A stretch of 64,000 nucleotides of DNA from Balneolaceae bacterium (GTDB lineage: Bacteria > Bacteroidota > Rhodothermia > Balneolales > Balneolaceae), in assembly GCA_020832285.1 (NCBI GenBank), contig JAFIFB010000056.1:1-64000 (forward strand), in the 5' to 3' direction. This document shows positions 1-64,000 of this stretch, in pieces. Under the pieces are notes generated by a model, which saw only the letters and a list, made by a program, of their open reading frames with translations, did not search any database and was not told where the DNA came from. A program made the translations under genes and the position numbers. Numbering within the stretch: the first letter of the stretch is position 1; every line of letters begins with the position of its first letter.

Positions 1-79
1 CGTCTACATCAATTTTGGTTACTTCCCACTCATCACCAAAATTCAACAGATGCTTAAATAACTTAGAGATTTCACTCAT
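1..79 (-). CDS. N-terminal fragment of a transposase-like protein (ISL3-type?), cut by the window edge
   Basis: An ATG at 79-77 on the minus strand opens a 26-codon frame that runs off the left edge. A purine-rich GAGGAAAA lies just upstream of the start. The short sequence has the form leader helix, then W-E-V-T-K-I-D-V-D, which resembles the start of ISL3-family transposases. Only 26 residues are visible, so the family call is tentative. Inverted-repeat ends of an insertion sequence could not be identified. The neighbouring broken collagen-like gene fits an insertion-disturbed locus. Confidence 0.4.
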   Translation of the reverse strand, partial: MSEISKLFKHLLNFGDEWEVTKIDVD

Positions 80-134
80 TGGATTTTTCCTCAAAAGTAC
101 TACCTCATCTATTTACCCACAAGGTTTCCAGTAG

Positions 135-332
135 AACCTAATTATTTTTGTTTTTATTAATTTAGGGTGCGAAGGGCCAGAAGGTCCACAGGGCCCATCC
201 GGACCGCAAGGTGAACAGGGCGCATCAGGGCCACAGGGGCCGGCAGATATGATTTCCAATGATTTAGATTTCACAGATTATAATACTCTGTACAACAATT
301 TTAAAGACAGGATGCGTGTTATTCAACATTAA
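135..332 (+). pseudogene. Remnant of a collagen-like (Gly-X-Y) lipoprotein
   Basis: The frame reads hydrophobic residues ([12 protein letters not shown]), which look like the end of a lipoprotein signal peptide with its lipobox Cys. Eight Gly-X-Y triplets follow ([24 protein letters not shown]), then a short polar tail to TAA at 330-332. There is no ATG in frame, because TAG at 132-134 closes the frame upstream, so the start is missing. The Gly-X-Y run is far shorter than in functional collagen-like surface proteins. I read it as a decayed or internally deleted lipoprotein gene. A non-standard start (ATT or GTT) cannot be excluded. Confidence 0.55.
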
Positions 333-358
333 ACTTTAGTTGTATTCAGAGTGCTATT

Positions 359-404
359 ACAGAAATCCGGCCGAATGGAGTTTATGGCCGGAGTTCTGTT
401 TTAA
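359..404 (+). terminator. Rho-independent terminator hairpin
   Basis: A 14-bp near-perfect stem joins 359-372 (ACAGAAATCCGGCC) to 386-399 (GGCCGGAGTTCTGT) with one mismatch. The loop is 13 nt and TTTT follows. It lies downstream of the collagen-like remnant and converges on the YjbQ gene end. Confidence 0.7.
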
Positions 405-446
405 TACAAAAATTAATTTGTCAAGACGTTTACCTGTGTTCAAATT

Positions 447-872
447 TCAGGATTCATTTCCCACAACCTGAACTACTACATGGCGTTTACGCGGACGATT
501 ATCGTGATCGAGAATGATAATTTGTTGCCATGTGCCAAGAATACACTTTCCATCACGAAGCGGCACCGTAATTCCGGGTCCCATAAATGTGGAACGGATA
601 TGTGAAAATCCGTTGTCATCGCCCCATGTTTCTGAATGATGTGAACGCATATTTCGGGATGCAAACTCTTCGAGCTTTTCTTTGATGTCCTGAACGAGAG
701 CCGGTTCAAACTCCATTGTTGATACCGATGCGGTTGAACCCACGGTAAACACATGGCAAAATCCTTCTTGGATGCCGCTCTTTTTTACGATGGAGTTTAC
801 TTTTTCGGTAACATCGTGTATATCAGAGTAGCCCTTGGTTTTCAGGTAGATATCTTTTGTATGAATCTTCAT
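447..872 (-). CDS. YjbQ/UPF0047-family protein
   Basis: A 141-residue protein of the YjbQ/UPF0047 family (COG0432), small single-domain proteins. Some members have been reported to have weak thiamine-phosphate synthase activity, but the cellular role is unsettled. The C-terminal half carries the family signature: HHSETWGDDNGFSHIR, then GPGITVPL, then LGTWQQI and a closing V-V-V-Q-V-V-G strand. The ATG at 872 is preferred over a start 24 codons upstream because family members begin near a beta strand like MKIHTKDIYLKTKG. The upstream extension is low-complexity and AT-rich. It stands alone with no obvious operon partner. Confidence 0.85.
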   Translation of the reverse strand: MKIHTKDIYLKTKGYSDIHDVTEKVNSIVKKSGIQEGFCHVFTVGSTASVSTMEFEPALVQDIKEKLEEFASRNMRSHHSETWGDDNGFSHIRSTFMGPGITVPLRDGKCILGTWQQIIILDHDNRPRKRHVVVQVVGNES

Positions 873-1051
873 ATCTGTATTATTTGGATTAAAGTTCAGT
901 GAGTTTAATTCAAGGTAAGTTATTGTATAAAAATACTCATGCATTTAGTCCGGATAACTGATTCAGATATTTTACTCAACAAAGCAAAGCTTTTATCACT
1001 TTGGAAACGTATCTGATTACCTTGAGAATTTCACTTTTTCAGAAGAATATT

Positions 1052-1187
1052 TGTTATGTCAACAATCAAATGACGGGTAAAACCCGCAATGTTTCTCGTT
1101 TTAAAACCCGCGAAATTTCTTATTTGTGTGACTTTTCAGAAAGAAAACATTGCGGGTTTCTTGCGATATTTCAGATTTGACTTGAGA
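1052..1187. repeat. Diverged ~136-bp nested inverted-repeat (MITE-like) element
   Basis: The left end (TGTTATGTCAA) is identical to the left end of the two 134-bp elements at 21972 and 27090. The right end (CAGATTTGAC...) is a weak match to their right end. Inside sits a perfect 15-bp inverted repeat, AAACCCGCAATGTTT at 1080-1094 and its complement at 1145-1159. The inner arms lie 28 nt from each end, almost the same spacing as in the two closer copies, although the arm sequence differs. No coding potential is evident. It lies directly upstream of the presumed trp promoter. Confidence 0.5.
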
Positions 1188-1198
1188 ACGGGTATAAT
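1170..1198 (+). promoter_or_regulatory. Possible promoter of the trp operon
   Basis: TATAAT at 1193-1198 is a consensus -10 box. A poor -35 candidate (TTCAGA, 1170-1175) lies 17 nt upstream; a better TTGACT at 1178 is too close. Transcription would start near 1205, about 47 nt before the leader peptide. The -35 zone falls in the right end of the MITE-like repeat. Promoter rules in this phylum differ from E. coli, so this is only a suggestion. Confidence 0.3.
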
Positions 1199-1251
1199 TT
1201 TTCAATCATTTTTGTTGCATTTCATTTTCCGAACCGATAGTTTCTTAATGA

Positions 1252-1323
1252 ATGAAATCAATAATGATACATACCAATTGGTGGTGGCCCGGCCGAACAT
1301 ATCAGGCAGTGGAATCACTATAA
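1252..1323 (+). CDS. trpL: trp operon leader peptide with three consecutive Trp codons
   Basis: A 23-codon open frame starts at ATG 1252 (a second in-frame ATG lies at 1264) and ends at TAA 1321-1323. Its core reads N-W-W-W-P-G-R, encoded by TGG TGG TGG at 1279-1287. A TGA immediately upstream (1249-1251) fixes the longest start. It lies 73 nt before trpE and is followed by a terminator overlapping the trpE leader. Size, position and Trp clustering match attenuator leader peptides. A ribosome stalled at the Trp codons would leave 1306-1312 free to form the antiterminator. No strong Shine-Dalgarno sequence is seen, as is usual in this phylum. Confidence 0.85.
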   Translation: MKSIMIHTNWWWPGRTYQAVESL

Positions 1324-1384
1324 GTTAATAGTATCATCAAAGAAATTTTTTAACCCACTGCAGTTTTCTGGAGTGGGTTTTTTT
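1306..1384 (+). promoter_or_regulatory. Tryptophan transcription attenuator (antiterminator/terminator)
   Basis: Two mutually exclusive structures are visible. The terminator pairs AACCCACT (1352-1359) with AGTGGGTT (1372-1379), with a short inner CAG/CTG stem, and ends in a seven-T run at 1378-1384. The antiterminator pairs GCAGTGG (1306-1312) with CCACTGC (1355-1361), which includes the left terminator arm. Region 1306-1312 lies about 20 nt past the Trp codons and within reach of a ribosome sitting at the leader stop (1321). Stalling at Trp therefore favours read-through and complete leader translation favours termination. I did not find a strong 1:2 pause hairpin. Confidence 0.85.
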
Positions 1385-1396
1385 ATTTTAGGAACC

Positions 1397-2863
1397 ATGA
1401 ATTTTGAAACTTTTTCGAAACTGGCGGATCAGTACTCTGCAATACCTGTATCACGAAGAATGCTGGCTGATGTGTTGACACCCGTTTCTCTGTTTTTATC
1501 GATCCGTGAAGAAGCAAAATATCCTTTTTTATTTGAATCGGTTGAAGGGGGGGAGCAGCTTGCCCGGTATTCATTTTTGGGATGCAATCCCTATCGAGTT
1601 TTAAGGTTTGATGGTGATACGGTAACGTTAACAGATCAAAATGGTGCTGTTGAAGTATTAGATGATAGTTATTTCGATGCTCTGAATCGCCTCACCACAG
1701 AACATTCAGAACCTAAACTTCCTGACTTACCGCGGCTTACCGGAGGCGCTGTTGGTTTTTCTTCTTACGATACGGTCCGCGAAGTTGAAATACTGCCGGA
1801 TGTTCCGGAATCTGATCTTGACATTCCGGAAGCGATTTGGTCGTTTTATGATGAAGTGTACGCTTTCGATCACGTTAAGCAGCAGATCGTTTTGATGAAA
1901 ACGGTATTTATTGATAAAGAGACCGATCTTCGCAAAGCGTATGATGCAGCGCAGAAATCCCTCAGCAGGATGGAGGAACAGGCTGTTCGGAAAGTTTCCC
2001 TCGGTGGAAGTTTTAAGCTTGATTCATCCAAACTTTCCAGCAATGTGGAAGAGAACCGGTTTCATTCCATGGTGAAAAAAGCCAAAGAATACATTTACGA
2101 AGGTGATATTTTCCAGGTGGTTCTTTCCCAGCGATTTGAAGTTCCGTTTGAGGGCGATAGTTTTACCCTCTATCGTGCACTCAGGATGGTGAATCCCTCA
2201 CCCTACCTGTTTTTTCTCGATTTTGAAGATTTTTCAATGGTCGGATCATCTCCTGAAGTGTTGGTACGTGTCACCGATACAGAAGCACGCCTGTTACCGA
2301 TTGCCGGTACTCGTCCCCGCGGAAAAAACCATGAGGAAGACCTCGCATTTGAGGAGGACCTTAAACACGATCCCAAAGAAATTGCAGAACATATCATGCT
2401 GGTGGATCTGGGCAGAAATGATCTTTCCCGGGTTTGCAAATCGGGAACCGTACATCTTGAAAGAAATCAGTCCATTGAACGGTTTTCCCATGTGATGCAC
2501 ATTGTCTCTGATGTGGTTGGAGAAATTGCCAGTGACAAAACATCTGTTGATGCACTGATGCAGTGCTTCCCAGCCGGAACGGTAAGTGGCGCTCCCAAAA
2601 TTCGTGCCATGGAAATAATCGACGAACTGGAACCGACCAAACGAGGCCCTTACGCCGGAGCCGTGGGCTATTTCGATTTTTCAGGAAATATGGACACCTG
2701 TATTGTGATCCGTACCATGCTGGTAACTGGTAATTCAGTGTACATCCAGGCCGGTGCCGGAATTGTTGCAGACAGCGACCCGGAAAAAGAATTTGAAGAA
2801 ACAAAAAACAAAGCCGGTGCCCTTGTGGAAGCATTGAGCGTGGCTTTGGAAATCACAAATTAA
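1397..2863 (+). CDS. trpE: Anthranilate synthase component I
   Basis: Catalyses, with TrpG, conversion of chorismate and glutamine-derived ammonia to anthranilate, the first committed step of Trp synthesis. It is 488 residues, normal for TrpE. The N-terminal feedback-site motif appears as LFES at residues 45-48. The chorismate-binding domain shows PIAGTRPRG, EIAEHIMLVDLGRND and SGAPKIRAMEI, then a GPYAGAVGY stretch. ATG 1397 is chosen because the longer frame begins with GTG inside the attenuator T-run. It is the first structural gene after the leader and attenuator, so it should respond to charged tRNA-Trp and, through LFES, to free Trp. Confidence 0.97.
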   Translation: MNFETFSKLADQYSAIPVSRRMLADVLTPVSLFLSIREEAKYPFLFESVEGGEQLARYSFLGCNPYRVLRFDGDTVTLTDQNGAVEVLDDSYFDALNRLTTEHSEPKLPDLPRLTGGAVGFSSYDTVREVEILPDVPESDLDIPEAIWSFYDEVYAFDHVKQQIVLMKTVFIDKETDLRKAYDAAQKSLSRMEEQAVRKVSLGGSFKLDSSKLSSNVEENRFHSMVKKAKEYIYEGDIFQVVLSQRFEVPFEGDSFTLYRALRMVNPSPYLFFLDFEDFSMVGSSPEVLVRVTDTEARLLPIAGTRPRGKNHEEDLAFEEDLKHDPKEIAEHIMLVDLGRNDLSRVCKSGTVHLERNQSIERFSHVMHIVSDVVGEIASDKTSVDALMQCFPAGTVSGAPKIRAMEIIDELEPTKRGPYAGAVGYFDFSGNMDTCIVIRTMLVTGNSVYIQAGAGIVADSDPEKEFEETKNKAGALVEALSVALEITN

Positions 2864-2877
2864 TAGATAACAGAATT

Positions 2878-2922
2878 GAGTATCAAGTATCGAGATTCTT
2901 AATACTTGATACTCGATACTCA
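2878..2922. repeat. Palindromic intergenic repeat, copy A (GATACTCGATACT family)
   Basis: GAGTATCAAGTAT at 2878-2890 pairs perfectly with ATACTTGATACTC at 2902-2914, giving a 13-bp stem with an 11-nt loop. The right part (2903-2922) is repeated exactly at 4417-4436. It fills most of the trpE-trpS gap, just upstream of the trpS ATG. Confidence 0.8.
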
Positions 2923-2932
2923 CTACTCAAAC

Positions 2933-3928
2933 ATGAGCAAACAAAAAACAATCCTGTCCGGAATTCAACCTTCAGGAAAACTCCATATAGGAAATTATTT
3001 TGGCGCGATGCGCCAGCACATACGGATGCAACAGGAGGGAGACGCTTTTTATTTTCTGGCAAACTATCACTCTCTTACATCTGTGAATGACGGTGAATTA
3101 CTCAACCAGTATACCATGGATGTGGTTTTGGATTACCTTGCCCTTGGCCTCGATCCCGGGAAATGCACTTTTTTTGCACAGAGCGATGTACCCCAAACCA
3201 CCGAACTTGCCTGGATTCTGGGTTGCCTGACTCCGGTTTCGCTAATGGAAAAAGGTGTAGCATATAAAGATAAGGTTACAAATGGATTGAACCCAAATAT
3301 TGGATTATTTACCTACCCGATTCTTCAGGCAGCCGATATTTTAATCTATCATTCCGATCTGGTTCCGGTGGGAGAAGATCAGAAACAGAACATCGAAATT
3401 GCGCGCGATCTTGCCGGGAAATTAAACAGGGCTTACGACCGGGAACTTCTCACCATTCCCGAAGATTACATCCTGAAAAGTGTGGCCACCGTGCCCGGTA
3501 TCGACGGAAGAAAAATGAGCAAATCTTATGGAAATACAATAGATATCTTTGATGAAGGAAAATCACTTAAGAAAAGGGTGATGTCGATTCAGACCGATTC
3601 TACACTTCTCGAAGACCCCAAAGACCCGGATAATTGCAATGTCTTTGCTCTTATTAAACTCTTTGCCGATGAAGAAAAGATTAATGAAATTGCCGGGAAA
3701 TACCGGGCTGGTGGTTTTGGCTATGGACATGCAAAGAAGGAACTGCTGGGATTGATAAACGATTACTTTGCTGAAGCCCGTGAGCGACGAAAAAAGCTCG
3801 AAAAAGATATGGATTACGTACACGATGTATTGCAGGAAGGCGGCAAAAAAGCCCGCGAACGTTCGGAAACAGTTATGGAACCCATTCGCGAGGCGACTGG
3901 ATTATTTCGGAGTTTTAAATATGAATGA
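2933..3928 (+). CDS. trpS: Tryptophanyl-tRNA synthetase
   Basis: Class Ic aminoacyl-tRNA synthetase that charges tRNA-Trp in the cytoplasm; 331 residues, the usual bacterial length. The HIGH-equivalent is HIGN at residues 18-21 and the KMSKS loop lies near 194-198. ATG 2933 gives the standard MSKQKTILSGIQPSG opening; a longer frame would translate the intergenic repeat. It sits between trpE and trpG, so it lies behind the trp attenuator and would be co-induced when Trp-tRNA is low. A 16-bp hairpin begins at its stop codon. Direct repeats flank the trpS segment, suggesting a later insertion into the operon. Confidence 0.96.
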   Translation: MSKQKTILSGIQPSGKLHIGNYFGAMRQHIRMQQEGDAFYFLANYHSLTSVNDGELLNQYTMDVVLDYLALGLDPGKCTFFAQSDVPQTTELAWILGCLTPVSLMEKGVAYKDKVTNGLNPNIGLFTYPILQAADILIYHSDLVPVGEDQKQNIEIARDLAGKLNRAYDRELLTIPEDYILKSVATVPGIDGRKMSKSYGNTIDIFDEGKSLKKRVMSIQTDSTLLEDPKDPDNCNVFALIKLFADEEKINEIAGKYRAGGFGYGHAKKELLGLINDYFAEARERRKKLEKDMDYVHDVLQEGGKKARERSETVMEPIREATGLFRSFKYE

Positions 3929-3976
3929 GTATCGAGTATCAAGTATCGAGTAATGAGAGTCTTGATACTCGATACT
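3928..3976. repeat. Palindromic intergenic repeat, copy B, at the trpS stop
   Basis: A perfect 16-bp inverted repeat: 3928-3943 (AGTATCGAGTATCAAG) against 3961-3976, with a 17-nt loop. The first base of the stem is the last base of the trpS TGA. It belongs to the same family as copies at 2878 and 4406. It could weaken transcription beyond trpS, but the T-run (3990s) is not directly adjacent. Confidence 0.8.
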
Positions 3977-3981
3977 TGACA

Positions 3982-4332
3982 CTATTCAACTTTTTTAATA
4001 AACGTATAAAGAATTTTTTGAACTTCAATGAGCGATTGGTTGAGTTCTTCAAAACTCTCATCCGCCATATATGAAAGATTTTTAGAAATGAATAATTGTG
4101 TTTCCAGTTCATATGCAGAACCATTTGCAACCTTTAAAAAGCGGGCAAATTCTCTGCTTGATGATCTTCCGGCTCCTTCAGCAATATTCGAAATGATGGA
4201 AACAGTACATCTTCGTATTTGTGATGTCAGTCCATATACTTCATGTTTCGGAAAATTTGATGTTGCTCTATATACAGTTGTGGCCAAATCATCCGATTAC
4301 TGCCAAACAATGAGTTCTTTATAATTATGCAT
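3982..4332 (-). pseudogene. Four-helix-bundle protein (23S rRNA intervening-sequence family), nonsense codon 12
   Basis: From ATG 4332-4330 the frame reads MHNYKELIVWQ, then TAA (4299-4297), then continues SDDLATTVYR... through GLTSQIRRCTVSIISNIAEGAGRSS to a natural stop. Both halves match the small four-helix-bundle family (TIGR02436-like), where a Lys commonly follows W-Q, so an AAA-to-TAA change is likely. The remaining frame could only start at TTG 4287 and would lack helix 1. It is oriented against the trp operon and lies between two palindromic repeats. Function of the family is unknown. Confidence 0.75.
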
Positions 4333-4405
4333 GGTAATTTTATTTATTTGGAAAATGGATTCTGTTTATATGAACCGATTTTTTCAAAATCCTTACAAAA
4401 AAATC

Positions 4406-4436
4406 TCACTACTCACTACTTGATACTCGATACTCA
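4406..4436. repeat. Intergenic repeat, copy C, ending at the trpG start
   Basis: Contains TACTTGATACTCGATACTCA at 4417-4436, an exact 20-bp direct repeat of 2903-2922. It is only a half palindrome. The trpG ATG follows at 4437. The AT-rich 4333-4405 next to it holds no gene that I can see. Confidence 0.75.
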
Positions 4437-5012
4437 ATGATTTTAATCATCGACAACTACGACTCATTCACCTACAACCTGGTACACATTGTGGGCTCGG
4501 AAACCGACGACTATAAAGTTGTAAGAAACGATGCAATCACTGTGGATGAAATCCGGGTATTAAATCCGGACAGAATTTTGATTTCACCCGGACCGGGCCG
4601 CCCGGAGAATGCCGGTATTACTGAGAGGGTGATTGATGAGTTAGGGAAAGAGATTCCGATTTTGGGGGTCTGTCTCGGCCATCAGGCTATTGGACAGGTT
4701 TTTGGAGCTAAAGTGGTTCATGCCCCAAGCCTGATGCATGGGAAAACATCAAACATCTACCATGATGGGAAATCGGTCTTTCGGGATGTGGAAGATGGTT
4801 TTATTGCCACACGTTACCATTCACTGGCCCTTCAGCCCGATACGGTGCCTGATGAACTTGAAGTGAGTGCCCGCACCAATGATGGGGTGATTATGGGAGT
4901 TCGTCATAAAAAGTATCCGATTGAAGGAATTCAGTTTCATCCCGAAAGTATTTTAACAGTTGAAGGTCCCAAAATTGTAAAAAACTGGATGAAGAATGAA
5001 AAATTCGTCTGA
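4437..5012 (+). CDS. trpG: Anthranilate synthase component II (glutamine amidotransferase)
   Basis: Class I glutamine amidotransferase that supplies ammonia to TrpE; 191 residues. The triad is visible as C79 in GVCLGHQ, H168 and E170 in FHPES. The oxyanion-site motif SPGPGRPENAG lies at 50-60. The start ATG abuts repeat copy C. The stop TGA is provided by a TCGTCTGACGA motif belonging to the following repeat region, so the C-terminus may have been set by repeat insertion. It is a stand-alone subunit, not fused to trpD. A pabA role in folate synthesis could be shared, since no other amidotransferase of this type is in the window. Confidence 0.95.
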   Translation: MILIIDNYDSFTYNLVHIVGSETDDYKVVRNDAITVDEIRVLNPDRILISPGPGRPENAGITERVIDELGKEIPILGVCLGHQAIGQVFGAKVVHAPSLMHGKTSNIYHDGKSVFRDVEDGFIATRYHSLALQPDTVPDELEVSARTNDGVIMGVRHKKYPIEGIQFHPESILTVEGPKIVKNWMKNEKFV

Positions 5013-5026
5013 CGATGCATACCCAA

Positions 5027-5183
5027 TTCGGCTGACGACTGAGGTCCAAATAGAATTGGGGGCAGTTAATGTTCAAGTCGTCTGAGGAATCGTTCATTGA
5101 TAGCAAGAAATTCGACAGCCGACTGGTTTGGTGTCAATTTGATAGTTTGATATTCAAAAAAGTCGGCAGTCGAGGGTAATTAG
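5027..5183. repeat. Tandem intergenic repeat, unit 1 (~157 bp)
   Basis: First of two head-to-tail diverged units filling the trpG-trpD gap. Shared blocks are CTGACGACTGAGGT, AAGTCGTCTGA, AAGAAATTCGACAGCC and AGTTTGATATTCAAAAA. In this unit GCCGAC pairs with GTCGGC across about 40 nt. No open frame of note was found. Confidence 0.75.
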
Positions 5184-5336
5184 TTCGTCTGACGACTGAG
5201 GTTCCGATTGACTTGAAGACCATGAATGCTTAAGTCGTCTGACGAATCGTTTATTGTTAGGAAGAAATTCGACAGCCGGCTGGTTTGGAATCAAATGAGT
5301 AGTTTGATATTCAAAAAGCCGGCAGTCAATGGGTAT
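5184..5336. repeat. Tandem intergenic repeat, unit 2 (~153 bp)
   Basis: Second unit, with the same ordered blocks as unit 1. Here the equivalent arms are GCCGGC and GCCGGC, so the A-T pair of unit 1 is a G-C pair: a compensatory change that preserves pairing. It ends about 35 nt before the trpD GTG. The 11-bp quasi-palindrome TCGTCTGACGA recurs in both units. Confidence 0.75.
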
Positions 5337-5371
5337 AGATATAATATTTTATAATTAAACCACAAAACAAA

Positions 5372-6412
5372 GTGTCAAAATCATTTACAGAAGTTTTAGA
5401 GATTATTTCGAGGCAGCAAAATCTAACTGCTGATGAAGCTTCGTTTGCCATGCAGAAGATTCTTACCGGTGAAGTTTCCAATGAAGAAGTCGCCGCTTTT
5501 TTAATCGGGATGCGGACGAAAGGGGAGACCATCACCGAACTCACGGCGTTTGTGAAAGAGATGAAACAGGTGGCTGTAAAAGTAGAAGTAGACACCAAAC
5601 ATGCTGTGGATCTCTGTGGAACGGGAGGGGATAAATCGGGCACGTTCAACATCTCAACCGCTGCGATGTTTGTGGTGGCTGGTGCAGGAGTCCCTGTCTT
5701 AAAGCACGGCAACCGGAGTGTATCGAGTAAAAGCGGAAGTTATGATGTTTTGGAAAGCCTCGGCGCAGTGCCCAACCTTCAAAAAGAGCAGGTTGAAGAA
5801 CTCTTCAATGAAACACAAATGGCTTTCATGTTTGCCCCCAATTTTCATCCGGCAATGCGATTTGTGATGCCTGCCCGGCGTGCACTAAAAATGAGAACCT
5901 TTTTTAACATGCTGGGCCCGCTACTGAATCCCGCCGATGTGAAATGCCAGGTGGTGGGTGCATTTAGTAAAGATGCTGCTTCTGCAATGATCCAGATACT
6001 TGGCAATCTTCAAACAGAAAGTGCATTTACGGTGAGTGCCCACGATGGCCTTGATGAAGTTAGCCTAACCTCACAAAGTGAAATATTTGAACTGAAAACC
6101 AATCTTTCAGGCAATTCAATCACTTTTGACCCGGATTCACTGGGTTACAGGAAGGTGAACCCGGAAGAACTAAAAGGCGGAGACGCAGATCACAATGCTG
6201 AAATTATTCGAAACATCGTTGAGGGTAAAGCCACTGCTGCACAAAAAAATATCACGGAACTAAACGCTGCATTTGCCATCCGGGCATCCAATATAACGGA
6301 TAGTCTTGAAACGGCTAAAGAGATGGCAGGAGATAGCTTAAACTCTGGTCAGGCGCGATTAAAGCTGGATCTGTTTATCTCGGAATCACAAAAAATAGCC
6401 GGATCAAAATAA
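5372..6412 (+). CDS. trpD: Anthranilate phosphoribosyltransferase
   Basis: Transfers phosphoribosyl from PRPP to anthranilate, the second Trp-pathway step. It is 346 residues, full length. The PRPP/metal motif GTGGD is at residues 83-87 and KHGNR at 111-115, followed by S-V-S-S-K-S-G. Start is GTG at 5372; an upstream ATG in frame is absent. It follows the tandem repeat region and overlaps trpC by one base (TAATG). The N-terminal helical domain is intact and it is not fused to an amidotransferase. Confidence 0.95.
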   Translation: MSKSFTEVLEIISRQQNLTADEASFAMQKILTGEVSNEEVAAFLIGMRTKGETITELTAFVKEMKQVAVKVEVDTKHAVDLCGTGGDKSGTFNISTAAMFVVAGAGVPVLKHGNRSVSSKSGSYDVLESLGAVPNLQKEQVEELFNETQMAFMFAPNFHPAMRFVMPARRALKMRTFFNMLGPLLNPADVKCQVVGAFSKDAASAMIQILGNLQTESAFTVSAHDGLDEVSLTSQSEIFELKTNLSGNSITFDPDSLGYRKVNPEELKGGDADHNAEIIRNIVEGKATAAQKNITELNAAFAIRASNITDSLETAKEMAGDSLNSGQARLKLDLFISESQKIAGSK

Positions 6413-7224
6413 TGGCTGATATTTTAGAAAAGATTTCAGATCAAACCAAAGTAGACCTCACCAAACGAAAAAGGGAGGTTTCGCTGCGCACACTGGAATC
6501 CATGCCGGGATACGAAAAAGAACGGATCAGTTTTGGTAACGCCTTGAAGAAAAAGGGGTCGGTTTCCATCATTGCTGAAATCAAAAAAGCATCTCCATCA
6601 AAAGGGGTTATTCGTAAAGATTTTGACCCGCTGAAGATTGCAGAGCAATACATCGAAAATGGCGCTTCAGCTATCTCAGTTTTGACGGATGAACCTTTCT
6701 TTAAAGGTTCATTAAGTTATCTCGAAAAAGTATCAATAATTAGCCCGATTCCATTGTTGCGCAAAGATTTTATCGTTGATCCCTACCAGATTAAAGAAGC
6801 AAGGGCATTTGGTGCAGATGCCGTTCTTTTGATCGTAACGATGTATGAAGGAAGCCAGCTTTCCGAACTGCTGGCGGCTGCAAAAGAGTTTCGCCTTGAT
6901 GTGCTGGTCGAATGTTATTATGAGGAAGAACTGAAGGGACTGAACTGGGATGAGATTGAGATTGTTGGTGTAAACAATCGGAATTTATCTACATTCGAGG
7001 TTGATTTACATCGGGGGGTAGAAATTTTAAGTCAGGCACCTGAACAAGTGATTAAAGTATCGGAAAGCGGTCTCCATAAACCCGGTGATCTGAACGTTTT
7101 ATTCGAAAATGGTATCCATTCAGCGTTAATTGGGGAGCATTTTATGCGCCAGCCAGATATTGGAAATGCAATGAAAGAATTTATTGACAAATTTGAAAAT
7201 ATAATTAATTCAAATGTCGAATAA
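6412..7224 (+). CDS. trpC: Indole-3-glycerol phosphate synthase
   Basis: Decarboxylates and cyclises CdRP to indole-3-glycerol phosphate; 270-residue TIM barrel. The family motif AEIKKASPSKG is at residues 55-65, with LRKDFIVDPYQI near 120-131 and VGVNNRNLSTFEVD further on, then SESGL and a final GEHFMR. ATG overlaps the trpD stop by one base, indicating translational coupling. It is a separate protein from TrpF, unlike the enterobacterial fusion. Confidence 0.96.
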   Translation: MADILEKISDQTKVDLTKRKREVSLRTLESMPGYEKERISFGNALKKKGSVSIIAEIKKASPSKGVIRKDFDPLKIAEQYIENGASAISVLTDEPFFKGSLSYLEKVSIISPIPLLRKDFIVDPYQIKEARAFGADAVLLIVTMYEGSQLSELLAAAKEFRLDVLVECYYEEELKGLNWDEIEIVGVNNRNLSTFEVDLHRGVEILSQAPEQVIKVSESGLHKPGDLNVLFENGIHSALIGEHFMRQPDIGNAMKEFIDKFENIINSNVE

Positions 7225-7262
7225 TGAACAGAGATAAACATATTATAAATATCAAATAACAG

Positions 7263-7931
7263 ATGTTTGCTGAACCGGAAAAACGAACCAAAGTAAAAAT
7301 TTGCGGCCTTACCACACTTGAAGATGCACGGTTTGCGGCGGGTGCACTGGCCGATTATTTGGGTTTTATCTTCTACAATGGCAGTCCCCGTCATATTGAG
7401 CCTGCCAAAGCTGGCGCCATTATTAATTGGATTGAAGGGCCTGAAAAAGTAGGTGTTTTTGTAAACCAGCCACTGGATGATGTGAACACCATTGCCAGGC
7501 AAACGGGTATTGACCTGGTTCAGCTTCATGGAAATGAATCTCCCGAATATTGTGAGTTGGTAGAACTTCCGGTAATAAAAGCCTTTCATGTTTCGAAAGA
7601 GACAACCAGTGAAGATCTGCGATCGAAAATTATCGGATATGAAACTGTCGCGGACTTTTTCTTATTCGACACTAAAATTGATGGCGCCTGGGGCGGAACC
7701 GGCCAAATATTTGATTGGAATATTCTGAAAGATGTGGTGGATGAAAAACCATTTTTTCTATCCGGCGGATTGAATGTCGAAAATATTGAAATGGCAGTGA
7801 AAACCGTTCATCCTACAGTAGTTGACCTTTCCAGCGGGCTCGAAGAATCACCCGGCCTGAAAGACTTCGACAAAATCGAACGGTTTTTCGATGTAATGCG
7901 TGATATATGGGAAAAACAGGAAATTGATTAG
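7263..7931 (+). CDS. trpF: Phosphoribosylanthranilate isomerase
   Basis: Catalyses the Amadori rearrangement of PRA to CdRP; 222 residues. Catalytic Cys14 is in KICGLT near the N-terminus, and the general acid Asp lies in the LFDTKIDG stretch, followed by GGTGQIFDW. The phosphate-binding end reads FLSGGLN and VDLSSGLE. It follows trpC after a 38-nt AT-rich gap and presumably shares its transcript. The enzyme acts before TrpC in the pathway even though it is encoded after it. Confidence 0.95.
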   Translation: MFAEPEKRTKVKICGLTTLEDARFAAGALADYLGFIFYNGSPRHIEPAKAGAIINWIEGPEKVGVFVNQPLDDVNTIARQTGIDLVQLHGNESPEYCELVELPVIKAFHVSKETTSEDLRSKIIGYETVADFFLFDTKIDGAWGGTGQIFDWNILKDVVDEKPFFLSGGLNVENIEMAVKTVHPTVVDLSSGLEESPGLKDFDKIERFFDVMRDIWEKQEID

Positions 7932-7982
7932 TTATTTGTTAATTGTTTATTCAAAATATACAATTCAAAAGTCGATTACATT

Positions 7983-8426
7983 ATGGAAACAAAAATCCTT
8001 TCTTTTGAAGATCTTAACGTTTGGCAGCTTGCCAGAGAAATTAGAAATGTAGTGTTTGAACGTGTAAAAAACTTTCCCAAAGAAGAACATTACCGGCTGT
8101 CAGATCAAATGATCCGATCTTCAAGATCGATTACCGATCAGATTGCTGAGGGATACGGACGATTTCACTATCAGGAAAATATTCAGTATTGCCGGCAGGC
8201 CAGAGGTTCTGCATATGAGTTAAAGAATCAATTCATAACCTCACTTGACTGTAAATATATTTAGAATGAAGAATACAATGCATTTGAGAATGATATTATA
8301 CGATGCTTTAAAATGATAAATGGTTACATCAACTATCTTAAAAAAGCCAAATCAAATTCATCGAATAGAACAAAAGAAGAGGGTTTGCCCTACAACGTTG
8401 AAATAAATAAATCGACTGTCGATTAA
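7983..8426 (+). pseudogene. Second four-helix-bundle gene (IVS family), broken by TAG
   Basis: An ATG frame of 93 codons matches the family (FEDLNVWQLAREI, YRLSDQMIRSSRSITDQIAEGYGR, ARGSAYELKNQ) and stops at TAG 8262-8264. The same frame continues with NEEYNAFENDIIRCFKMING-Y-INYLKK, the expected last helix, to TAA at 8424-8426. A single substitution has therefore truncated it. It lies between trpF and trpB on the coding strand. It is divergent from the copy at 3982, so it is an independent acquisition, not a recent duplicate. A truncated 93-residue product might still be made. Confidence 0.7.
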
Positions 8427-8453
8427 CAATTACACCAATTTCCAATAACGAAT

Positions 8454-9644
8454 ATGAAATACACAGCACCAACAAAACAAGGATACTTCGGCAAATATGG
8501 TGGCAAGTTTGTGCCAGAAATTTTGATTCCGGTTCTCGAGGAATTGGAAATTGCATACGAGGAAGTACAGAATGATCCGATTTTTCAAAAAGAGTATCAC
8601 GACTTGCTTCGTGAATATGTAGGGCGGCCCACTAAGCTGACCTACGCTAACCGGCTCACAGACTATTATGGCCGTGGTAAAATCTATTTTAAGCGGGAAG
8701 ACCTCTGCCACACCGGTGCACACAAAATAAATAATGCCATTGGTCAGCTTCTGCTGGCTCAAAAAATGGGCAAAACCCGAATCATCGCAGAAACGGGCGC
8801 AGGGCAGCACGGCGTGGCCACAGCAACGGCCTGTGCAAAGTTCGGGTTCGATTGTGTGATTTATATGGGCGCCGAAGATATGGAGCGCCAGAAATTAAAT
8901 GTAGACCGCATGAGGCTCCTTGGAGCTGAAGTACGCTCGGTAGAGAGTGGCTCACAAACCCTGAAAGATGCCACTAACGAAGCCATACGCGATTGGGTTA
9001 CCAATGTTGAGAATACTTTTTATATCATCGGTTCAGTGGTTGGTCCGCATCCCTACCCTATGATGACCCGGAATTTCCACAGGGTAATTGGTGAAGAGAC
9101 TAAAGATCAACTCAAAGATTTTGAGGGAAGATTACCCGACTATCTCATTGCCTGCGTTGGAGGCGGGAGTAATGCAATAGGATTTTTCTATCCCTTTATT
9201 GAAGATGAGGATGTAAAAATGATAGGAATTGAAGCAGCTGGCCTGGGTGCGGAAACCAATCAGACCGCAGCAACATTGACGATTGGTACACCCGGTGTAC
9301 TGCACGGTTCCATGAGCTACTTACTTCACAATGATGAAGGACAGATTCAGCTTGCACACTCCATCAGTGCCGGGCTTGATTACCCGGGAATTGGCCCCGA
9401 ACACTCCTACCTGCACGATACAAAACGTGTTCATTACTTTGGCATTACAGATAAACAAGCCATGAATGCTGTCAAACTGATTTCTGAAAAAGAGGGAATC
9501 ATTCCCGCCATTGAAACTGCGCATGCTATGGCCTATCTCGAAACCCTGATGCCGCTCACTCAAAAAGATGAGATTGTAGTAGTGAATTGCTCCGGTCGGG
9601 GTGATAAAGATATGAAGACCATATCGGAATGGTTTTCCAAATAA
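8454..9644 (+). CDS. trpB: Tryptophan synthase beta subunit
   Basis: PLP enzyme that condenses indole with L-serine; 396 residues, typical of TrpB1. The Schiff-base lysine is K91 in HKINNA, the phosphate loop GGGSNA is near 236, and [12 protein letters not shown] supplies the substrate carboxylate site. It forms an alpha2-beta2 complex with the TrpA encoded 41 nt downstream, with indole channelled between sites. The ATG follows the second four-helix-bundle pseudogene. Confidence 0.97.
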
Positions 9645-9685
9645 TTTTAACACCTGATTACACAGATAAATACTAAATTTCAGAA

Positions 9686-10507
9686 ATGAACAGAATGATA
9701 GCTCAACAATCACGAATCCAGTCTCTGTTTAAAAACCGGGATTCTGATAAAAAAATTATGTCTCTCTTTATTACGGCCGGTTATCCCGACCTTGAATCTA
9801 CCGTTGACCTGGTATTGGGATTTGAAAAAAACGGCGCTGAAATTATTGAGATTGGAATGCCTTTTAGTGACCCCTTGGCCGATGGCCCAACCATTCAGTA
9901 TTCCAACAATGTAGCCATTGAGAATGGAATTACGATGAACAAAATCTTTGAAATGGTTTCTGAGATTCGCAAGCAGTCAGAAATTCCGATTATTTTGATG
10001 GGTTACATTAACCCGGTGCTGCGATATGGGGCAGAGGCCTTCTGTAAAAAAGCAGAAGAGAGCGGTGTCGATGGATTGATCATACCGGACGCCCCCATCG
10101 AAGAATCATCCATAATATCAGATCATGCAAAAAAACATAAACTGGATCTTATTTTTCTTGTGGCTCCCAACTCAACCGACAGCAGAATGAAACAGGTAGA
10201 TGAGCATAGCTCAGGATTTGTATATTGTGTTTCGGTAACAGGTGTTACAGGTGCACGAAGTGGAGAAGAGGTGGCAAAATCCGTTGAACGGTTTATCTCG
10301 CGGGTAAATCAGCATGTTACTAAAAATCCAAAACTTGTTGGATTTGGAATTAAAAGCCATGAAGATGCAGAAATAATCGCAAAAGAAGTTGATGGGTTTA
10401 TAGTTGGGAGCGCGTTAATAGATTCCATCAAAAAAGATTATCCAAATAAAGATTGGAAGCAAAACGTTTTTTCTTTTGTGAAACAATTAAAATATGGGAA
10501 TATTTGA
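9686..10507 (+). CDS. trpA: Tryptophan synthase alpha subunit
   Basis: Cleaves indole-3-glycerol phosphate to indole and glyceraldehyde-3-phosphate; 273-residue TIM barrel. Catalytic Glu55 (EIIEIGMPFSDP) and Asp66 (LADGP) are present, with the phosphate site VSVTGVTGAR and a late VGFGIKS. An alternative start at Met4 is possible. It is the last Trp-pathway gene and lies 26 nt before the DUF4837 lipoprotein gene. Confidence 0.96.
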   Translation: MNRMIAQQSRIQSLFKNRDSDKKIMSLFITAGYPDLESTVDLVLGFEKNGAEIIEIGMPFSDPLADGPTIQYSNNVAIENGITMNKIFEMVSEIRKQSEIPIILMGYINPVLRYGAEAFCKKAEESGVDGLIIPDAPIEESSIISDHAKKHKLDLIFLVAPNSTDSRMKQVDEHSSGFVYCVSVTGVTGARSGEEVAKSVERFISRVNQHVTKNPKLVGFGIKSHEDAEIIAKEVDGFIVGSALIDSIKKDYPNKDWKQNVFSFVKQLKYGNI

Positions 10508-10533
10508 GCGTAAACCATCAAAGAAAATTTTTT

Positions 10534-11643
10534 ATGAAAAACCTGTATCTGATTTTACCCGTTTTTGGCCTTTTTCTCTTAAATGCTTGTGATGGCGATT
10601 ACAGGCCAATGTCTGTGGGAGGAATCGATGAAATAATTGTCGTTATGGATTCTACACAATGGGAAAGTGAAACAGCCATGGCTATCGAAGAGACCTTTGG
10701 CAAACCTATTCCCACACTACCAAGTTACGAACCTACATACAGGCTGGTTTATCGTGATTTTAGCACGAATGCCCAGCTCGATGATTTGAGACAATATAAA
10801 AACCTTATTTTTGCCTCACCGATTGATGACGAAACCAACGTTGCAAATCTTATCCGGGCCATTTTAAGTGAGGATGTGGAAAACAGGGTTCGAAGCGGAG
10901 ACAGTTTTGCTTTTCCTATGGAAGATCGTTGGGTAAGAGACCAGTGGGTGTTATTGCTGACCTCTGCGACTGATGAAGAACTTGCAGAAAAGGTCCTGAA
11001 TTCCGAACAATCGCTTGTGGGGCACCTCAAGGAAAGAGAGTTTGAACGCCGCAAGCGTGAAGTTTACCGGCGTGGGGAACAGTTTGCTATTAATGACTCT
11101 CTCTGGGAAAATTACGGATGGAAAGTCCGAATGCAACACGATTACATGTGGACTATAAAGGAAGATAATGCCGCTGTATTCCGCCGCTACCTGCCAGATA
11201 ACGACAGATGGATTATGGCCTGGTGGAAAGATGATGTAAAGGATATCGAGTTTATTGACGAAAACTGGATAAATGCTACCAGGGATTCATTACTGCAGCA
11301 TTATATCCAGGGAGAAAGGCAAGGTTCATACGTAACTACAGAGTACAGAAGCCCAAGACAGGTTATTACCCGGGAGATAGAGCGAAATGACAGAATTGTT
11401 GGCTTTGAAACACTCGGAACCTGGCGTATGACTAACGATTTTATGGGTGGTCCGTTTGCCCACTTTACCTACTACGACCCGGAAACTGAAAGGCTTTTTA
11501 TGATTGAATATGGACAGTTTGCCCCGAGTGTGACAAAGCGCCGCTTTGTGCGGCAATTCCGTGCCATGGGACGCACATTTGAGTCTGATTCTACCTGGAC
11601 AAAACGGGACGAAAACCAGATTACAGATATGCTGAATCGTTGA
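10534..11643 (+). CDS. DUF4837 family lipoprotein
   Basis: A 369-residue protein with a signal peptide ending in LLNAC, a lipobox, so a lipid-anchored envelope protein. The rest fits the DUF4837 family known in Bacteroidota relatives: an early IDEIIVVMDSTQW strand, an internal VRDQWVLLLTSATDEEL stretch, and MGGPFAHFTYYD near the end. ATG 10534 is chosen because it starts the signal peptide; a longer frame would overlap trpA. It probably shares the trp transcript by read-through. The function is unknown. Confidence 0.8.
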   Translation: MKNLYLILPVFGLFLLNACDGDYRPMSVGGIDEIIVVMDSTQWESETAMAIEETFGKPIPTLPSYEPTYRLVYRDFSTNAQLDDLRQYKNLIFASPIDDETNVANLIRAILSEDVENRVRSGDSFAFPMEDRWVRDQWVLLLTSATDEELAEKVLNSEQSLVGHLKEREFERRKREVYRRGEQFAINDSLWENYGWKVRMQHDYMWTIKEDNAAVFRRYLPDNDRWIMAWWKDDVKDIEFIDENWINATRDSLLQHYIQGERQGSYVTTEYRSPRQVITREIERNDRIVGFETLGTWRMTNDFMGGPFAHFTYYDPETERLFMIEYGQFAPSVTKRRFVRQFRAMGRTFESDSTWTKRDENQITDMLNR

Positions 11644-11650
11644 TCCGTTT

Positions 11651-11691
11651 AATGATTACTTGGCTGGGAATCAGCTGAAAAAGTAATTATT
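11651..11691. terminator. Hairpin between convergent genes
   Basis: AATGATTACTT (11651-11661) pairs with AAGTAATTATT (11681-11691) with one mismatch, plus an inner GCTG/CAGC stem. It lies between the convergent DUF4837 and cNMP-binding genes. A clear T-run is missing on either strand, so termination is only probable. Confidence 0.4.
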
Positions 11692-11706
11692 GAAGAACGT
11701 CTAAAA

Positions 11707-12261
11707 TCAGATCTGCTCCGGTTCATTTCCTGACTGATACTGCGATTCAAGTAGAATGGAAAAGGCAGTTTCCAGGCCGATGGTTTCGGTTAGCTTTCTC
11801 ATGGTCTGTTCGAGCTGTTTCATGGCTTGAGTGGATACCGCCTCGAGGAACTTTACGGCTGTTTCGGGATGCCTTTTTTTTAAAGTTTCAAAATCTGGCT
11901 TGAAAAAGCCGAGAAGTGTACAATCTGTAAGGCATTGTGCCGACGATAATCTGCGTATATCGTATCCGATAGACATGGTACCAAACTCCGATGGAGCGTG
12001 GATATCCAGTGAAAACTCCCCGTTTTTATTCTGTTCAGCAGGATTCGTTACAGTAAGCTTTACACTTCCTTCTTCAATAAAGTACATTCCTGTACCCGGA
12101 TCATTCTGGTAATAAATAAATTCGCCTTCTTTATACTTTCGCCTGTGACAGAGCTGTAATAACTCATAACGCTCAAGAGGTGACAAACCTTTTAGCATTT
12201 TCGAGTTAAATACTATACCGCTTTGATCTTTTATTTTTTTGAAATCACTTTTCTTGAACAT
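11707..12261 (-). CDS. Cyclic-nucleotide-binding domain protein without DNA-binding domain
   Basis: A 184-residue protein with one Crp/Fnr-type effector domain at about residues 25-130, including YKEGEFIYYQNDPGTGMYFIEEGSVKL and the jelly-roll closing at LLGFFKPDFE. The C-terminal part is helical and ends without a recognisable helix-turn-helix, unlike Crp. It therefore probably senses a ligand and acts through protein contact, or has lost its DNA-binding domain. It begins 11 nt after the Omp85-type gene and should be co-transcribed with it. Confidence 0.75.
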   Translation of the reverse strand: MFKKSDFKKIKDQSGIVFNSKMLKGLSPLERYELLQLCHRRKYKEGEFIYYQNDPGTGMYFIEEGSVKLTVTNPAEQNKNGEFSLDIHAPSEFGTMSIGYDIRRLSSAQCLTDCTLLGFFKPDFETLKKRHPETAVKFLEAVSTQAMKQLEQTMRKLTETIGLETAFSILLESQYQSGNEPEQI

Positions 12262-12272
12262 ATTCAGGCGTT

Positions 12273-14672
12273 TTAAAATGAATGGCCAATTCCAAAACTG
12301 AAATAGAACCGGCGGTTGTTAAGCCAGCCCTCTTCAAGGTCATGAACGCGCATGGTTAAATCGAAGCGGGCTACAATAAATTCCCAATCGAGCCGAATAC
12401 CCAGACCCGAACCTACGGCAATCTGTTCGTAAAAAGAATCTAAGAAAAATTTCCCATCTCTCAGCAGGTCCACATCATCTTCATCCCTGAAGGTATTTCT
12501 TGGCCCGTACCACACATTCCCGGCATCGGTATGCCAGGCAATATGCCATTCTGCATTGAACATATCACGCAAAAAGATTTGACGGAATTCTTTGAACAAG
12601 GCCAGTTTGATTTCACCACCGTGAACAGCAACTTCATCAGGACTGATGCTTCCCGGACCGAGGCGAAACGGACTCCAGCCGCGAATATCATTACTTCCTC
12701 CGGCAAAAAACCGGCGGTTGAGAGGAATATTTTCACTGCTTCCGATCGGCTGGGCAAGGCCTGCAAAACCCCTCATTGCAAAAACCATATTCTGTGTAAT
12801 TGGTATATATCGCCTGTAGTCCGCCGAGAGTTTAATAAATCGGCTATAGTCCAAATCGTTCGATGAAATTCCAAACGGAGAGGGGAGAGAGCCTTGAAGT
12901 TCACCTGGTGAAATTAAAAAACGATCCATTAAATAAGGTACATTACCCGCAAAAGCGATAGAAAATTCACTGAAATAACCATAATTTCGCTTGATCAGAT
13001 TCGTGTTCTGACTTCTGAGAATATATCGGATAATAGAAGAGAACTGCGGATTAAAGTCCTCTTGAATCCGCTGAAGTTCAAAAGAACCTTCACCAAATTC
13101 GTTGATCAGGTTTTGGAGAAATTGAGAGGATGGATTCGTATCCACAATATCGAGTTCAATCAAATCGAGCAGGCTTGTAAGGCGGTGTGAATGCCTGAAC
13201 TCATAACGAAGATTGAACCGGATATCGGAATTTATATCGAAAAACAGTTGGTTCGACTGACTGTAAGTTAGTGAATATCGGGTTCTTGCACTTTCTATCC
13301 AATCTCTTCCGTCAAGTGCACCGAATGGAAAGTTTAATCGGGGCACAGTGTATTCGGCTCGTACCTCATAACTCTGGAAGATGGCTGCTCCGGAAGAAGT
13401 TCTCCTTCCCAGATCGTCCCGTGGTGAAATTTCACTCAGCATTCTTGATGAGACATATTCGAAACTTGAGTTTACCCCAAGAGTAAAATTTTCTGCTTTT
13501 CCAAAAAGGTTATTGTTGCTGTAATTTGCACCGACTCCTGTTCCGAATCCATATCTTCTCATTCCAAAAAATTCAGCACGTATAGAGTGACGGGGTAGTG
13601 TCTGGAGATCGAAATAAACGGGAATTTCATTAATGGAATAATCGGGCAGAGAGCTATCCTCACTGAGCCCAAATCTGTTTATCAGTAGATTACCTAATCC
13701 CTGAAAGGAATTGATTGTGCGTAAATATGCCGATTGATCAAACTTTTCACCCGGTTTGAAATGAATTTGTTCAGTGAGAAGTTCAAATTTAGTTTGTGCG
13801 GCATCCTGTTTTTGCAGATCGATTGTAAAACCGGGATTTGTGTAGGGCTCACCTTCGAGAGTCAGGGATTCGTCGTAGTTGTTGGCCCCATCTGGACCAA
13901 GCAAGTTGATATAAGCATTTCCAAATGTATAGATATCACCCGGGCGAATAGCAAACAAGACATCCAGTTCGGTAGAATCATTTTCATTACGTTTTAGCAA
14001 TGCCCGAACAGAATCCCGCTGAACAGCGGCATACCCGTGATTTTTCAGGAAATCGATAATTCTTGTTTGTTCTTCGCGAAGTACTTGTGCGCGGTAAGCA
14101 CTGTTGTAGGCAAAGGTGGAGTCATTAACCATATTGCCCGAAATTGCACTGTTTCTGAAAAAGTTTCGATGAATATCTTCATTTTCAAATTCAGGCAATC
14201 CGGTGTAAGAGATGGTATTGATACGTGAGGAAGGCCCTTCATCAATCAAAAAAGAGACTTCAAAACGGTTTTCTCTGAATTCAACAATATTTGTATCAAC
14301 CTCAGCTTCGAAAAAACCGAGGTTTTCATAGTATAGATTAATCCTTTCGATATCATTTGCTACCATTTCACGATCAAGCAGGCGCGGGGCTTCACCAACC
14401 CCGAAAACCCGCCAGATAAAATACCAGGGTGTAAAACGCCGGATACCCAGAAATTCCCGGTTAGAGCGGGTGCGCACCAGCGTTGTTAAAGCCCTGTTCG
14501 ATACATTTCGATTGCCAGTGAAACGAACTCTGCGGATAATTTCCATCTCATCTTCAGAAAGTTCCTCTATATCAGAACTGTTTTCAACCCCCTGATTTAC
14601 CTGCCCTTTTGAAGGTTCATGAACCAGCAATGCGACAGGAATGAAAAGAATGGCCAGAATAAGTCGTCTCAC
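12273..14672 (-). CDS. Omp85/BamA-TamA-type outer-membrane protein with POTRA repeats
   Basis: A 799-residue protein starting at GTG with a signal peptide (RRLILAILFIPVALLV). POTRA-like repeats follow, the first with RRVRFTGNRNVSNRAL near residues 45-60, others up to about 340, then a roughly 430-residue surface-antigen (D15) beta barrel with an ARAEFFGMRR-like entry, a GGSNDIRGWSPFRLG motif typical of Omp85 L6 loops, and a terminal F in the closing strand. It may insert outer-membrane proteins or secrete partner proteins. Canonical BamA has five POTRAs; this looks closer to the TamA/BamA-like group. Confidence 0.85.
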   Translation of the reverse strand: MRRLILAILFIPVALLVHEPSKGQVNQGVENSSDIEELSEDEMEIIRRVRFTGNRNVSNRALTTLVRTRSNREFLGIRRFTPWYFIWRVFGVGEAPRLLDREMVANDIERINLYYENLGFFEAEVDTNIVEFRENRFEVSFLIDEGPSSRINTISYTGLPEFENEDIHRNFFRNSAISGNMVNDSTFAYNSAYRAQVLREEQTRIIDFLKNHGYAAVQRDSVRALLKRNENDSTELDVLFAIRPGDIYTFGNAYINLLGPDGANNYDESLTLEGEPYTNPGFTIDLQKQDAAQTKFELLTEQIHFKPGEKFDQSAYLRTINSFQGLGNLLINRFGLSEDSSLPDYSINEIPVYFDLQTLPRHSIRAEFFGMRRYGFGTGVGANYSNNNLFGKAENFTLGVNSSFEYVSSRMLSEISPRDDLGRRTSSGAAIFQSYEVRAEYTVPRLNFPFGALDGRDWIESARTRYSLTYSQSNQLFFDINSDIRFNLRYEFRHSHRLTSLLDLIELDIVDTNPSSQFLQNLINEFGEGSFELQRIQEDFNPQFSSIIRYILRSQNTNLIKRNYGYFSEFSIAFAGNVPYLMDRFLISPGELQGSLPSPFGISSNDLDYSRFIKLSADYRRYIPITQNMVFAMRGFAGLAQPIGSSENIPLNRRFFAGGSNDIRGWSPFRLGPGSISPDEVAVHGGEIKLALFKEFRQIFLRDMFNAEWHIAWHTDAGNVWYGPRNTFRDEDDVDLLRDGKFFLDSFYEQIAVGSGLGIRLDWEFIVARFDLTMRVHDLEEGWLNNRRFYFSFGIGHSF

Positions 14673-14763
14673 AAACTTTTTACTTGAATGTAATCTGCAG
14701 AATTGTCCACTACAACGCTATAGGCGAAAATGTATTTAATAAGAAATGGTTAAAATTTGTATT

Positions 14764-15018
14764 TCAGACATCGTCATAGTCAAACCCTTCATCCTCTTCA
14801 CCGTGAAAGAAATCTTCTTTACGGATATAATCGGGCCAGATGTCTTCAATTCCCTCATAGATGGTTTCTTCCCCTTCTTCAATCTCATCCAGCTCATAAA
14901 GGTTGTTTATAGCTTGCTGAGGAAGCCCATTTCGTTCTGCCCACTCAATAAGTTCTTCCCGTGTTGCAGGGAATGGTGCTTCATCAAGTGCTGCGGCTAA
15001 TTCTACAGTCCAAATCAT
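14764..15018 (-). CDS. DUF2795-like small acidic protein
   Basis: An 84-residue protein opening with MIWTVELAAALDEAPFPATREELIEWAERNG and continuing with an acidic stretch to WPDYIRKEDFF. This pattern fits the DUF2795 group of small conserved proteins of unknown function. The extreme acidity of the C-terminus is visible directly. It stands alone between the Omp85 gene and the divergent tatA, with a 190-bp gap on the tatA side. Confidence 0.6.
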   Translation of the reverse strand: MIWTVELAAALDEAPFPATREELIEWAERNGLPQQAINNLYELDEIEEGEETIYEGIEDIWPDYIRKEDFFHGEEDEGFDYDDV

Positions 15019-15209
15019 AATGCTAATGTACTTAATTAAATTGTTTAATGATGTAATTTTGTTTCTATAAAACAGTTATACAGAAGACATGCAAATAAAA
15101 AACGCTCAAAATTACAACAATTTTTTTTAACTCGTCTAATAGGTGAATCAAATATTTTATATCTTGCACCCATTACGTAATAACAATTCAAACAAATAAG
15201 GATTATTGT

Positions 15210-15428
15210 ATGAGTATGCCAGGCGGTTTTGAAATGGTAATCATTGTTCTGATTATTTTGCTTCTATTCGGAGCAAAACGCATCCCGGAATTAGCACGGG
15301 GTTTAGGTCAGGGTATCCAGGAATTCCGAAAAGCTTCTGACGATATCAAAAAAGAAATTGATAAAGGAAAAGAAGATATTCAGGAAAGCACAAAATACAC
15401 TGAAAAAGAACCAGCAGAAAAGAATTAA
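15210..15428 (+). CDS. tatA: Sec-independent protein translocase TatA/E
   Basis: A 72-residue protein with the TatA architecture: a short N-terminal membrane helix (EMVIIVLIILLLFG), the hinge F-G-A-K-R-I-P-E-L, an amphipathic helix (ARGLGQGIQEFRKA) and a charged tail. It would form the oligomeric pore for folded Tat substrates in the inner membrane. TatB/TatC are not in the window. It ends 10 nt before gatA and may be co-transcribed with it. The preceding 15019-15209 gap contains a T-run and the start of an AT-rich probable promoter, with nothing else clear. Confidence 0.9.
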   Translation: MSMPGGFEMVIIVLIILLLFGAKRIPELARGLGQGIQEFRKASDDIKKEIDKGKEDIQESTKYTEKEPAEKN

Positions 15429-15438
15429 CCATTTATCA

Positions 15439-16965
15439 ATGAAAACAGTGCTCTCAGTTCAGGAGCAAATTAAATCCGGGAAACTGAATCTCAGAGATAT
15501 TTCTGAAACCTTCATTTCTGCCATAAAAGACAAAAACCCGGATGTTAATGCATTTGTTCATTTCAATGAAGAAACGGTAAGGCAGCAAGCTTCTGCAATA
15601 CAGCAAAAAATAGAGGATGGAACCGCCGGGAAACTGGCGGGAGCTGTAGTTGGCATTAAAGATGTGATTTGTGAAAAGGGAAAAAAAGTGACCTGCGCAA
15701 GCCACATCCTTCACAATTTCGAAAGTGTGTACGATGCCACTGTCATCACGAAGCTAAAGCAAGAAGACGCACTGCTCATCGGCCGAACCAATATGGATGA
15801 ATTCGCGATGGGCTCTTCCACAGAGAACTCAATCTACGGAGCTTCCAAAAACCCGGTTAACACAGAGCACGTTACCGGTGGTTCAAGTGGCGGAAGTGCT
15901 GCGGCTGTAGCGGCTGATATGTGCGATGTAACACTGGGGTCCGATACAGGCGGTTCTATCCGTCAGCCGGCCTCCTACTGCGGTGTAGTGGGACTCAAAC
16001 CCACCTATAGCAGAGTCTCACGATACGGCTTGGTGGCGTACGCATCATCATTCGATTGTATCGGTCCGTTTTCTAAAAATGTAACCGATGCCGCACTAAT
16101 GCTTCAAACCATTGCAGGACCGGACGAAATGGACAATTCCTGTGCAGATGTGAAGGTGGATGATTATCTCGGTGCTATTTCCGAGCCATCGGACAAGCTG
16201 AAAGTGGGCGTACCCAAAGAGTACTTCGGTGAAGGTCTGGATGATGAAATCCGTTCCATGATTGAAAACCGGCTATCTGATCTCGAAAAAGATAATGTAG
16301 AGCTGGTGCCGGTTACTTTACCTCACATGAAATATGGAATTGCGACATACTACATTCTTGCCACCGCTGAGGCTTCCAGCAATCTTGCCCGTTACGATGG
16401 TGTTCGATATGGCCACCGGGCCGATTTCAGCAAGATTGAAGAGGAATTGGGAACAGAACGTGCTGCCATTCAAAAAGAGCTGAAAGGCGCTTCAGCGGCT
16501 GATTTGGAAGAAGCATTCAACAGTATCGATTCCCCGCTGATCCGACTCTATAAAAAATCACGTACCGAGGGTTTCGGAACAGAAGTAAAACGACGGATTT
16601 TACTGGGTACATACGTATTGAGTGCTGGTTACTACGATGCATACTACGCCAAAGCACAAAAGGTAAGGCGGCTCATCAAACAGGATTTTGAGGAAGCCTT
16701 TGAAAAGGTGGATGTGATCGTATCGCCAACTGCGCCTACAACCGCATTCAAACTTGGTGAAAACCTGAATGATCCGCTGCAGATGTATCTGAACGATGTC
16801 TACACTATTTCGGCAAATCTTGCAGGTATCTGCGGAATCAGTGTTCCAGCCGGTACACATTCGAATGGCCTTCCTGTGGGAATTCAGTTTTTGGGAAATG
16901 CCTTCAGGGAGACAGACATTCTGCGTGCTGCCAAACGTACAGAATCTCTTCAAACCGAAGCATAA
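15439..16965 (+). CDS. gatA: Asp/Glu-tRNA(Asn/Gln) amidotransferase subunit A
   Basis: Amidase subunit of GatCAB, which hydrolyses Gln and passes ammonia to GatB to correct mischarged tRNA. It is 508 residues. The amidase triad is readable: K74 in GIKDV, S149 in GGSSGGS and S173 in DTGGS. ATG 15439 is chosen since the longer frame overlaps tatA. It lies 10 nt after tatA and 2 nt before the SDR gene. gatB's 3' end is at the far right of the window and gatC is not seen, so the genes are dispersed. Confidence 0.95.
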   Translation: MKTVLSVQEQIKSGKLNLRDISETFISAIKDKNPDVNAFVHFNEETVRQQASAIQQKIEDGTAGKLAGAVVGIKDVICEKGKKVTCASHILHNFESVYDATVITKLKQEDALLIGRTNMDEFAMGSSTENSIYGASKNPVNTEHVTGGSSGGSAAAVAADMCDVTLGSDTGGSIRQPASYCGVVGLKPTYSRVSRYGLVAYASSFDCIGPFSKNVTDAALMLQTIAGPDEMDNSCADVKVDDYLGAISEPSDKLKVGVPKEYFGEGLDDEIRSMIENRLSDLEKDNVELVPVTLPHMKYGIATYYILATAEASSNLARYDGVRYGHRADFSKIEEELGTERAAIQKELKGASAADLEEAFNSIDSPLIRLYKKSRTEGFGTEVKRRILLGTYVLSAGYYDAYYAKAQKVRRLIKQDFEEAFEKVDVIVSPTAPTTAFKLGENLNDPLQMYLNDVYTISANLAGICGISVPAGTHSNGLPVGIQFLGNAFRETDILRAAKRTESLQTEA

Positions 16966-16967
16966 CT

Positions 16968-17741
16968 ATGACCACAAACCGACTGAAAAATAAATGGATA
17001 CTTGTGACCGGAGCCACTTCCGGTATTGGCAAAGCCTCTGCAGTACTATTTGCTGAGGCCGGTGCAAATCTTGTAATAACCGGAAGAAGAGAAGAACGTT
17101 TGCTGGAACTCAAAAAAAGCCTGAATGAACGCTTTTCTTCTGAAGTTCATACCCGAACTTTTGATGTCAGAGACCGTGAAGAGTGCCGCAAATGTGTTGA
17201 ATCACTCGAATATCCTGTTGATGTTCTTCTGAATAACGCAGGACTTGCTTCCGGGCTCGACACCATTGACCAGGCCGATTTTGAAGACTGGGACAAAATG
17301 ATCGATACGAATATAAAAGGGCTGCTCTCAATGACTCGTTTTGTCTCTGAGAAAATGCGACAACGAAATGAGGGACATATCATCAATATCGGTTCTATTG
17401 CAGGATATGAGGCTTACCCGGGCGGATCGGTGTACTGCGGAACCAAACACGCGGTAAAAGCGATCACACAGGGAGCAAAAATGGATCTCACAGGGACCAA
17501 CATCCGCGTAAGCGCCGTTTCACCGGGAATGGTGGATACAGAATTCAGTGAGGTTCGATTCCACGGCGATAAAGAGGAAGCAGAAAAAGTGTACGAAAAC
17601 CTTCAGCCACTCACCGCTGAAGACGTTGCAGAAATTGTCCTTTTTGTAGCGAACCGTCCTGCCCATGTAAATATACTGGATACAATAATTTTTCCTGTTC
17701 ATCAATCTTCAGCTACTCTGGTTCATCGGTCAGAAGAGTAA
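16968..17741 (+). CDS. Short-chain dehydrogenase/reductase (YdfG-like)
   Basis: A 257-residue Rossmann protein. The cofactor motif TGATSGIG is at residues 14-21, NNAG follows near 90, the catalytic Ser is in IGSIAG, and YCGTK supplies Tyr and Lys. It is likely NADP-dependent, because a Gly-Arg-Arg pair follows beta-strand 2. The nearest characterised type is the 3-hydroxy-acid/serine dehydrogenase group, including YdfG, but the substrate is inferred only. ATG is 2 nt after gatA, so it is probably in the tatA-gatA transcript. Confidence 0.85.
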   Translation: MTTNRLKNKWILVTGATSGIGKASAVLFAEAGANLVITGRREERLLELKKSLNERFSSEVHTRTFDVRDREECRKCVESLEYPVDVLLNNAGLASGLDTIDQADFEDWDKMIDTNIKGLLSMTRFVSEKMRQRNEGHIINIGSIAGYEAYPGGSVYCGTKHAVKAITQGAKMDLTGTNIRVSAVSPGMVDTEFSEVRFHGDKEEAEKVYENLQPLTAEDVAEIVLFVANRPAHVNILDTIIFPVHQSSATLVHRSEE

Positions 17742-17806
17742 AAGAATGATTATCTTTATTCTGAATCTAATTCAAAACAGGAAAACCCGTACCTGACCTT
17801 TTTTTG

Positions 17807-18781
17807 ATGAAACCATACAGAATACTGTTCTGCTTTTTTTTCTTACTGGTAGCTTTTTATAGCTGCGGTCCCGATCCCGATATGAGATTCAGTGAACAGG
17901 GCAGGGAAGTACCTCAATTCTCTTCAGACAATGCTTATCATTACATAGGGGAACAACTCAATTTCGGTCCGAGAGTTCCTAACTCCGAGGGGCACCGACA
18001 GGCTATACAATATTTTAACGATCATTTTCGTGAAACGGCAGGAAACCGCTCGGTATATGTTCAATCTTTTGAAACCGAAGTGTATGGAGATACACTAAAC
18101 CTCTATAACCTGGTTGCCGCTTTCGGGACTCAACACAGCGATCGGATACTGCTTGCCGCTCACTGGGATACCAGGCCAAGAGCAGAGGAAGATCCGAATG
18201 ATCCGGATTCACCCATTCCCGGAGCTGACGATGGCGCCAGCGGTGTGGCTGTGCTTATGGAACTGGCCAATATTTTTGCCGAAAATGAACTGCCCATCGG
18301 GGTGGATATTATCCTGTTTGACGGGGAAGATTACGGAGTACCCGAAGATTTGGATAACTATTTTCTGGGATCCCGCTATTGGAGTGACAATCCTCCAGTT
18401 CCGGGATACAGCCCCCGTTTCGGTATTTTACTTGATATGGTTGGCGGTCAAAACGCAACTTTTCTGAAAGAGGGATACTCAATGCAGTATGCACCCAGAC
18501 TTGTGGATGAGGTTTGGTCTATTGGTGAAGAGTTTGGCCACGGCCATCTTTTTGTTGATGAAAGGGGAGGGAGGATTGCCGATGATCATATGATCGTAAA
18601 CCAAAAAACAGGCATACCGATGATCAATATTATTCATCACAGTATCGGGCCGACAGGACAAGTCCGGTTTCCGCCATACTGGCACACACATGACGATGAT
18701 ATCGATATTATTGATCAGGACGTTCTTCAGGCTGTAGGGGATGTTCTTCTGGAACTTATCTATAACCGGATTCCCAATTAA
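17807..18781 (+). CDS. M28-family zinc peptidase / glutaminyl-cyclase-like lipoprotein
   Basis: A 324-residue secreted protein: signal peptide ending in AFYSC (lipobox), then an M28/glutaminyl-peptide cyclotransferase fold. Candidate zinc ligands are Asp in GADDGASG and Glu in FDGEDYG, with a late His in WHTHDDDID; an AHWDTRP block precedes them. The order matches QC-like proteins, so it may form pyroglutamyl N-termini or trim peptides outside the inner membrane. ATG 17807 is chosen over the adjacent TTG. Aminopeptidase activity is the alternative. Confidence 0.8.
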   Translation: MKPYRILFCFFFLLVAFYSCGPDPDMRFSEQGREVPQFSSDNAYHYIGEQLNFGPRVPNSEGHRQAIQYFNDHFRETAGNRSVYVQSFETEVYGDTLNLYNLVAAFGTQHSDRILLAAHWDTRPRAEEDPNDPDSPIPGADDGASGVAVLMELANIFAENELPIGVDIILFDGEDYGVPEDLDNYFLGSRYWSDNPPVPGYSPRFGILLDMVGGQNATFLKEGYSMQYAPRLVDEVWSIGEEFGHGHLFVDERGGRIADDHMIVNQKTGIPMINIIHHSIGPTGQVRFPPYWHTHDDDIDIIDQDVLQAVGDVLLELIYNRIPN

Positions 18782-18870
18782 GATAAAATGCAAAGTGAGC
18801 AACAGTTGCTGATATTTGCGCACTACTATGTATTTTACTAAAAACCTGAGAGGTTGAACAGCCTGCATAT

Positions 18871-19713
18871 ATGAAATACCTGAAACTCACTTTTGAAATA
18901 CCCGATGAAAGCCAGGAACTGCTGATTGCTGAACTGATGGACATGGATTTTTACGGCTTTGAGCAGTTCGATGAAAAACTCATCGCTTATGTTGAGAGTT
19001 CTCGGTTTAATGATTCAAATCGTGAGCTCATTGAAAAGCTTGTGACAGTTCTTCCCGGAGCTGCATTTATTGAGGAAACCGATGTAGAAGAAGAAAACTG
19101 GAATGAAAGCTGGGAGCAGACAATACAGCCTCAGCGAATCGGGAGATTTCTTGTTAAGCCAACCTGGTCTGACGAAACTACAGATGAAGGGGAGATTCTG
19201 CTTGAAATCGATCCGAAAATGGCATTCGGAACCGGGTATCACGCTACCACCCGGCTGATGCTTCGTCAGTTTTCTGAGATCGATTTCAATCAAAAAAAAG
19301 TACTTGATGCAGGAACCGGAACCGGAATTCTTGCTATAGCCGCTATCAAGCTGGGTGCAAAACAAGCAGTGGGGTTTGATATTGACACATGGAGTCATCA
19401 AAATGCATATGAAAACGCACTCATTAATGGAGTTGAGCATTCATTTGAGATTCGTTTTGGCGGTTTTGAACAGATTCAGTCCTATGAACAATTTGACCTG
19501 GTCGCAGCTAATATTAATCGGAACGTAATTTTGGAACATATTCCGGATTTGGTTCGTCATACACATCCCGGAGGTATAATCTGCCTTTCGGGTTTACTGG
19601 ATAGTGACGAACCAGTACTGCGTGACGCACTTCAGGAAGAACCGGTTCATATACTTGATGTCCGCCAGGAAGAAGAGTGGATCCTTTTTCAACTCGAAAA
19701 AACCCTGGAATGA
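18871..19713 (+). CDS. prmA: Ribosomal protein L11 methyltransferase
   Basis: SAM-dependent methyltransferase that trimethylates ribosomal protein L11; 280 residues. An N-terminal recognition domain is followed by FGTGYHATT, SAM motif I VLDAGTGTGILAIAA, an acidic loop FDIDTWSHQNA and the catalytic region VAANINRNV. These are all diagnostic of PrmA. It overlaps the following ppx gene by 4 bases (ATGA), which supports coupling. Confidence 0.94.
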   Translation: MKYLKLTFEIPDESQELLIAELMDMDFYGFEQFDEKLIAYVESSRFNDSNRELIEKLVTVLPGAAFIEETDVEEENWNESWEQTIQPQRIGRFLVKPTWSDETTDEGEILLEIDPKMAFGTGYHATTRLMLRQFSEIDFNQKKVLDAGTGTGILAIAAIKLGAKQAVGFDIDTWSHQNAYENALINGVEHSFEIRFGGFEQIQSYEQFDLVAANINRNVILEHIPDLVRHTHPGGIICLSGLLDSDEPVLRDALQEEPVHILDVRQEEEWILFQLEKTLE

Positions 19714-20621
19714 AACGCGCTTCAATCGATATTGGCACCAATTCTGTATTACTTCTTGTGGCAGAGATTCAGTCTGGATCCATCAGGGTAATCGATGAAA
19801 AACAGGAAATTCCCCGCTTGGGAAAATCTGTTGATAGCAGCATGAATCTTCATCAAGAGAGTATTGAGCGGGTTCTGAAGGTGTTAACAAATTACAAAGA
19901 CTTCTTGCAAAATTACTATCCGGAGGTTGTGGATGAGGTAATTGTTACAGCCACGAGTGCAGTCCGGGATGCTTCGAACCGTGATGAATTCATCGGCTAT
20001 GTAAAAAAATCTACAGGCTGGGCGGTCAGGCTTTTGAGTGGTGATGAGGAGGCTCAAACCACTTTCAAGGGTGCTCTTTCGGTACTGAACGGTCGTGAAA
20101 ACACCAACAATGTTATTTTGGACATTGGAGGCGGCAGTACAGAAATAGCGTATGGTGCCGGGTTGAAACTGGACACTGCTTTTTCCATAGATATGGGAAG
20201 TGTGCGTTTCACTGAGAGATTTTTTGATGCCGATCCGCCCCATGCAGAAAGTATCCAAACGCTGAGAAATGAAGTAAAACGTTTGTTATTTCCCCGATTT
20301 GTTCCATTTTCCCAATTTGATGCAATCGGTGTAGCGGGCACGGTAACTTCCATAGCAGCCATAAAAAAAGGCTTACAAGATTATGATGCCAAAGCACTGA
20401 ATGGGTTCCGGTTACAGAGAGATGATGTTATACAGTTCATTGGTGAATTTTCATCCATCCCTGCATCAAAAATAGAACAGCGATATCCGCCTTTTTTAAC
20501 CGGCAGGGGAGATGTCATACTAGCCGGTATTTTGATTCTTGATGAGTTTATGCAGTGGTGCGGAAAAAATGAGATGATTGTCTCAACGGGTGGAATCCGG
20601 CATGGAATTATTACTTTTTAA
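19710..20621 (+). CDS. Exopolyphosphatase / Ppx-GppA phosphatase
   Basis: A 304-residue protein of the sugar-kinase/actin-like fold: the opening SIDIGTNSVLLLVAE binds phosphate and LDIGGGSTEIAYG forms the second nucleotide-binding loop, with TATSAVRDASN between. It would degrade polyphosphate or pppGpp; length is that of the short Ppx class, without the C-terminal HD-like domain. ATG 19710 overlaps the prmA stop; a longer frame beginning in prmA is unlikely. A strong hairpin ends the gene pair. Confidence 0.9.
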   Translation: MKRASIDIGTNSVLLLVAEIQSGSIRVIDEKQEIPRLGKSVDSSMNLHQESIERVLKVLTNYKDFLQNYYPEVVDEVIVTATSAVRDASNRDEFIGYVKKSTGWAVRLLSGDEEAQTTFKGALSVLNGRENTNNVILDIGGGSTEIAYGAGLKLDTAFSIDMGSVRFTERFFDADPPHAESIQTLRNEVKRLLFPRFVPFSQFDAIGVAGTVTSIAAIKKGLQDYDAKALNGFRLQRDDVIQFIGEFSSIPASKIEQRYPPFLTGRGDVILAGILILDEFMQWCGKNEMIVSTGGIRHGIITF

Positions 20622-20628
20622 GAAAATA

Positions 20629-20655
20629 AGGCGCACCTGTTAAAGTGCGCCTATT
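20629..20655. terminator. Bidirectional terminator between convergent genes
   Basis: AGGCGCAC and GTGCGCCT form an 8-bp GC-rich perfect stem with an 8-nt loop. A/T-rich tracts flank both sides, so it can serve ppx on the plus strand and the barrel pseudogene on the minus strand. Confidence 0.75.
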
Positions 20656-20689
20656 AAATAAAAACTTAATTATATTTAAAGTTTTCAGA

Positions 20690-21208
20690 TTAGAAAGGTA
20701 TTCTCAGGCCTGCTGAGAGAGCAAACTGATCAAAACCACTCAGGAAAATTCTGGGCTCTGAATATAAAACAACACCTCCCAGATTGTACTCAAAGCCGAC
20801 TCCAAGACCCAGGCCAAGTTCAGTGTCAGATTCTGATCCGGATTCATCGAATCCATTAAAGCTATAATCAAAACTGAAACTGGCATAGTGAATACCCAGG
20901 GTACCAAGTCCGTAAATACTCAGATCATTTTAATCATAAAAAATGTAATTGAAATTGGCATTTACCTCCACAAATGTTGTTGACCAGGTCTCACCAAAAA
21001 AGGATTCGTCTCCAATCAGCCAATAAATAATATCACCGCCAAGCCTCATTTCAGGACTCAGATTATACGTTCCGCTGGCCTGAATGCCAATATCTTCAAT
21101 ATCAAATCCATAAACGACACCCCCGCCAATTGACATTTGAGCCGATGCGTTTGTATTTAACGATACGCTTAAAATTGCTGCAAACAGAAAGCTACTTAGT
21201 CTTTTCAT
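20690..21208 (-). pseudogene. Small outer-membrane beta-barrel gene with an internal TAA
   Basis: The frame opens with signal peptide MKRLSSFLFAAILSVSLN, reads barrel strands to YIFYD, then TAA (20932-20930), then continues N-D-L-S-I-Y-G-L-G-T-L-G with further strands to a closing GLRIPF and stop at 20690. The intact paralogue at 25592 reads YIFKNEDGLVLYGL, so the stop takes the place of Glu, a likely GAA-to-TAA change. Total length of 172 codons agrees with the paralogue. Without the second half no barrel would close. It is close to a sigma factor gene, like its paralogue. Confidence 0.8.
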
Positions 21209-21327
21209 AATGTTACTCTTATTTGGTTTAAATAACTGCTTGCGATATTTTGTAGTCGCAAGCAGTGGTTTTTAAGGTTAGCAATAAATCATAATATGTA
21301 TTTCTGTTATAAAATAAAATGATTTAA

Positions 21328-21957
21328 ATGAGCAGTTCCGAAGATTCAATAGAAAAATATCCTGTACGTGAACATGCATCTGCAAGTAGCCTTGAGGATG
21401 ACAAGCTTGTAAAACAAGCAATTGATGGTAATCAAACAGCATTCAAAAGCTTGATAGAAAAATATCAAAAACCGCTTTATTACCATGTTTTGAAAATGGT
21501 AAAAAACCATGAGCAGGTTGAAGATCTTGTACAAGAGGCATTTATGAAAGCTTTTGATAATCTTGGTTCTTACAATACCAATTATGCCTTTTCAACCTGG
21601 TTATATCGCATCACTACAAACCATACGATAGATTATCTCCGGAAAAAGAAGCTTCAAACTACCTCCATTAATGAGCCAGTAAAAACTAAAGATGGTGATA
21701 TGGAGATCCAGATTAGTGATGAGGCTGAGACAGACCGTGCGATAATACGAAAAGAGAGAAAGGCAATCATCCATGAGGCAATCATAAATCTGCCTGATAA
21801 ATATAGGCAGGTTATTGAAATGAGACATCTTGAAGAACTAAGCTACCAGGAAATTTCCGATCAGTTAGATTTGCCACTCGGAACTGTAAAAGCACATATT
21901 TTCAGAGCAAGGGAGATGCTTTACAAATCGCTTAAGGATAAGAAAGACAAGTTCTGA
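21328..21957 (+). CDS. ECF-type RNA polymerase sigma factor
   Basis: A 209-residue sigma-70 family protein with only regions 2 and 4. Region 2 has LIEKYQKPLYYHVLKMVKN and VEDLVQEAFMKAFDNL plus YAFSTWLYRITTNHTIDYLR; region 4 has LPDKYRQVIEMRHLEELSYQEISDQLDLPLGTVKAHI, the promoter -35 reading helix. It carries an extra ~30-residue Ser/Glu-rich N-terminal leader. No anti-sigma gene is adjacent; a MITE-like repeat starts 15 nt after its stop. Confidence 0.92.
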   Translation: MSSSEDSIEKYPVREHASASSLEDDKLVKQAIDGNQTAFKSLIEKYQKPLYYHVLKMVKNHEQVEDLVQEAFMKAFDNLGSYNTNYAFSTWLYRITTNHTIDYLRKKKLQTTSINEPVKTKDGDMEIQISDEAETDRAIIRKERKAIIHEAIINLPDKYRQVIEMRHLEELSYQEISDQLDLPLGTVKAHIFRAREMLYKSLKDKKDKF

Positions 21958-21971
21958 AAAAATATATTTAT

Positions 21972-22105
21972 TGTTATGTCAAAGATAAAACGTCGGGTTA
22001 AGTCATCAGACGAGTTTTTCAAAATATATACCAATGTAGATGATTGGGATGATCCCGGAACGACTCGTCTGATGACTCTCTCACACTTTTACAGTTGACA
22101 CGACA
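21972..22105. mobile_element. MITE-like 134-bp nested inverted-repeat element, copy 1
   Basis: Outer ends TGTTATGTCAAAGATAAAA and the complement of TGTCGTGTCAACTGTAAAA form imperfect 19-bp terminal repeats. An inner perfect 15-bp pair, AGTCATCAGACGAGT (22001-22015) and its complement (22063-22077), lies inside. The whole matches the copy at 27090 with 5 differences by eye in 134 positions. There is no gene inside and no matching transposase in the window. Convincing target duplication is not seen at this copy. Confidence 0.75.
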
Positions 22106-22137
22106 CTACAATATTTATAGATTTTTTAACAAAGAAG

Positions 22138-24783
22138 TTATAATTCACTGATGAGTTGCCGGTTCTGTTCAATATACTCTTGAATTTTTTCTTGCCGGAC
22201 AGTCGTTCCATTTTCCAGTAACTGAAGAATTTTCAGTGAAGCTTGCAGCGATACTTCTGCTGAGTTGTATTCACCTGTTTTGCTCAAATAGATTCCGTAA
22301 TGCCACCGGGCTATAGCCTTTTCCAGGGAATTCTCATTATGCACTTCCTTAACTTTTTCGAAACCATTACTCATAAATTCATAAGCTTCATCGTAATTAC
22401 TGAGCCCCAAATGGGCAAGCCCCAAAAGCATTTGAGTACGCGCTGTAAATGAATGACCGGGTGAGAGTTGTGTTCTAAAGACCTCATAAGCCTTACTGAG
22501 CATATAAAATGCATCATCATAACGGTTCGTTTGCCAGTACAAGTCACCAAGACAAAACCGGCTGATAGCAGTACCTACATTTTGATCACCAAGAATTTCT
22601 TTCCGGATTTGAAGTGCACTTTTAAAATGGTAGGAAGCCATTTCAAAATTTTTCTGCTCCAATTGTGCTATGCCAAGATTGTTGCGTACAAGAGCAACTT
22701 TCGGATGCAGCTCTCCAAAAAGATTTTTTCGCATTTCGTAGGATTCTTCAAATAGCTTTTCTGCATTTGAAAAATTACCAATGTTTAAAGATACCGCTCC
22801 GAGGTTGTTGATACTCATTGCCAAATCTGGATGGTGACTGCCTAAATATCCACGCCTTCTGTTCAATACATCGCTGAGAATTGCTTCAGATTCTATATAT
22901 CGTGCTTTATTTAAAAGGGTAACACCAAGACTACTCAAACTTTCTGTAGTTAAGGGATGATCTGCACCAAGTGATTTTTGGCGAATTTCAAAACTTTTCC
23001 GGTACATATTTTCCGCTTCGCTGATATTTCCGGTCCGCCGAACAACGTACGCCAGGTTACTGTAACTTTCAGCGATAGCGGGATCATTTGAGGCCAGAAT
23101 ATTTTCTCGAGCCATGAGTACTTTTCGATGAAGTGAGTCAGCCGCTTCGAAATGCCCCATATCACTGTAAAGAAGACCTATCTGATCATAAGCAGTCATC
23201 GTTTCGGGATGGTCACTGCCAAAAAGTTCAATTCGTAACTCAAGTGAATTATTGAGAAGCTCTTCCGAGCGATCAAAGAGACCGAGGCGCCTGTAAATCT
23301 GCCCGGTTACATCAAACATTTCTGCTTGAATTTCAGGCTGGCCATCAAGTAAGGCGATCCTTGTTTCAGCTTTTTCAAGGAGTTCTCTTGCCGTTATTTC
23401 ATCACCCTGAGATAATGCCGGATCATTTGCTTCAAAAAGGTCCATCATAAATGCCGTAACTTGAGCAGCCTTGGCTGCTTCCTGTTGTGCATGGTTTCTT
23501 TGTTCGGCTATTGAAATGTGATGAAAAGCACCAAACAAAAGCAATGTGGTTAGAAAAAGTGCGGTAAAAAAGATTGGGATAAGATTCCTCTTGGTAAATT
23601 TAATGAGTTTATATCCAAAGTTCTCACCGCGGGAAATAATGGGTTCTCCCTTAATAAAGCGCAGAATATCCCCTTTTAACTCCATTACGGTAGAGAATCT
23701 CTCTTTGGGGTTTTTCATTAGGGCTCTTAGAATAACGGTATCAATATCTCCTTTTAAAAATGATTTTAGGCGGGCAGGGGAGATGGATCGATTTTCGCAA
23801 ATATCGAACAGTTGCTCGGGTGATAACTTTAATATTATTTGGGAAGGCTTTTCAGGAATTTTATTCAAAATGATTCGTTCGGCCTCTTGAAGTGAATAGC
23901 CTTCAGTTTTTTGAGGGCTGTGACCGCTTAATAACGAGTAAAGTACTAATCCGAGCTGATAAATATCACTGGATGTATTCATCGGTTTGCCACAAATTTG
24001 CTCCGGACTTGCATATTCGGGTGTCATCATATTATTACCCTTTCCGGGAAGGGTATAAGGCCGGGAATGTTTGGGATCAAGCAATTTGGCAATTCCAAAA
24101 TCGAGTAATTTTACAATACCCTGCCGGGTAACCAGGATGTTTTCTGGTTTTAAATCTCTGTGAATAACAAGGTTCTGATGGGCGTATTCAAGAGCATCAC
24201 ATATTTGAATAAAAAGGTGAAGGCGCTGTTCAGGAGAAAGTTTCTTCTTGTCGCAGTAATGAGTAATCGGGATACCTTCAACATATTCCATTACAAAATA
24301 CGGCCGGCCGTCGCTTGTAATGCCTCCGTCCATCAGGTGTGTAATATTGGAATGATTAAGTCGGGCAAGGATTTGTCGTTCATTACGGAAACGATTCAGA
24401 ATATCTTCGGTATCCATTCCTCGCCTGAGAATTTTTACAGCTACTCGGTTTTTGAAGAGGTCATCATCCCTTTCAGCCAGATATACCGTACCCATCCCGC
24501 CACGTCCCAATTTATCTATTAGCCGATAATTCTTTACAATACCAGAATAGGGCGGAAGATCACTTAACTCTTCGAGGGCGGGTTCAATCAGCTTTTGGGA
24601 TAATGTATCAAAATATTCTGTTGATGGTTTTTCAAGCTCCAGTAATGAGATCAGCTCTTGTTTGATCTCTATCTCTTCAGGAAGTTCAGACAGAAATGCT
24701 TTTCGGTCTGACTTGGGTAAATTTGTAATCTGATCGTAAAGCCTGCTTATTTTATCCCAGTTAAATTGGCTTTCATCACCCAT
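22138..24783 (-). CDS. Membrane Ser/Thr protein kinase with C-terminal TPR array
   Basis: An 881-residue Hanks-type kinase. The kinase domain spans about 87-350: P-loop GRGGMGTVY (93-101), VAVK lysine 117, HRDLKPEN (208-215), DFG (228-230) and MTPEYASPEQ activation segment. One membrane helix follows (LIPIFFTALFLTTLLLFGAF, ~405-424), then roughly ten tetratricopeptide repeats in the C-terminal 430 residues, on the outer side by this topology. ATG 24783 is preferred over TTG 24789. It follows an ECF sigma gene 44 nt upstream, a pairing common in Planctomycetes and Bacteroidota-like genomes. Confidence 0.93.
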   Translation of the reverse strand: MGDESQFNWDKISRLYDQITNLPKSDRKAFLSELPEEIEIKQELISLLELEKPSTEYFDTLSQKLIEPALEELSDLPPYSGIVKNYRLIDKLGRGGMGTVYLAERDDDLFKNRVAVKILRRGMDTEDILNRFRNERQILARLNHSNITHLMDGGITSDGRPYFVMEYVEGIPITHYCDKKKLSPEQRLHLFIQICDALEYAHQNLVIHRDLKPENILVTRQGIVKLLDFGIAKLLDPKHSRPYTLPGKGNNMMTPEYASPEQICGKPMNTSSDIYQLGLVLYSLLSGHSPQKTEGYSLQEAERIILNKIPEKPSQIILKLSPEQLFDICENRSISPARLKSFLKGDIDTVILRALMKNPKERFSTVMELKGDILRFIKGEPIISRGENFGYKLIKFTKRNLIPIFFTALFLTTLLLFGAFHHISIAEQRNHAQQEAAKAAQVTAFMMDLFEANDPALSQGDEITARELLEKAETRIALLDGQPEIQAEMFDVTGQIYRRLGLFDRSEELLNNSLELRIELFGSDHPETMTAYDQIGLLYSDMGHFEAADSLHRKVLMARENILASNDPAIAESYSNLAYVVRRTGNISEAENMYRKSFEIRQKSLGADHPLTTESLSSLGVTLLNKARYIESEAILSDVLNRRRGYLGSHHPDLAMSINNLGAVSLNIGNFSNAEKLFEESYEMRKNLFGELHPKVALVRNNLGIAQLEQKNFEMASYHFKSALQIRKEILGDQNVGTAISRFCLGDLYWQTNRYDDAFYMLSKAYEVFRTQLSPGHSFTARTQMLLGLAHLGLSNYDEAYEFMSNGFEKVKEVHNENSLEKAIARWHYGIYLSKTGEYNSAEVSLQASLKILQLLENGTTVRQEKIQEYIEQNRQLISEL

Positions 24784-24827
24784 TGACAAGAGCAGGTTAT
24801 TTTTTAAAATTTATAAATATTTTTGGC

Positions 24828-25394
24828 CTACGTTTCTTTTTTCTTTATTTCCCTGTATAGCCACGAGCGTGCCATATTCCAGTCTCGTTTTACGGTAGCA
24901 GGTGATAAAGATAAAATTTTTGCAGTTTCTTCAATGGTAAAACCACAAAAAAATCGAAGTTCAATGACTTTGCTTTGGCGCTCTGCAATTTTTTCGAGCC
25001 GGGTCAGCGCATCATCAAGTTCCAGTACCTCTTCAATATGCTGTTCTCCGCTAAAAAGATGATCTTTAAACGGAAGTGGTTTTTGATCACCTCCTCTTTT
25101 GGCTGCTTTGTGCATCTTTGCGTGGTCTACCAAAATACAACGCATTGCCTTTGCAGCAACTGAAAAAAAGTGAGATCGTGTTTCCCAGTTTTGGTGGGAA
25201 TGATCTACCATTTTAATGTACGCTTCGTGAACAAGTGCCGTCGTGTTGAGGGTTTCGGCCGAAGAAAACATTTTTCTTTGAGAGCGTGCCAGAAGATGAA
25301 GCTCATCATATATCCTTGGTATTAATTCCGAGGAGTTAATTTTGCCATCTGTAAAATTTTGCAGAATGAGGGTGAAATTCTTGTTCTCAGACAT
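24828..25394 (-). CDS. ECF sigma factor of the kinase-associated (TIGR02999-like) type
   Basis: A 188-residue sigma factor. Region 2 shows YDELHLLARSQRKM, TTALVHEAYIKM and HFFSVAAKAMRCILVDHAK; region 4 shows RQSKVIELRFFCGFTIEETAKILSLSPATVKRDW. This signature belongs to the ECF group usually encoded beside Ser/Thr kinases, in which the kinase is thought to regulate the sigma factor instead of a classical anti-sigma protein. It is encoded directly upstream of the TPR kinase on the same strand. The divergent barrel gene at 25592 may be a target. Confidence 0.92.
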   Translation of the reverse strand: MSENKNFTLILQNFTDGKINSSELIPRIYDELHLLARSQRKMFSSAETLNTTALVHEAYIKMVDHSHQNWETRSHFFSVAAKAMRCILVDHAKMHKAAKRGGDQKPLPFKDHLFSGEQHIEEVLELDDALTRLEKIAERQSKVIELRFFCGFTIEETAKILSLSPATVKRDWNMARSWLYREIKKKET

Positions 25395-25591
25395 AATTCT
25401 TAAAAACTGCTTGGGTAATCTGACATTAAATACGATTTATTTACGAAGTATGAGCTGATTGATTGGGAAAATTCGTAAGTAGGTTGAACAGATTGAAAAG
25501 GGGTTACAAATACCCTATGTTTAATGCGTTATTAATCTCACTAATTTAACCAAAGAACCAAAGCATAACAATTAAGTATCAGAGGATATCT

Positions 25592-26083
25592 ATGAAAAAG
25601 TTATTGTCCATTTTATTTGCTTTTATATTAATATTTGGAATGAGCAAAATTTCAAATGCCCAGGAAGTTGTACAGGGTGACATCACAGTTGGTGGAGGCC
25701 TGACCCTAACTACAGGGGTTGGATCCGGTGCCGGTGCAGAGTTTGGAATTAATGTAAGCGGATTTTATTCAATAATTGATGAAGTCAGAGCTGGTGCCGG
25801 CCTAAACCTTTTCTTCGGGGATTTTGCACCTACAGTATTTAATATAGAAGGTCATTATATTTTCAAAAATGAAGACGGTTTAGTGCTTTATGGATTAGCA
25901 GGAATTGGGTTTTGGTCCTGGGATATTGGCGGGCCATTTGGCTCAGTATCAACATCGGGCCTAAATCTTGGTGGTGGTGTCGAGTATGACCTCGGTAACT
26001 TTTACCTGTTTGCTGAGCCCAAACTCTCAACAATTGGAGGCACACCTATCAATATTGATGGGGGACTTAGATTTAGATTCTAA
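25592..26083 (+). CDS. Small outer-membrane beta-barrel protein
   Basis: A 163-residue protein: signal peptide (KKLLSILFAFILIFGMSK...NAQ), then glycine-rich alternating strands such as GGGLTLTTGVGSGAGAEFG, and a C-terminal GLRFRF, the usual outer-membrane closing strand. No specific substrate is evident; it resembles OmpA/OmpW-type eight-strand barrels in size. Paralogous to the broken gene at 20690. It is divergent from the sigma/kinase pair across ~200 nt of AT-rich sequence and followed by a strong terminator. Confidence 0.75.
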   Translation: MKKLLSILFAFILIFGMSKISNAQEVVQGDITVGGGLTLTTGVGSGAGAEFGINVSGFYSIIDEVRAGAGLNLFFGDFAPTVFNIEGHYIFKNEDGLVLYGLAGIGFWSWDIGGPFGSVSTSGLNLGGGVEYDLGNFYLFAEPKLSTIGGTPINIDGGLRFRF

Positions 26084-26111
26084 AACGAAGTTCCTGATCA
26101 GTTAAAAATGT

Positions 26112-26154
26112 AAAAAAATAGCCGATTTCGTGAAAACGAGTCGGCTATTTTTTT
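26112..26154 (+). terminator. Strong Rho-independent terminator
   Basis: AAAAAATAGCCGA pairs with TCGGCTATTTTTTT around a CGT/ACG extension, giving a stem of about 15 bp followed by a seven-T run. It ends transcription of the beta-barrel gene. Confidence 0.85.
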
Positions 26155-26249
26155 GATGCATAATTTTATTTACAACATATTGCAGGTTTCATCAAATCCT
26201 CTTAAGATTGTTTATATTTATTTAATGTTCATAAAAACGAGGGATCTCA

Positions 26250-27089
26250 ATGAAATATCTAAAAAAATATTCACTTTTATTGATTGCTGTATTGATGGTT
26301 TGTATGGTTTCTGCATGTTCAGATGACCCTTCAACAGCAACTGACCCTGATGAGGACGCACCCGAATTACCGGGTTCGGTAATTCCTGTTCAGATCGATC
26401 TTGGTTATTTTGCAGCACAAGATGTTCCACAGGGAGAAGAGTATTCAAACTTCCTGATGGTCAAGATGATGGCTGAAACAGCTGGTTCAATGCTAAATTC
26501 CGGAGGAAACTTTTTGGCTCCAGTATCTGAATTCTTAGGAATGGCTGGCTTATTTGGTGTGGACCCGGTGCACGACAATGGAACCTGGAGCTGGACATTT
26601 CAAGTGCCTTCAGATTTTCTTGGAGATTTTTATGATGACCCGTCAGATGCTCAGGATGCAGTTATTCGAATTCTTGGCACACCATCCGGGAATTCTATTG
26701 ATTGGGAGGTTTTATTTACTGGTTTGCTCTATGATGTGCAGGTCTCAGACTTTACTTTCATGACTGGCACACTATCCCTGGATGAACTTAGTGGTGAGTG
26801 GAACCTCTTTTCACCCGAAGAGGAAGTTAACAGCGAAGCGGCAGTCCTCACCTATTCCTGGCAAATCGATTCTGATGAAAATTATGGAGCCAGTGTTTTG
26901 ATTGAGTATATGGGTGATGTGTTCTCAATAGATTACACAAGAAATGGATCAAATAATGAAATTTCTTTTAATGATGGAGATACTACCCAAACGTTGAACT
27001 GGGATACAAACGCACATTCAGGTATTATAATAACTGCCGATGGAACCTCTCTTTGTTATGAGAACTTTATTAATACGGAATGTACTTAG
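26250..27089 (+). CDS. Lipoprotein of unknown function
   Basis: A 279-residue protein with a signal peptide ending in LMVCMVSAC (lipobox), then an acidic, Asp/Pro-rich linker and a mostly beta-strand body with several aromatic/acidic blocks (e.g. NGTWSWTFQVPSDFLGDFYDD). I do not recognise a domain. Two late cysteines (LCYENFINTEC) may form a disulfide. Its stop TAG is the last base before a MITE-like element, so the 3' end could have been altered by insertion. Confidence 0.6.
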   Translation: MKYLKKYSLLLIAVLMVCMVSACSDDPSTATDPDEDAPELPGSVIPVQIDLGYFAAQDVPQGEEYSNFLMVKMMAETAGSMLNSGGNFLAPVSEFLGMAGLFGVDPVHDNGTWSWTFQVPSDFLGDFYDDPSDAQDAVIRILGTPSGNSIDWEVLFTGLLYDVQVSDFTFMTGTLSLDELSGEWNLFSPEEEVNSEAAVLTYSWQIDSDENYGASVLIEYMGDVFSIDYTRNGSNNEISFNDGDTTQTLNWDTNAHSGIIITADGTSLCYENFINTECT

Positions 27090-27223
27090 TGTTATGTCAA
27101 AGATAAAACGTCGGGTTAAGTCATCTGACGAGTTTTTCAAAAAATATACCAATGTATATGATTGGGATGATCCCGGATCGACTCGTCTGATGACTCTCTC
27201 ACACTTTTACAGTTGACACGATA
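27090..27223. mobile_element. MITE-like 134-bp nested inverted-repeat element, copy 2
   Basis: Same architecture and length as the copy at 21972, with about five substitutions. Inner arms are 27119-27133 and 27181-27195, with one mismatch. Flanks read TTAG immediately left and TTAG immediately right, consistent with a 4-bp target duplication. It starts directly after the stop codon of the lipoprotein gene. Confidence 0.75.
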
Positions 27224-27253
27224 TTAGCAGGTATATTGTATATCAAAACAAAT

Positions 27254-27285
27254 AAGGCTCTGAGTTGAAACAGGGCCTTTTTTTA
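27254..27285 (+). terminator. Terminator hairpin
   Basis: AAGGCTCTG pairs with CAGGGCCTT (one T-G wobble) around an 8-nt loop and is followed by seven T residues. It terminates transcription of the lipoprotein gene after read-through of the MITE-like element. Confidence 0.8.
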
Positions 27286-27309
27286 TTTCAACAAGGCCCA
27301 AACTCATAT

Positions 27310-27543
27310 TTATAGCCTGCGCAGCTGTCTTTTCTGTTTAATCATATCGGCAATCAGCCATAAAACAGGGTAGGGTGGTATAAAAATAGCAAGAGAAAAG
27401 AAGATTATTTGTTTTGCCATAGGACGATTTCTGGAGGTAATGCCAGCAACGCCGGCAATCCAAAAAACAAAAAAAATGAAGATTACAAACGAAAAAATCA
27501 GTGACCCTACAAAACCGAAATAATTATAAAGTGTTTCAAGCAT
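27310..27543 (-). CDS. Small two-helix membrane protein of unknown function
   Basis: A 77-residue protein with two hydrophobic helices (SLIFSFVIFIFFVFWIAGVAG and IIFFSLAIFIPPYPVLWLIAD) and a basic C-terminus (KQKRQLRRL). It has an in-frame ATG and a simple single-gene layout. Homology not recognised. The 27544-27738 gap to der is AT-rich with no gene that I can support. Confidence 0.5.
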   Translation of the reverse strand: MLETLYNYFGFVGSLIFSFVIFIFFVFWIAGVAGITSRNRPMAKQIIFFSLAIFIPPYPVLWLIADMIKQKRQLRRL

Positions 27544-27738
27544 AAGCTTTCCTTAAAAATCCTTAACTTGTGATAATACAATTTGGCTGATAAAAGCCCT
27601 AATTAAATTATGAGTTTGCTGAAACTGGTGAAACCCGCAATTTGCAAAAACATATTTGATCAATTTACAAATTAACGATTTCCTGATTTTTATTAAAACG
27701 AGAAAAAACAGGAAAACATCAGGAAAAAGAAAAAAATT

Positions 27739-29049
27739 ATGTCTTTAACGGTTTCCATAGTAGGCCGCCCAAATGTTGGAAAATCCACACTTTTTAACAG
27801 ACTGATAGGAAGAAGAAAAGCGATAGTTCACGATGAATCTGGTGTAACAAGAGACCGGCATTATGGTGAGAGCTTTTGGAACGGTAAATCCTTTTCTGTA
27901 ATCGATACCGGAGGATATCTTCCCGATGAAGGAGACGTGATTACAGAGGGTATTCGTGAACAAGTTCATCTGGCCATCGATGAATCAGATTTGATTTTAT
28001 TTGTGGTAGATACCGAAACCGGTATAAACACTCTGGACCACTCCGTTGCTCAAATGCTCCGGAAACAAGAAAAACCGGTACTGTTGGTGGTCAATAAATG
28101 TGATAATGAAGAGAAACGTCTCGAAGCCGTTGAATTTTATGGTTTGGGGTTTGATATAATTTTTCCAGTCTCAGCCATCAGCGGCACGGGTACCGGTGAA
28201 CTTTTAGACAGTGTTGCTGAATTATTGCCAGATGAAGATGATACAAACGGCACTCCGGAATTTCCCAAAATAGCTTTTGTAGGAAGGCCAAATGTTGGTA
28301 AAAGCAGCCTGATGAATGCTCTTCTTAAGAGTGAACGCTGTATTGTTACTGACATACCTGGTACAACGAGAGATTCAATTAATTCCCGGCTTGATTATAA
28401 AGATGAAACATTTATTCTTGTAGATACCGCAGGACTTCGAAAAAAAGCAAAAGTAAAAGAAAATATTGAGTTTTACAGTACGGTTCGCACAGATAAATCA
28501 ATTCGTGAAGCCGATGTTATAGTACTAATTCTTGATGCAATGCAGGGATTTGATGAGCAGGATAAACGTATTTTAAGAGAAGCAGAAAACTTTAACAAAG
28601 GAATTATTATTGCTCTTAACAAATGGGATCTCGTGCCGGATAAAGACACGAACCTGCTTAAAGATTTTGAAACCTACATCTATAATAAAGTAAAAACGCT
28701 TCATTATATTCCAATTGTATCCATTTCTGCTCTTACTGGCCAGCGTATCGAAAAAGTACTGGATGTTTCTAAAGAGGTAATAGAGGAGAGGAGAAAAAAA
28801 ATACCTACTTCCAAATTAAACGATTTTATTGGTAAGATTCTGAAAGAGAGGCCGCTGCCTGTAAAACGCGGCCGAAAACTTAAGATACAATATGCTGTAC
28901 AGGTAAAATCGAATCCGCCTGTATTCAAGTTTTTTATGAATAATCCTCAGGAACTTCCAGCTAATTACAGACGTTTTATAGAGAATAAACTGCGGGAACA
29001 TTTTGACTTTACAGGTGTGCCAATTACTATGGTTTTTCGACAGAAATAA
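27739..29049 (+). CDS. der: Ribosome-associated GTPase Der (EngA)
   Basis: Essential 50S ribosome-assembly GTPase with two tandem G domains; 436 residues. Domain 1 has GRPNVGKST (8-16) and NKCD, domain 2 has a second GRPNVGKSS near 180, TRDSINS and NKWD. The C-terminal KH-like domain includes IKFKM-type FKFFMNNP. Monocistronic by spacing; nuoI starts 92 nt downstream. Confidence 0.97.
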   Translation: MSLTVSIVGRPNVGKSTLFNRLIGRRKAIVHDESGVTRDRHYGESFWNGKSFSVIDTGGYLPDEGDVITEGIREQVHLAIDESDLILFVVDTETGINTLDHSVAQMLRKQEKPVLLVVNKCDNEEKRLEAVEFYGLGFDIIFPVSAISGTGTGELLDSVAELLPDEDDTNGTPEFPKIAFVGRPNVGKSSLMNALLKSERCIVTDIPGTTRDSINSRLDYKDETFILVDTAGLRKKAKVKENIEFYSTVRTDKSIREADVIVLILDAMQGFDEQDKRILREAENFNKGIIIALNKWDLVPDKDTNLLKDFETYIYNKVKTLHYIPIVSISALTGQRIEKVLDVSKEVIEERRKKIPTSKLNDFIGKILKERPLPVKRGRKLKIQYAVQVKSNPPVFKFFMNNPQELPANYRRFIENKLREHFDFTGVPITMVFRQK

Positions 29050-29141
29050 CTCGCAATTTTTGAATATCTTTTTGAACAGAAACATTCAAAGGGTTATTTT
29101 ACCAAACTGAAATTATACAGAATTACAATCTCAGATTCAGA

Positions 29142-29831
29142 ATGCAAAAAAATCTCGAACAGCCGGTTGCAAACCCACTTAACGAAGACTACAAAAGGGA
29201 AAGGAAACTATCTTTTCTCGAAAATCTATACCTGCCGGAAATATTTAAAGGCTTGTGGTACACATTCAAACAGATGTTTGCACCAACATTCACTATGAAT
29301 TATCCAGAAGAGAAATGGGACCCGCCATCGATTTTCAGAGGAAGGCCTGTACTTGTTGAAGACGCAGGACAGGAGAGATGCGTTGCCTGCGGTTTATGTG
29401 CACGCGCATGTCCGCCCCTGGCTATCAGTATGCAGGCCAGTGAAAATGAAGACCCCAAAGAACGTTACCCGGAGCAGTTTGAGATAAACATGCTGCGCTG
29501 CATTTATTGTGGTTTTTGTGAGGAAGTTTGTCCCGAAGAAGCAATTGTGATGAGTAAAGATTACGATATTGTGTTTGAATCTCGCGAAGATGCTGTTTAT
29601 GACAAAAACCGATTGCTCGTGCCTAAAGAAGATCTCAAAGAAAGGCTCGACTATCTGAAAGAATATCGCAACAATCAATTTGGTCAGTTTTGGGATTTTC
29701 AGGAAGAAAATAATATCCATTCAGTTCGGGACCGTGACCGGGACTGGAACACCGGATTGTCACTCGTGGATATGCTCGAACAACAAAAAAAGAATGATGC
29801 TGCAAAAGCATCAAATAACTGGTCTGTGTAA
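29142..29831 (+). CDS. nuoI: NADH-quinone oxidoreductase subunit I-like ferredoxin protein
   Basis: A 229-residue protein with two [4Fe-4S] motifs, [12 protein letters not shown] and [12 protein letters not shown], in the spacing of complex I NuoI. These clusters are the last ones in the electron path toward quinone. The N-terminal segment ([18 protein letters not shown]) and the long charged C-terminus after the second cluster are usual in Bacteroidota. No other nuo gene is in the window, so this is a detached subunit; neighbours are uncharacterised. A non-complex-I ferredoxin is less likely. Confidence 0.85.
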
Positions 29832-29841
29832 ACGATCTTAA

Positions 29842-30396
29842 ATGATGTCTGATCAAGAGATTACACACGATAAGATAGACAAACTTACCGGAGACGCAGA
29901 ATACCTGGTTGACGAAGCCGAGGCACTTAAATACGTAATCGATTCGGTACCTTTTGAAGAAAAACCACCTGGCGGAATCTCTATTTTAAACATGCTGAAA
30001 CTGATTGATCACGCACAGCTTCAATATTATCGTCCGGTGATAGAAAAAGTTCTTACCGAAAACCGGGTTCAAAAACTATCCCATTATGATCATTATGATG
30101 ATACATTTGATGAAGTGCCAAAAGGGGAAGGGAACGTACAAAAAGCACTTAGTAAAATTATAAAACATCGAGCTGCCCTTTTAAACCTTTTGAAGGGAAT
30201 CTCCTTAATTGACTGGGAGAGAGTACTTAAAGACGATCAAGGAAAAGAAATGTTTTTGGTCGAATTTGTAGAAGAAATGATCATGAAAGAGAGGAAAATG
30301 CTAAAGAACATTGCAGAACTTGTCATGATTTATCAAAACGAAAAGCAGCACCAGCGTGAAATAAACAAAAAAGCTTCTCAACGTAATCAATCATAG
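29842..30396 (+). CDS. Putative DinB-like four-helix protein
   Basis: A 184-residue all-alpha, charged protein (GISILNMLKLIDHAQLQYYRPVIEKVL, then KALSKIIKHRAALLNLLKGI, then VEEMIMKERKMLKNIAELVMIY). Regular His placement resembles DinB-like metal-binding helical bundles, though no full motif is clear. Start is MMSDQ with two adjacent ATGs. It begins 10 nt after nuoI and abuts the next gene, suggesting co-transcription. Confidence 0.45.
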   Translation: MMSDQEITHDKIDKLTGDAEYLVDEAEALKYVIDSVPFEEKPPGGISILNMLKLIDHAQLQYYRPVIEKVLTENRVQKLSHYDHYDDTFDEVPKGEGNVQKALSKIIKHRAALLNLLKGISLIDWERVLKDDQGKEMFLVEFVEEMIMKERKMLKNIAELVMIYQNEKQHQREINKKASQRNQS

Positions 30397-31005
30397 GTGA
30401 GTTTAGTGTGGGGACAATTCTTTTCTCTATTTTCGGCTGTACTCTGTATGTACCTTGTGGTAAAAAAATATCCACTTGAAAATAATGACATAAAATATAT
30501 CACAATTACTGCAATTGCATTGTGGTTTTTACAAGGAATTATTACAGAGATTGATATACCTTTAATTGGCTTTATTTCAGAAATTTTACTCGTGGTAATT
30601 ATTTCAATTGTGCTTACGGGTCTCCTGATGATTGTTAGGCTGATGCGCCCGATAGTATATAGGTATCCTTATGTTGTTGTTTTTATGCCTCTTTTAATTC
30701 CTATTTCTTATTTATTAGTGATTGATGTGCCCGCAATGAAGCAGATCATTATGATGACTTCACAGGGAGTAGCAATGATTGTAGCTTTAATGCTTTCTGT
30801 AAGCTACTGGGAACAGTTAAAAAAAGGGTTGATATTTGCAACGGGATTTATTGCACTAATTTCAGGTTATTTGATCTATTGGATGTTTTTGGATTATGGA
30901 ATAGCATTTGGAGGTATTTGGCAGCTACTTTTTGCTGTTGGAATGATTTGTATCATTTATTCATTTTCCGGTGTAATTGAATATGCAAATCAACATGAGA
31001 ATTAA
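30397..31005 (+). CDS. Integral membrane protein, unknown function
   Basis: A 202-residue protein with about six predicted membrane helices (e.g. TITAIALWFLQGIITE, FISEILLVVIISIVLTGLLMI, YVVVFMPLLIPISYLLVI, GGIWQLLFAVGMICIIYSF). Start is GTG directly after the previous stop. Function not recognised. It overlaps the following peroxiredoxin gene by one base (TAATG). Confidence 0.55.
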   Translation: MSLVWGQFFSLFSAVLCMYLVVKKYPLENNDIKYITITAIALWFLQGIITEIDIPLIGFISEILLVVIISIVLTGLLMIVRLMRPIVYRYPYVVVFMPLLIPISYLLVIDVPAMKQIIMMTSQGVAMIVALMLSVSYWEQLKKGLIFATGFIALISGYLIYWMFLDYGIAFGGIWQLLFAVGMICIIYSFSGVIEYANQHEN

Positions 31006-31463
31006 TGCAAAAAGGAGACATCGTACAAAATTTTGTACTCAAAAACAGTGAAGGAAAGGATCACTCATTATTAGATATAACGAGTGAAGGCAAGGCATTA
31101 ATCCTTTTTTTTCCATTGGCTTTTTCAACTGTTTGCACAGATGAAATGTGCACAGTTAAAGATAATATGAAACTATATAACTCATTGAATGCCAATGTTA
31201 CAGCAATTAGTATCGACAGTTTTTTTACCCTTCGGGAATTTAAAAAAACTTACAATCTTAATTTTACAATGCTGAGTGATTTTAATAAGCAAGTGTCAAA
31301 GCAGTTTGGGGTTTTATATGATGATTATTTTGGTATGAAAGGGGTTGCCAAGAGAGCTGCTTTTGTTATCAATAGTGAAAATAAAGTGGAATATGCAGAA
31401 ATCCTGGAAGATTCAGGCAATATGCCTGATTTTAAAGCTATAAGAAAAGCACTAACCTTATAA
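31005..31463 (+). CDS. Peroxiredoxin of the AhpC/TSA superfamily
   Basis: A 152-residue thioredoxin-fold peroxidase. The peroxidatic cysteine is C44 in FSTVCTDEMC, with a second Cys at 49, fitting the Prx/AhpE-BCP class that reduces hydroperoxides. VTAISIDSFFTLREFKK and LSDFNKQVSKQFGV are typical. It overlaps the preceding membrane gene by one base (coupled translation). Confidence 0.85.
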   Translation: MQKGDIVQNFVLKNSEGKDHSLLDITSEGKALILFFPLAFSTVCTDEMCTVKDNMKLYNSLNANVTAISIDSFFTLREFKKTYNLNFTMLSDFNKQVSKQFGVLYDDYFGMKGVAKRAAFVINSENKVEYAEILEDSGNMPDFKAIRKALTL

Positions 31464-31765
31464 TCCCAAAAGAGAAGGGGGTGCATATCATAACGTAAAA
31501 TTGGTTCTTATCAATGCGATTTAACTTTACATAATATATATTATACGACATATATCATGCTGTCTGAACGATTCAATTCAACTACTTTTGAAGATGAGTA
31601 ATATTTTATTCAAATTAATTTTCAGATTATGCTTAGTCTTGACAGTATTCCCGGTGTTTTCCGTCCCCGAGCAGTCGGGATGTCAGCGTCGGTAACTTTG
31701 GGTTGCGGAATTGAATTTATCTCTCGATACACTCAGAATTCTGGATGTTCCTCCAGATTATCTCT
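31464..31765. other. Intergenic 300 bp with a short exported-peptide-like ORF
   Basis: This stretch is AT-rich. An ATG at 31594 opens a 33-codon frame with a hydrophobic start (ILFKLIFRLCLVLTVFPVFS) ending at TAA 31693-31695; it resembles a signal peptide whose mature part is missing, so it is either a remnant or chance. A GC-rich CCCGAGCAGTCGGGA hairpin-like block lies just after it. I found no other gene. Confidence 0.35.
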
Positions 31766-32113
31766 TTATTGAATACTGATATTCAGATCAAAACCCCCAT
31801 CCTGATTTGCATCCAGTCGGATTTTATCGAGAATTGCATCTGTATTTATACCCTGTGCGATATTGACAGTACCTTTTTCTTTGTCGTTCTTAATACTGTT
31901 GACTATTCTCGATTTATCAATCACAAGCAGAAATAAATTTTTTCTCTTTCTGAAATGTTCATTTAAAAATTCATTTATTCGATCTGCACGAATGCATTCA
32001 ACAAAAAGATCCGGATCATCAGTTATTGAACTCTCCGGCCTGTAATAGCCATCTTTATTAAGCTCGCGCCATTTTCGTTTTGATACCACATGAAAAATCA
32101 GATCAGTGCTCAT
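31766..32113 (-). CDS. DUF952 protein
   Basis: A 115-residue protein: FHVVSKRKWRELNKDGYYRPESS, then ECIRADRINEFLNEHFRKRKNLFLLVIDKSRI and a closing TDAILDKIRLDANQDGGFDLNI, all as in DUF952. The family fold is reported as related to ADP-ribosyltransferase/2'-phosphotransferase folds, but activity is unproven. It starts 13 nt after the M14-like gene and belongs to the RimB-RimK run. Confidence 0.8.
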   Translation of the reverse strand: MSTDLIFHVVSKRKWRELNKDGYYRPESSITDDPDLFVECIRADRINEFLNEHFRKRKNLFLLVIDKSRIVNSIKNDKEKGTVNIAQGINTDAILDKIRLDANQDGGFDLNISIQ

Positions 32114-32125
32114 GATTCTTTTGAA

Positions 32126-33073
32126 TTATCTTTTATTTGTTGCTATATGTAAAATTGCATCACCTTTGTGAACAACCGGACAATGATTAATTCCAATTAC
32201 CCTGCCTTCATGCCGGCTTTTTACTTTAAAAACTTCATCACCAAAAGGATCAGTTATTGACCCAAGTAATTGATTTTTCTTTATTTTATCGCCAATGTTA
32301 ATTTTAGGCCTGTATAGACCGGCAAAATTAGCCCGCACCCATGCCGACTTTTCATAAATTTCTGTTTCTCCGGCCTGGGGAGCTGTACTTCTCATTCCCA
32401 GGTGCTTCATCAGGCGCAGAGTTCCATTAATGCCTTCCTGAATTCCCTCTTCATCAAACCGAAGTGACTCTCCGGTTTCATAAACAAGAACATGCTTTTT
32501 CTTTCTGTGAGCTGCTTTTCGAAAAGAACTATCAATTAAACCTGAATGGAGTATTACCGGTGGTGCAAATGCACTTGCCAGCTCCATATTTTTGGGAATA
32601 TCAAAAACACATCGGATTTGAGGAAAATTAAACCTACTGGCTCCTCCTGTATGAAAATCAATTCCATAATCGATTTTCGGCACAATTTGCTGCATTATTG
32701 TATATGCCACAAGTTTGGCAAGAGAACCTGTTTTACTGCCGGGGAAACTACGATTGATATCTTTACCATCAGGCACTCCTCGTACGTTCTGTATAAAACC
32801 ATAAACATTCATTAATGGAATGGCAATAATGCTCCCTCTTTCCGGAGTTAACAGATCCCTGGCCAGCATACGCCTGACAATTTCAATACCATTAATTTCA
32901 TCACCATGTAGTCCGCCTGTCAAAAGAAGAACGGGGCCAGTTTGGTTTGAGCGGATGATTCGTACCGGGAGATCAATACTCGTGTGAGTAGGCAGCTTTG
33001 CAATAGGAAGAAAGATATGCTTATTCTCCCCTCTTGCTACTTTTTCACCATTGATTTGAATGAACTCAGGCAT
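32126..33073 (-). CDS. M14-type succinylglutamate desuccinylase/aspartoacylase family protein
   Basis: A 315-residue zinc hydrolase of the aspartoacylase/AstE family. The metal-binding motif is [19 protein letters not shown] (H...E) and a later DFHTGGAS supplies the third ligand; [10 protein letters not shown] is also typical. These enzymes remove acyl or glutamyl groups from amino acids or peptides. The gene overlaps rimK by 8 bp and ends in the same cluster, so deglutamylation of a RimK product is an attractive idea, not shown. Confidence 0.82.
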
Positions 33074-34001
33074 TGCTTCTTATTTTACGGCGTTTCTTTT
33101 TTGACTTTTGGGTTTCTACAATTTTTTCAACATAGCGTACGATTTCTGAAGCGATATCTTTTCCGGTGGCTTTTTCAATACCCTCCAGGCCAGGCGAAGA
33201 GTTCACCTCCAGAATTAGCGGTCCCCGGTCCGACTGCAGCATATCCACACCAGCAATGGAAAGATTCATCGATTTAGCAGCAGTTAATGCCACCTCTCTC
33301 TCTCTTTTATTTAACTTGATCAGTTTTCCACTTCCACCCTGGTGTAAATTGGATCTAAATTCACCTTCTTTTCCCTGTCTTTTCATAGCTCCGACAACTT
33401 TGTTACCAATCACAAATGCACGAATATCAGCACCTTTTGCCTCTTCAATAAACTCCTGTACAATTACCCGTGCCTTCATACTATGAAACGCCTCAATGAT
33501 AGATTCAGCCGCTTTTTTTGTGGGTGCCAGAACTACTCCGTAACCCTGGGTGCCTTCAAGCAGTTTTACAATCAGCGGTGCGCCACCCACACTGTCTATA
33601 ATTTTTGCAACTTCTTTGCTGTAATTGGTAAAAACTGTTTTCGGCATTCCTATATTAGATCGAGCCAGAATCTGCAGGCTTCTCAGCTTATCGCGTGATC
33701 GTACAAGTGCCTGTGATTCAACAGTTGTGGGTACATTCATCATCTCAAACTGCCGAACTACTGCAGCCCCGTAAAATGTCACCGACGCCCCAATTCGGGG
33801 AATTACAGCTGAAATATCATTGACGATCTCTCCATTATAGATTATCGTGGGTTTATCCTGTTCAATAACAATATCGCACTTAAGATGATCCAGAATTACT
33901 GCTTGATGGCCACGCTTTTCAATCGCTTCTACAAGCCTTTTTGTTGAATAAAGTGTCTTGTTCCTGGATAATACTGCAATCTTTAAAATTTTGGGGTGCA
34001 T
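33066..34001 (-). CDS. rimK: RimK-family ATP-grasp alpha-L-glutamate ligase
   Basis: A 311-residue ATP-grasp ligase. RimK adds glutamates to the C-terminus of ribosomal protein S6. Visible parts: [18 protein letters not shown], the [18 protein letters not shown] glycine loop, [19 protein letters not shown], and catalytic [15 protein letters not shown]. The C-terminal tail is unusually basic ([13 protein letters not shown]). It is directly preceded by a RimB-like gene and followed, with an 8-bp overlap, by the M14 hydrolase gene. Confidence 0.9.
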
Positions 34002-34445
34002 TTAATTATTTACTTTATATAAAAATTTTTTAGATACATCTACTATAAAATTATTGCTCAGGAACTTGCGTCCGATTAACACCGGAAATTTCATCTCAGA
34101 ACGGTCGGTCAGTGACAATTCAATCATACTTTTTGTTCCAAAAAACAACGCTTTTTGGCGGATAACTACCCGTTCTTCCACTTGCCCGTTTGAGCTTCGC
34201 ACTTTTTTAATTTTATAGACTGGAGATTCATATAGTGTACTTTCATATTCGGGATGATCTGGGTCCAAAACATAAAAATGTACCCATTCCCTTTTGCCCC
34301 TTTTTTCAAGTTCGATTTTATGACAATGTATGCTTGATGTATAAGCACCGGTATCTATTTTTGCATCAAGCTGATAGAGGTTCAGGTTAGGAAAATCTAT
34401 TTTTTCCAACCGTCCTATTATTAATTTAGAGTTTTCTTTCCGCAA
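34002..34445 (-). CDS. RimB-like retropepsin-type protease domain protein (COG4067)
   Basis: A 147-residue single-domain protein with AKIDTGAYTSSIHC, the retropepsin DTGA motif, and a late LIGRKFLS matching the family end. COG4067 proteins (RimB in Pseudomonas) act with RimK in S6 modification; the protease name is from fold similarity. Start is TTG (34445). Its TAA directly abuts the rimK ATG, so the two are translationally linked. Confidence 0.8.
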   Translation of the reverse strand: MRKENSKLIIGRLEKIDFPNLNLYQLDAKIDTGAYTSSIHCHKIELEKRGKREWVHFYVLDPDHPEYESTLYESPVYKIKKVRSSNGQVEERVVIRQKALFFGTKSMIELSLTDRSEMKFPVLIGRKFLSNNFIVDVSKKFLYKVNN

Positions 34446-34549
34446 TGGTTTATTTGTTTAAAAAGAGTTCCAAAATAAGGCGTTTTTCACTCGCTTGCAT
34501 TTCCTATTTTATAATCTTTATTATTTAAAACAGAAATTACTATTTGCTC

Positions 34550-35629
34550 ATGAATTTGAAATCCATCAAAAAACCAACACTTATTTTAGATGAAGTTCGG
34601 TGTCGTAAAAACATTAATAGGGTTGCAGAACGTGCAAAAAAGGCAGGTTGTATTTTCCGTCCGCATTTTAAAACACATCAGTCAATAGAGGTTGGAAAAT
34701 GGATCAGAGAGGCAGGTGTTACCGGAATTACGGTTTCTTCAACATCAATGGCACACTACTTCGCTCAGGATAGCTGGGATGACATCACAATTGCATTCCC
34801 GTTCTTTCCTGCTCAATTACATGACCTGAAAGAGCTTGAAAAATTGAGTAAACTCCGTTTGTTTTTAAATGAAAACAATCACCTGCAGCTGCTTAACGAT
34901 GAACTGGAAAATCCATTTGATTTTGTGATTGAAATTGATCCCGGTTTTGGACGTACGGGTGTGAAACATAACAATTTCGATTTAATGGATTCACTCATCC
35001 AAAAATCGAAAAAACTGGAAAAATGTAACTTTCATGGTTTCTATATTCATGATGGCCGTACTTACCAGGCACAGGGCAAAGATGGAGTTAAAAAAGCGAT
35101 TGAAGAATCCATATCGATTTTAACAAATCTGAAAAACCGTTATCCGGATGCTTCTGTATCTCTTGGTGATACTCCATCTTCAAGCCTTTTGGATCCATCT
35201 GACTTCGAGTTGATTGATGAAATAACTCCTGGAAATTTCGTTTTTTATGATTGGATGCAGGTCCGTATCGGCAGCTGTACTCTTGATGAAGTTGCACTTT
35301 TTGTTGTTCTTCCTGCTGCCCAATATTTTAAAGGTGAAAAAAGAGCTATGCTCCATGGAGGGGCCGTTCATTTATCGAAAGATTATATCGTTCAAAACGG
35401 CAGGAATAATTTCGGTCAACAGGTACAATTTGCTCAGCAGATCAAAGCCGAAGACGGAGCATTTATCACGGCGCTGTCGCAGGAGCATGGCACTCTTTCA
35501 GGGGTATCAACTGAGCCAAAAAATGGTTTCGTCTGGATATGCCCTATCCACTCCTGTTTAACAGCAAATTTACACGATTACTATCTTTCTGCAGACGGGA
35601 GAAAAATTGAAAAACGAATTTTATCATGA
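34550..35629 (+). CDS. PLP-dependent D-threonine aldolase / alanine-racemase-fold enzyme
   Basis: A 359-residue fold-type III PLP protein. The PLP lysine is in FRPHFKTHQSIEVGKW, with EIDPGFGRTGV and SLGDTPSSSLL following, and C-terminal LHGGAVHLSKD and SQEHGTLS for the DSD1-like metal site. Family members cleave D-threonine or dehydrate D-serine; a zinc site is likely. ATG 34550 is chosen over an upstream TTG. Divergent from the RimB cluster, with 104 nt between, and overlaps the next gene by 4 bp. Confidence 0.82.
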   Translation: MNLKSIKKPTLILDEVRCRKNINRVAERAKKAGCIFRPHFKTHQSIEVGKWIREAGVTGITVSSTSMAHYFAQDSWDDITIAFPFFPAQLHDLKELEKLSKLRLFLNENNHLQLLNDELENPFDFVIEIDPGFGRTGVKHNNFDLMDSLIQKSKKLEKCNFHGFYIHDGRTYQAQGKDGVKKAIEESISILTNLKNRYPDASVSLGDTPSSSLLDPSDFELIDEITPGNFVFYDWMQVRIGSCTLDEVALFVVLPAAQYFKGEKRAMLHGGAVHLSKDYIVQNGRNNFGQQVQFAQQIKAEDGAFITALSQEHGTLSGVSTEPKNGFVWICPIHSCLTANLHDYYLSADGRKIEKRILS

Positions 35630-36123
35630 AGAAAAAGTTGACAGTCCGGGAGAAATATTCCCAACATTGGCCCTTGGTTACCGGTATCAGTATGATGTTG
35701 GCCGTCCTTTTTTTTATTTCTTACTGGATGGTGAATGACGTACTGCTCGAAGGATATTTACGGCTTGTTGCTTTCGCTTTTTTTTCTCTTGGTTTATTAA
35801 GCCTCTTTAAGATAAAAGACGGACAGGTAGAAATTCATCTCTCGGTTGATGAAGATGATGTTTTGAATGTGGTTTATACAGTGCGGGATATGATCATTTA
35901 CGAAGAACGATGGTCGCGTTTTGACTTGGGTAACATCAAGATTGATGAAATGCCCAACCGGAGCCTTTATAACGATATAATGAAAAGTGACCGCTGTATC
36001 CGGTTTTCAAGAAAAGATGAACATGACTGGATCTATTTCAATAAAGTTAACGGTCGTGTAATTCCCTTCAGCCAGGATAATGCCAAAGAAGTTTACAATT
36101 TTTTGAAGGAAATAAAAAAGTGA
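35626..36123 (+). CDS. Small membrane protein with two N-terminal helices
   Basis: A 165-residue protein: two hydrophobic helices (GISMMLAVLFFISYWMV and LRLVAFAFFSLGLLSLF) followed by a soluble ~100-residue domain, IHLSVDEDDVLNVVYTVRDMII... I do not recognise the domain. ATGA overlap with the preceding aldolase-like gene indicates one transcript. It ends directly against convergent pssA with no gap. Confidence 0.55.
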   Translation: MKKKLTVREKYSQHWPLVTGISMMLAVLFFISYWMVNDVLLEGYLRLVAFAFFSLGLLSLFKIKDGQVEIHLSVDEDDVLNVVYTVRDMIIYEERWSRFDLGNIKIDEMPNRSLYNDIMKSDRCIRFSRKDEHDWIYFNKVNGRVIPFSQDNAKEVYNFLKEIKK

Positions 36124-36936
36124 TTAAAGTCCCTCCTCGATAGGATCAGGATCATCTGTAAATGCTTGCTTCCAGAAAATGTAGAGCCCCAGTGTTAAAC
36201 CTTTTAAAATGAAAAATGAAAACACTATCATCAGGCCAATATCCTGCAATATTACAATAGTGATAAAGTAAACTCCGATTAAAATCAGGCGGCCTTTGTA
36301 TTGCTGAAGAGTAGCGCGGTCAAACTTTTTGGGTATTTTATCGAAAGGAACTGTACTTACCATCAGAAACGAAAGCAGAATAACAATCGGCACCAACACA
36401 GATATGACACCATGTTCAAGGCCGTCAAACCATTCGAGCCTGTTCATAAATGTCAGGTAAAAAGCAGCCAGCATTATGGCGAATGAGGGACTTGGCAGTC
36501 CGCGGAAATACTCATAATCTCCCAGTTTCGATTCTACATTAAAACGTGCAAGGCGAATGGATGCACAAATCGGGGCAAGAGCACTCAGAAGAATTCCGCC
36601 AATACCCAAATCATGGAGGGCAAAACTGTAGATAAGTACACCCGGAGCAACACCGAAGGAAACCATATCACTGATTGAATCGAGTTCAACTCCAAACTCG
36701 CTGGTAGCATTGGCAAGACGCGCCATAAAACCATCGAGCACATCAAACATACCGGCCAATACGATCAGCCAGGCACCCATCATCAGGTTATTTTCATAAA
36801 CCATCAAAATGGATAGAAATCCGCAGAAGAGATTCATCAGCGTAAAGAAACTTGGTACGATGATTCTGGGTATTGGTTTTAACCGGCGTTTTTTGAGCCT
36901 TTTTCTGAACCGTTTTTTCTGAATAGGATATTTCAT
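36124..36936 (-). CDS. pssA: CDP-diacylglycerol-serine O-phosphatidyltransferase
   Basis: Makes phosphatidylserine from CDP-diacylglycerol and serine in the inner membrane; 270 residues. The CDP-alcohol phosphotransferase signature is complete: DVLDGFMARLANATSEFGVELDSISD (D-G-x2-A-R-x8-G-x3-D-x3-D). Several hydrophobic helices follow (GGILLSALAPICASIRLARF, VISVLVPIVILLSFL). Downstream partner of psd. Confidence 0.93.
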   Translation of the reverse strand: MKYPIQKKRFRKRLKKRRLKPIPRIIVPSFFTLMNLFCGFLSILMVYENNLMMGAWLIVLAGMFDVLDGFMARLANATSEFGVELDSISDMVSFGVAPGVLIYSFALHDLGIGGILLSALAPICASIRLARFNVESKLGDYEYFRGLPSPSFAIMLAAFYLTFMNRLEWFDGLEHGVISVLVPIVILLSFLMVSTVPFDKIPKKFDRATLQQYKGRLILIGVYFITIVILQDIGLMIVFSFFILKGLTLGLYIFWKQAFTDDPDPIEEGL

Positions 36937-36975
36937 GGCTGATTAATTTCAACCAACAGGTTAGTTTTAAAAATT

Positions 36976-37644
36976 TTAGTGCAACCTCTGTTCAGGGGCT
37001 TTAATTTCGGCGATAACAGATTTGCCGGCAACAGTCTTATCTCCTTTTTTAACCCTGATTTCAACATTTTCGGGAAATAATAAATCCATCCTTGATCCAA
37101 ATTTCATGATCCCAAATCGTTCACCGGTTTTAATTTGGTCCCCTTCTGAAATATGATACACAATTCTTCGTGCTAAAAACCCGGTAATCTGTTTAAATAA
37201 AATTTTTGTATCAGACTCATGTTTAAGTCCAAAATGAGCTCGTTCATTCATTTCAGAAGCATGATCTTCCCAAGCCATCAAATATTTTCCGGGATAATAT
37301 TTTACATATTCGAGATTACCTGAAACGGGTACCCGGTTCACATGAACATCCAGCGGTGAGAGAAAAATACTGATCTGTGTAGCTGGCCCTTGAATATATT
37401 CGGGCTCTTCAACCTGCTGTATTAAAACTACTTTTCCATCGGCAGGAGAAATAACCAGATTTTCCCCTTCGGGCGGTATGCGGTCTGGATCTCGAAAAAA
37501 GTAGAGAATTAAACCGCAAAGTGCAGCTAAAATGGGATAGACTATAAATCCAAGCCAGTCCGGGCCAAAAGAGACACCATATCCTGCAAACAGGCTAAAT
37601 GTAAAAACTACAATAATAGTTGCAAACCCCTCTTTAGCAAGCAT
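36976..37644 (-). CDS. psd: Phosphatidylserine decarboxylase
   Basis: Converts phosphatidylserine to phosphatidylethanolamine; 222 residues, the short membrane type. An N-terminal hydrophobic pair precedes GENLVISPADGKVV, then LSPLDVHVNRVPVSG and EMNERAH. The autocatalytic cleavage site is FGS in IMKFGSRMD, where the Ser yields the pyruvoyl group. Five nt after rseP. Confidence 0.93.
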   Translation of the reverse strand: MLAKEGFATIIVVFTFSLFAGYGVSFGPDWLGFIVYPILAALCGLILYFFRDPDRIPPEGENLVISPADGKVVLIQQVEEPEYIQGPATQISIFLSPLDVHVNRVPVSGNLEYVKYYPGKYLMAWEDHASEMNERAHFGLKHESDTKILFKQITGFLARRIVYHISEGDQIKTGERFGIMKFGSRMDLLFPENVEIRVKKGDKTVAGKSVIAEIKAPEQRLH

Positions 37645-37648
37645 TTCC

Positions 37649-38995
37649 TCAGCCCCCGATCGTTCTTAGTATATCATTAAACGTGATCAGTATAATTAGG
37701 CCAAAAAGAAAGATAAATCCGATCTGCTGAAGTGCCATTCTCACTTTTGGTGAAGGTTCTCTACGGGTAATGCCTTCATACATCAGGAACATGAAATGGC
37801 CTCCGTCAAGTGCTGGAATTGGCAGCATGTTCATTATGGCAAGCGTAACACTGAGAAAAGCAGTAATATTCCAAAAACCCCGCCAGCCGCCTGTATCGGT
37901 TGCCTCTTTGGTAATGTTCGCTATGGCTACCGGCCCTCCAAGGTTTTCACGTACTGAAATATCCCCGGAAAACATTCTGCCGATTCCTTTAATAATGCCA
38001 AAAAAAGTATCGTTGGTGCGATCAAACCCTACTCCGAAAGATTGTGCCAGATTGTAGGTTTTTCGTTCATAGTCAAACACTTCAGCGGCGTTTGGTGACT
38101 GGATTCCAATGGTATTGGTTTCCGGATCAGGTATAACTTCAACAGAGACCAGCTCACCATTACGCATTACATCCATTCGTAAGGGGCCATCCGCATTTTG
38201 GATAATATTGACGAGCTGTATCCAGTATGAAATCTCCTCCCCGTTTACTGCCACAATATTATCCCCCCCTTCGAGTCCGGCTTCTTCGGCCGGTGTCCCG
38301 GGCATCACCTGTGAAATTGCACTGGGCAGACTGTTGGTTTCGTCAATAAATCTGCCCTCTCGATTTATCAGGTCAAGAAAATCGGGAGGTGTGGGGATAT
38401 TTATTATCTCCCCTTCTCTTTCAATCAAAAAGGTTAAATCACGCTGTGTGATCGCAGACGGGCTAAAAACCTGATTAAGGTAATCTACCTCTTGTCCGTT
38501 TACTCCAATCAATTTATCGCCTGTCTGAAGACCTATCTGATGCGCTACCGAACCTTCTTCGATGTAAATACCATCTATTGAACGTACGGGAATTACCGTT
38601 TCGCCGTAATTCCAGGCCATGCCTGCGTAGATTACCACGGCAAGAATCATGTTAAAAATGACACCAGCGAGTATGACTATGGTTCGCTGCCAGACGGGCC
38701 GGCTTCTGAACTCATCGGGTTTCACCTCTTCTTCCATGAACGTATCGTCCATCGATTCGTCAATCATTCCGGCAATCTGAACGTAACCTCCAAGTGGAGT
38801 CGCCCCCAGAACATATTCTGTGTCACCTTTTTTAAAACCGAAAATTTTTGGTGGGAAACCAATAGAAAATTTGCTGACTCTCATCTTAAAGTACTTGGCT
38901 GCAATGAAATGTCCTAATTCATGTACAGTGACAAGAATGAAAATAGCAGCGATAAAAATCAGTATCGTTGAAGATATGCTGAGTATCCAGTCCAT
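37649..38995 (-). CDS. rseP: Site-2 zinc metalloprotease (RseP type)
   Basis: Intramembrane protease of the RseP family; in E. coli it releases an anti-sigma factor to activate an ECF sigma. It is 448 residues. HELGH at 25-29 and a late ALDGGHFMF give the zinc site, with two PDZ-type domains between (around YIEEGSVAHQIGLQTGDKLIGVNG and VMPGTPAEEAGLEGGDNIVAVNG). Four nt after dxr, as often seen near dxr in bacteria. Confidence 0.95.
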   Translation of the reverse strand: MDWILSISSTILIFIAAIFILVTVHELGHFIAAKYFKMRVSKFSIGFPPKIFGFKKGDTEYVLGATPLGGYVQIAGMIDESMDDTFMEEEVKPDEFRSRPVWQRTIVILAGVIFNMILAVVIYAGMAWNYGETVIPVRSIDGIYIEEGSVAHQIGLQTGDKLIGVNGQEVDYLNQVFSPSAITQRDLTFLIEREGEIINIPTPPDFLDLINREGRFIDETNSLPSAISQVMPGTPAEEAGLEGGDNIVAVNGEEISYWIQLVNIIQNADGPLRMDVMRNGELVSVEVIPDPETNTIGIQSPNAAEVFDYERKTYNLAQSFGVGFDRTNDTFFGIIKGIGRMFSGDISVRENLGGPVAIANITKEATDTGGWRGFWNITAFLSVTLAIMNMLPIPALDGGHFMFLMYEGITRREPSPKVRMALQQIGFIFLFGLIILITFNDILRTIGG

Positions 38996-38998
38996 AAA

Positions 38999-40153
38999 TT
39001 ATTTCAAAAGTGAATAAGCGAAATCTCGCGTTTCTTTGTCAATTATTGGTAACGCAGAAGGAGTCAATTCCTTGCTTATTTCAATACCGTTCAGTGATGA
39101 TTCTATTATTTTAGGAATGTCAATATAACGAATTTCTTTGTTCAAAAACCTTTCCACTGCGATTTCATTGGCAGCGTTCAGGATAGCCGGGGCAGCACCT
39201 CCCTGCTTTGCTGCATCAATAGCAAGTTGAAGACAGGGAAATTTTTCAAAATTCACAGGGTAAAATTCGAGATTCATCGGCCGAGAATAATCGAGAGTGT
39301 GGTTTGGGAAAGGGGTTCTGCCGGGATATGTGAGTGCATACAAAATAGGAACTTTCATATCGGGCGGGCCGAGTTGTGCCTTGGATGATCCGTCCACAAA
39401 TTCTACAATGGAATGGATGATACTTTGCGGATGAATAATTGGTTCAATCTTTTCAACGGGTAATTCAAACATCCATTTGGCTTCGATGATCTCAAGGCCT
39501 TTGTTCATCATCGTGGAAGAATCGATTGTAATTTTTGCCCCCATGTCCCAATTTGGGTGATTAAGGGCATCTTTAACTTCAATCGATTTCATCTGTTGAA
39601 CCGTGTAATCACGAAATGGCCCTCCACTCGCAGTTATCACAATTTTTCGGATATCATCCCTGCTCTCTCCTATCAGGCATTGCAACATGGCTGAGTGTTC
39701 AGAGTCTACAGGAATCAATTTTCCTTCTTTGAATGCCGTAAGCCCGGTGAGAATACTTCCACCTACTACAAGTGACTCTTTGTTTGCAAGTGCCACTTTT
39801 TTATTTCGGCTGAGGGCACGATAGGTCGACATAAACCCCGCAAAACCCACCAGGCTGTTTAACAAAACATCATAATCGGCATCAGAGGCGGTATCTTCGA
39901 GTGCCTGCGGGCCAAAAGAGAGAAACTCTGGTTTGTAATCAAGCATCTCCAGAAAATCTTTTCGATGTTTTTCATTACCAAGAATAAGCACATTTGGCCT
40001 GAATCGGTTCGCCTGTACAGCAAGTTTCTTGAAATTGTTGTTGGCTGACAGAATCTCAATTTCAAACAGGTCTTCTTTTTCGCTAAGTATTTCTAAAGCT
40101 TGTGTTCCAATGGAACCTGTTGAACCGAAAATTGCAAGTTTTATTAAAGACAA
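38999..40153 (-). CDS. dxr: 1-Deoxy-D-xylulose 5-phosphate reductoisomerase
   Basis: Second step of the MEP isoprenoid pathway, NADPH-dependent; 384 residues from the TTG start. The Rossmann motif LAIFGSTGSIGTQALEI comes within 20 residues, then ANKESLV, the metal region DSEHSAMLQCL, ITASGGPFRD and NHPNWDMG. A longer frame exists, but it would overlap the HDAC-like gene and lacks DXR similarity; TTG giving MSLIKLAIFG fits relatives. Confidence 0.94.
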   Translation of the reverse strand: MSLIKLAIFGSTGSIGTQALEILSEKEDLFEIEILSANNNFKKLAVQANRFRPNVLILGNEKHRKDFLEMLDYKPEFLSFGPQALEDTASDADYDVLLNSLVGFAGFMSTYRALSRNKKVALANKESLVVGGSILTGLTAFKEGKLIPVDSEHSAMLQCLIGESRDDIRKIVITASGGPFRDYTVQQMKSIEVKDALNHPNWDMGAKITIDSSTMMNKGLEIIEAKWMFELPVEKIEPIIHPQSIIHSIVEFVDGSSKAQLGPPDMKVPILYALTYPGRTPFPNHTLDYSRPMNLEFYPVNFEKFPCLQLAIDAAKQGGAAPAILNAANEIAVERFLNKEIRYIDIPKIIESSLNGIEISKELTPSALPIIDKETRDFAYSLLK

Positions 40154-40193
40154 AATTTCAGATTTTTTTTCTATGATGAAAAATAGGAAATGT

Positions 40194-41105
40194 TCAAGGA
40201 AAGTAAGGTGCAGAAATCTCAACAGCGGTTTTGTACATAATTGCATGAGCTTCAATGGTTTCAAATAATGTAGGTGCATAACCCCCCGACAAAAGTAATA
40301 CCAGCGGAATCTCTTTTTGGGTAACTGTTTCTATTACATAACGGTCTCGTTCTTCGAGTCCTTTTTTAGTTAAGGAGAGTCGCCCGAAGTGATCGGTCTC
40401 CAGCGGATCAATCCCGGCAAGATAGAACACGATATCGGGGTTGAAAGATGAAAATACACGTTCAAGAGCGCTGGTTAGAGTGTCGAGATAATCAAGGTCT
40501 CCGGTCCCATCCGGCAGGCCAATATCCAGATCTGATGGCGGTTTTATAAACGGATAATTTTTTTCCCCGTGAATAGAAAATGTAAATACATCAGCATCAT
40601 TCTCAAATATTTTTGCCGTTCCGTTACCCTGGTGCACGTCACAGTCAATAACAAGTACACGATTCACCCATTTAGCCTGCTTGAGTACACGAATAGCCAC
40701 AGCAACATCATTATAAACACAGAATCCTTCGCCATAATCTGGCATAGCGTGATGTGTGCCGCCTGCAAGGTTTCCGGCAATACCATCTTGCAAAGCCATG
40801 ATTCCCGCATTGATGGTCCCCTGAACCGCGAGCCTTGACCGGACGGCCAGTTCTTTACTCCACGGCAGGCCCATCCGGCGAATCTCTTTTCGTGATAGTT
40901 CACCTGTCCAAACCGCCGAACAGTAACGCTGAGTATGAACAGCAGAGAGATTCACAAAATCAACCATTTTAGGCTCAATAACCTGTGTTGGCTGGATGAT
41001 ATTTTTTGCAATTAGATAATCGTGCAGTCCGGAAAATTTTTTCATCGGAAAGATATGTCCTGCCGGAAGCGGTGCAACATAACCGGGTGAATAACTGACT
41101 CTCAA
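40194..41105 (-). CDS. Histone-deacetylase-family (class II/IV-like) amidohydrolase
   Basis: A 303-residue zinc hydrolase. AGGTHHAMPDYGEGFCVYNDVA, DCDVHQGNGTAKIF and LAGIDPLETDHFGR are the catalytic/zinc motifs of the HDAC/acetoin-utilisation family. In bacteria it may deacetylate proteins, polyamines or small amides; the substrate is unknown. Start is TTG (41105) giving the usual MRVSYSPGYVAPLPAGH; no ATG is available upstream. Lies between pgeF and dxr in the same minus-strand run. Confidence 0.85.
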   Translation of the reverse strand: MRVSYSPGYVAPLPAGHIFPMKKFSGLHDYLIAKNIIQPTQVIEPKMVDFVNLSAVHTQRYCSAVWTGELSRKEIRRMGLPWSKELAVRSRLAVQGTINAGIMALQDGIAGNLAGGTHHAMPDYGEGFCVYNDVAVAIRVLKQAKWVNRVLVIDCDVHQGNGTAKIFENDADVFTFSIHGEKNYPFIKPPSDLDIGLPDGTGDLDYLDTLTSALERVFSSFNPDIVFYLAGIDPLETDHFGRLSLTKKGLEERDRYVIETVTQKEIPLVLLLSGGYAPTLFETIEAHAIMYKTAVEISAPYFP

Positions 41106-41118
41106 TGCGCAAAGTATA

Positions 41119-41859
41119 TTAGTTGTTCAACTGTATGAGGGCTAACATTCTTCCGGCCCGTTCGCGTTCTCTGCGATAAGAATAAAATCGTTCATCATCC
41201 AGAGTGCATTCTGCTGATACTTCAATTTGTTCCCTGGGAATTCCACTCTGTACAAGCTGATAAGTAATAAAGCCTTTGAGATCCACGTGTGGTTTTGCAT
41301 AACTTTCAAAATCGCAATATTCATCGGGAAACTGCCGGGCTACCTCCTCTCCAACTTCAAAGTTTTTCAGCGAAATACACGGGCTGATATAAACATTCAT
41401 CTGATCAGTATGGGCCCCAATCTCTTTCATCTGTTCGATACCTTTCGGTACAATCCCTCCTGCTGCTCCTCTCCACCCAGCATGAAACGCTCCGATAACG
41501 CCATTTGACTCATCAGATACAAGTACAGCCGCACAATCTGCCACCTGCATGCCAAGTGCAAGCTCCCGAGCCGTTGTAATGAGGCCGTCAGTTTCTTCAT
41601 AGATCCCGGGATCACTTATTAATCGTATCCGTGTTGCATGGACCTGCCTGGCAAGCGCCAGCTTCAGGTTCTTATTGCCGAGTTCTTCTGCGAGTATTTC
41701 ATAATTTTGCCGGATTATTTCATCGGCCGAGCCGGTATTAAAACCGAGATCGAAACCCGGAACATCCCGTTTGGAATGGATAAAGTTTCGGTTCGATTCG
41801 GTAAAAAAAGCAGTGACTTTATTCCCGCTGAAGATGGCCGGTTCAATCCTTTTAATCAT
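41119..41859 (-). CDS. pgeF: Peptidoglycan editing factor PgeF / YfiH-family laccase-domain protein
   Basis: A 246-residue YfiH/YlmD-family protein. The metal-site residues are in RQVHATRI, VADCAAVLV and AFHAGWRGA; PCISLKNFEVGEEV and YSYRRE complete the signature. PgeF is proposed to remove wrongly incorporated serine from peptidoglycan stems; purine nucleoside phosphorylase activity is also known for the family. It overlaps the aroE end by 8 bp. Confidence 0.88.
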   Translation of the reverse strand: MIKRIEPAIFSGNKVTAFFTESNRNFIHSKRDVPGFDLGFNTGSADEIIRQNYEILAEELGNKNLKLALARQVHATRIRLISDPGIYEETDGLITTARELALGMQVADCAAVLVSDESNGVIGAFHAGWRGAAGGIVPKGIEQMKEIGAHTDQMNVYISPCISLKNFEVGEEVARQFPDEYCDFESYAKPHVDLKGFITYQLVQSGIPREQIEVSAECTLDDERFYSYRRERERAGRMLALIQLNN

Positions 41860-42730
41860 TCAAACCGAAATAACTGGTTAACGTATTTCTTACTTTTTCT
41901 ACAGGAAACGGGTTACCGGTCCACAACTCAAACGCACGGCTTCCCTGATAGATAAGCATTTCAAGGCCGTAAATTGGTTTTCCACCATGCTTCTGGGCAA
42001 GTTTCAGAAAAGTTGTTTCCTTCGGATTGTAAACCAGATCGTAGCATATCTTCCCATTAAGCAGCGGGCCCTCATCGGCGGATAGTGGAGACTGCCCGGT
42101 TTTGGGGTGCATACCAAGCGGTGTTGAGTTTACAATCAGAGCTGCATCTTCGGCGTGAGCTTGCCACTGATTGTAGTCAGCCAGATAGATGTCAGCCGAA
42201 TCGCTTTTGATAACTTTATCTGAAGCATTCCTCGATACAAATACAATCTTCTCAAATCCGGATTCCTCGAGAGCTGTTTTTACCGCCTTACTTGAACCAC
42301 CGGTTCCAAAAACAATCGCGTTAAGACTTTCTGTACTTTCCAGAAATGGTTTTAAAGGTTCTGAAAAACCGTACACATCCGTGTTGTAACCTTTCAGCCG
42401 CCCTTCTTTCTTTACAATCGTATTTATGACACCAACATGCATTGCGAATGGATCAACCTCATCCACAACTTCCATGAAGAGTTCTTTGTAAGGTATGGTG
42501 ATATTACACCCGAGAAATTCATCTCTGTTACACCACGCTATAAAGGAGTTTACATCATCCGGAGAAAGATCAAGTGCAAAATAGCGGGCTTGCTTACCGT
42601 AGTGGTTCAGCGCCGTTTGATGCATGATCGGAGATAGCGAGTGGCTGATTGGATGGCCAATAACCAGGTAGTGCTCTTCTTTTGATTTTTCCGATTGCCG
42701 GAATTCTGGTAAGGTAAAAACCGTATTCAT
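41852..42730 (-). CDS. aroE: Shikimate dehydrogenase
   Basis: NADPH-dependent reduction of 3-dehydroshikimate, in the pathway that feeds chorismate to trpE; 292 residues. The substrate site shows GHPISHSLSPIMHQTAL and NITIPYKELFM (catalytic Lys), then the GTGGSSKAV nucleotide loop and STPLGMHP. First gene of the aroE-pgeF-HDAC-dxr-rseP-psd-pssA run. Confidence 0.94.
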   Translation of the reverse strand: MNTVFTLPEFRQSEKSKEEHYLVIGHPISHSLSPIMHQTALNHYGKQARYFALDLSPDDVNSFIAWCNRDEFLGCNITIPYKELFMEVVDEVDPFAMHVGVINTIVKKEGRLKGYNTDVYGFSEPLKPFLESTESLNAIVFGTGGSSKAVKTALEESGFEKIVFVSRNASDKVIKSDSADIYLADYNQWQAHAEDAALIVNSTPLGMHPKTGQSPLSADEGPLLNGKICYDLVYNPKETTFLKLAQKHGGKPIYGLEMLIYQGSRAFELWTGNPFPVEKVRNTLTSYFGLND

Positions 42731-42752
42731 CTGGTAATACTTGTGATTTTGA

Positions 42753-42792
42753 CAAAAAAAATGCGGCCCGATGGAATACCGGGTCGCATTTA
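42753..42792 (-). terminator. Terminator after the SRPBCC gene
   Basis: On the minus strand, AAATGCGACCCG pairs with CGGGCCGCATTT (12 bp with one G-T pair) and is followed by eight T. It separates the SRPBCC gene from aroE, so the aroE run must have its own promoter. Confidence 0.85.
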
Positions 42793-42813
42793 AACGATTT
42801 TAAGTGCTTCAAA

Positions 42814-43290
42814 TCAGGCAGTAACTTCACTACCTGCTTTTGCAGCTTCCTCAATAACTTCGTCTTTAAATGTATCCGTTTCGGCAAGTTCTTTAAACTT
42901 CTCAAGGTCTTTTGCCAGCTGAGCCGGAAGCCCTTCGATAAAGTTAGCAAGATCTTCTTCAGCTTCACCGAAAAAGGTACGGTAATCCAGAGAAAAATCA
43001 ACACGGGTTCTCTCGCCGTTATCCAGCGGAGTAAACCTGATTGTACCAGTCTGGTTCAGATTACCATTAATAGTAATCCAGGCAAACCGGGTATTTCTTA
43101 GATTGTCGATGATATTTGTTGTCCAGCTGAACTCTTCTCCACCAATTTCAGTTACATAGTTGAAAGTTTGGGAATTAACTTTATCAACTCTGTCGATGCG
43201 ATGAAGAAATTTAGGAAAGTGAACGGGATTGCAGAGTAATTCGTAAACTTTGGCTAAAGGTAAGTCTACTTCTATTCTTTCGTGCGCCAT
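42814..43290 (-). CDS. SRPBCC (START-like) family protein
   Basis: A 158-residue polyketide-cyclase/dehydrase-type protein: VDLPLAKVYELLCNPVHFPKFLHRID, the middle strands GGEEFSWTTNIIDN and RTRVDFSLDYR, and a long C-terminal helix with KFKELAETDTF. The fold binds hydrophobic ligands; the specific function is unknown. Terminator lies 22 nt beyond the stop. Confidence 0.72.
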   Translation of the reverse strand: MAHERIEVDLPLAKVYELLCNPVHFPKFLHRIDRVDKVNSQTFNYVTEIGGEEFSWTTNIIDNLRNTRFAWITINGNLNQTGTIRFTPLDNGERTRVDFSLDYRTFFGEAEEDLANFIEGLPAQLAKDLEKFKELAETDTFKDEVIEEAAKAGSEVTA

Positions 43291-43413
43291 AAGTAATATT
43301 TGACTTCGGAAATGAAATGTTTTGATTCGGAGTTGAGATGAAAAAAGACGTGCAGATAATATAAATCCACAATGCGATAAATTTACGCATATTTTGATTA
43401 AGCTTCAATCATT

Positions 43414-44796
43414 TTGATAATAAAGATTCAAAAAAAAACAATAACTGCGTTTATTTCACTTCTGTTTTTAATTTTCAGCGCTCCTGTTACTATTATTTTA
43501 TTCTTGCCTGGCCCGGCAATTGCCCAGTTGAACGTGAATGGTATGTATCAAAACTATAATGCCGTGCAGTCATCAGCAGATAATGAGTTTGTTGCTGCAC
43601 GAAACAGATTGAGAATGCAAATGAATCGTGCGCTTGATTCAGGCAGATTTCACACCGAACTGGACCTGATTCATCGTTATGGCAATGAAAGCTATCTTGA
43701 ATTGCAACTCAGAGAAGTCTATTTCGACTGGTTTTTTGATAATTATGACCTGAGGCTGGGCAAGCAAAAGATCATCTGGGGGCGTGCCGACGGCGGTTTC
43801 CTTACAGATATTCTTTCCCCGGTTGATTTAAGAGAATTCTTAACCCAGGAACCCGAAGATCTTCGTTTCGGAATTACTGCACTGAACCTTACACGCTATT
43901 TCGGAGCAAACTCACTTCAGTTTATACTGGCCCCGGTTTTTCAGCCCGATCTGATCCCCCCGTCTGATTCGCGCTGGTTTCCGATCGAACCATTTGCAGC
44001 ACCATTCCCGGTTAAATATCTTAAACACGACGAAATCCCTTCTGCCGCTGATGTTCAGTTGGCAATCCGTTACGGGCTTCGCTCACCCTCAAGGTTCGAT
44101 CTGGACCTGATGCTGCTCCACTGGTCACATCCATTACCTGCCTATGCACTAACTGTCAATTTTTTTAATTTTCCGAATCCCCCCGGTATTGAGCTTACAG
44201 AATCTTATCAGCGTTCATTGATGGCGGGATTCTCTGCATCAGCCGATCTTCATCCCCGTCTTACACTCAACGCTGAGGCACTTTTTGTGAAAGATAAACT
44301 TGTCACCTTTCTTCCGGTTTCTGTCTCTCTTCTTGAAAATGCACTTAATGATGCCGGTGCATTTATTCAGCTTCTTAGAGAATTCGAAATTCGTGACGAT
44401 GGTTACCTTAAAACACGCCCCTGGCTGAATGCAATGGCCGGAATTCAGACCGAATGGCTCGGAACAAGCATCAGTGTTCAGGGATATCTGGAAACCATCT
44501 TTAATTATGATGATAGTATTCTCTCTCAGAAGTATTTCCCATACCTCAGTTTTTTGGCAGTACGGTCATTTTTACGAGATCGTTTACAAATTCTCACTGT
44601 TAACAGATATCACATTTATGCCGAAGATTTCTGGTTCCAGCTTCAGGGAATATATGAACTGTCTGACGGGCTCGAACTTGCCCTGGGTACAAACCTGTTT
44701 GGCGGTGAACCGGTTTCTCCATTTTACGGACATTTTTCCTTCAATCGCTTCAAAGAAAACAGTTTTCTGTTTAGTCGGATTGCGTTTTATTTCTAA
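43414..44796 (+). CDS. Porin-like outer-membrane beta-barrel protein (DUF1302-like)
   Basis: A 460-residue protein with a long signal peptide (ITAFISLLFLIFSAPVTIILFLPGPAIA) and alternating strands ending RIAFYF. The motif YDLRLGKQKIIWGRADGGFLTDILSP resembles DUF1302 proteins, which are outer-membrane lipid/steroid-related barrels often beside RND pumps. Start is TTG, with no ATG near. The RND gene follows 74 nt later, supporting a shared export system. Confidence 0.7.
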   Translation: MIIKIQKKTITAFISLLFLIFSAPVTIILFLPGPAIAQLNVNGMYQNYNAVQSSADNEFVAARNRLRMQMNRALDSGRFHTELDLIHRYGNESYLELQLREVYFDWFFDNYDLRLGKQKIIWGRADGGFLTDILSPVDLREFLTQEPEDLRFGITALNLTRYFGANSLQFILAPVFQPDLIPPSDSRWFPIEPFAAPFPVKYLKHDEIPSAADVQLAIRYGLRSPSRFDLDLMLLHWSHPLPAYALTVNFFNFPNPPGIELTESYQRSLMAGFSASADLHPRLTLNAEALFVKDKLVTFLPVSVSLLENALNDAGAFIQLLREFEIRDDGYLKTRPWLNAMAGIQTEWLGTSISVQGYLETIFNYDDSILSQKYFPYLSFLAVRSFLRDRLQILTVNRYHIYAEDFWFQLQGIYELSDGLELALGTNLFGGEPVSPFYGHFSFNRFKENSFLFSRIAFYF

Positions 44797-44869
44797 AGTA
44801 AAATGGAATTGATTCATGATAAGATCGGTTTGTTGAGGCTCATACAATGATCATCAGATTAATCCTCTC

Positions 44870-47161
44870 GTGAACCGTTACGGAGAATTTATTTTAACCC
44901 ATCCCAGGCTGGTTATTTTCGGGCTTATTGTGATCGCTCTGCTGGCTGTGTATCCGGCAATGAATATCCGAACCGATTTTAACCTCGAAGGCTTCTATCC
45001 AAAAGAAGATCCCGTACTTGAAGATTATGAAATTCTGGAACAGGAGTTTGGCCGCGATGACAACACCATCCTGATCGGTTTTCAGAGTGATTCCCTCTTC
45101 ACAAAACAATACCTTGGTGATCTTCTTGAAATCACTGAAAGACTTAAAGAGATTGAGTACCTGGATAGTGTCTTTTCCCTGTGGAGCGCACAACGGATTT
45201 TATCTGAAAACAACCGCCTCGACTTTGAAACCTACCTGGATAAAAACAAGCTTTCCGATACCGATTATTCAGCCCTGAAAAGGGAAATGACTACCGATCC
45301 CTTCCTGAAAGGATTTCTGCTGAACGATACCGGTACAGCCACCGCCATAGTTCTGGTAATTGAAGATGCTAAAAACACTTATCCGAACCGAAACACCATC
45401 ATTAATTCTTTAAATGAGGTTCTCTCTGATTTTGAAGATCGCTACACTTTCCACACATCTGGAATTCCCTATTTCAGAAATCAGTATGTAAACATGCTGA
45501 ACCGGGAAATTGTGGGTTACATCGCTATCTCATCGGTGCTGATTATTCTACTGCTCTGGTTCCTCTACCGAACGTTCTGGGGTGTCCTCTTCCCGATGAT
45601 TATCGTATGGACCACCCTCCTCTTCACCGTAGCACTGATGCAGCTTACAGGCGGATATCTGGAAATAATGAGCAGTACGATCGCACCGATTTTACTCTGT
45701 GTGGGAGTGGCGGATGCCGTTCACATGATCTCTAAATATGACGACTCAAGAGAAGCAGGCCATAATAAACGCTGGTCTATCCTCGAAATGTTACGCACAC
45801 TCGGAAGTGCCACATTTCTGACCAGTACAACCACGGCCATCGGTTTCGCCTCCCTTCTCAGCAGTACTGTGGTTCCAATGCAAAAATTCGGCCTTTACAC
45901 AGCGGTTGGTGTGATGCTTGCCTACCTGATCACAATTATTTTTCTGCCCGCATCTCTCAGGCTATCCCGGAAAAAGCGTGTAATTGATGAAAAATCAGGT
46001 GCTTTTTACCCGTTCATTCACAATTGGCTCATTCGCCTGGCCGCGCTCAACCGGATGCATTATAAAAAAGTATTACTTGGCGGAATCGGGATCACCGGAT
46101 TTTTTTTACTGGGCTTACAAACACTTGATGTAAACGGCCGAATTTTCGATGACATCAGTGATGACACACAGATTATGCAGGACAGCCGGTTTTTCGCAGA
46201 TGAAATCGCACCGCAGTTTCCGCTCGAATTTATAATAGACTCCGGGGAGCCGGACGGGGGTATCACCGCTTCGATGATGGAAAGGGCTGCTCTGCTTGAA
46301 GAGAAACTACTGGAGTATCCCGAGATTGAGCGTGTTGTGGGACTGCACACGCTCATTAGAGAAGTTCACCGGGTGATGAGCGAAGAGGAACGTACCTTCT
46401 CCCGCCTTCCCGATTCCGATCAGGCGGTGGCTCAATACATTTTGCTGCTTGAAGTAAATCAATCTGACGAACTTTATCGACTTGTCGATTTCGATTATTC
46501 GAAGGTTCGCATTACTGCATTTACTGATGACGCCGGTTCGAAGCGGATCAATGAAATTCGAGATGAGATTGAAGCAGAATTAGCCACTCTGTTTCCCGGT
46601 GAAAAGGTCACCATCACAGGAACGACGATTTTGAGTGCAGATCTCACCGAAAAAATTGTCTATTCGCTGATCTGGAGTATTCTATTGGCTCTCACTGCGA
46701 TAACGATCATTATGGTGCTGCTATTCAAAAACATCCGGCTGATTATCATTGCACTTGTTCCCAACCTTTTGCCCCTGATTGTTGTGGGCGGGATCATGGG
46801 ATTTATGAATGTAGACATCAAACCCTCTACCGCCGTGATTTTTACTATAGCACTCGGAATTGCCGTAGATGACAGTATCCATTACCTTGCCCGATTCCGA
46901 ATTGAATATCTGCGGAGAAAGGCAGTATTCCCAGCACTTACAGCCACCACAATCCGAACGGGAAGGGCTATAATCATTACAAGTATGATCCTGATTGCTG
47001 GTTTTGGCACCCTGATTACGAGTGCATTCACATCGACCGCAATGATGGGTATTTTGGTCTGCTCAACTATTTTTGCAGCATTGATAGCCGACCTGTTTAT
47101 TCTTCCCTCTCTTTTTTACTGGCTGCGCCCGAAGTTCACGATTGGAGCCGGGTCTCAATAA
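44870..47161 (+). CDS. RND/MMPL-type exporter
   Basis: A 763-residue inner-membrane transporter with two halves, each a helix, a periplasmic domain and a five-helix bundle: first helices at FGLIVIALLAVYPAMN, repeat after the middle (LLGGIGITGFFLLGLQTL). Conserved membrane Asp residues appear as GVADAVHM and ALGIAVDDSIHYLARFR. Belongs to the hopanoid/lipid exporter-like MMPL group. Start GTG. The 3' end overlaps convergent tmk by 26 bp. The preceding barrel is likely its outer-membrane partner. Confidence 0.85.
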   Translation: MNRYGEFILTHPRLVIFGLIVIALLAVYPAMNIRTDFNLEGFYPKEDPVLEDYEILEQEFGRDDNTILIGFQSDSLFTKQYLGDLLEITERLKEIEYLDSVFSLWSAQRILSENNRLDFETYLDKNKLSDTDYSALKREMTTDPFLKGFLLNDTGTATAIVLVIEDAKNTYPNRNTIINSLNEVLSDFEDRYTFHTSGIPYFRNQYVNMLNREIVGYIAISSVLIILLLWFLYRTFWGVLFPMIIVWTTLLFTVALMQLTGGYLEIMSSTIAPILLCVGVADAVHMISKYDDSREAGHNKRWSILEMLRTLGSATFLTSTTTAIGFASLLSSTVVPMQKFGLYTAVGVMLAYLITIIFLPASLRLSRKKRVIDEKSGAFYPFIHNWLIRLAALNRMHYKKVLLGGIGITGFFLLGLQTLDVNGRIFDDISDDTQIMQDSRFFADEIAPQFPLEFIIDSGEPDGGITASMMERAALLEEKLLEYPEIERVVGLHTLIREVHRVMSEEERTFSRLPDSDQAVAQYILLLEVNQSDELYRLVDFDYSKVRITAFTDDAGSKRINEIRDEIEAELATLFPGEKVTITGTTILSADLTEKIVYSLIWSILLALTAITIIMVLLFKNIRLIIIALVPNLLPLIVVGGIMGFMNVDIKPSTAVIFTIALGIAVDDSIHYLARFRIEYLRRKAVFPALTATTIRTGRAIIITSMILIAGFGTLITSAFTSTAMMGILVCSTIFAALIADLFILPSLFYWLRPKFTIGAGSQ

Positions 47162-47744
47162 TCTGTCTGATCTGCTTGTGAATTTCATCAACAGGTATTG
47201 CAGCATCCAGCGTATGAAACCGGGTTTCATTTTGTGCAAGTATATCGTATCCATCAGCAACTTTTTTGAAGAAAGCTGATCCGGCATTTTCTATCCGGTC
47301 TTTATCAACAGCTGAAATTCGATTTTCAGCTTCTTCGGGAGAAATTTTGAGGTAAAAAGTGAGATCTGGTTTTACCTGATGGGTGGCAAGCCGGTTCAGG
47401 TTCTGAATACTTTTAAGGTCGGCAGAGCCGCGGCCATATCCCTGGTAAGCCGTTGTAGAATCAAAAAACCGGTCCAAAATTACAATTCGGTTGAGTTTGA
47501 GCAGTGGAATCACTTTTTCCCGAATCAGTTGCGAACGGGCTGCGGAAAAAAGAAGCAATTCGGTGACAGGATCCATTTCATCGGTTTCGTGCAGCAATAA
47601 TGCCCGTATACGTTCTGAAATGTCGGTGCCACCGGGTTCCCGGAAAACCGAATACTCAACTCCTTTTTTTTCAAACCACTTTTTCAGAAGTTCTATTTGT
47701 GTGGATTTTCCGCAACCGTCAATCCCTTCAAATGAAATCAGCAC
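47136..47744 (-). CDS. tmk: Thymidylate kinase
   Basis: Phosphorylates dTMP to dTDP; 202 residues. P-loop FEGIDGCGKSTQ at the N-terminus, the FREPGGT motif, DRFFDSTTAYQGYGRG with the substrate Arg, and the LID region. Start GTG. The 3' end converges with the RND exporter. Confidence 0.94.
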   Translation of the reverse strand: MLISFEGIDGCGKSTQIELLKKWFEKKGVEYSVFREPGGTDISERIRALLLHETDEMDPVTELLLFSAARSQLIREKVIPLLKLNRIVILDRFFDSTTAYQGYGRGSADLKSIQNLNRLATHQVKPDLTFYLKISPEEAENRISAVDKDRIENAGSAFFKKVADGYDILAQNETRFHTLDAAIPVDEIHKQIRQIIETRLQS

Positions 47745-47755
47745 GCTTTTCTTTG

Positions 47756-48403
47756 TTATTTAAAATCATCCATTTCACTAATCGGCTCTTTTGGCATCAC
47801 AAAAGCCATCGCAATATAAACAAGAATAAACGTACTTGAACTCAAAAATACGGCAGCCACAAATATCAGCCGCATGATCGTTGAATTGATGCCAAGATGT
47901 TTAGCAAGCCCTCCGCATACACCAGCAAGCTTCTTATCGGTGCGGGATTTCATTAGTTTTTGGCCGGAGCTCACACTGAAATTATCGTACGATTTTTTAG
48001 AAGATTTTGAGCTGCCTTTATTGTTTAAATCGCGATAGAGAAATTCATCAAGCTTATCATAGGTTTCTTTAACCCGTTCCTGCTCAATTTTTTCCTCGAT
48101 CTTTTCTTTTTTGGTGCGCCTGAACATACTGAGAATAATCAGTGCGAGAACAGCACCGCCAATGTAGGGAGCTCCTGTAATGAGTGTTTCTGCAAAGGGA
48201 ATAGATCCAATTCCCAAAACTTCGGATCCAACAACATGCCCTACAAATCCAGCCGAAATAAATACAAGAACCAGTCCCATCACCGTAGAAAAATTCCAAA
48301 TGCTTTCAGCAGGTTTTTTCTCTTTTTCGTCGAGAAATTCATTAAGCGTGGTGTGAAGTTCCTGATCGGAGATATTGAGTGTTTTTTCCATTTCGGCAGC
48401 CAT
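47756..48403 (-). CDS. PspC-domain membrane protein
   Basis: A 215-residue protein. The C-terminal ~65 residues are a PspC domain (DKKLAGVCGGLAKHLGI, then a membrane helix FVAAVFLSSSTFILVYIAMAFVM). Before it are two further hydrophobic helices (STVMGLVLVFISAGFVGHVVG, GAPYIGGAVLALIILSMF) and a charged coiled-coil. Phage-shock-type stress sensing is suspected. 12 nt upstream of tmk on the same strand. Confidence 0.8.
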   Translation of the reverse strand: MAAEMEKTLNISDQELHTTLNEFLDEKEKKPAESIWNFSTVMGLVLVFISAGFVGHVVGSEVLGIGSIPFAETLITGAPYIGGAVLALIILSMFRRTKKEKIEEKIEQERVKETYDKLDEFLYRDLNNKGSSKSSKKSYDNFSVSSGQKLMKSRTDKKLAGVCGGLAKHLGINSTIMRLIFVAAVFLSSSTFILVYIAMAFVMPKEPISEMDDFK

Positions 48404-48469
48404 AATTCACAAATTTATAAACTCGATTTTCTCTTCAGTACGTAAGTAGTAACCCTGTGTTTCGCATTT

Positions 48470-49042
48470 TCAGCTGATCTTTTCATATTCTGTAAAAAGA
48501 ACATCAAGATCCACATCAAACGGTTCTACCGGCAGCTGATCATTGTGTAGCTGACAGTTAAAGAGAACTCCGGTTTTCAATGCATTACTTTGTACGAGAA
48601 AACGGTCGTAATAACCTTTACCGTAGCCGAGCCGATTCCTCTGCCTGTCTCCTGCCACCATAGGTACAACGATCAAAGAAAACTTTTCGGGTGATACTTC
48701 TTTGCCGGATTCCGGTTCAGGCACACCCCACTCATTTTCTTTCAATTGATCGAAAGATGTGATCTGAAAATGCTTCAGGGTTCCACTTCCGCTCATCTTT
48801 GGTACGGCTACTTTTTTATTTAGCCTGATGCACTCTCTTATGAAATCGTGAGTTGATACTTCGTGGTTCTTTGATATGGAAACATAGCAATGAATCCACT
48901 CCGCTTTCGTGAATGCCCCCAGCCGTTTCAGCTTGTCAAAAATTACTCTGCTTTGTTCCTGAACATACGTTTCAGATAGATTTTTCCGAATTGCAAGAAA
49001 CTGTTTTCTGAGGCGGCTCTTTTCTTCGGAAACAAAACTCAT
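48470..49042 (-). CDS. 5-Formyltetrahydrofolate cyclo-ligase
   Basis: ATP-dependent conversion of 5-formyl-THF to 5,10-methenyl-THF; 190 residues. N-terminal basic helix SRLRKQFLAIRKNL, middle PKMSGSGTLKHFQI, and the diagnostic RNRLGYGKGYYDRFL near residue 135-150. It overlaps bshC by one base (TAATG). Confidence 0.9.
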   Translation of the reverse strand: MSFVSEEKSRLRKQFLAIRKNLSETYVQEQSRVIFDKLKRLGAFTKAEWIHCYVSISKNHEVSTHDFIRECIRLNKKVAVPKMSGSGTLKHFQITSFDQLKENEWGVPEPESGKEVSPEKFSLIVVPMVAGDRQRNRLGYGKGYYDRFLVQSNALKTGVLFNCQLHNDQLPVEPFDVDLDVLFTEYEKIS

Positions 49043-50661
49043 TACAGGCGGATCAGTTTATGAGAATCGGGCATTTCATTATCAAAAGCGTCCAGAAATC
49101 GGTCCCAGATATCAGGGCCGTATTTATTCATGAAATAAATAAATGCTACTTCACGCTCCTGGAGATTTCCGTTCGGAAATAAATTGTTCTGAATTTTTCT
49201 GATTCGTTTAAGTTGTGTCTTTTCCTGTTCTTTGAGTGATCGGTAGGTTTTTCCTTTCAGTTTATCCAGTTCAGTAAAAAAGATCGATTTGGCACGTTCC
49301 GAACTTCCTTTAAGCGTGGGGTCAATCTCTTCTATTTCCTGAACCGGCTGTTCTGAAATTTCTTCGGCTGAATCTTTCCATCTTTTAAATATTTCTTCAA
49401 TATCGGGTGAATCAGTCTGGGTGATATACGCTGATTCCAGATCCTCAATCCGCTGATTATATTGCTGCAATGAAAACGGAAGCTTATCAAAAATTCGGTC
49501 GATGGAAGATTCCATAACCGTAGAACTGAATCGCGGGAGAATGAGAGGCATTTTTAGTCCGAATTCCCGGTAAAAGGATTTCATCTGCGCGTAATATGCA
49601 GTCTCACCCGGTCCTGCTACATAGGCGATGGCAGGCAGCAGATGATTTTGTACTACCGGCCTTAAAAAAACATTCGGAGAAAAATTTTCACTGTTTTGAT
49701 CAATATCATCAATCAATTCCTGCTGAGTCCAGCTATTTCCATTACCGTCGGCTGTCCATGTTCCATTTTCTGCACTGATTTTGATGCGATTGTTCTCATC
49801 ATCAATCCAAAAAAGATTGGAATGCTGCACATTCACCTGGCTGTGATATCCGGCTTTTTCAAGCTTATCAGAAGTGTTTTTCAGTAAACTATATTTTTTA
49901 TTCGATTCATATACACTTTGCTGCATCGGTTTTTTAATCATCTCTTTGGCGTGAGATGAATTGGTTCCGGCAAGCACCAGGCCATGTTTCCCGAAAAGAT
50001 GCAAAATCAACCGCCCGAAAGCCTGTCCAACAGTGGCTCCTTCGTGATAAAAAGAATCCAGGTCACTCCAGAGTTGATCAGTAAAATCGGTATCAAACTG
50101 TGCCTCCTTTACTAAACGCCGAAACGATTTAAACGTATCATTAAAATAAATTTCACCTACACGGGGAACTCGGTCTGATTCTGTTTGCAGATAAAATTTA
50201 CGGAGATCTTCTTCACCGGGAATACCTAAACCTGCAATCTCATCATAATCATGATCCTCATCAGCCATCCAAAAAACGGGTATAAAAGGTCGGTTATACT
50301 TTTTCTCCCAACGGCGGGCAAAGGATATGGCGGTCAGTATTTTATATATGGTAAAAAGCGGCCCGCCATAAAGAATAAGCTGCTGGCCGGTTACAACTGC
50401 AAACGTTTCTTCATCATAAAATTTTTCGATGGTTTGAATGATCTGAGGACCTGCATCAAAAAGACTGTTATACTCGATTAAATAATTTACAATGTTTTTC
50501 CGGTCACCCACACAGGAGAAATCATTGATTCTGGATTCAATTTCTTCATCAGAGAAGGGATTTGTCTCAAAGTATGCCGAGAGTTTGTTATAATCTGTTA
50601 TGTAGTCCCGAAAAAGTTTAGTAAAAGGCAGGTCAGAAAATGGAATAGATTTCAGATTCAC
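49042..50661 (-). CDS. bshC: Bacillithiol biosynthesis cysteine-adding enzyme BshC
   Basis: Last step of bacillithiol synthesis, ligating Cys to GlcN-malate; 539 residues, normal. GTG start. The region VTGQQLILYGGPLFTIYKILTAI is the family P-loop-like motif, and ADEDHDYDE follows, with a long coiled-coil C-terminal half. Presence implies bacillithiol as the low-molecular-weight thiol, unusual relative to glutathione users. bshA/bshB are not in the window. Confidence 0.93.
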   Translation of the reverse strand: MNLKSIPFSDLPFTKLFRDYITDYNKLSAYFETNPFSDEEIESRINDFSCVGDRKNIVNYLIEYNSLFDAGPQIIQTIEKFYDEETFAVVTGQQLILYGGPLFTIYKILTAISFARRWEKKYNRPFIPVFWMADEDHDYDEIAGLGIPGEEDLRKFYLQTESDRVPRVGEIYFNDTFKSFRRLVKEAQFDTDFTDQLWSDLDSFYHEGATVGQAFGRLILHLFGKHGLVLAGTNSSHAKEMIKKPMQQSVYESNKKYSLLKNTSDKLEKAGYHSQVNVQHSNLFWIDDENNRIKISAENGTWTADGNGNSWTQQELIDDIDQNSENFSPNVFLRPVVQNHLLPAIAYVAGPGETAYYAQMKSFYREFGLKMPLILPRFSSTVMESSIDRIFDKLPFSLQQYNQRIEDLESAYITQTDSPDIEEIFKRWKDSAEEISEQPVQEIEEIDPTLKGSSERAKSIFFTELDKLKGKTYRSLKEQEKTQLKRIRKIQNNLFPNGNLQEREVAFIYFMNKYGPDIWDRFLDAFDNEMPDSHKLIRL

Positions 50662-50662
50662 G

Positions 50663-51232
50663 TTATCCTTTTAATTTTTTTATTTCGTCCCTCAGCTTGG
50701 CAGCCTTCTCATAATTCTCCGTTTCGATAGCTGTCTGAAGTTTCATCTCAAGCTCTTCAAGTTGAGTCAATTCTATCTCCCCTTCTTTCGGCTTGTCGGC
50801 AGCTTCCGATTTGCTCACTGTATCTTCGGTAACGATACCTGCTTCATCAAGTACTTTTTGGTTTACAAATATTGGGGCACCGAAACGAATTGCAAGTGCA
50901 ATTGCATCACTGGGACGTGCATCCAGCTCCACTTGTTTATCATTTTTTTTATAGTGGATCTGAGCAAAAAATGTACCTTCATTCAAATCATTTATTACAA
51001 CCTGATTCACATTAGAATCGAAACTCAGAACCATGTTTTTCAACAGATCATGAGTCATTGGGCGTGGAGGTTTTATACTTTCCAACTCAAGCGCAATTGC
51101 CTGGGCTTCAAATGTTCCGATAATAATCGGAAGGCGCCTGTTTCCATCTGTTTCAGAAAGAATCAGTGCGTACGCCCCCCCACTGCTTGGGCTTGTTGAG
51201 AGACCCAGTATATCCATTTTTATATTCTGCAA
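50663..51232 (-). CDS. DUF151 bifunctional-nuclease-family protein with UVR-like tail
   Basis: A 189-residue protein. The N-terminal DUF151 domain contains LPIIIGTFEAQAIALELE, RPMTHDLL and DARPSDAIALAIRFGAPIFV; the C-terminal part LEELEMKLQTAIETENYEKAAKLRDEIKKL is a UVR-type helical hairpin. Start TTG gives the MQNIKMDILGLS opening seen in relatives; an alternative is ATG five codons later. Nuclease activity is only proposed for some homologues. Two nt before bshC. Confidence 0.85.
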   Translation of the reverse strand: MQNIKMDILGLSTSPSSGGAYALILSETDGNRRLPIIIGTFEAQAIALELESIKPPRPMTHDLLKNMVLSFDSNVNQVVINDLNEGTFFAQIHYKKNDKQVELDARPSDAIALAIRFGAPIFVNQKVLDEAGIVTEDTVSKSEAADKPKEGEIELTQLEELEMKLQTAIETENYEKAAKLRDEIKKLKG

Positions 51233-51383
51233 CGGTATCTCCTTTGGTTAAAACTTCTTTTTAGCCTTAAATTTAACACTTTTTCTGTTGCACTTAAACA
51301 AACGATGAACATAAAGAGTTTATTGATCATCTTAAATCCCAAAAAAAGAAAAAACCTTGATTTCATTCCCATCCGATAAAACC

Positions 51384-51788
51384 ATGTGGAAAATAGCATC
51401 AGCCGGGTTTGGTTTGATATGCGGCGTTGCCATTATTGCCTTGATGAACCAGTTGAACTATCTTTTTTATCCCGTTCCCGAGGGGCGTCCAGAGGATCTT
51501 GCAATGACTTATTTTGCCAATCCTTTATTGCTTGCGGGGAAACTTATTTCTATTGCTGCGGGTTGTTTCTTTGCCGGGGCCATTTCACGCTTGCTTCATC
51601 CGGGTATTGAAATGGTTTACGCTATCACAATAGCAATTGTATTGATGATACTTGGGTTTGCAGATCTTTTTACAGCAGAATATCCAGTGTGGTATTGGGT
51701 TGTATCATTGTTAGTTTATGTTCCCGCTTCGATAGCGGGGTTTTTATTCATTGAACGAATTCATTATCAACAAACGGAGAAAACATGA
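51384..51788 (+). CDS. Small four-helix membrane protein
   Basis: A 134-residue protein with about four hydrophobic helices (IASAGFGLICGVAIIALM, LLAGKLISIAAGCFFAGAI, VYAITIAIVLMILGFADLF, VVSLLVYVPASIAGFLFI). ATG 51384 preferred over TTG 51357, since it gives a normal membrane-protein N-terminus. ATGA overlap with the YciH homologue. No known function recognised. Confidence 0.55.
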   Translation: MWKIASAGFGLICGVAIIALMNQLNYLFYPVPEGRPEDLAMTYFANPLLLAGKLISIAAGCFFAGAISRLLHPGIEMVYAITIAIVLMILGFADLFTAEYPVWYWVVSLLVYVPASIAGFLFIERIHYQQTEKT

Positions 51789-52012
51789 TAGTAAAAATCA
51801 GAGAACAGAGAAATCCGAAAACCGGAAATCCGGTTACAGTTATTTCAGATATCAAACACAATCCCCAGGTAATCGAAAATCTCGCGAAAAAACTTAAAAG
51901 CGCTTGCGGTGCAGGTGGTTTTGTAGATGGAAAAACAATAACTGTTCAGGGCTCTCACACCGATAGAATCAAACCCATACTTAAGAAAGAGGGCTTTCAG
52001 ATTGAGGGATAA
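51785..52012 (+). CDS. Bacterial SUI1/eIF1-like protein (YciH family)
   Basis: A 75-residue basic protein of the SUI1 fold; the conserved core is KKLKSACGAGGFVDGKTITVQGSHTDRI. YciH homologues inhibit non-canonical initiation at the 30S P-site. This one lacks the extended N-terminal part of E. coli YciH. It overlaps the membrane-protein gene by 4 bp. The following 52013-52193 gap is AT-rich with no feature that I can define. Confidence 0.8.
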   Translation: MIVKIREQRNPKTGNPVTVISDIKHNPQVIENLAKKLKSACGAGGFVDGKTITVQGSHTDRIKPILKKEGFQIEG

Positions 52013-52193
52013 CAATCCAAAATATTTTCAAAGAACTGCTCAACATTTTATGTTTTTATTCGTAATGATTTGATAGAGTTTATTCCGAATATTCAGAGTT
52101 TTCAGTCAAGGGGTACTTGTGTGAAATGAATATTCTTCAATATGATATTTTAGTTTTTGTTACGGCACATTTATTTTCAGGGAGTCTAAACAG

Positions 52194-54392
52194 ATGCTTC
52201 GCAAATTTCGATCTATTCTTGTTTTGTTTTTAGCGGTTTACATTATCGCTTTAACAAACAAGTCTATCTATTCAAACCCGCTGCAAGAGGCACCTGAAGA
52301 CTCTGTCCGTGTTGGTCTTGTTCTGAGTGGCGGTGGTGCTTTAGGTATTGCTCACATTGGAATCATTCAGGCACTTGAAGAAGCAGGAGTTCGCATTGAT
52401 TATATCACTGGGACAAGTATGGGAAGTCTCATAGGCGGTCTGTATGCAATAGGATACACCTCAGATCAAATTGAGGAGTTGGCTCTCTCAAATAATTTTA
52501 TGGATCTTTTTACTGAAAGACGTGATCGCAGGTACATTTCCAATTATGAAAAAATTTATGCCGACCGCACAATCGCTTCATTTCCGGTGAGCAAAAAAGG
52601 AATTGATTTGCCTGTTGGGATCATGTCGGGTCAGCATATCTACACCTATTTATCCAGATTGACATGGCATGTTCACGGAATGGAGGATTTCAGCCAGTTC
52701 CCGATTCCTTTTGCCGCTATTGGTACTGATATTGAAACAGGTGAAGCAGTTGTTTTTAATTCCGGTTATCTGCCGGATGCACTGCGGGCCAGCATTTCTA
52801 TTCCTTCGGTATTTGCACCGCACGCGATTGATGGAAAAATGTACATCGACGGCGGAATGATACGAAATATACCCGTACAGGATGCTATCGATATGGGGGC
52901 TAACTACACCATTGCAGTAGATGTTAGCACGCCCCTGATGCCACAAGACAGCCTCACAACACTGGCTTCTATTCTCAACCAAACACTTTACTACAGAATT
53001 CAGGAATACTCTACTCCGCAACGAGAAATGGCTGATCATGTAATCGTATTGGATGAACTTCATGATTATACGACCGCAGATTTTAACCTGGCTGAAAGGT
53101 TTCTTGAAATTGGGAAGCACTATGGCCGTCAAAACCTCGATAAATTCCGTGAAATCGCCGCTATGCAATCCACTCCTCCTGCACCACGTCCCGGAGTGAG
53201 TGATCCGGGTTCTCTGCCGATTTCAAACATCATCATTGAAGGAAATACCATTTTTGATGATGATTTTATTTTAAGACAGCTCGACTTTACACCCGGAACC
53301 ACCCTAGACCCAGACATAATCGAAGAGAAGGTAACAATGCTGTACAGTTCGGCATATATAGATAATGTTACCTACCGCCTTATGCCTGATGACGACTACT
53401 ATTACACCCTGCAGATACGTATTTCTGAAAGCAGAACCGATGACTTTCGGGTGGGGCTTCGGTACGAATCTGGTACACAAGCTGCTATTTTACTCGAAGG
53501 AAGTTTCCGGAACCTGGTTCATAGAGGGGCTTTAACCCGTGCGGAAGCAAGACTTGGGGAGCAATTGAACTTTACACTGGATCATCTCTATTACGGCGCA
53601 CTCGGTTCACAACTGGCTTTACTTACATCATTTCAATACCTCTCTGAAAACGTGGATTGGTTCGAAGAAAATGAGCGTGTTTCCCGGTTTAAAAATGAGG
53701 TTTTCAGAGGTGAAATTTCGGGAGCAAACTATTTTGGCACACAGAACATGGTTGCGCTTGGAATTCGAAAAGATTTCACCTGGCATACAGAAAGAATTAA
53801 TCCTGAACAAATCGGGGCTTCATCCACTGATTATCATGCACTTTTCTTTCGATTTATCCGGGATAATTTTAACCGGCGTGGATACCCAACAAGAGGGGAA
53901 AAAATTGCGGCTGAAGGATTTCTCAGCGATGAATTTCTATTAAGCCCAATTAATTTTACTTCTAGTAAACTCTATTACCGAGGTTATTATGATATTACCG
54001 GCTGGCTGTCTCTGACCAACAGTTTCTGGTTAGCGTATTCAACCGGTGAAGATCTTCCGTGGCACTATTGGAGTTCTCCCAACCGTTTTGACCCAATATT
54101 TGACTACATTCAGTTTCCGGGGGCCGAACGTTACGAACTGAACTCCCGGAATGTTCAGTCTGCATCCCTTGGTGTCCAGCTCGAACCTTTTTACCATCGG
54201 TTTATTGGTGCAGAGATTTTTGCAGGCCGGTTTTTAAACAACTGGAACCTTGAATTTTCGGAAAATGAAATCGAATATGGAGTATCTCTGACTGTTGGGG
54301 CACAAACCGTTTTAGGCCCTTTAAAACTTATTTTATCAAACAGTACTTTAACTAACTTTAGTGCGGAATTACAAATCGGATATCAGTTTTGA
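52194..54392 (+). CDS. Patatin-like phospholipase fused to POTRA and outer-membrane barrel (type Vd-like)
   Basis: A 732-residue exported protein. Signal peptide (LVLFLAVYIIALTNKS), patatin domain ~40-235 with GGGALGIAHIG oxyanion loop, nucleophile Ser in GTSMG, and Asp in IDGGM; then a POTRA-like domain (~340-415, ISNIIIEGNTIFDDDF) and a C-terminal D15/Omp85 barrel ending LQIGYQF. This order fits PlpD-type autotransporters. Likely a surface or periplasmic lipase. The TPR gene overlaps its stop. Confidence 0.92.
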   Translation: MLRKFRSILVLFLAVYIIALTNKSIYSNPLQEAPEDSVRVGLVLSGGGALGIAHIGIIQALEEAGVRIDYITGTSMGSLIGGLYAIGYTSDQIEELALSNNFMDLFTERRDRRYISNYEKIYADRTIASFPVSKKGIDLPVGIMSGQHIYTYLSRLTWHVHGMEDFSQFPIPFAAIGTDIETGEAVVFNSGYLPDALRASISIPSVFAPHAIDGKMYIDGGMIRNIPVQDAIDMGANYTIAVDVSTPLMPQDSLTTLASILNQTLYYRIQEYSTPQREMADHVIVLDELHDYTTADFNLAERFLEIGKHYGRQNLDKFREIAAMQSTPPAPRPGVSDPGSLPISNIIIEGNTIFDDDFILRQLDFTPGTTLDPDIIEEKVTMLYSSAYIDNVTYRLMPDDDYYYTLQIRISESRTDDFRVGLRYESGTQAAILLEGSFRNLVHRGALTRAEARLGEQLNFTLDHLYYGALGSQLALLTSFQYLSENVDWFEENERVSRFKNEVFRGEISGANYFGTQNMVALGIRKDFTWHTERINPEQIGASSTDYHALFFRFIRDNFNRRGYPTRGEKIAAEGFLSDEFLLSPINFTSSKLYYRGYYDITGWLSLTNSFWLAYSTGEDLPWHYWSSPNRFDPIFDYIQFPGAERYELNSRNVQSASLGVQLEPFYHRFIGAEIFAGRFLNNWNLEFSENEIEYGVSLTVGAQTVLGPLKLILSNSTLTNFSAELQIGYQF

Positions 54393-55018
54393 GCAGCGAA
54401 CAATATTTACTTGAACAAATTAACGACATAAAATTTAAACTTTCTGCCGAACCCGAAAACGCAAATCTTCTTCACGATCTGGGGGTTGCTTACTATCTTC
54501 TCGGCGAATATGGGAAATCGGTTCAAACGCTGAAACAGGCCGTTACTATAGAACCTGAAAACAGTACTTTCAAGTTCAATCTTGCCAATGCATTTGCTGA
54601 AGATGGAGAGTACGGTCTGGCTAAAAAAAATTTCCACGATGTACTGGATAGTGACCCGGGGCACATCCCCTCTCTGACTAACCTGGCCGACTGTTATGAA
54701 GCCACCGGTGATGACGGACAGGCACAGCACCTATTTGAGTATATCACTCGTATTGCCCCTGATAATGCACTATCTCATTTTAACCTGGGAAATTTTCTGC
54801 TCAGAAAAAACCGCCATATTGAAGCCGCAAAATGTTATGAAAAAGCGATTGAGGTTGAAAATACATTTATTGACGCTTATCACAATCTCGCGTGGATATT
54901 AAACGAGGTGAAAGCACACGAAGCTGCTCTCGAATTTGCTGAAGAGGCCTTGTCACTGGACCCTTTGCACGAAGATTTACAAGAACTCGCGTCTAAAATC
55001 AGAAACCAGATCGGGTAA
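54389..55018 (+). CDS. TPR-repeat protein
   Basis: A 209-residue protein of about five tetratricopeptide repeats (e.g. ANLLHDLGVAYYLLGEYGKSVQTL, NALSHFNLGNFLLRKNRHIEAAKCYEKAI). It starts with TTG overlapping the patatin gene stop by 4 bp, so the two proteins are translationally coupled and may interact. Converges on the short gene at 54977, overlapping 42 nt. Confidence 0.8.
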   Translation: MSSEQYLLEQINDIKFKLSAEPENANLLHDLGVAYYLLGEYGKSVQTLKQAVTIEPENSTFKFNLANAFAEDGEYGLAKKNFHDVLDSDPGHIPSLTNLADCYEATGDDGQAQHLFEYITRIAPDNALSHFNLGNFLLRKNRHIEAAKCYEKAIEVENTFIDAYHNLAWILNEVKAHEAALEFAEEALSLDPLHEDLQELASKIRNQIG

Positions 55019-55240
55019 ACGAATGCCACGGCTCTTTCTGAGCCAGGCTTGATTTATTTGGGACACTTCTCTTTCCAATTCAAGGGCAAAAGCTGCGGCC
55101 ATTTTACGGTCAAACCCGGGTTTTGCCTTTATTTTCGGCAATTGTGATAGTTGTTTTACTGCAGAAGAATCGTCTCTCTCGCAACGGGCACACTCACAGG
55201 TTCCGATTCTATGTGAAAAATGTTTGTTTTTAAAAGCCAT
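54977..55240 (-). CDS. 87-residue Cys-rich protein, candidate anti-sigma factor
   Basis: A soluble 87-residue protein with a small H10...C15-x-C17-x2-C20 cluster (SHRIGTCECARCER) and then LSQLPKIKAKPGFDRKMAAAF. The second block resembles the linker that follows the zinc finger in zinc-finger anti-sigma factors, and the Cys/His cluster could bind zinc. No membrane helix is present. It lies 47 nt downstream of a sigma gene on the same strand, and its ATG directly follows an 11-bp hairpin. The order and hairpin suggest co-regulation; the anti-sigma role is inference. Confidence 0.5.
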   Translation of the reverse strand: MAFKNKHFSHRIGTCECARCERDDSSAVKQLSQLPKIKAKPGFDRKMAAAFALELEREVSQINQAWLRKSRGIRLPDLVSDFRREFL

Positions 55241-55290
55241 GGGGTATGAATTTCTTAACAGTTACAGATATTCATACCCCGTTTTTTTCA
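55241..55290. terminator. Strong hairpin: plus-strand terminator and minus-strand start-codon hairpin
   Basis: GGGGTATGAAT (55241-55251) and ATTCATACCCC (55270-55280) form a perfect 11-bp stem. On the plus strand GTTTTTTT follows, so it is a good terminator for the patatin/TPR transcript. On the minus strand its last base is directly before the ATG of the 87-residue gene, so its ribosome-binding region lies inside the stem. It should lower that gene's expression relative to the sigma gene. Confidence 0.75.
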
Positions 55291-55896
55291 GAATGTTTCC
55301 GAGTTAACGTAATCTCCGATAATTTCCTGGAGCTGTATCCGGGCACGATTGATTCGTGATTTTACCGTCCCCATTGCTGTTCCGGTAATTTCGGAAATCT
55401 CTTCGTAAGTTAACTGCTGAATGTCTCGTAAAACAATCACTTCCCTGAAGTCATCATTAAGCTCCATAAGAGCTTTTTCAAGTTCGTTTACAGAATTTTT
55501 TAAATGGAGCTCTTCATCCTGAAGAATACTGCTATCCGTGATTTCAAACTCTCTGTCATCGGGATCAGATTCATCTGCATGTATGCTTATAAGGCTCATC
55601 CTCTGCTTTTTCTTGTACATGCTTTTTGCAAGATTCAGCGCAATGGTATATATCCAGGTTGAGAGTTTTGCAATCCGCTGGTAAGAGTACCGGCTTCTGT
55701 ATACCCTGAGGAACGTTTCCTGCACCAGATCTTCGCAATCTTCGTGATTATGGGTGTACCTGTACAAAAAGTTATGCAGCCTGTCTTTGTAACGATGTAC
55801 GATGATGTCGAAAGCCTGTACAACTCCGTTCTGAAGCTGTTCCATCACGTCTTCGTCGCTCATTTTCTGAAGTGCTGTTACATTGGAACCGTTCAT
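55288..55896 (-). CDS. ECF-like RNA polymerase sigma factor
   Basis: A 202-residue sigma-70 family protein with regions 2 and 4: IIVHRYKDRLHNFLYRYTHNHEDCEDLVQETFLRVYRS, LSTWIYTIALNLAKSMYKKKQ, and LNDDFREVIVLRDIQQLTYEEISEITGTAMGTVKSRINRA. ATG 55896 is chosen for its upstream GGGGG stretch; a longer frame would overlap holA. Gene order sigma then Cys-rich protein suggests an ECF/anti-sigma pair. Confidence 0.92.
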   Translation of the reverse strand: MNGSNVTALQKMSDEDVMEQLQNGVVQAFDIIVHRYKDRLHNFLYRYTHNHEDCEDLVQETFLRVYRSRYSYQRIAKLSTWIYTIALNLAKSMYKKKQRMSLISIHADESDPDDREFEITDSSILQDEELHLKNSVNELEKALMELNDDFREVIVLRDIQQLTYEEISEITGTAMGTVKSRINRARIQLQEIIGDYVNSETF

Positions 55897-55951
55897 AATA
55901 AAACCCCCGTAATTCTTGGTTGCTGTTACTGCACCGGGGGTTTCGGGAAAG

Positions 55952-57016
55952 TCACCCCACAATGCGTTTTATCAGCAGGAGAAATATTGTAGAGGGGTCC
56001 AATGTGCTGAAGCCTTTCATAGCCCGATCTGCATCGAGCAGGGCTTCAAAAATCTGTGGCATTTCGGCAAGACTGAATCTCGAGGCTTCATTGTATTGGT
56101 TGTTGAAGTAGTATCCCTTCAAACCCAATTCCTGTTGAACCTGTTGTTTGCTCAGTCCTTTTTCCATCAATCGGCGAATTTGCCAGATGTTACCAAACAC
56201 ACTGTAAAAGAACCCCACGGTTTTAAATATTTCTGCCGTGCTGTTATTACTTTTATGCAACATCTGTTCCGCAATGAAGAGTGATGTATCTAAATTTCTC
56301 TCAAGTACTGCATTTTTTAGCTCTATGACGTTATATTCGCGATATGACTCGGTAATTTTTTTTACATGCTCAACTTCGATCACTGCTTTACTGTCCACAA
56401 AAGTACACAGTTTATCTATTTCTGTGGACAGTACGTGTAAATCCTGCCCAACAAGCTGACTCAAAACCTGAGCCGCAGCAGGGCTGATTTTCATGCTATG
56501 GGAGTGGCGGGTCCAATCCATCACCCATTCAGGAAGATTGCTTTCATGGATCTTTTCGAAAGAATATACGCCGATGTGTTCTTCGTTTTTCGAGAGCTGA
56601 TTTAATGTTTTACCGGGATCTCTTCGCTTGTCAGGAAATTTGGTATCAATCAAACAAAGTATAGTTGAAGGGTTGGGCCTTTTAAAATAACCTAAGAATT
56701 CGCCTGTCCCCTCTCCTTCCACTGGCGGAGCATCCAATTGCATGAAATCCCTGACTATAACGACCCGTTTTTCGGCCATCATCGGGTAGCTGCGGGCAAT
56801 CCCAAGAATTTTTTCCGGGGTGTTCTCGCCCCCATAGATAAGATCGAAATTGAAATCTTTTTGTTCATCCGGAACCAATTTCTCGATTTCATCCTGAATC
56901 ATATCAATCAGAAACCCTTCATCTCCATAGAGATAGTATACCTGTTTAAGTGATGAACGCTTACGGATATCACGAAAAAGCGACCGGAAAATATCTAAGC
57001 TCGACTGTCTGGCCAA
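55952..57016 (-). CDS. holA: DNA polymerase III delta subunit
   Basis: Clamp-loader delta subunit that opens the beta clamp; 354 residues with TTG start. N-terminal YYLYGDEGFLIDMI, then EKRVVIVRDFMQL and ILCLIDTKFPDKR, and the C-terminal helical domain with IWQIRRLMEKG. These match the delta family of Bacteroidota. Fifty-six nt upstream of the sigma gene. Confidence 0.9.
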   Translation of the reverse strand: MARQSSLDIFRSLFRDIRKRSSLKQVYYLYGDEGFLIDMIQDEIEKLVPDEQKDFNFDLIYGGENTPEKILGIARSYPMMAEKRVVIVRDFMQLDAPPVEGEGTGEFLGYFKRPNPSTILCLIDTKFPDKRRDPGKTLNQLSKNEEHIGVYSFEKIHESNLPEWVMDWTRHSHSMKISPAAAQVLSQLVGQDLHVLSTEIDKLCTFVDSKAVIEVEHVKKITESYREYNVIELKNAVLERNLDTSLFIAEQMLHKSNNSTAEIFKTVGFFYSVFGNIWQIRRLMEKGLSKQQVQQELGLKGYYFNNQYNEASRFSLAEMPQIFEALLDADRAMKGFSTLDPSTIFLLLIKRIVG

Positions 57017-57076
57017 AAATTTACCTGATTAGGTGAGAATTCGTTAAATAGAAATGATGCAAGAAAATTATTAAAC

Positions 57077-57856
57077 CTAATTTTCAATTCCTGCAGCATA
57101 CCTTAGACCGCCAAGCAGATGCTCCAGAAAAGCGGGTTCGGTGTAAGATTCTCTGGTGTGGCCCAGACCGGTATAAAATGCCCGACCGCCGTCATATTCA
57201 TGATACCAGGCTATCGGATGGTCACCGGGATGTTCACTTCCTTCAAAAGTATCGGTATCAAGCTTCAGCAGAACATTTACGTTTTCATTGAAATTCTGAA
57301 AGTTATACCATTCATCTTCCCGTTCCCACTGCTCGGGCAGGTGTCTCGTTGATGGATGATCCCCGTCAATTACATCTATCACAGCCGTCTGAACTCTCGG
57401 ATGGCTCTCGAAATATCCACCGGCCAGTTCGCCATACCAGGGCCAGTCATACTCAGTATCTGTGGCTGAATGAACACCTGCATAACCACCTCCATTTTGA
57501 ATGTAGCTTTTAAAAGCGGCTCTTTGATCGTCATCAAAAACAGTCATCGTTGAGTTGAGAAACAATACGACTGCGTAATTTGCCAGGTTATCCGATGTAA
57601 AATAATCTGAATCTTCAGTATGAGTGACCGAAAATCCATTCTCTTCTCCAAGTGTTTTCACGGCTTCCACACCCGACTCAATAGAATCGTGTCGAAAACC
57701 AGCGGTTTTGGTAAAAACCAGTACGGAAAAGGTTGCACCATCAACAGTGTGAACCTCATGAACCGGTTTTTCGTCAAGCGCCCCTCTTTCGTTGGCACAG
57801 CTTGTAACAGTCATTAGTAATATTAGTGTCAGGGTAAATGTTAAAAATCGGATCAT
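57077..57856 (-). CDS. ThuA-domain lipoprotein
   Basis: A 259-residue exported protein with lipobox VTSC. The ThuA-like (class I glutamine-amidotransferase-like) domain shows VLVFTKTAGFRHDSIESGVEAV, YAVVLFLNSTMTVFDDDQRAAF, NGGGYAGVHSATDTEYDWPWYGELAGGYFESHP and GRAFYTGLGHTRESY. Function may be sugar-related; unknown here. Confidence 0.88.
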   Translation of the reverse strand: MIRFLTFTLTLILLMTVTSCANERGALDEKPVHEVHTVDGATFSVLVFTKTAGFRHDSIESGVEAVKTLGEENGFSVTHTEDSDYFTSDNLANYAVVLFLNSTMTVFDDDQRAAFKSYIQNGGGYAGVHSATDTEYDWPWYGELAGGYFESHPRVQTAVIDVIDGDHPSTRHLPEQWEREDEWYNFQNFNENVNVLLKLDTDTFEGSEHPGDHPIAWYHEYDGGRAFYTGLGHTRESYTEPAFLEHLLGGLRYAAGIEN

Positions 57857-57924
57857 TGTCTCTGTCAGCTTTGTTAGGTGTTATGAATTTGAATCAGCAT
57901 CCTGAAAATAGAAAAAGTTTTACT

Positions 57925-59010
57925 TTAGTTGGCAGATTTTCCGATATGAGTTTGAAGCCACTCAATAGTGTCCACCTGATCGGGTTTCCACCACACGGGC
58001 GGAGATTGCGCTTCTGAAAGCGGTTCAATTCTGAACTCCCCGATCTTTTTGCCAATATAGTCTGCTGTGGAATAGACAGATTGCAGCCCGTCCTGAAATT
58101 GGTTGACGATCGTTTGAACTGTTTCGAAATTTCCCTTAACCCAGTGAAGAATAAACTTATTATCTGGCTTTAAAAATGTCTGTTCAATCAAAAAGTCGTT
58201 CAGCCATGCCTGGGGTATCTCCATCGCTTTATTGTAAGCAAATCGGTGAAACAGGCTTTCCGGTGGTTTTTCGTGTTGAGGGTTATTAAGCCATAATGCT
58301 TCCACATAATCGGTAAAGGAACATTTCTGTGAGTTGAGGTGAAACGGAGCTACTACAATAGCCACCGATCTGCACCCTGCACCGCCATATCTGAATACGG
58401 ATTCTGTGAGATCTTCCATCGTCTGTGGCTCATGTTCAGTGATATAAGCGATTGAAAAGTGAGCGGTGCGCATTAGTTTATGAGCCTCCGGTTTCAGTAA
58501 TTTCAATTTTTGGACGGTCTGTAAAACACTATCTACCGAATGTTCCGAGCCCGCAAAAAGCAGGGCATCTGCGTTTCTGCCGCTCAGATCAGAAATTTCA
58601 GTGCTCCAGTGAGAGTTTGGTAGCAGGCCATTCACGTCAAGAATATTTAAAAAAGTTTGAAGAAGATGCGGATCTTTCCGGGAAATTTTACCAGAATAAC
58701 TTCCCCCGGCCATCACCACGGCAAGAAGGTCCTGTATCCCCACAAGTGGAAGGTTCCCTGCATGAAGACACAGCACATCTTTATCCCTGAGACTGTTCTC
58801 ACGTAATTTTGAAATTTTTGCCCATTTTTCCAGATTTTTTTGGGTGAGAGAGTGCTTTAAAACCAGAATCCTGTGCTTAATATCTTCGAAACTGAAAAAG
58901 CTCGCAGCTGCTGTTCTTTCAATTGCATCCTTTAACTGGAGGTTATCAGGACGAAGCCATTCCTCAACAGTTTTTGAGATTTTTTCGATATGTTTTTGAG
59001 TCCCGCTCAA
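57925..59010 (-). CDS. luxC: LuxC-like acyl-CoA reductase
   Basis: A 361-residue LuxC-family enzyme, NADPH-dependent reduction of acyl groups to aldehydes. The catalytic Cys is in YGGAGCRSVAIV; CLHAGNLPLVGIQDLLAVVMAGG and ALLFAGSEHSVDSVL are typical. Start TTG. Encoded 3 nt after luxE. No luxAB or luxD is present, so a bioluminescence role is unlikely; fatty aldehyde or other thioester reduction is the inference. Confidence 0.82.
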   Translation of the reverse strand: MSGTQKHIEKISKTVEEWLRPDNLQLKDAIERTAAASFFSFEDIKHRILVLKHSLTQKNLEKWAKISKLRENSLRDKDVLCLHAGNLPLVGIQDLLAVVMAGGSYSGKISRKDPHLLQTFLNILDVNGLLPNSHWSTEISDLSGRNADALLFAGSEHSVDSVLQTVQKLKLLKPEAHKLMRTAHFSIAYITEHEPQTMEDLTESVFRYGGAGCRSVAIVVAPFHLNSQKCSFTDYVEALWLNNPQHEKPPESLFHRFAYNKAMEIPQAWLNDFLIEQTFLKPDNKFILHWVKGNFETVQTIVNQFQDGLQSVYSTADYIGKKIGEFRIEPLSEAQSPPVWWKPDQVDTIEWLQTHIGKSAN

Positions 59011-59013
59011 GAG

Positions 59014-60012
59014 TCAGTCCCTGTCAATTAAAAAGTTACAACCACGAAGATCAGCCGAACTCCAGCGGCCCAGTACCTGAAACGTTCCATCTTTATTCTT
59101 TGTGCCGCGGTCTTCTGTTAAGATAAACGCGCATGAATAAACATTTGCCAAATCAATTAAACCGATTTTTCCTTGCTCACCCGGTTCGCAAATTCTCGAC
59201 GGATTTTCGGGATCACGAATAGTAACCCTCACCCAGTGTGGGCAAGTAAACCACTCCCCGCCAATAGCATACATTTGGCTAAGTAGTTCGCACATTCCAT
59301 ATTCGGAGTGAATTTGACTCTCTTCAACTCCGAACCCTTCGGCCAACCTTTGCCTGAGTTCAGATTTAGTCATTTCGCGACGGTATGTTTTCATCCCTCC
59401 TGTTTCTATGATATGGCTATCTGGCGGCAGTTCTGAGATACCGGCATCTATCAGGTCCAGTAATCCAAATGCCGCTCCAAAAAGTACAGGTATTCTGTTC
59501 TTTTCTTTAATTTTACGAATATACCTTCCGGCAGCTTGTTTCTCAGCGGTGATAAAACTGCTGCAACCGGATGAGTCCGTCTCTACCAGGTGTTTGGACA
59601 TCCAGATCAGGGAGGAATCGGGATTTTCATTATAGCCCGTCATATAACAAAGAAGTGAGTAATGTTCTCGTGGAAAATGCCGGTAAAATTCTTTTGTGAT
59701 GGATTTTCGATAAAGTCCGGGATCAGCAATCAGGTGAATGCTTCGTTCCATGCCTGATGTACCGCTGCTACGAAAAACAAAAGCAGGTTCTTCGTGTTCA
59801 GTAATGATTTCTGCATCTTTAAATGCACGAATCGGCAGCAGTGGAATCTCATCCGGGTCAGGGGAAGAATCAAAATTCATTCCAAAGACAGACAAATATC
59901 TCTTGTAAAACGGGTTATTTTTTGCCTGAAATCGAAAAACAGACCTGCATTTTTCATCAAAAGAGACGTCTGAGCTGAAGATCAATTTATTCCATTGAAT
60001 ATTCCAACTCAT
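59014..60012 (-). CDS. luxE: LuxE-like acyl-protein synthetase
   Basis: A 332-residue adenylating enzyme of the LuxE family, which activates fatty acid with ATP and transfers it to a protein Cys for LuxC. Visible are FVFRSSGTSGMERSIHLI (ATP-binding P-loop), ETGGMKTYRREM and YGMCELLSQMY. Its gene ends 3 nt before luxC. Together they could reduce free fatty acids to aldehyde. Confidence 0.82.
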   Translation of the reverse strand: MSWNIQWNKLIFSSDVSFDEKCRSVFRFQAKNNPFYKRYLSVFGMNFDSSPDPDEIPLLPIRAFKDAEIITEHEEPAFVFRSSGTSGMERSIHLIADPGLYRKSITKEFYRHFPREHYSLLCYMTGYNENPDSSLIWMSKHLVETDSSGCSSFITAEKQAAGRYIRKIKEKNRIPVLFGAAFGLLDLIDAGISELPPDSHIIETGGMKTYRREMTKSELRQRLAEGFGVEESQIHSEYGMCELLSQMYAIGGEWFTCPHWVRVTIRDPENPSRICEPGEQGKIGLIDLANVYSCAFILTEDRGTKNKDGTFQVLGRWSSADLRGCNFLIDRD

Positions 60013-60048
60013 CGATGTTCCTGCTTTAAAGAGTTGATTAGAAAAATA

Positions 60049-61344
60049 TTAGCTAAGTCGCTTCAGGCCTTTGTGTCCAATATCTTTACGGTAATAACAA
60101 TTCTCAAAAGAAATTTTTTCTACATTGGTATAAGTGTGATAGATTGCCTTTTCAAGACTGGTTCCGCTGCCTACAACATTCAGAACACGTCCACCGTTTG
60201 AGACTATTTCTCCATCTTTTTCAGCTGTACCGGCATGGAAAACAAGTGCCGATGAATCGACGTCACCAATGCCAGTAATTTTTTTACCTTTTTCATAATC
60301 AAGAGGATACCCCTGACTTGCGAGGACAATGCAACAACGATATTTATTATCAATCTGAATCGATTTTTCATCAAGGCGCTGTTCCGTGGCCGCGATCATC
60401 AGGTCCAGCAGATCGTTTTCAAGAGATGGTAAAATAACCTGGCATTCGGGATCGCCAAACCGGCAGTTATACTCAACTACTTTAGGGCCGTTTTCGGTAA
60501 TCATCAAACCCACATATAAAATTCCAAAATATGGAGTTTCTTCGAGCTGCATGCCCGTTATGGTAGGTTCAATAATTTCCTGTTTCACCTGATCCAGAAT
60601 TTCTTCCGTCAAAACCGGGGCCGGTGAGTAGGCACCCATCCCACCGGTGTTCAATCCGGTGTCTCCGTCACCGATTCTCTTATGGTCTTGTGCATTGTGA
60701 ATGATATGAGAGGTGTGTCCGTCAGAAATTACAAACACGGAGGCCTCCTCACCTTCCATAAATTCCTCCACGACAAGTCTTTTCGCCGCGCTGGAAAGGT
60801 TTTTATCCTTTTTGATATAGAGTAACCGATCTTTGGTTTCTTCTTCACTGTGGCAAATAAAAACTCCCTTGCCACCTGCCAGTCCGTCCGCTTTCAGCAC
60901 AATGGGGTACGAATCTTTAAGCTGAATGAATTTCAGAGCATCATCATAATCCTGTGCACTGAATACTGCATAGTCAGCCGTGGGAATATTGTATTTTGTC
61001 ATGAACTCTTTAGCAAATTCCTTGCTTCCTTCGAGCATGGCCGCTTTTTTTGTCGGCCCGAAAACCGGGATCTTTTGTTCATTTAGGAAGTCAGCAATGC
61101 CATCAACCAAAGGAGCTTCCGGTCCTACAATTACCAGTTCAATCTCATTTTCTTCAACAAAATCAGATATATTGCTAAATTCAGAAAGGTCTAACTGTAC
61201 ATTGATTCCGTGAATGGCAGTTCCGGGATTTCCTGGAGTGATGTATAAAGTTCCGAGTTTTTCGGATTGACTTATCTTCCATGCGATAGAGTGCTCTCTT
61301 CCACCACCACCAATTAATAAAACATTATATGCGTCTGAGTCCAT
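60049..61344 (-). CDS. purD: Phosphoribosylamine-glycine ligase
   Basis: Purine step 2; 431-residue ATP-grasp enzyme. N-terminal VLLIGGGGREHS, then GPEAPLVDGIADFL, PTKKAAMLEGSKEFAKEFM, IVLKADGLAGGKGVFI, MGAYSPAPV and VEYNCRFGDPECQVILP. Full length. Five nt after tpiA's start region in gene order. Confidence 0.96.
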   Translation of the reverse strand: MDSDAYNVLLIGGGGREHSIAWKISQSEKLGTLYITPGNPGTAIHGINVQLDLSEFSNISDFVEENEIELVIVGPEAPLVDGIADFLNEQKIPVFGPTKKAAMLEGSKEFAKEFMTKYNIPTADYAVFSAQDYDDALKFIQLKDSYPIVLKADGLAGGKGVFICHSEEETKDRLLYIKKDKNLSSAAKRLVVEEFMEGEEASVFVISDGHTSHIIHNAQDHKRIGDGDTGLNTGGMGAYSPAPVLTEEILDQVKQEIIEPTITGMQLEETPYFGILYVGLMITENGPKVVEYNCRFGDPECQVILPSLENDLLDLMIAATEQRLDEKSIQIDNKYRCCIVLASQGYPLDYEKGKKITGIGDVDSSALVFHAGTAEKDGEIVSNGGRVLNVVGSGTSLEKAIYHTYTNVEKISFENCYYRKDIGHKGLKRLS

Positions 61345-61349
61345 TTAAT

Positions 61350-62114
61350 CTAAATTGAATCCGCTATTTCAAGAATTTCACTGTAACTGTCTGCTTCCAG
61401 GCTTGCACCTCCAATAAGGCCGCCATCAACATCTTTTTGTGAAAGAAGCTCTTTTGCATTACCAGGTTTCATACTGCCGCCATATAATATTCTAACGCTA
61501 TCAGCGCTCTTCGCACCCCATTTCTCAGCAATCAGCCCTCTGATATACTGATGCATCTCCTGTGCCTGTCCTGGGGTAGCAGTCTCACCGGTGCCAATGG
61601 CCCATACCGGTTCATAGGCAATTACGAGGTTAACTGAAACATCTTTACCAAGGTGATCAAGTACGGCATTTACCTGTGATTTTACAATATTTTCATGGTC
61701 TCCGCTTTTGCGCTGCTCCAGTTTTTCACCAACGCAGAGGATCGCCTTCAGGCCGTCATCTATCACCTTTTTAGTTTTTTTGGCAACAAGTTCATCATCT
61801 TCGTGAAAATATTCTCGCCTTTCAGAGTGACCGATAATCACATATTTGCAGCCTGAACCTTTCAGCATGGATGTGCTGATTTCTCCGGTGAAAGCTCCAT
61901 TATCTTCAGTATGAACGTTTTGGGCACCAGTTTTAAAAGCCGTTTCAGAAAAACATTCCACTAACGTTGTAATTGAAATGAACGGAGGGCATAGAAGAGC
62001 TTCAGAAGTAAAGGTTTTACCCTTCCAGTTGTTAACAATTTCGGTTGCAAGTTGTTTGGCTTCAGCCGGCCCTGCATTCATTTTCCAGTTTCCGGCAATT
62101 AAAAAAGTTCTCAT
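61350..62114 (-). CDS. tpiA: Triosephosphate isomerase
   Basis: Interconverts DHAP and GAP; 254-residue TIM barrel. GNWKMN opening, catalytic His in VIIGHSERREYF, catalytic Glu in VIAYEPVWAIGTG, phosphate loop LYGGSMKPGN and GGLIGGASL. Eleven nt after the thioredoxin-like lipoprotein gene and 5 nt before purD. Confidence 0.96.
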   Translation of the reverse strand: MRTFLIAGNWKMNAGPAEAKQLATEIVNNWKGKTFTSEALLCPPFISITTLVECFSETAFKTGAQNVHTEDNGAFTGEISTSMLKGSGCKYVIIGHSERREYFHEDDELVAKKTKKVIDDGLKAILCVGEKLEQRKSGDHENIVKSQVNAVLDHLGKDVSVNLVIAYEPVWAIGTGETATPGQAQEMHQYIRGLIAEKWGAKSADSVRILYGGSMKPGNAKELLSQKDVDGGLIGGASLEADSYSEILEIADSI

Positions 62115-62124
62115 AAAGGTTCGT

Positions 62125-63498
62125 TTAGTCGTTATTTAATGTTCCGATTCGTTGTAGTCCCCGAACCACATCTTCGTATTCGTTTCCGATATATCGCCTG
62201 ATAATGGTTCCATCACTGTTCACTAAAAATCGTGTAGGTACTCTGTTTAAATTTAATAATTCTACCAGTTCACTGGCCTCGAAGCTGTCGGGCTGAACAA
62301 CATTCCAGAGTTTGCTTCTTTCTTCAAAAAATGCATTCAGCATCACTTCCGACGACTCGATAGGAACTGTAATAATTTCAAGTTCATAGTTTCTGTAGAT
62401 TTGGTAAATAGCAACCGTTCTGTCATACTGTTGCTGATAGAGTGTATTATCGAATCGTGTTATTTCAAGCAAAAACGGTTTACCCTGTAAATCAGCTGTG
62501 CTGATGGCGCTTCCATCGGTTAACGTAAAGCTTAATTCCGGAAATGGGGATCCCGGTGCAAGAAATTCAAGATCATAGCTAATGCTTTCGGCCCAATCCA
62601 TTGCAATTGAATTGTCGGAATAAGTTTCCCGAAACTGTTCAAGATGTCGGGTAGCTTCAGTTGTCCGGGCGCTGTCGTATAGAAGTTCAATGCGTTCGAT
62701 ATCCAGCTGCATGTGATCGGAAGCTCTTGGCGTGCGGTTTTTCAATTCATCAATAAAATCCAGTGCTCTTCTTAGACCATTAGTTTCAGCATAAAATTCA
62801 ACCAAAGTGATTCGTGTTCCCGTTGTAACCCGGTTATATTGCTCAAGAAGTTCGGATTTTCTTTGCACCATTAATGAATCATTCCAGCCCCGTAAAATTG
62901 AAACCGCACCTTCCCCGGCAAGCTGTGCTGCGTATAAACCGGAGTTTTCATCAAACAACTGCCAATAAATATCACTCCATTTTTCAATTTCAATATGAAT
63001 GCTATCTTGGGGTACAGCACCTGCATTAATGAAATTTACTATTCTCGAAAAATTATTTTCAACCCGCTCAAGAGACTGAAGCACATCATTTTCCCTTGAT
63101 GAAACCTCAAGCGATGTATTCAGGTCAGGGAGCCTGCCGGTAATACTTACCGTATCGTCTTCAGCAAATATTAAGTTGATAATTCCAAAAGTATTCTGAT
63201 TGCGTGATACTACAATGGTGTAAATATCATCCTGATCAATAAATGCTGTACCGTAAAAATTCCCTGTAGAATCGGTAACAGCATGGAATAGAGTATCAAT
63301 CCTGTTTTCATCAGCCCGGATTGTAGAAAGCAGGTGAATACCACTGTAATCCCCGCTGGAATCAAGAGTTTCATCCACTGTTATTTTCCCGGATACATGA
63401 GCTGTTCTTTCTGCTTCAACTTCTTCATCAACCTCCCGGGCGCAGGAAAGAAGAAGTGTTACTGTTGCCAGAAAAAGAATAAAAGATTTGAATTTCAT
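62125..63498 (-). CDS. Thioredoxin-fold lipoprotein without CxxC
   Basis: A 457-residue protein with lipobox LLLSC. A beta-rich middle precedes a long helical part, and the C-terminal ~140 residues resemble TlpA/AhpC-type thioredoxin domains (LAPGSPFPELSFTLTDGSAIS, LQGKPFLLEI, VPTRFLVNSDGTIIRRYIG). The position normally holding the redox CxxC instead reads TRFDNTLYQQQ, without any cysteine. So it likely is a non-redox binding or scaffold protein. Start ATG 63498 gives the signal peptide; 26 nt from gatB. Confidence 0.75.
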   Translation of the reverse strand: MKFKSFILFLATVTLLLSCAREVDEEVEAERTAHVSGKITVDETLDSSGDYSGIHLLSTIRADENRIDTLFHAVTDSTGNFYGTAFIDQDDIYTIVVSRNQNTFGIINLIFAEDDTVSITGRLPDLNTSLEVSSRENDVLQSLERVENNFSRIVNFINAGAVPQDSIHIEIEKWSDIYWQLFDENSGLYAAQLAGEGAVSILRGWNDSLMVQRKSELLEQYNRVTTGTRITLVEFYAETNGLRRALDFIDELKNRTPRASDHMQLDIERIELLYDSARTTEATRHLEQFRETYSDNSIAMDWAESISYDLEFLAPGSPFPELSFTLTDGSAISTADLQGKPFLLEITRFDNTLYQQQYDRTVAIYQIYRNYELEIITVPIESSEVMLNAFFEERSKLWNVVQPDSFEASELVELLNLNRVPTRFLVNSDGTIIRRYIGNEYEDVVRGLQRIGTLNND

Positions 63499-63532
63499 GT
63501 ATTGTGGATACTTTCGTTGATCCCCCTGCACA

Positions 63533-64000
63533 TCAGGATTCGAGCTTTTCCGCGACGATTTCCCGCACCTGTTTTGGGTTTGCCTTGCCTTTGGACTTCT
63601 TCATCACCTGGCCGATAAAAAAACCAATTAATGCTTTTTTACCTTCTCTGTAACGTGCAACTTCTTCAGGGTACGATTCAATAATTTCATCAATAATCGG
63701 AACAATGAAACCTGAATCCGAAACCTGAATCAGATTTAGCTCTTTGGCAAGGTCTGTTGCTGATTTACCATTTTTCAGCATTTCATTAAAAATGGTTTGC
63801 ATTGCAGATGAATTAATTTTGTCCTCGAGTTTAAGGGCAATCAGTTCTGTTAAACGTTCTGCAGATACAGAAAATTCTTTAATGGTAATACTTTGATCAT
63901 TCAGTACCCTGAGCACTTCTGTTAAAATAACATTGGAGAGTGCTTTTGGCTCATCCAAAAGAGAAAGAGCTTCTTCAAAATAGTCAGCAAGCAGACGATT
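63533..64000 (-). CDS. gatB: Asp/Glu-tRNA amidotransferase subunit B, C-terminal part
   Basis: The frame enters from the right edge and yields 155 residues to the stop. The sequence is the GatB C-terminal helical YqeY-like region: NRLLADYFEEAL, ALSNVILTEVLRVL, then the tail domain INSSAMQTIFNEML and IGFFIGQVMKKSKGKANPKQVREIVAEKL, which contacts the tRNA. The N-terminal kinase/transamidase part is outside the window. Partner of gatA at 15439. Confidence 0.92.
   Translation of the reverse strand, partial: NRLLADYFEEALSLLDEPKALSNVILTEVLRVLNDQSITIKEFSVSAERLTELIALKLEDKINSSAMQTIFNEMLKNGKSATDLAKELNLIQVSDSGFIVPIIDEIIESYPEEVARYREGKKALIGFFIGQVMKKSKGKANPKQVREIVAEKLES

Follow-up and report, generated by a model that had tools for sequence, protein, structure and literature searches.

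The question raised by this locus is how transcription of a complete set of tryptophan genes is controlled from the intergenic region of about 300 nt that separates trpE from its divergent neighbor, a UPF0047 gene. The window, which denotes the whole analysed stretch of 64,000 nt, is from Rhodohalobacter (Balneolaceae, Balneolota), a salt-loving genus of a phylum that GTDB groups with Bacteroidota; the nearest relatives of its trpE are those of Rhodohalobacter and other Balneolaceae. The cluster has the order trpE-S-G-D-C-F-B-A, entirely on the plus strand, and by its Pfam domains comprises the complete tryptophan branch of the pathway together with tryptophanyl-tRNA synthetase.

447-944, minus strand: UPF0047 gene, divergent, with which the window starts
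1397-2863, plus strand: trpE, anthranilate synthase component I, first structural gene (Pfam Anth_synt_I_N, Chorismate_bind)
2933-3928, plus strand: trpS, tryptophanyl-tRNA synthetase, second gene of the cluster (Pfam tRNA-synt_1b)
4437-10507, plus strand: trpG, trpD, trpC, trpF, trpB and trpA (Pfam GATase, Glycos_transf_3, IGPS, PRAI, PALP, Trp_syntA)

Read from the sequence, trpESGDCFBA is very probably governed by a classical ribosome-mediated transcription attenuator (trpL), which would respond to the supply of tryptophan. Its elements lie immediately upstream of trpE; a direct check found the leader, its Trp codons, the arms and the terminator exactly where the first-pass annotation had placed them.

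1252-1323, plus strand: leader ORF (trpL) of 23 codons and a stop, MKSIMIHTNWWWPGRTYQAVESL, whose ATG, Trp run and nearby stop are kept in relatives
1279-1287, plus strand: three tandem Trp codons, TGG TGG TGG, the sensor, conserved across Balneolales
1306-1312, plus strand: segment 2, the antiterminator 5' arm GCAGTGG, fully paired in 24 aligned leaders and covarying between families
1355-1361, plus strand: segment 3, CCACTGC, the partner of either segment 2 or segment 4, as seen by comparison of leaders
1352-1389, plus strand: intrinsic terminator (stem 1352-1363/1368-1379), followed by a T-rich tail

The coding part of the leader spans 1252-1320 and its TAA stop 1321-1323. When the 187-nt region is simulated by a first-order Markov model, an ATG-started, closed ORF with WWW arises by chance in 18 of 200,000 sequences, and of the four occurrences of TGGTGGTGG in the window (both strands) only the leader copy sits in an ATG-started ORF. 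In the terminator, AACCCACT (1352-1359) pairs with AGTGGGTT (1372-1379); the full stem contains one mismatch and closes on a TTTT loop. The main T-run stops at 1384, leaving 12 nt to the ATG of trpE (1397), and a second run, TTTT, ends at 1389. Folding of the 139-nt leader gives -40 kcal/mol (z = -3.65). Conservation in relatives speaks more strongly than these figures for a genuine element.

The comparison drew on trpE and the sequence in front of it from 59 relatives in the genus, family and order and from further members, in total about 82 Balneolales loci, a few of which are the same genome obtained through two collections. Loss of the Trp triplets in relatives had been named at the outset as an outcome that would speak against attenuation; the triplets are instead conserved across the order, with at least three adjacent Trp codons (WWW or WWWW) in 69 of the roughly 82 leaders (68 found by script, and L141, whose leader lies just beyond the script's 330-nt limit). 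Four further loci have WW, one W-C-W and one a single W, while seven have no Trp-rich ORF. The run is flanked by freely varying residues, as in MKNSLTHNNWWWHGQ, MIFPNAHINNIWWWSIR and MFNRNTHISNWWWWPFC.

The same holds for the two mutually exclusive stems, whose absence from relatives had been named likewise: both the 2:3 arm and the terminator stem (3:4) persist throughout the order, and where bases differ between families they change in a coordinated way. The seven 2:3 pairs are kept in 24/24 aligned leaders from Rhodohalobacter and its nearest genus, where slid registers keep 14-82%, and RNAalifold finds 12 terminator pairs in these leaders, three of them with compensatory changes. The antiterminator pair is GCAGTGG/CCACTGC in Rhodohalobacter, CGGCAGTGG/CCGCTGCCG in one subclade, AACAGTGGG/CCCACTGTT in other genera of Balneolaceae, and GCTGAAAGCGG/CCGCTTTCAGT or TGAAGCGG/CCGCTTCG in other families; antiterminator and terminator arms thus change in concert between families, while the 2:3 arms are nearly invariant within the genus. 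When partners are swapped among 67 leaders, in permutations that ignore the tree and therefore yield guides rather than probabilities, native 2:3 pairing beats 1000/1000 permutations. Swapped within groups, it beats at least 4998/5000 in the two more divergent ones (z = 3.9 and 3.6); inside the window's genus the result (z = 1.2, 675/5000 permutations reaching native) is uninformative, since the arms hardly vary there.

The first-pass annotation described these two stems and missed the third classical element. Folding reveals it as a long hairpin that begins inside the leader ORF, spans the Trp codons together with segment 2 and ends near position 1337; its base, identified by covariation and folding, is formed by two arms.

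1264-1270, plus strand: segment 1, ATGATAC, the 5' arm at the base of the 1:2 hairpin
1331-1337, plus strand: GTATCAT, the 3' arm at the base of the 1:2 hairpin

The window's own 1:2 hairpin is only modestly more stable than its shuffles (z = -1.68). In other leaders the base takes the form AAACGTA/TACGTTT, CAACGTA/TACGTTG, ATGGTTTAA/TTAAACCAT, ACGCACA/TGTGCGT, CTGCACA/TGTGCAG or ACAACAATT/AATTGTTGT. As its position shifts between species, it was tested by partner swapping and not by column-based pair counts. For native and control pairs alike, the score is that of the best helix among many positions; read again as guides, the mean best-helix scores are 17.1 for native and 13.3 for swapped partners, with 0/1000 permutations reaching native (67 leaders). 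The 1:2 base covaries strongly even within the genus (z = 6.0), as well as in the rest of the family (5.3) and in other families (4.9), with 0/5000 permutations reaching native in each case. In divergent species, RNA folding yields the three expected states.

The position of the promoter relative to the leader, which the earlier description did not mention, points to a transcript that probably starts at or close to the leader ATG.

1215-1243, plus strand: predicted promoter, TTGCAT (1215-1220), a 17-nt spacer and TAGTTT (1238-1243), recognized by its geometry in relatives

From TAGTTT to the leader ATG there are 8 nt, and the predicted start lies 0-3 nt before the ATG. Most of the 67 Balneolales leaders share this geometry: TTG(A/C)..., a spacer of mostly 17 nt, TAnnTT, and mostly 5-10 nt to the ATG, the boxes being TTGACA or TTGCAT/TTGCTT, followed by TAAATT, TATATT or TAnnTTTG. 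The last of these is the promoter box described for Bacteroidota (PMC7366714). If transcription starts 6-8 nt past the box, the 5' end would coincide with the ATG, and the leader mRNA is thus probably leaderless or nearly so, as judged from the conserved geometry. The promoter pattern occurs once in the window, against 0.16 expected, and near-identity to the 98% identical sister locus L002 begins just upstream of the promoter, with abrupt divergence further upstream. An alternative promoter at 1170-1198 is less likely; it is not kept in that sister locus. Upstream of the promoter (1080-1160) lies a 15-nt inverted repeat, AAACCCGCAATGTTT ... AAACATTGCGGGTTT, whose absence from L002 suggests a recent insertion and not an operator.

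These elements suggest the following mode of action. Transcription would begin at the leader ATG or only a few bases away from it, so that a ribosome could start at once and melt the base of the 1:2 hairpin. Where charged tRNA-Trp is scarce, it would stall on the three Trp codons, where it covers segment 1 while segment 2 stays free to pair with segment 3; no terminator would form, and trpE and the genes behind it would be transcribed. Where tryptophan is plentiful, the ribosome would reach the stop (1321) and cover segment 2, so that segments 3 and 4 form the terminator. In the absence of a ribosome, the 1:2 hairpin would hold segment 2, leading again to termination.

If the ribosome is taken to cover -17 to +14 nt and segment 2 is searched from 12 nt after the first Trp codon, the geometry fits this scheme in 67/67 leaders: segment 2, observed to start 16-30 nt after the first Trp codon, is free during a stall at that codon and covered by a ribosome at the stop. 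The observation that the stop at 1321 lies past the antiterminator arm is correct for the window, but the accompanying claim that attenuation requires this position does not hold; in several relatives the stop falls before or inside segment 2, as in L048, whose leader ends WWWPIC-stop. As a ribosome at the stop covers segment 2 in all 67 leaders, a stop past the arm is sufficient but not necessary. The anatomical features of a trpL-type attenuator are all found here: a conserved leader with tandem codons, a 3:4 terminator, an exclusive and covarying 2:3 stem, a 1:2 hairpin, and a geometry that suits their alternation. The original interpretation as an attenuator is thus supported as a whole, with the Trp run and the 2:3 and 3:4 stems conserved through coordinated changes.

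The same observations weigh on other explanations. The terminator might be constitutive or controlled by a protein (TRAP-like or another RNA-binding regulator), with the Trp-rich ORF incidental, and it precedes trpE in a marine Balneola clade without such an ORF, so a terminator alone can persist. This is very unlikely to be the case here, however, as the Trp run is conserved through most of the order and beyond, and the alternative stems covary and are correctly placed relative to the Trp codons and the stop. Least probable of all, to the point of being almost negligible, is that a T-box or other riboswitch senses uncharged tRNA-Trp directly: the region 1150-1450 contains no T-box match in Rfam even at E up to 10, and the mere ~130 nt from the predicted start to the terminator are taken up by the ORF and the attenuator arms, although trp operons with trpS, as here, are typical T-box targets in Firmicutes. 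Finally, the leader could act on translation of trpE, by reinitiation or coupling, and not on transcription termination; its stop is separated from the trpE ATG by 73 nt, and reinitiation has been suggested for leader peptides in general (PMC4833913). The conserved intrinsic terminator with its T-run after the leader makes this, too, highly improbable, and the distance from terminator to trpE, which ranges in relatives from about 11 to 105 nt or more, suits transcription control better than coupling.

Transcription attenuation of the trpL type being the preferred reading, the question becomes how the leader relates to known ones. At the curated (gathering) cut-off, no Rfam family matches in the window; the two best sub-threshold matches (E up to 10) are PyrG_leader, which was set aside as it fits mainly the terminator, and Trp_leader (RF00513), which scores 24.9 bits against a curated cut-off of 41. 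With RF00513 and E. coli trpL the window shares a leader peptide with tandem Trp codons, the 1:2, 2:3 and 3:4 stems, and a U-run terminator before trpE, but no sequence homology at that cut-off. Whereas E. coli trpL has two Trp codons, the window leader has three; it further differs from the proteobacterial attenuator in that the 1:2 base lies upstream of the Trp codons, the transcript is probably leaderless, and trpS belongs to the cluster. Bacteroid-trp (RF01692), listed as a cis-regulatory candidate in Bacteroidetes (Weinberg 2010, PMC2864571), resembles it in its position before trp genes, and several of its copies encode short WWW leaders (for example MQTILNNTWWWNNLRQTS) followed by a terminator. 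In a set of 118 genomes of the phylum, however, its model matches a single family, f27, and none of the Balneolales; nor does it match in the window. Similar in layout are trpL of Streptomyces lividans, MFAHSTRNWWWTAHPAAH, with a WWW leader, an mRNA starting at the ATG and a terminator before trpE (PMC8079986), and peTrpL/rnTrpL of Sinorhizobium meliloti, with a leader mRNA starting at the ATG and a terminator before trpE (PMC7298713). As leaderless Trp leaders have been measured in these two species, the arrangement is not new in kind; the start is only predicted here, the species belong to other phyla, and common descent is unsupported. The attenuator of the window thus works like those of the trpL type, outside the sequence families RF00513 and RF01692 as modelled.

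A covariance model built from the 24 leaders matches 30/31 genomes, as one strong copy in each, with the best match located at trpE in nearly all; the remaining matches are weak (E about 1e-5 to 1e-3) and look like ordinary terminators. Leaders with WWW or close variants also precede trpE in many of the Rhodothermales families sampled, and WWW leaders with terminators in many other families of the phylum (L170-L236), outside the Rfam Bacteroid-trp model. No such leader is found before trpE in some families, such as f13, f18 and f24, where trpE may not be the first gene. A search of the whole genome for a His attenuator, by five tandem His codons, gave three matches, none with attenuator anatomy; two lie inside long open reading frames, and the third belongs to a 23-codon frame that lacks an in-frame ATG.

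The mechanism is very probably ordinary ribosome-mediated Trp attenuation, known as such but apparently little described in its extent in this phylum. Attenuation by leader peptides is textbook knowledge for Proteobacteria and Actinobacteria, and these were the only groups in which a 2010 paper listed such systems before its own finding in Firmicutes (PMC2965389). A literature search from which subscription journals were mostly missing returned no report of such an attenuator in Balneolota or Salinibacter, and priority is therefore not claimed. Its conservation through Balneolales, many Rhodothermales and other Bacteroidota carries the Trp attenuator far beyond the one known Rfam family, and provides a comparative set for following changes in attenuator stems, the loss of Trp codons and function on leaderless mRNAs. 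It is conceivable, but rather unlikely, that a WWW-leader attenuator on a leaderless transcript was the ancestral regulator of Trp synthesis in the Bacteroidota-Balneolota-Rhodothermota, with trpS feeding back on tRNA-Trp charging and the leader RNA or peptide possibly acting in trans as in S. meliloti.

In every Balneolales locus long enough to test, trpS adjoins trpE, as it does in one Rhodothermales genome (L159), so the gene order suggests that the synthetase on which the sensor depends is itself probably under attenuator control. If trpE and trpS are co-transcribed, the switch would tune both Trp supply and tRNA charging, the quantity that it senses. The trpE-trpS gap (2875-2930) is filled by an inverted repeat, AGTATCAAGTATCGAG/CTTGATACTCGATACT-like. 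The trpS-trpG gap (3929-4436) measures about 510 nt in the window and only ~14 nt in L018; it contains, on the minus strand, an ORF (3982-4287) of the 23S rRNA-intervening sequence protein family (PF05635).

Attenuation control is not indispensable, as the Trp run is reduced in a few MAGs and absent from the marine Balneola clade and from L037. The reduced runs occur in the Rhodohalobacter MAGs L055, L017, L022 and L024 (one W in L055; EWW, WCW or WWN in the others), which keep antiterminator and terminator and form a natural series of weakened sensors. In the Balneola clade (L029, L072, L074-L077), a promoter-like box and the terminator stand before trpE and the leader ORF with its Trp codons is gone; the segment between box and terminator is conserved among these species, and another signal may therefore be used there.
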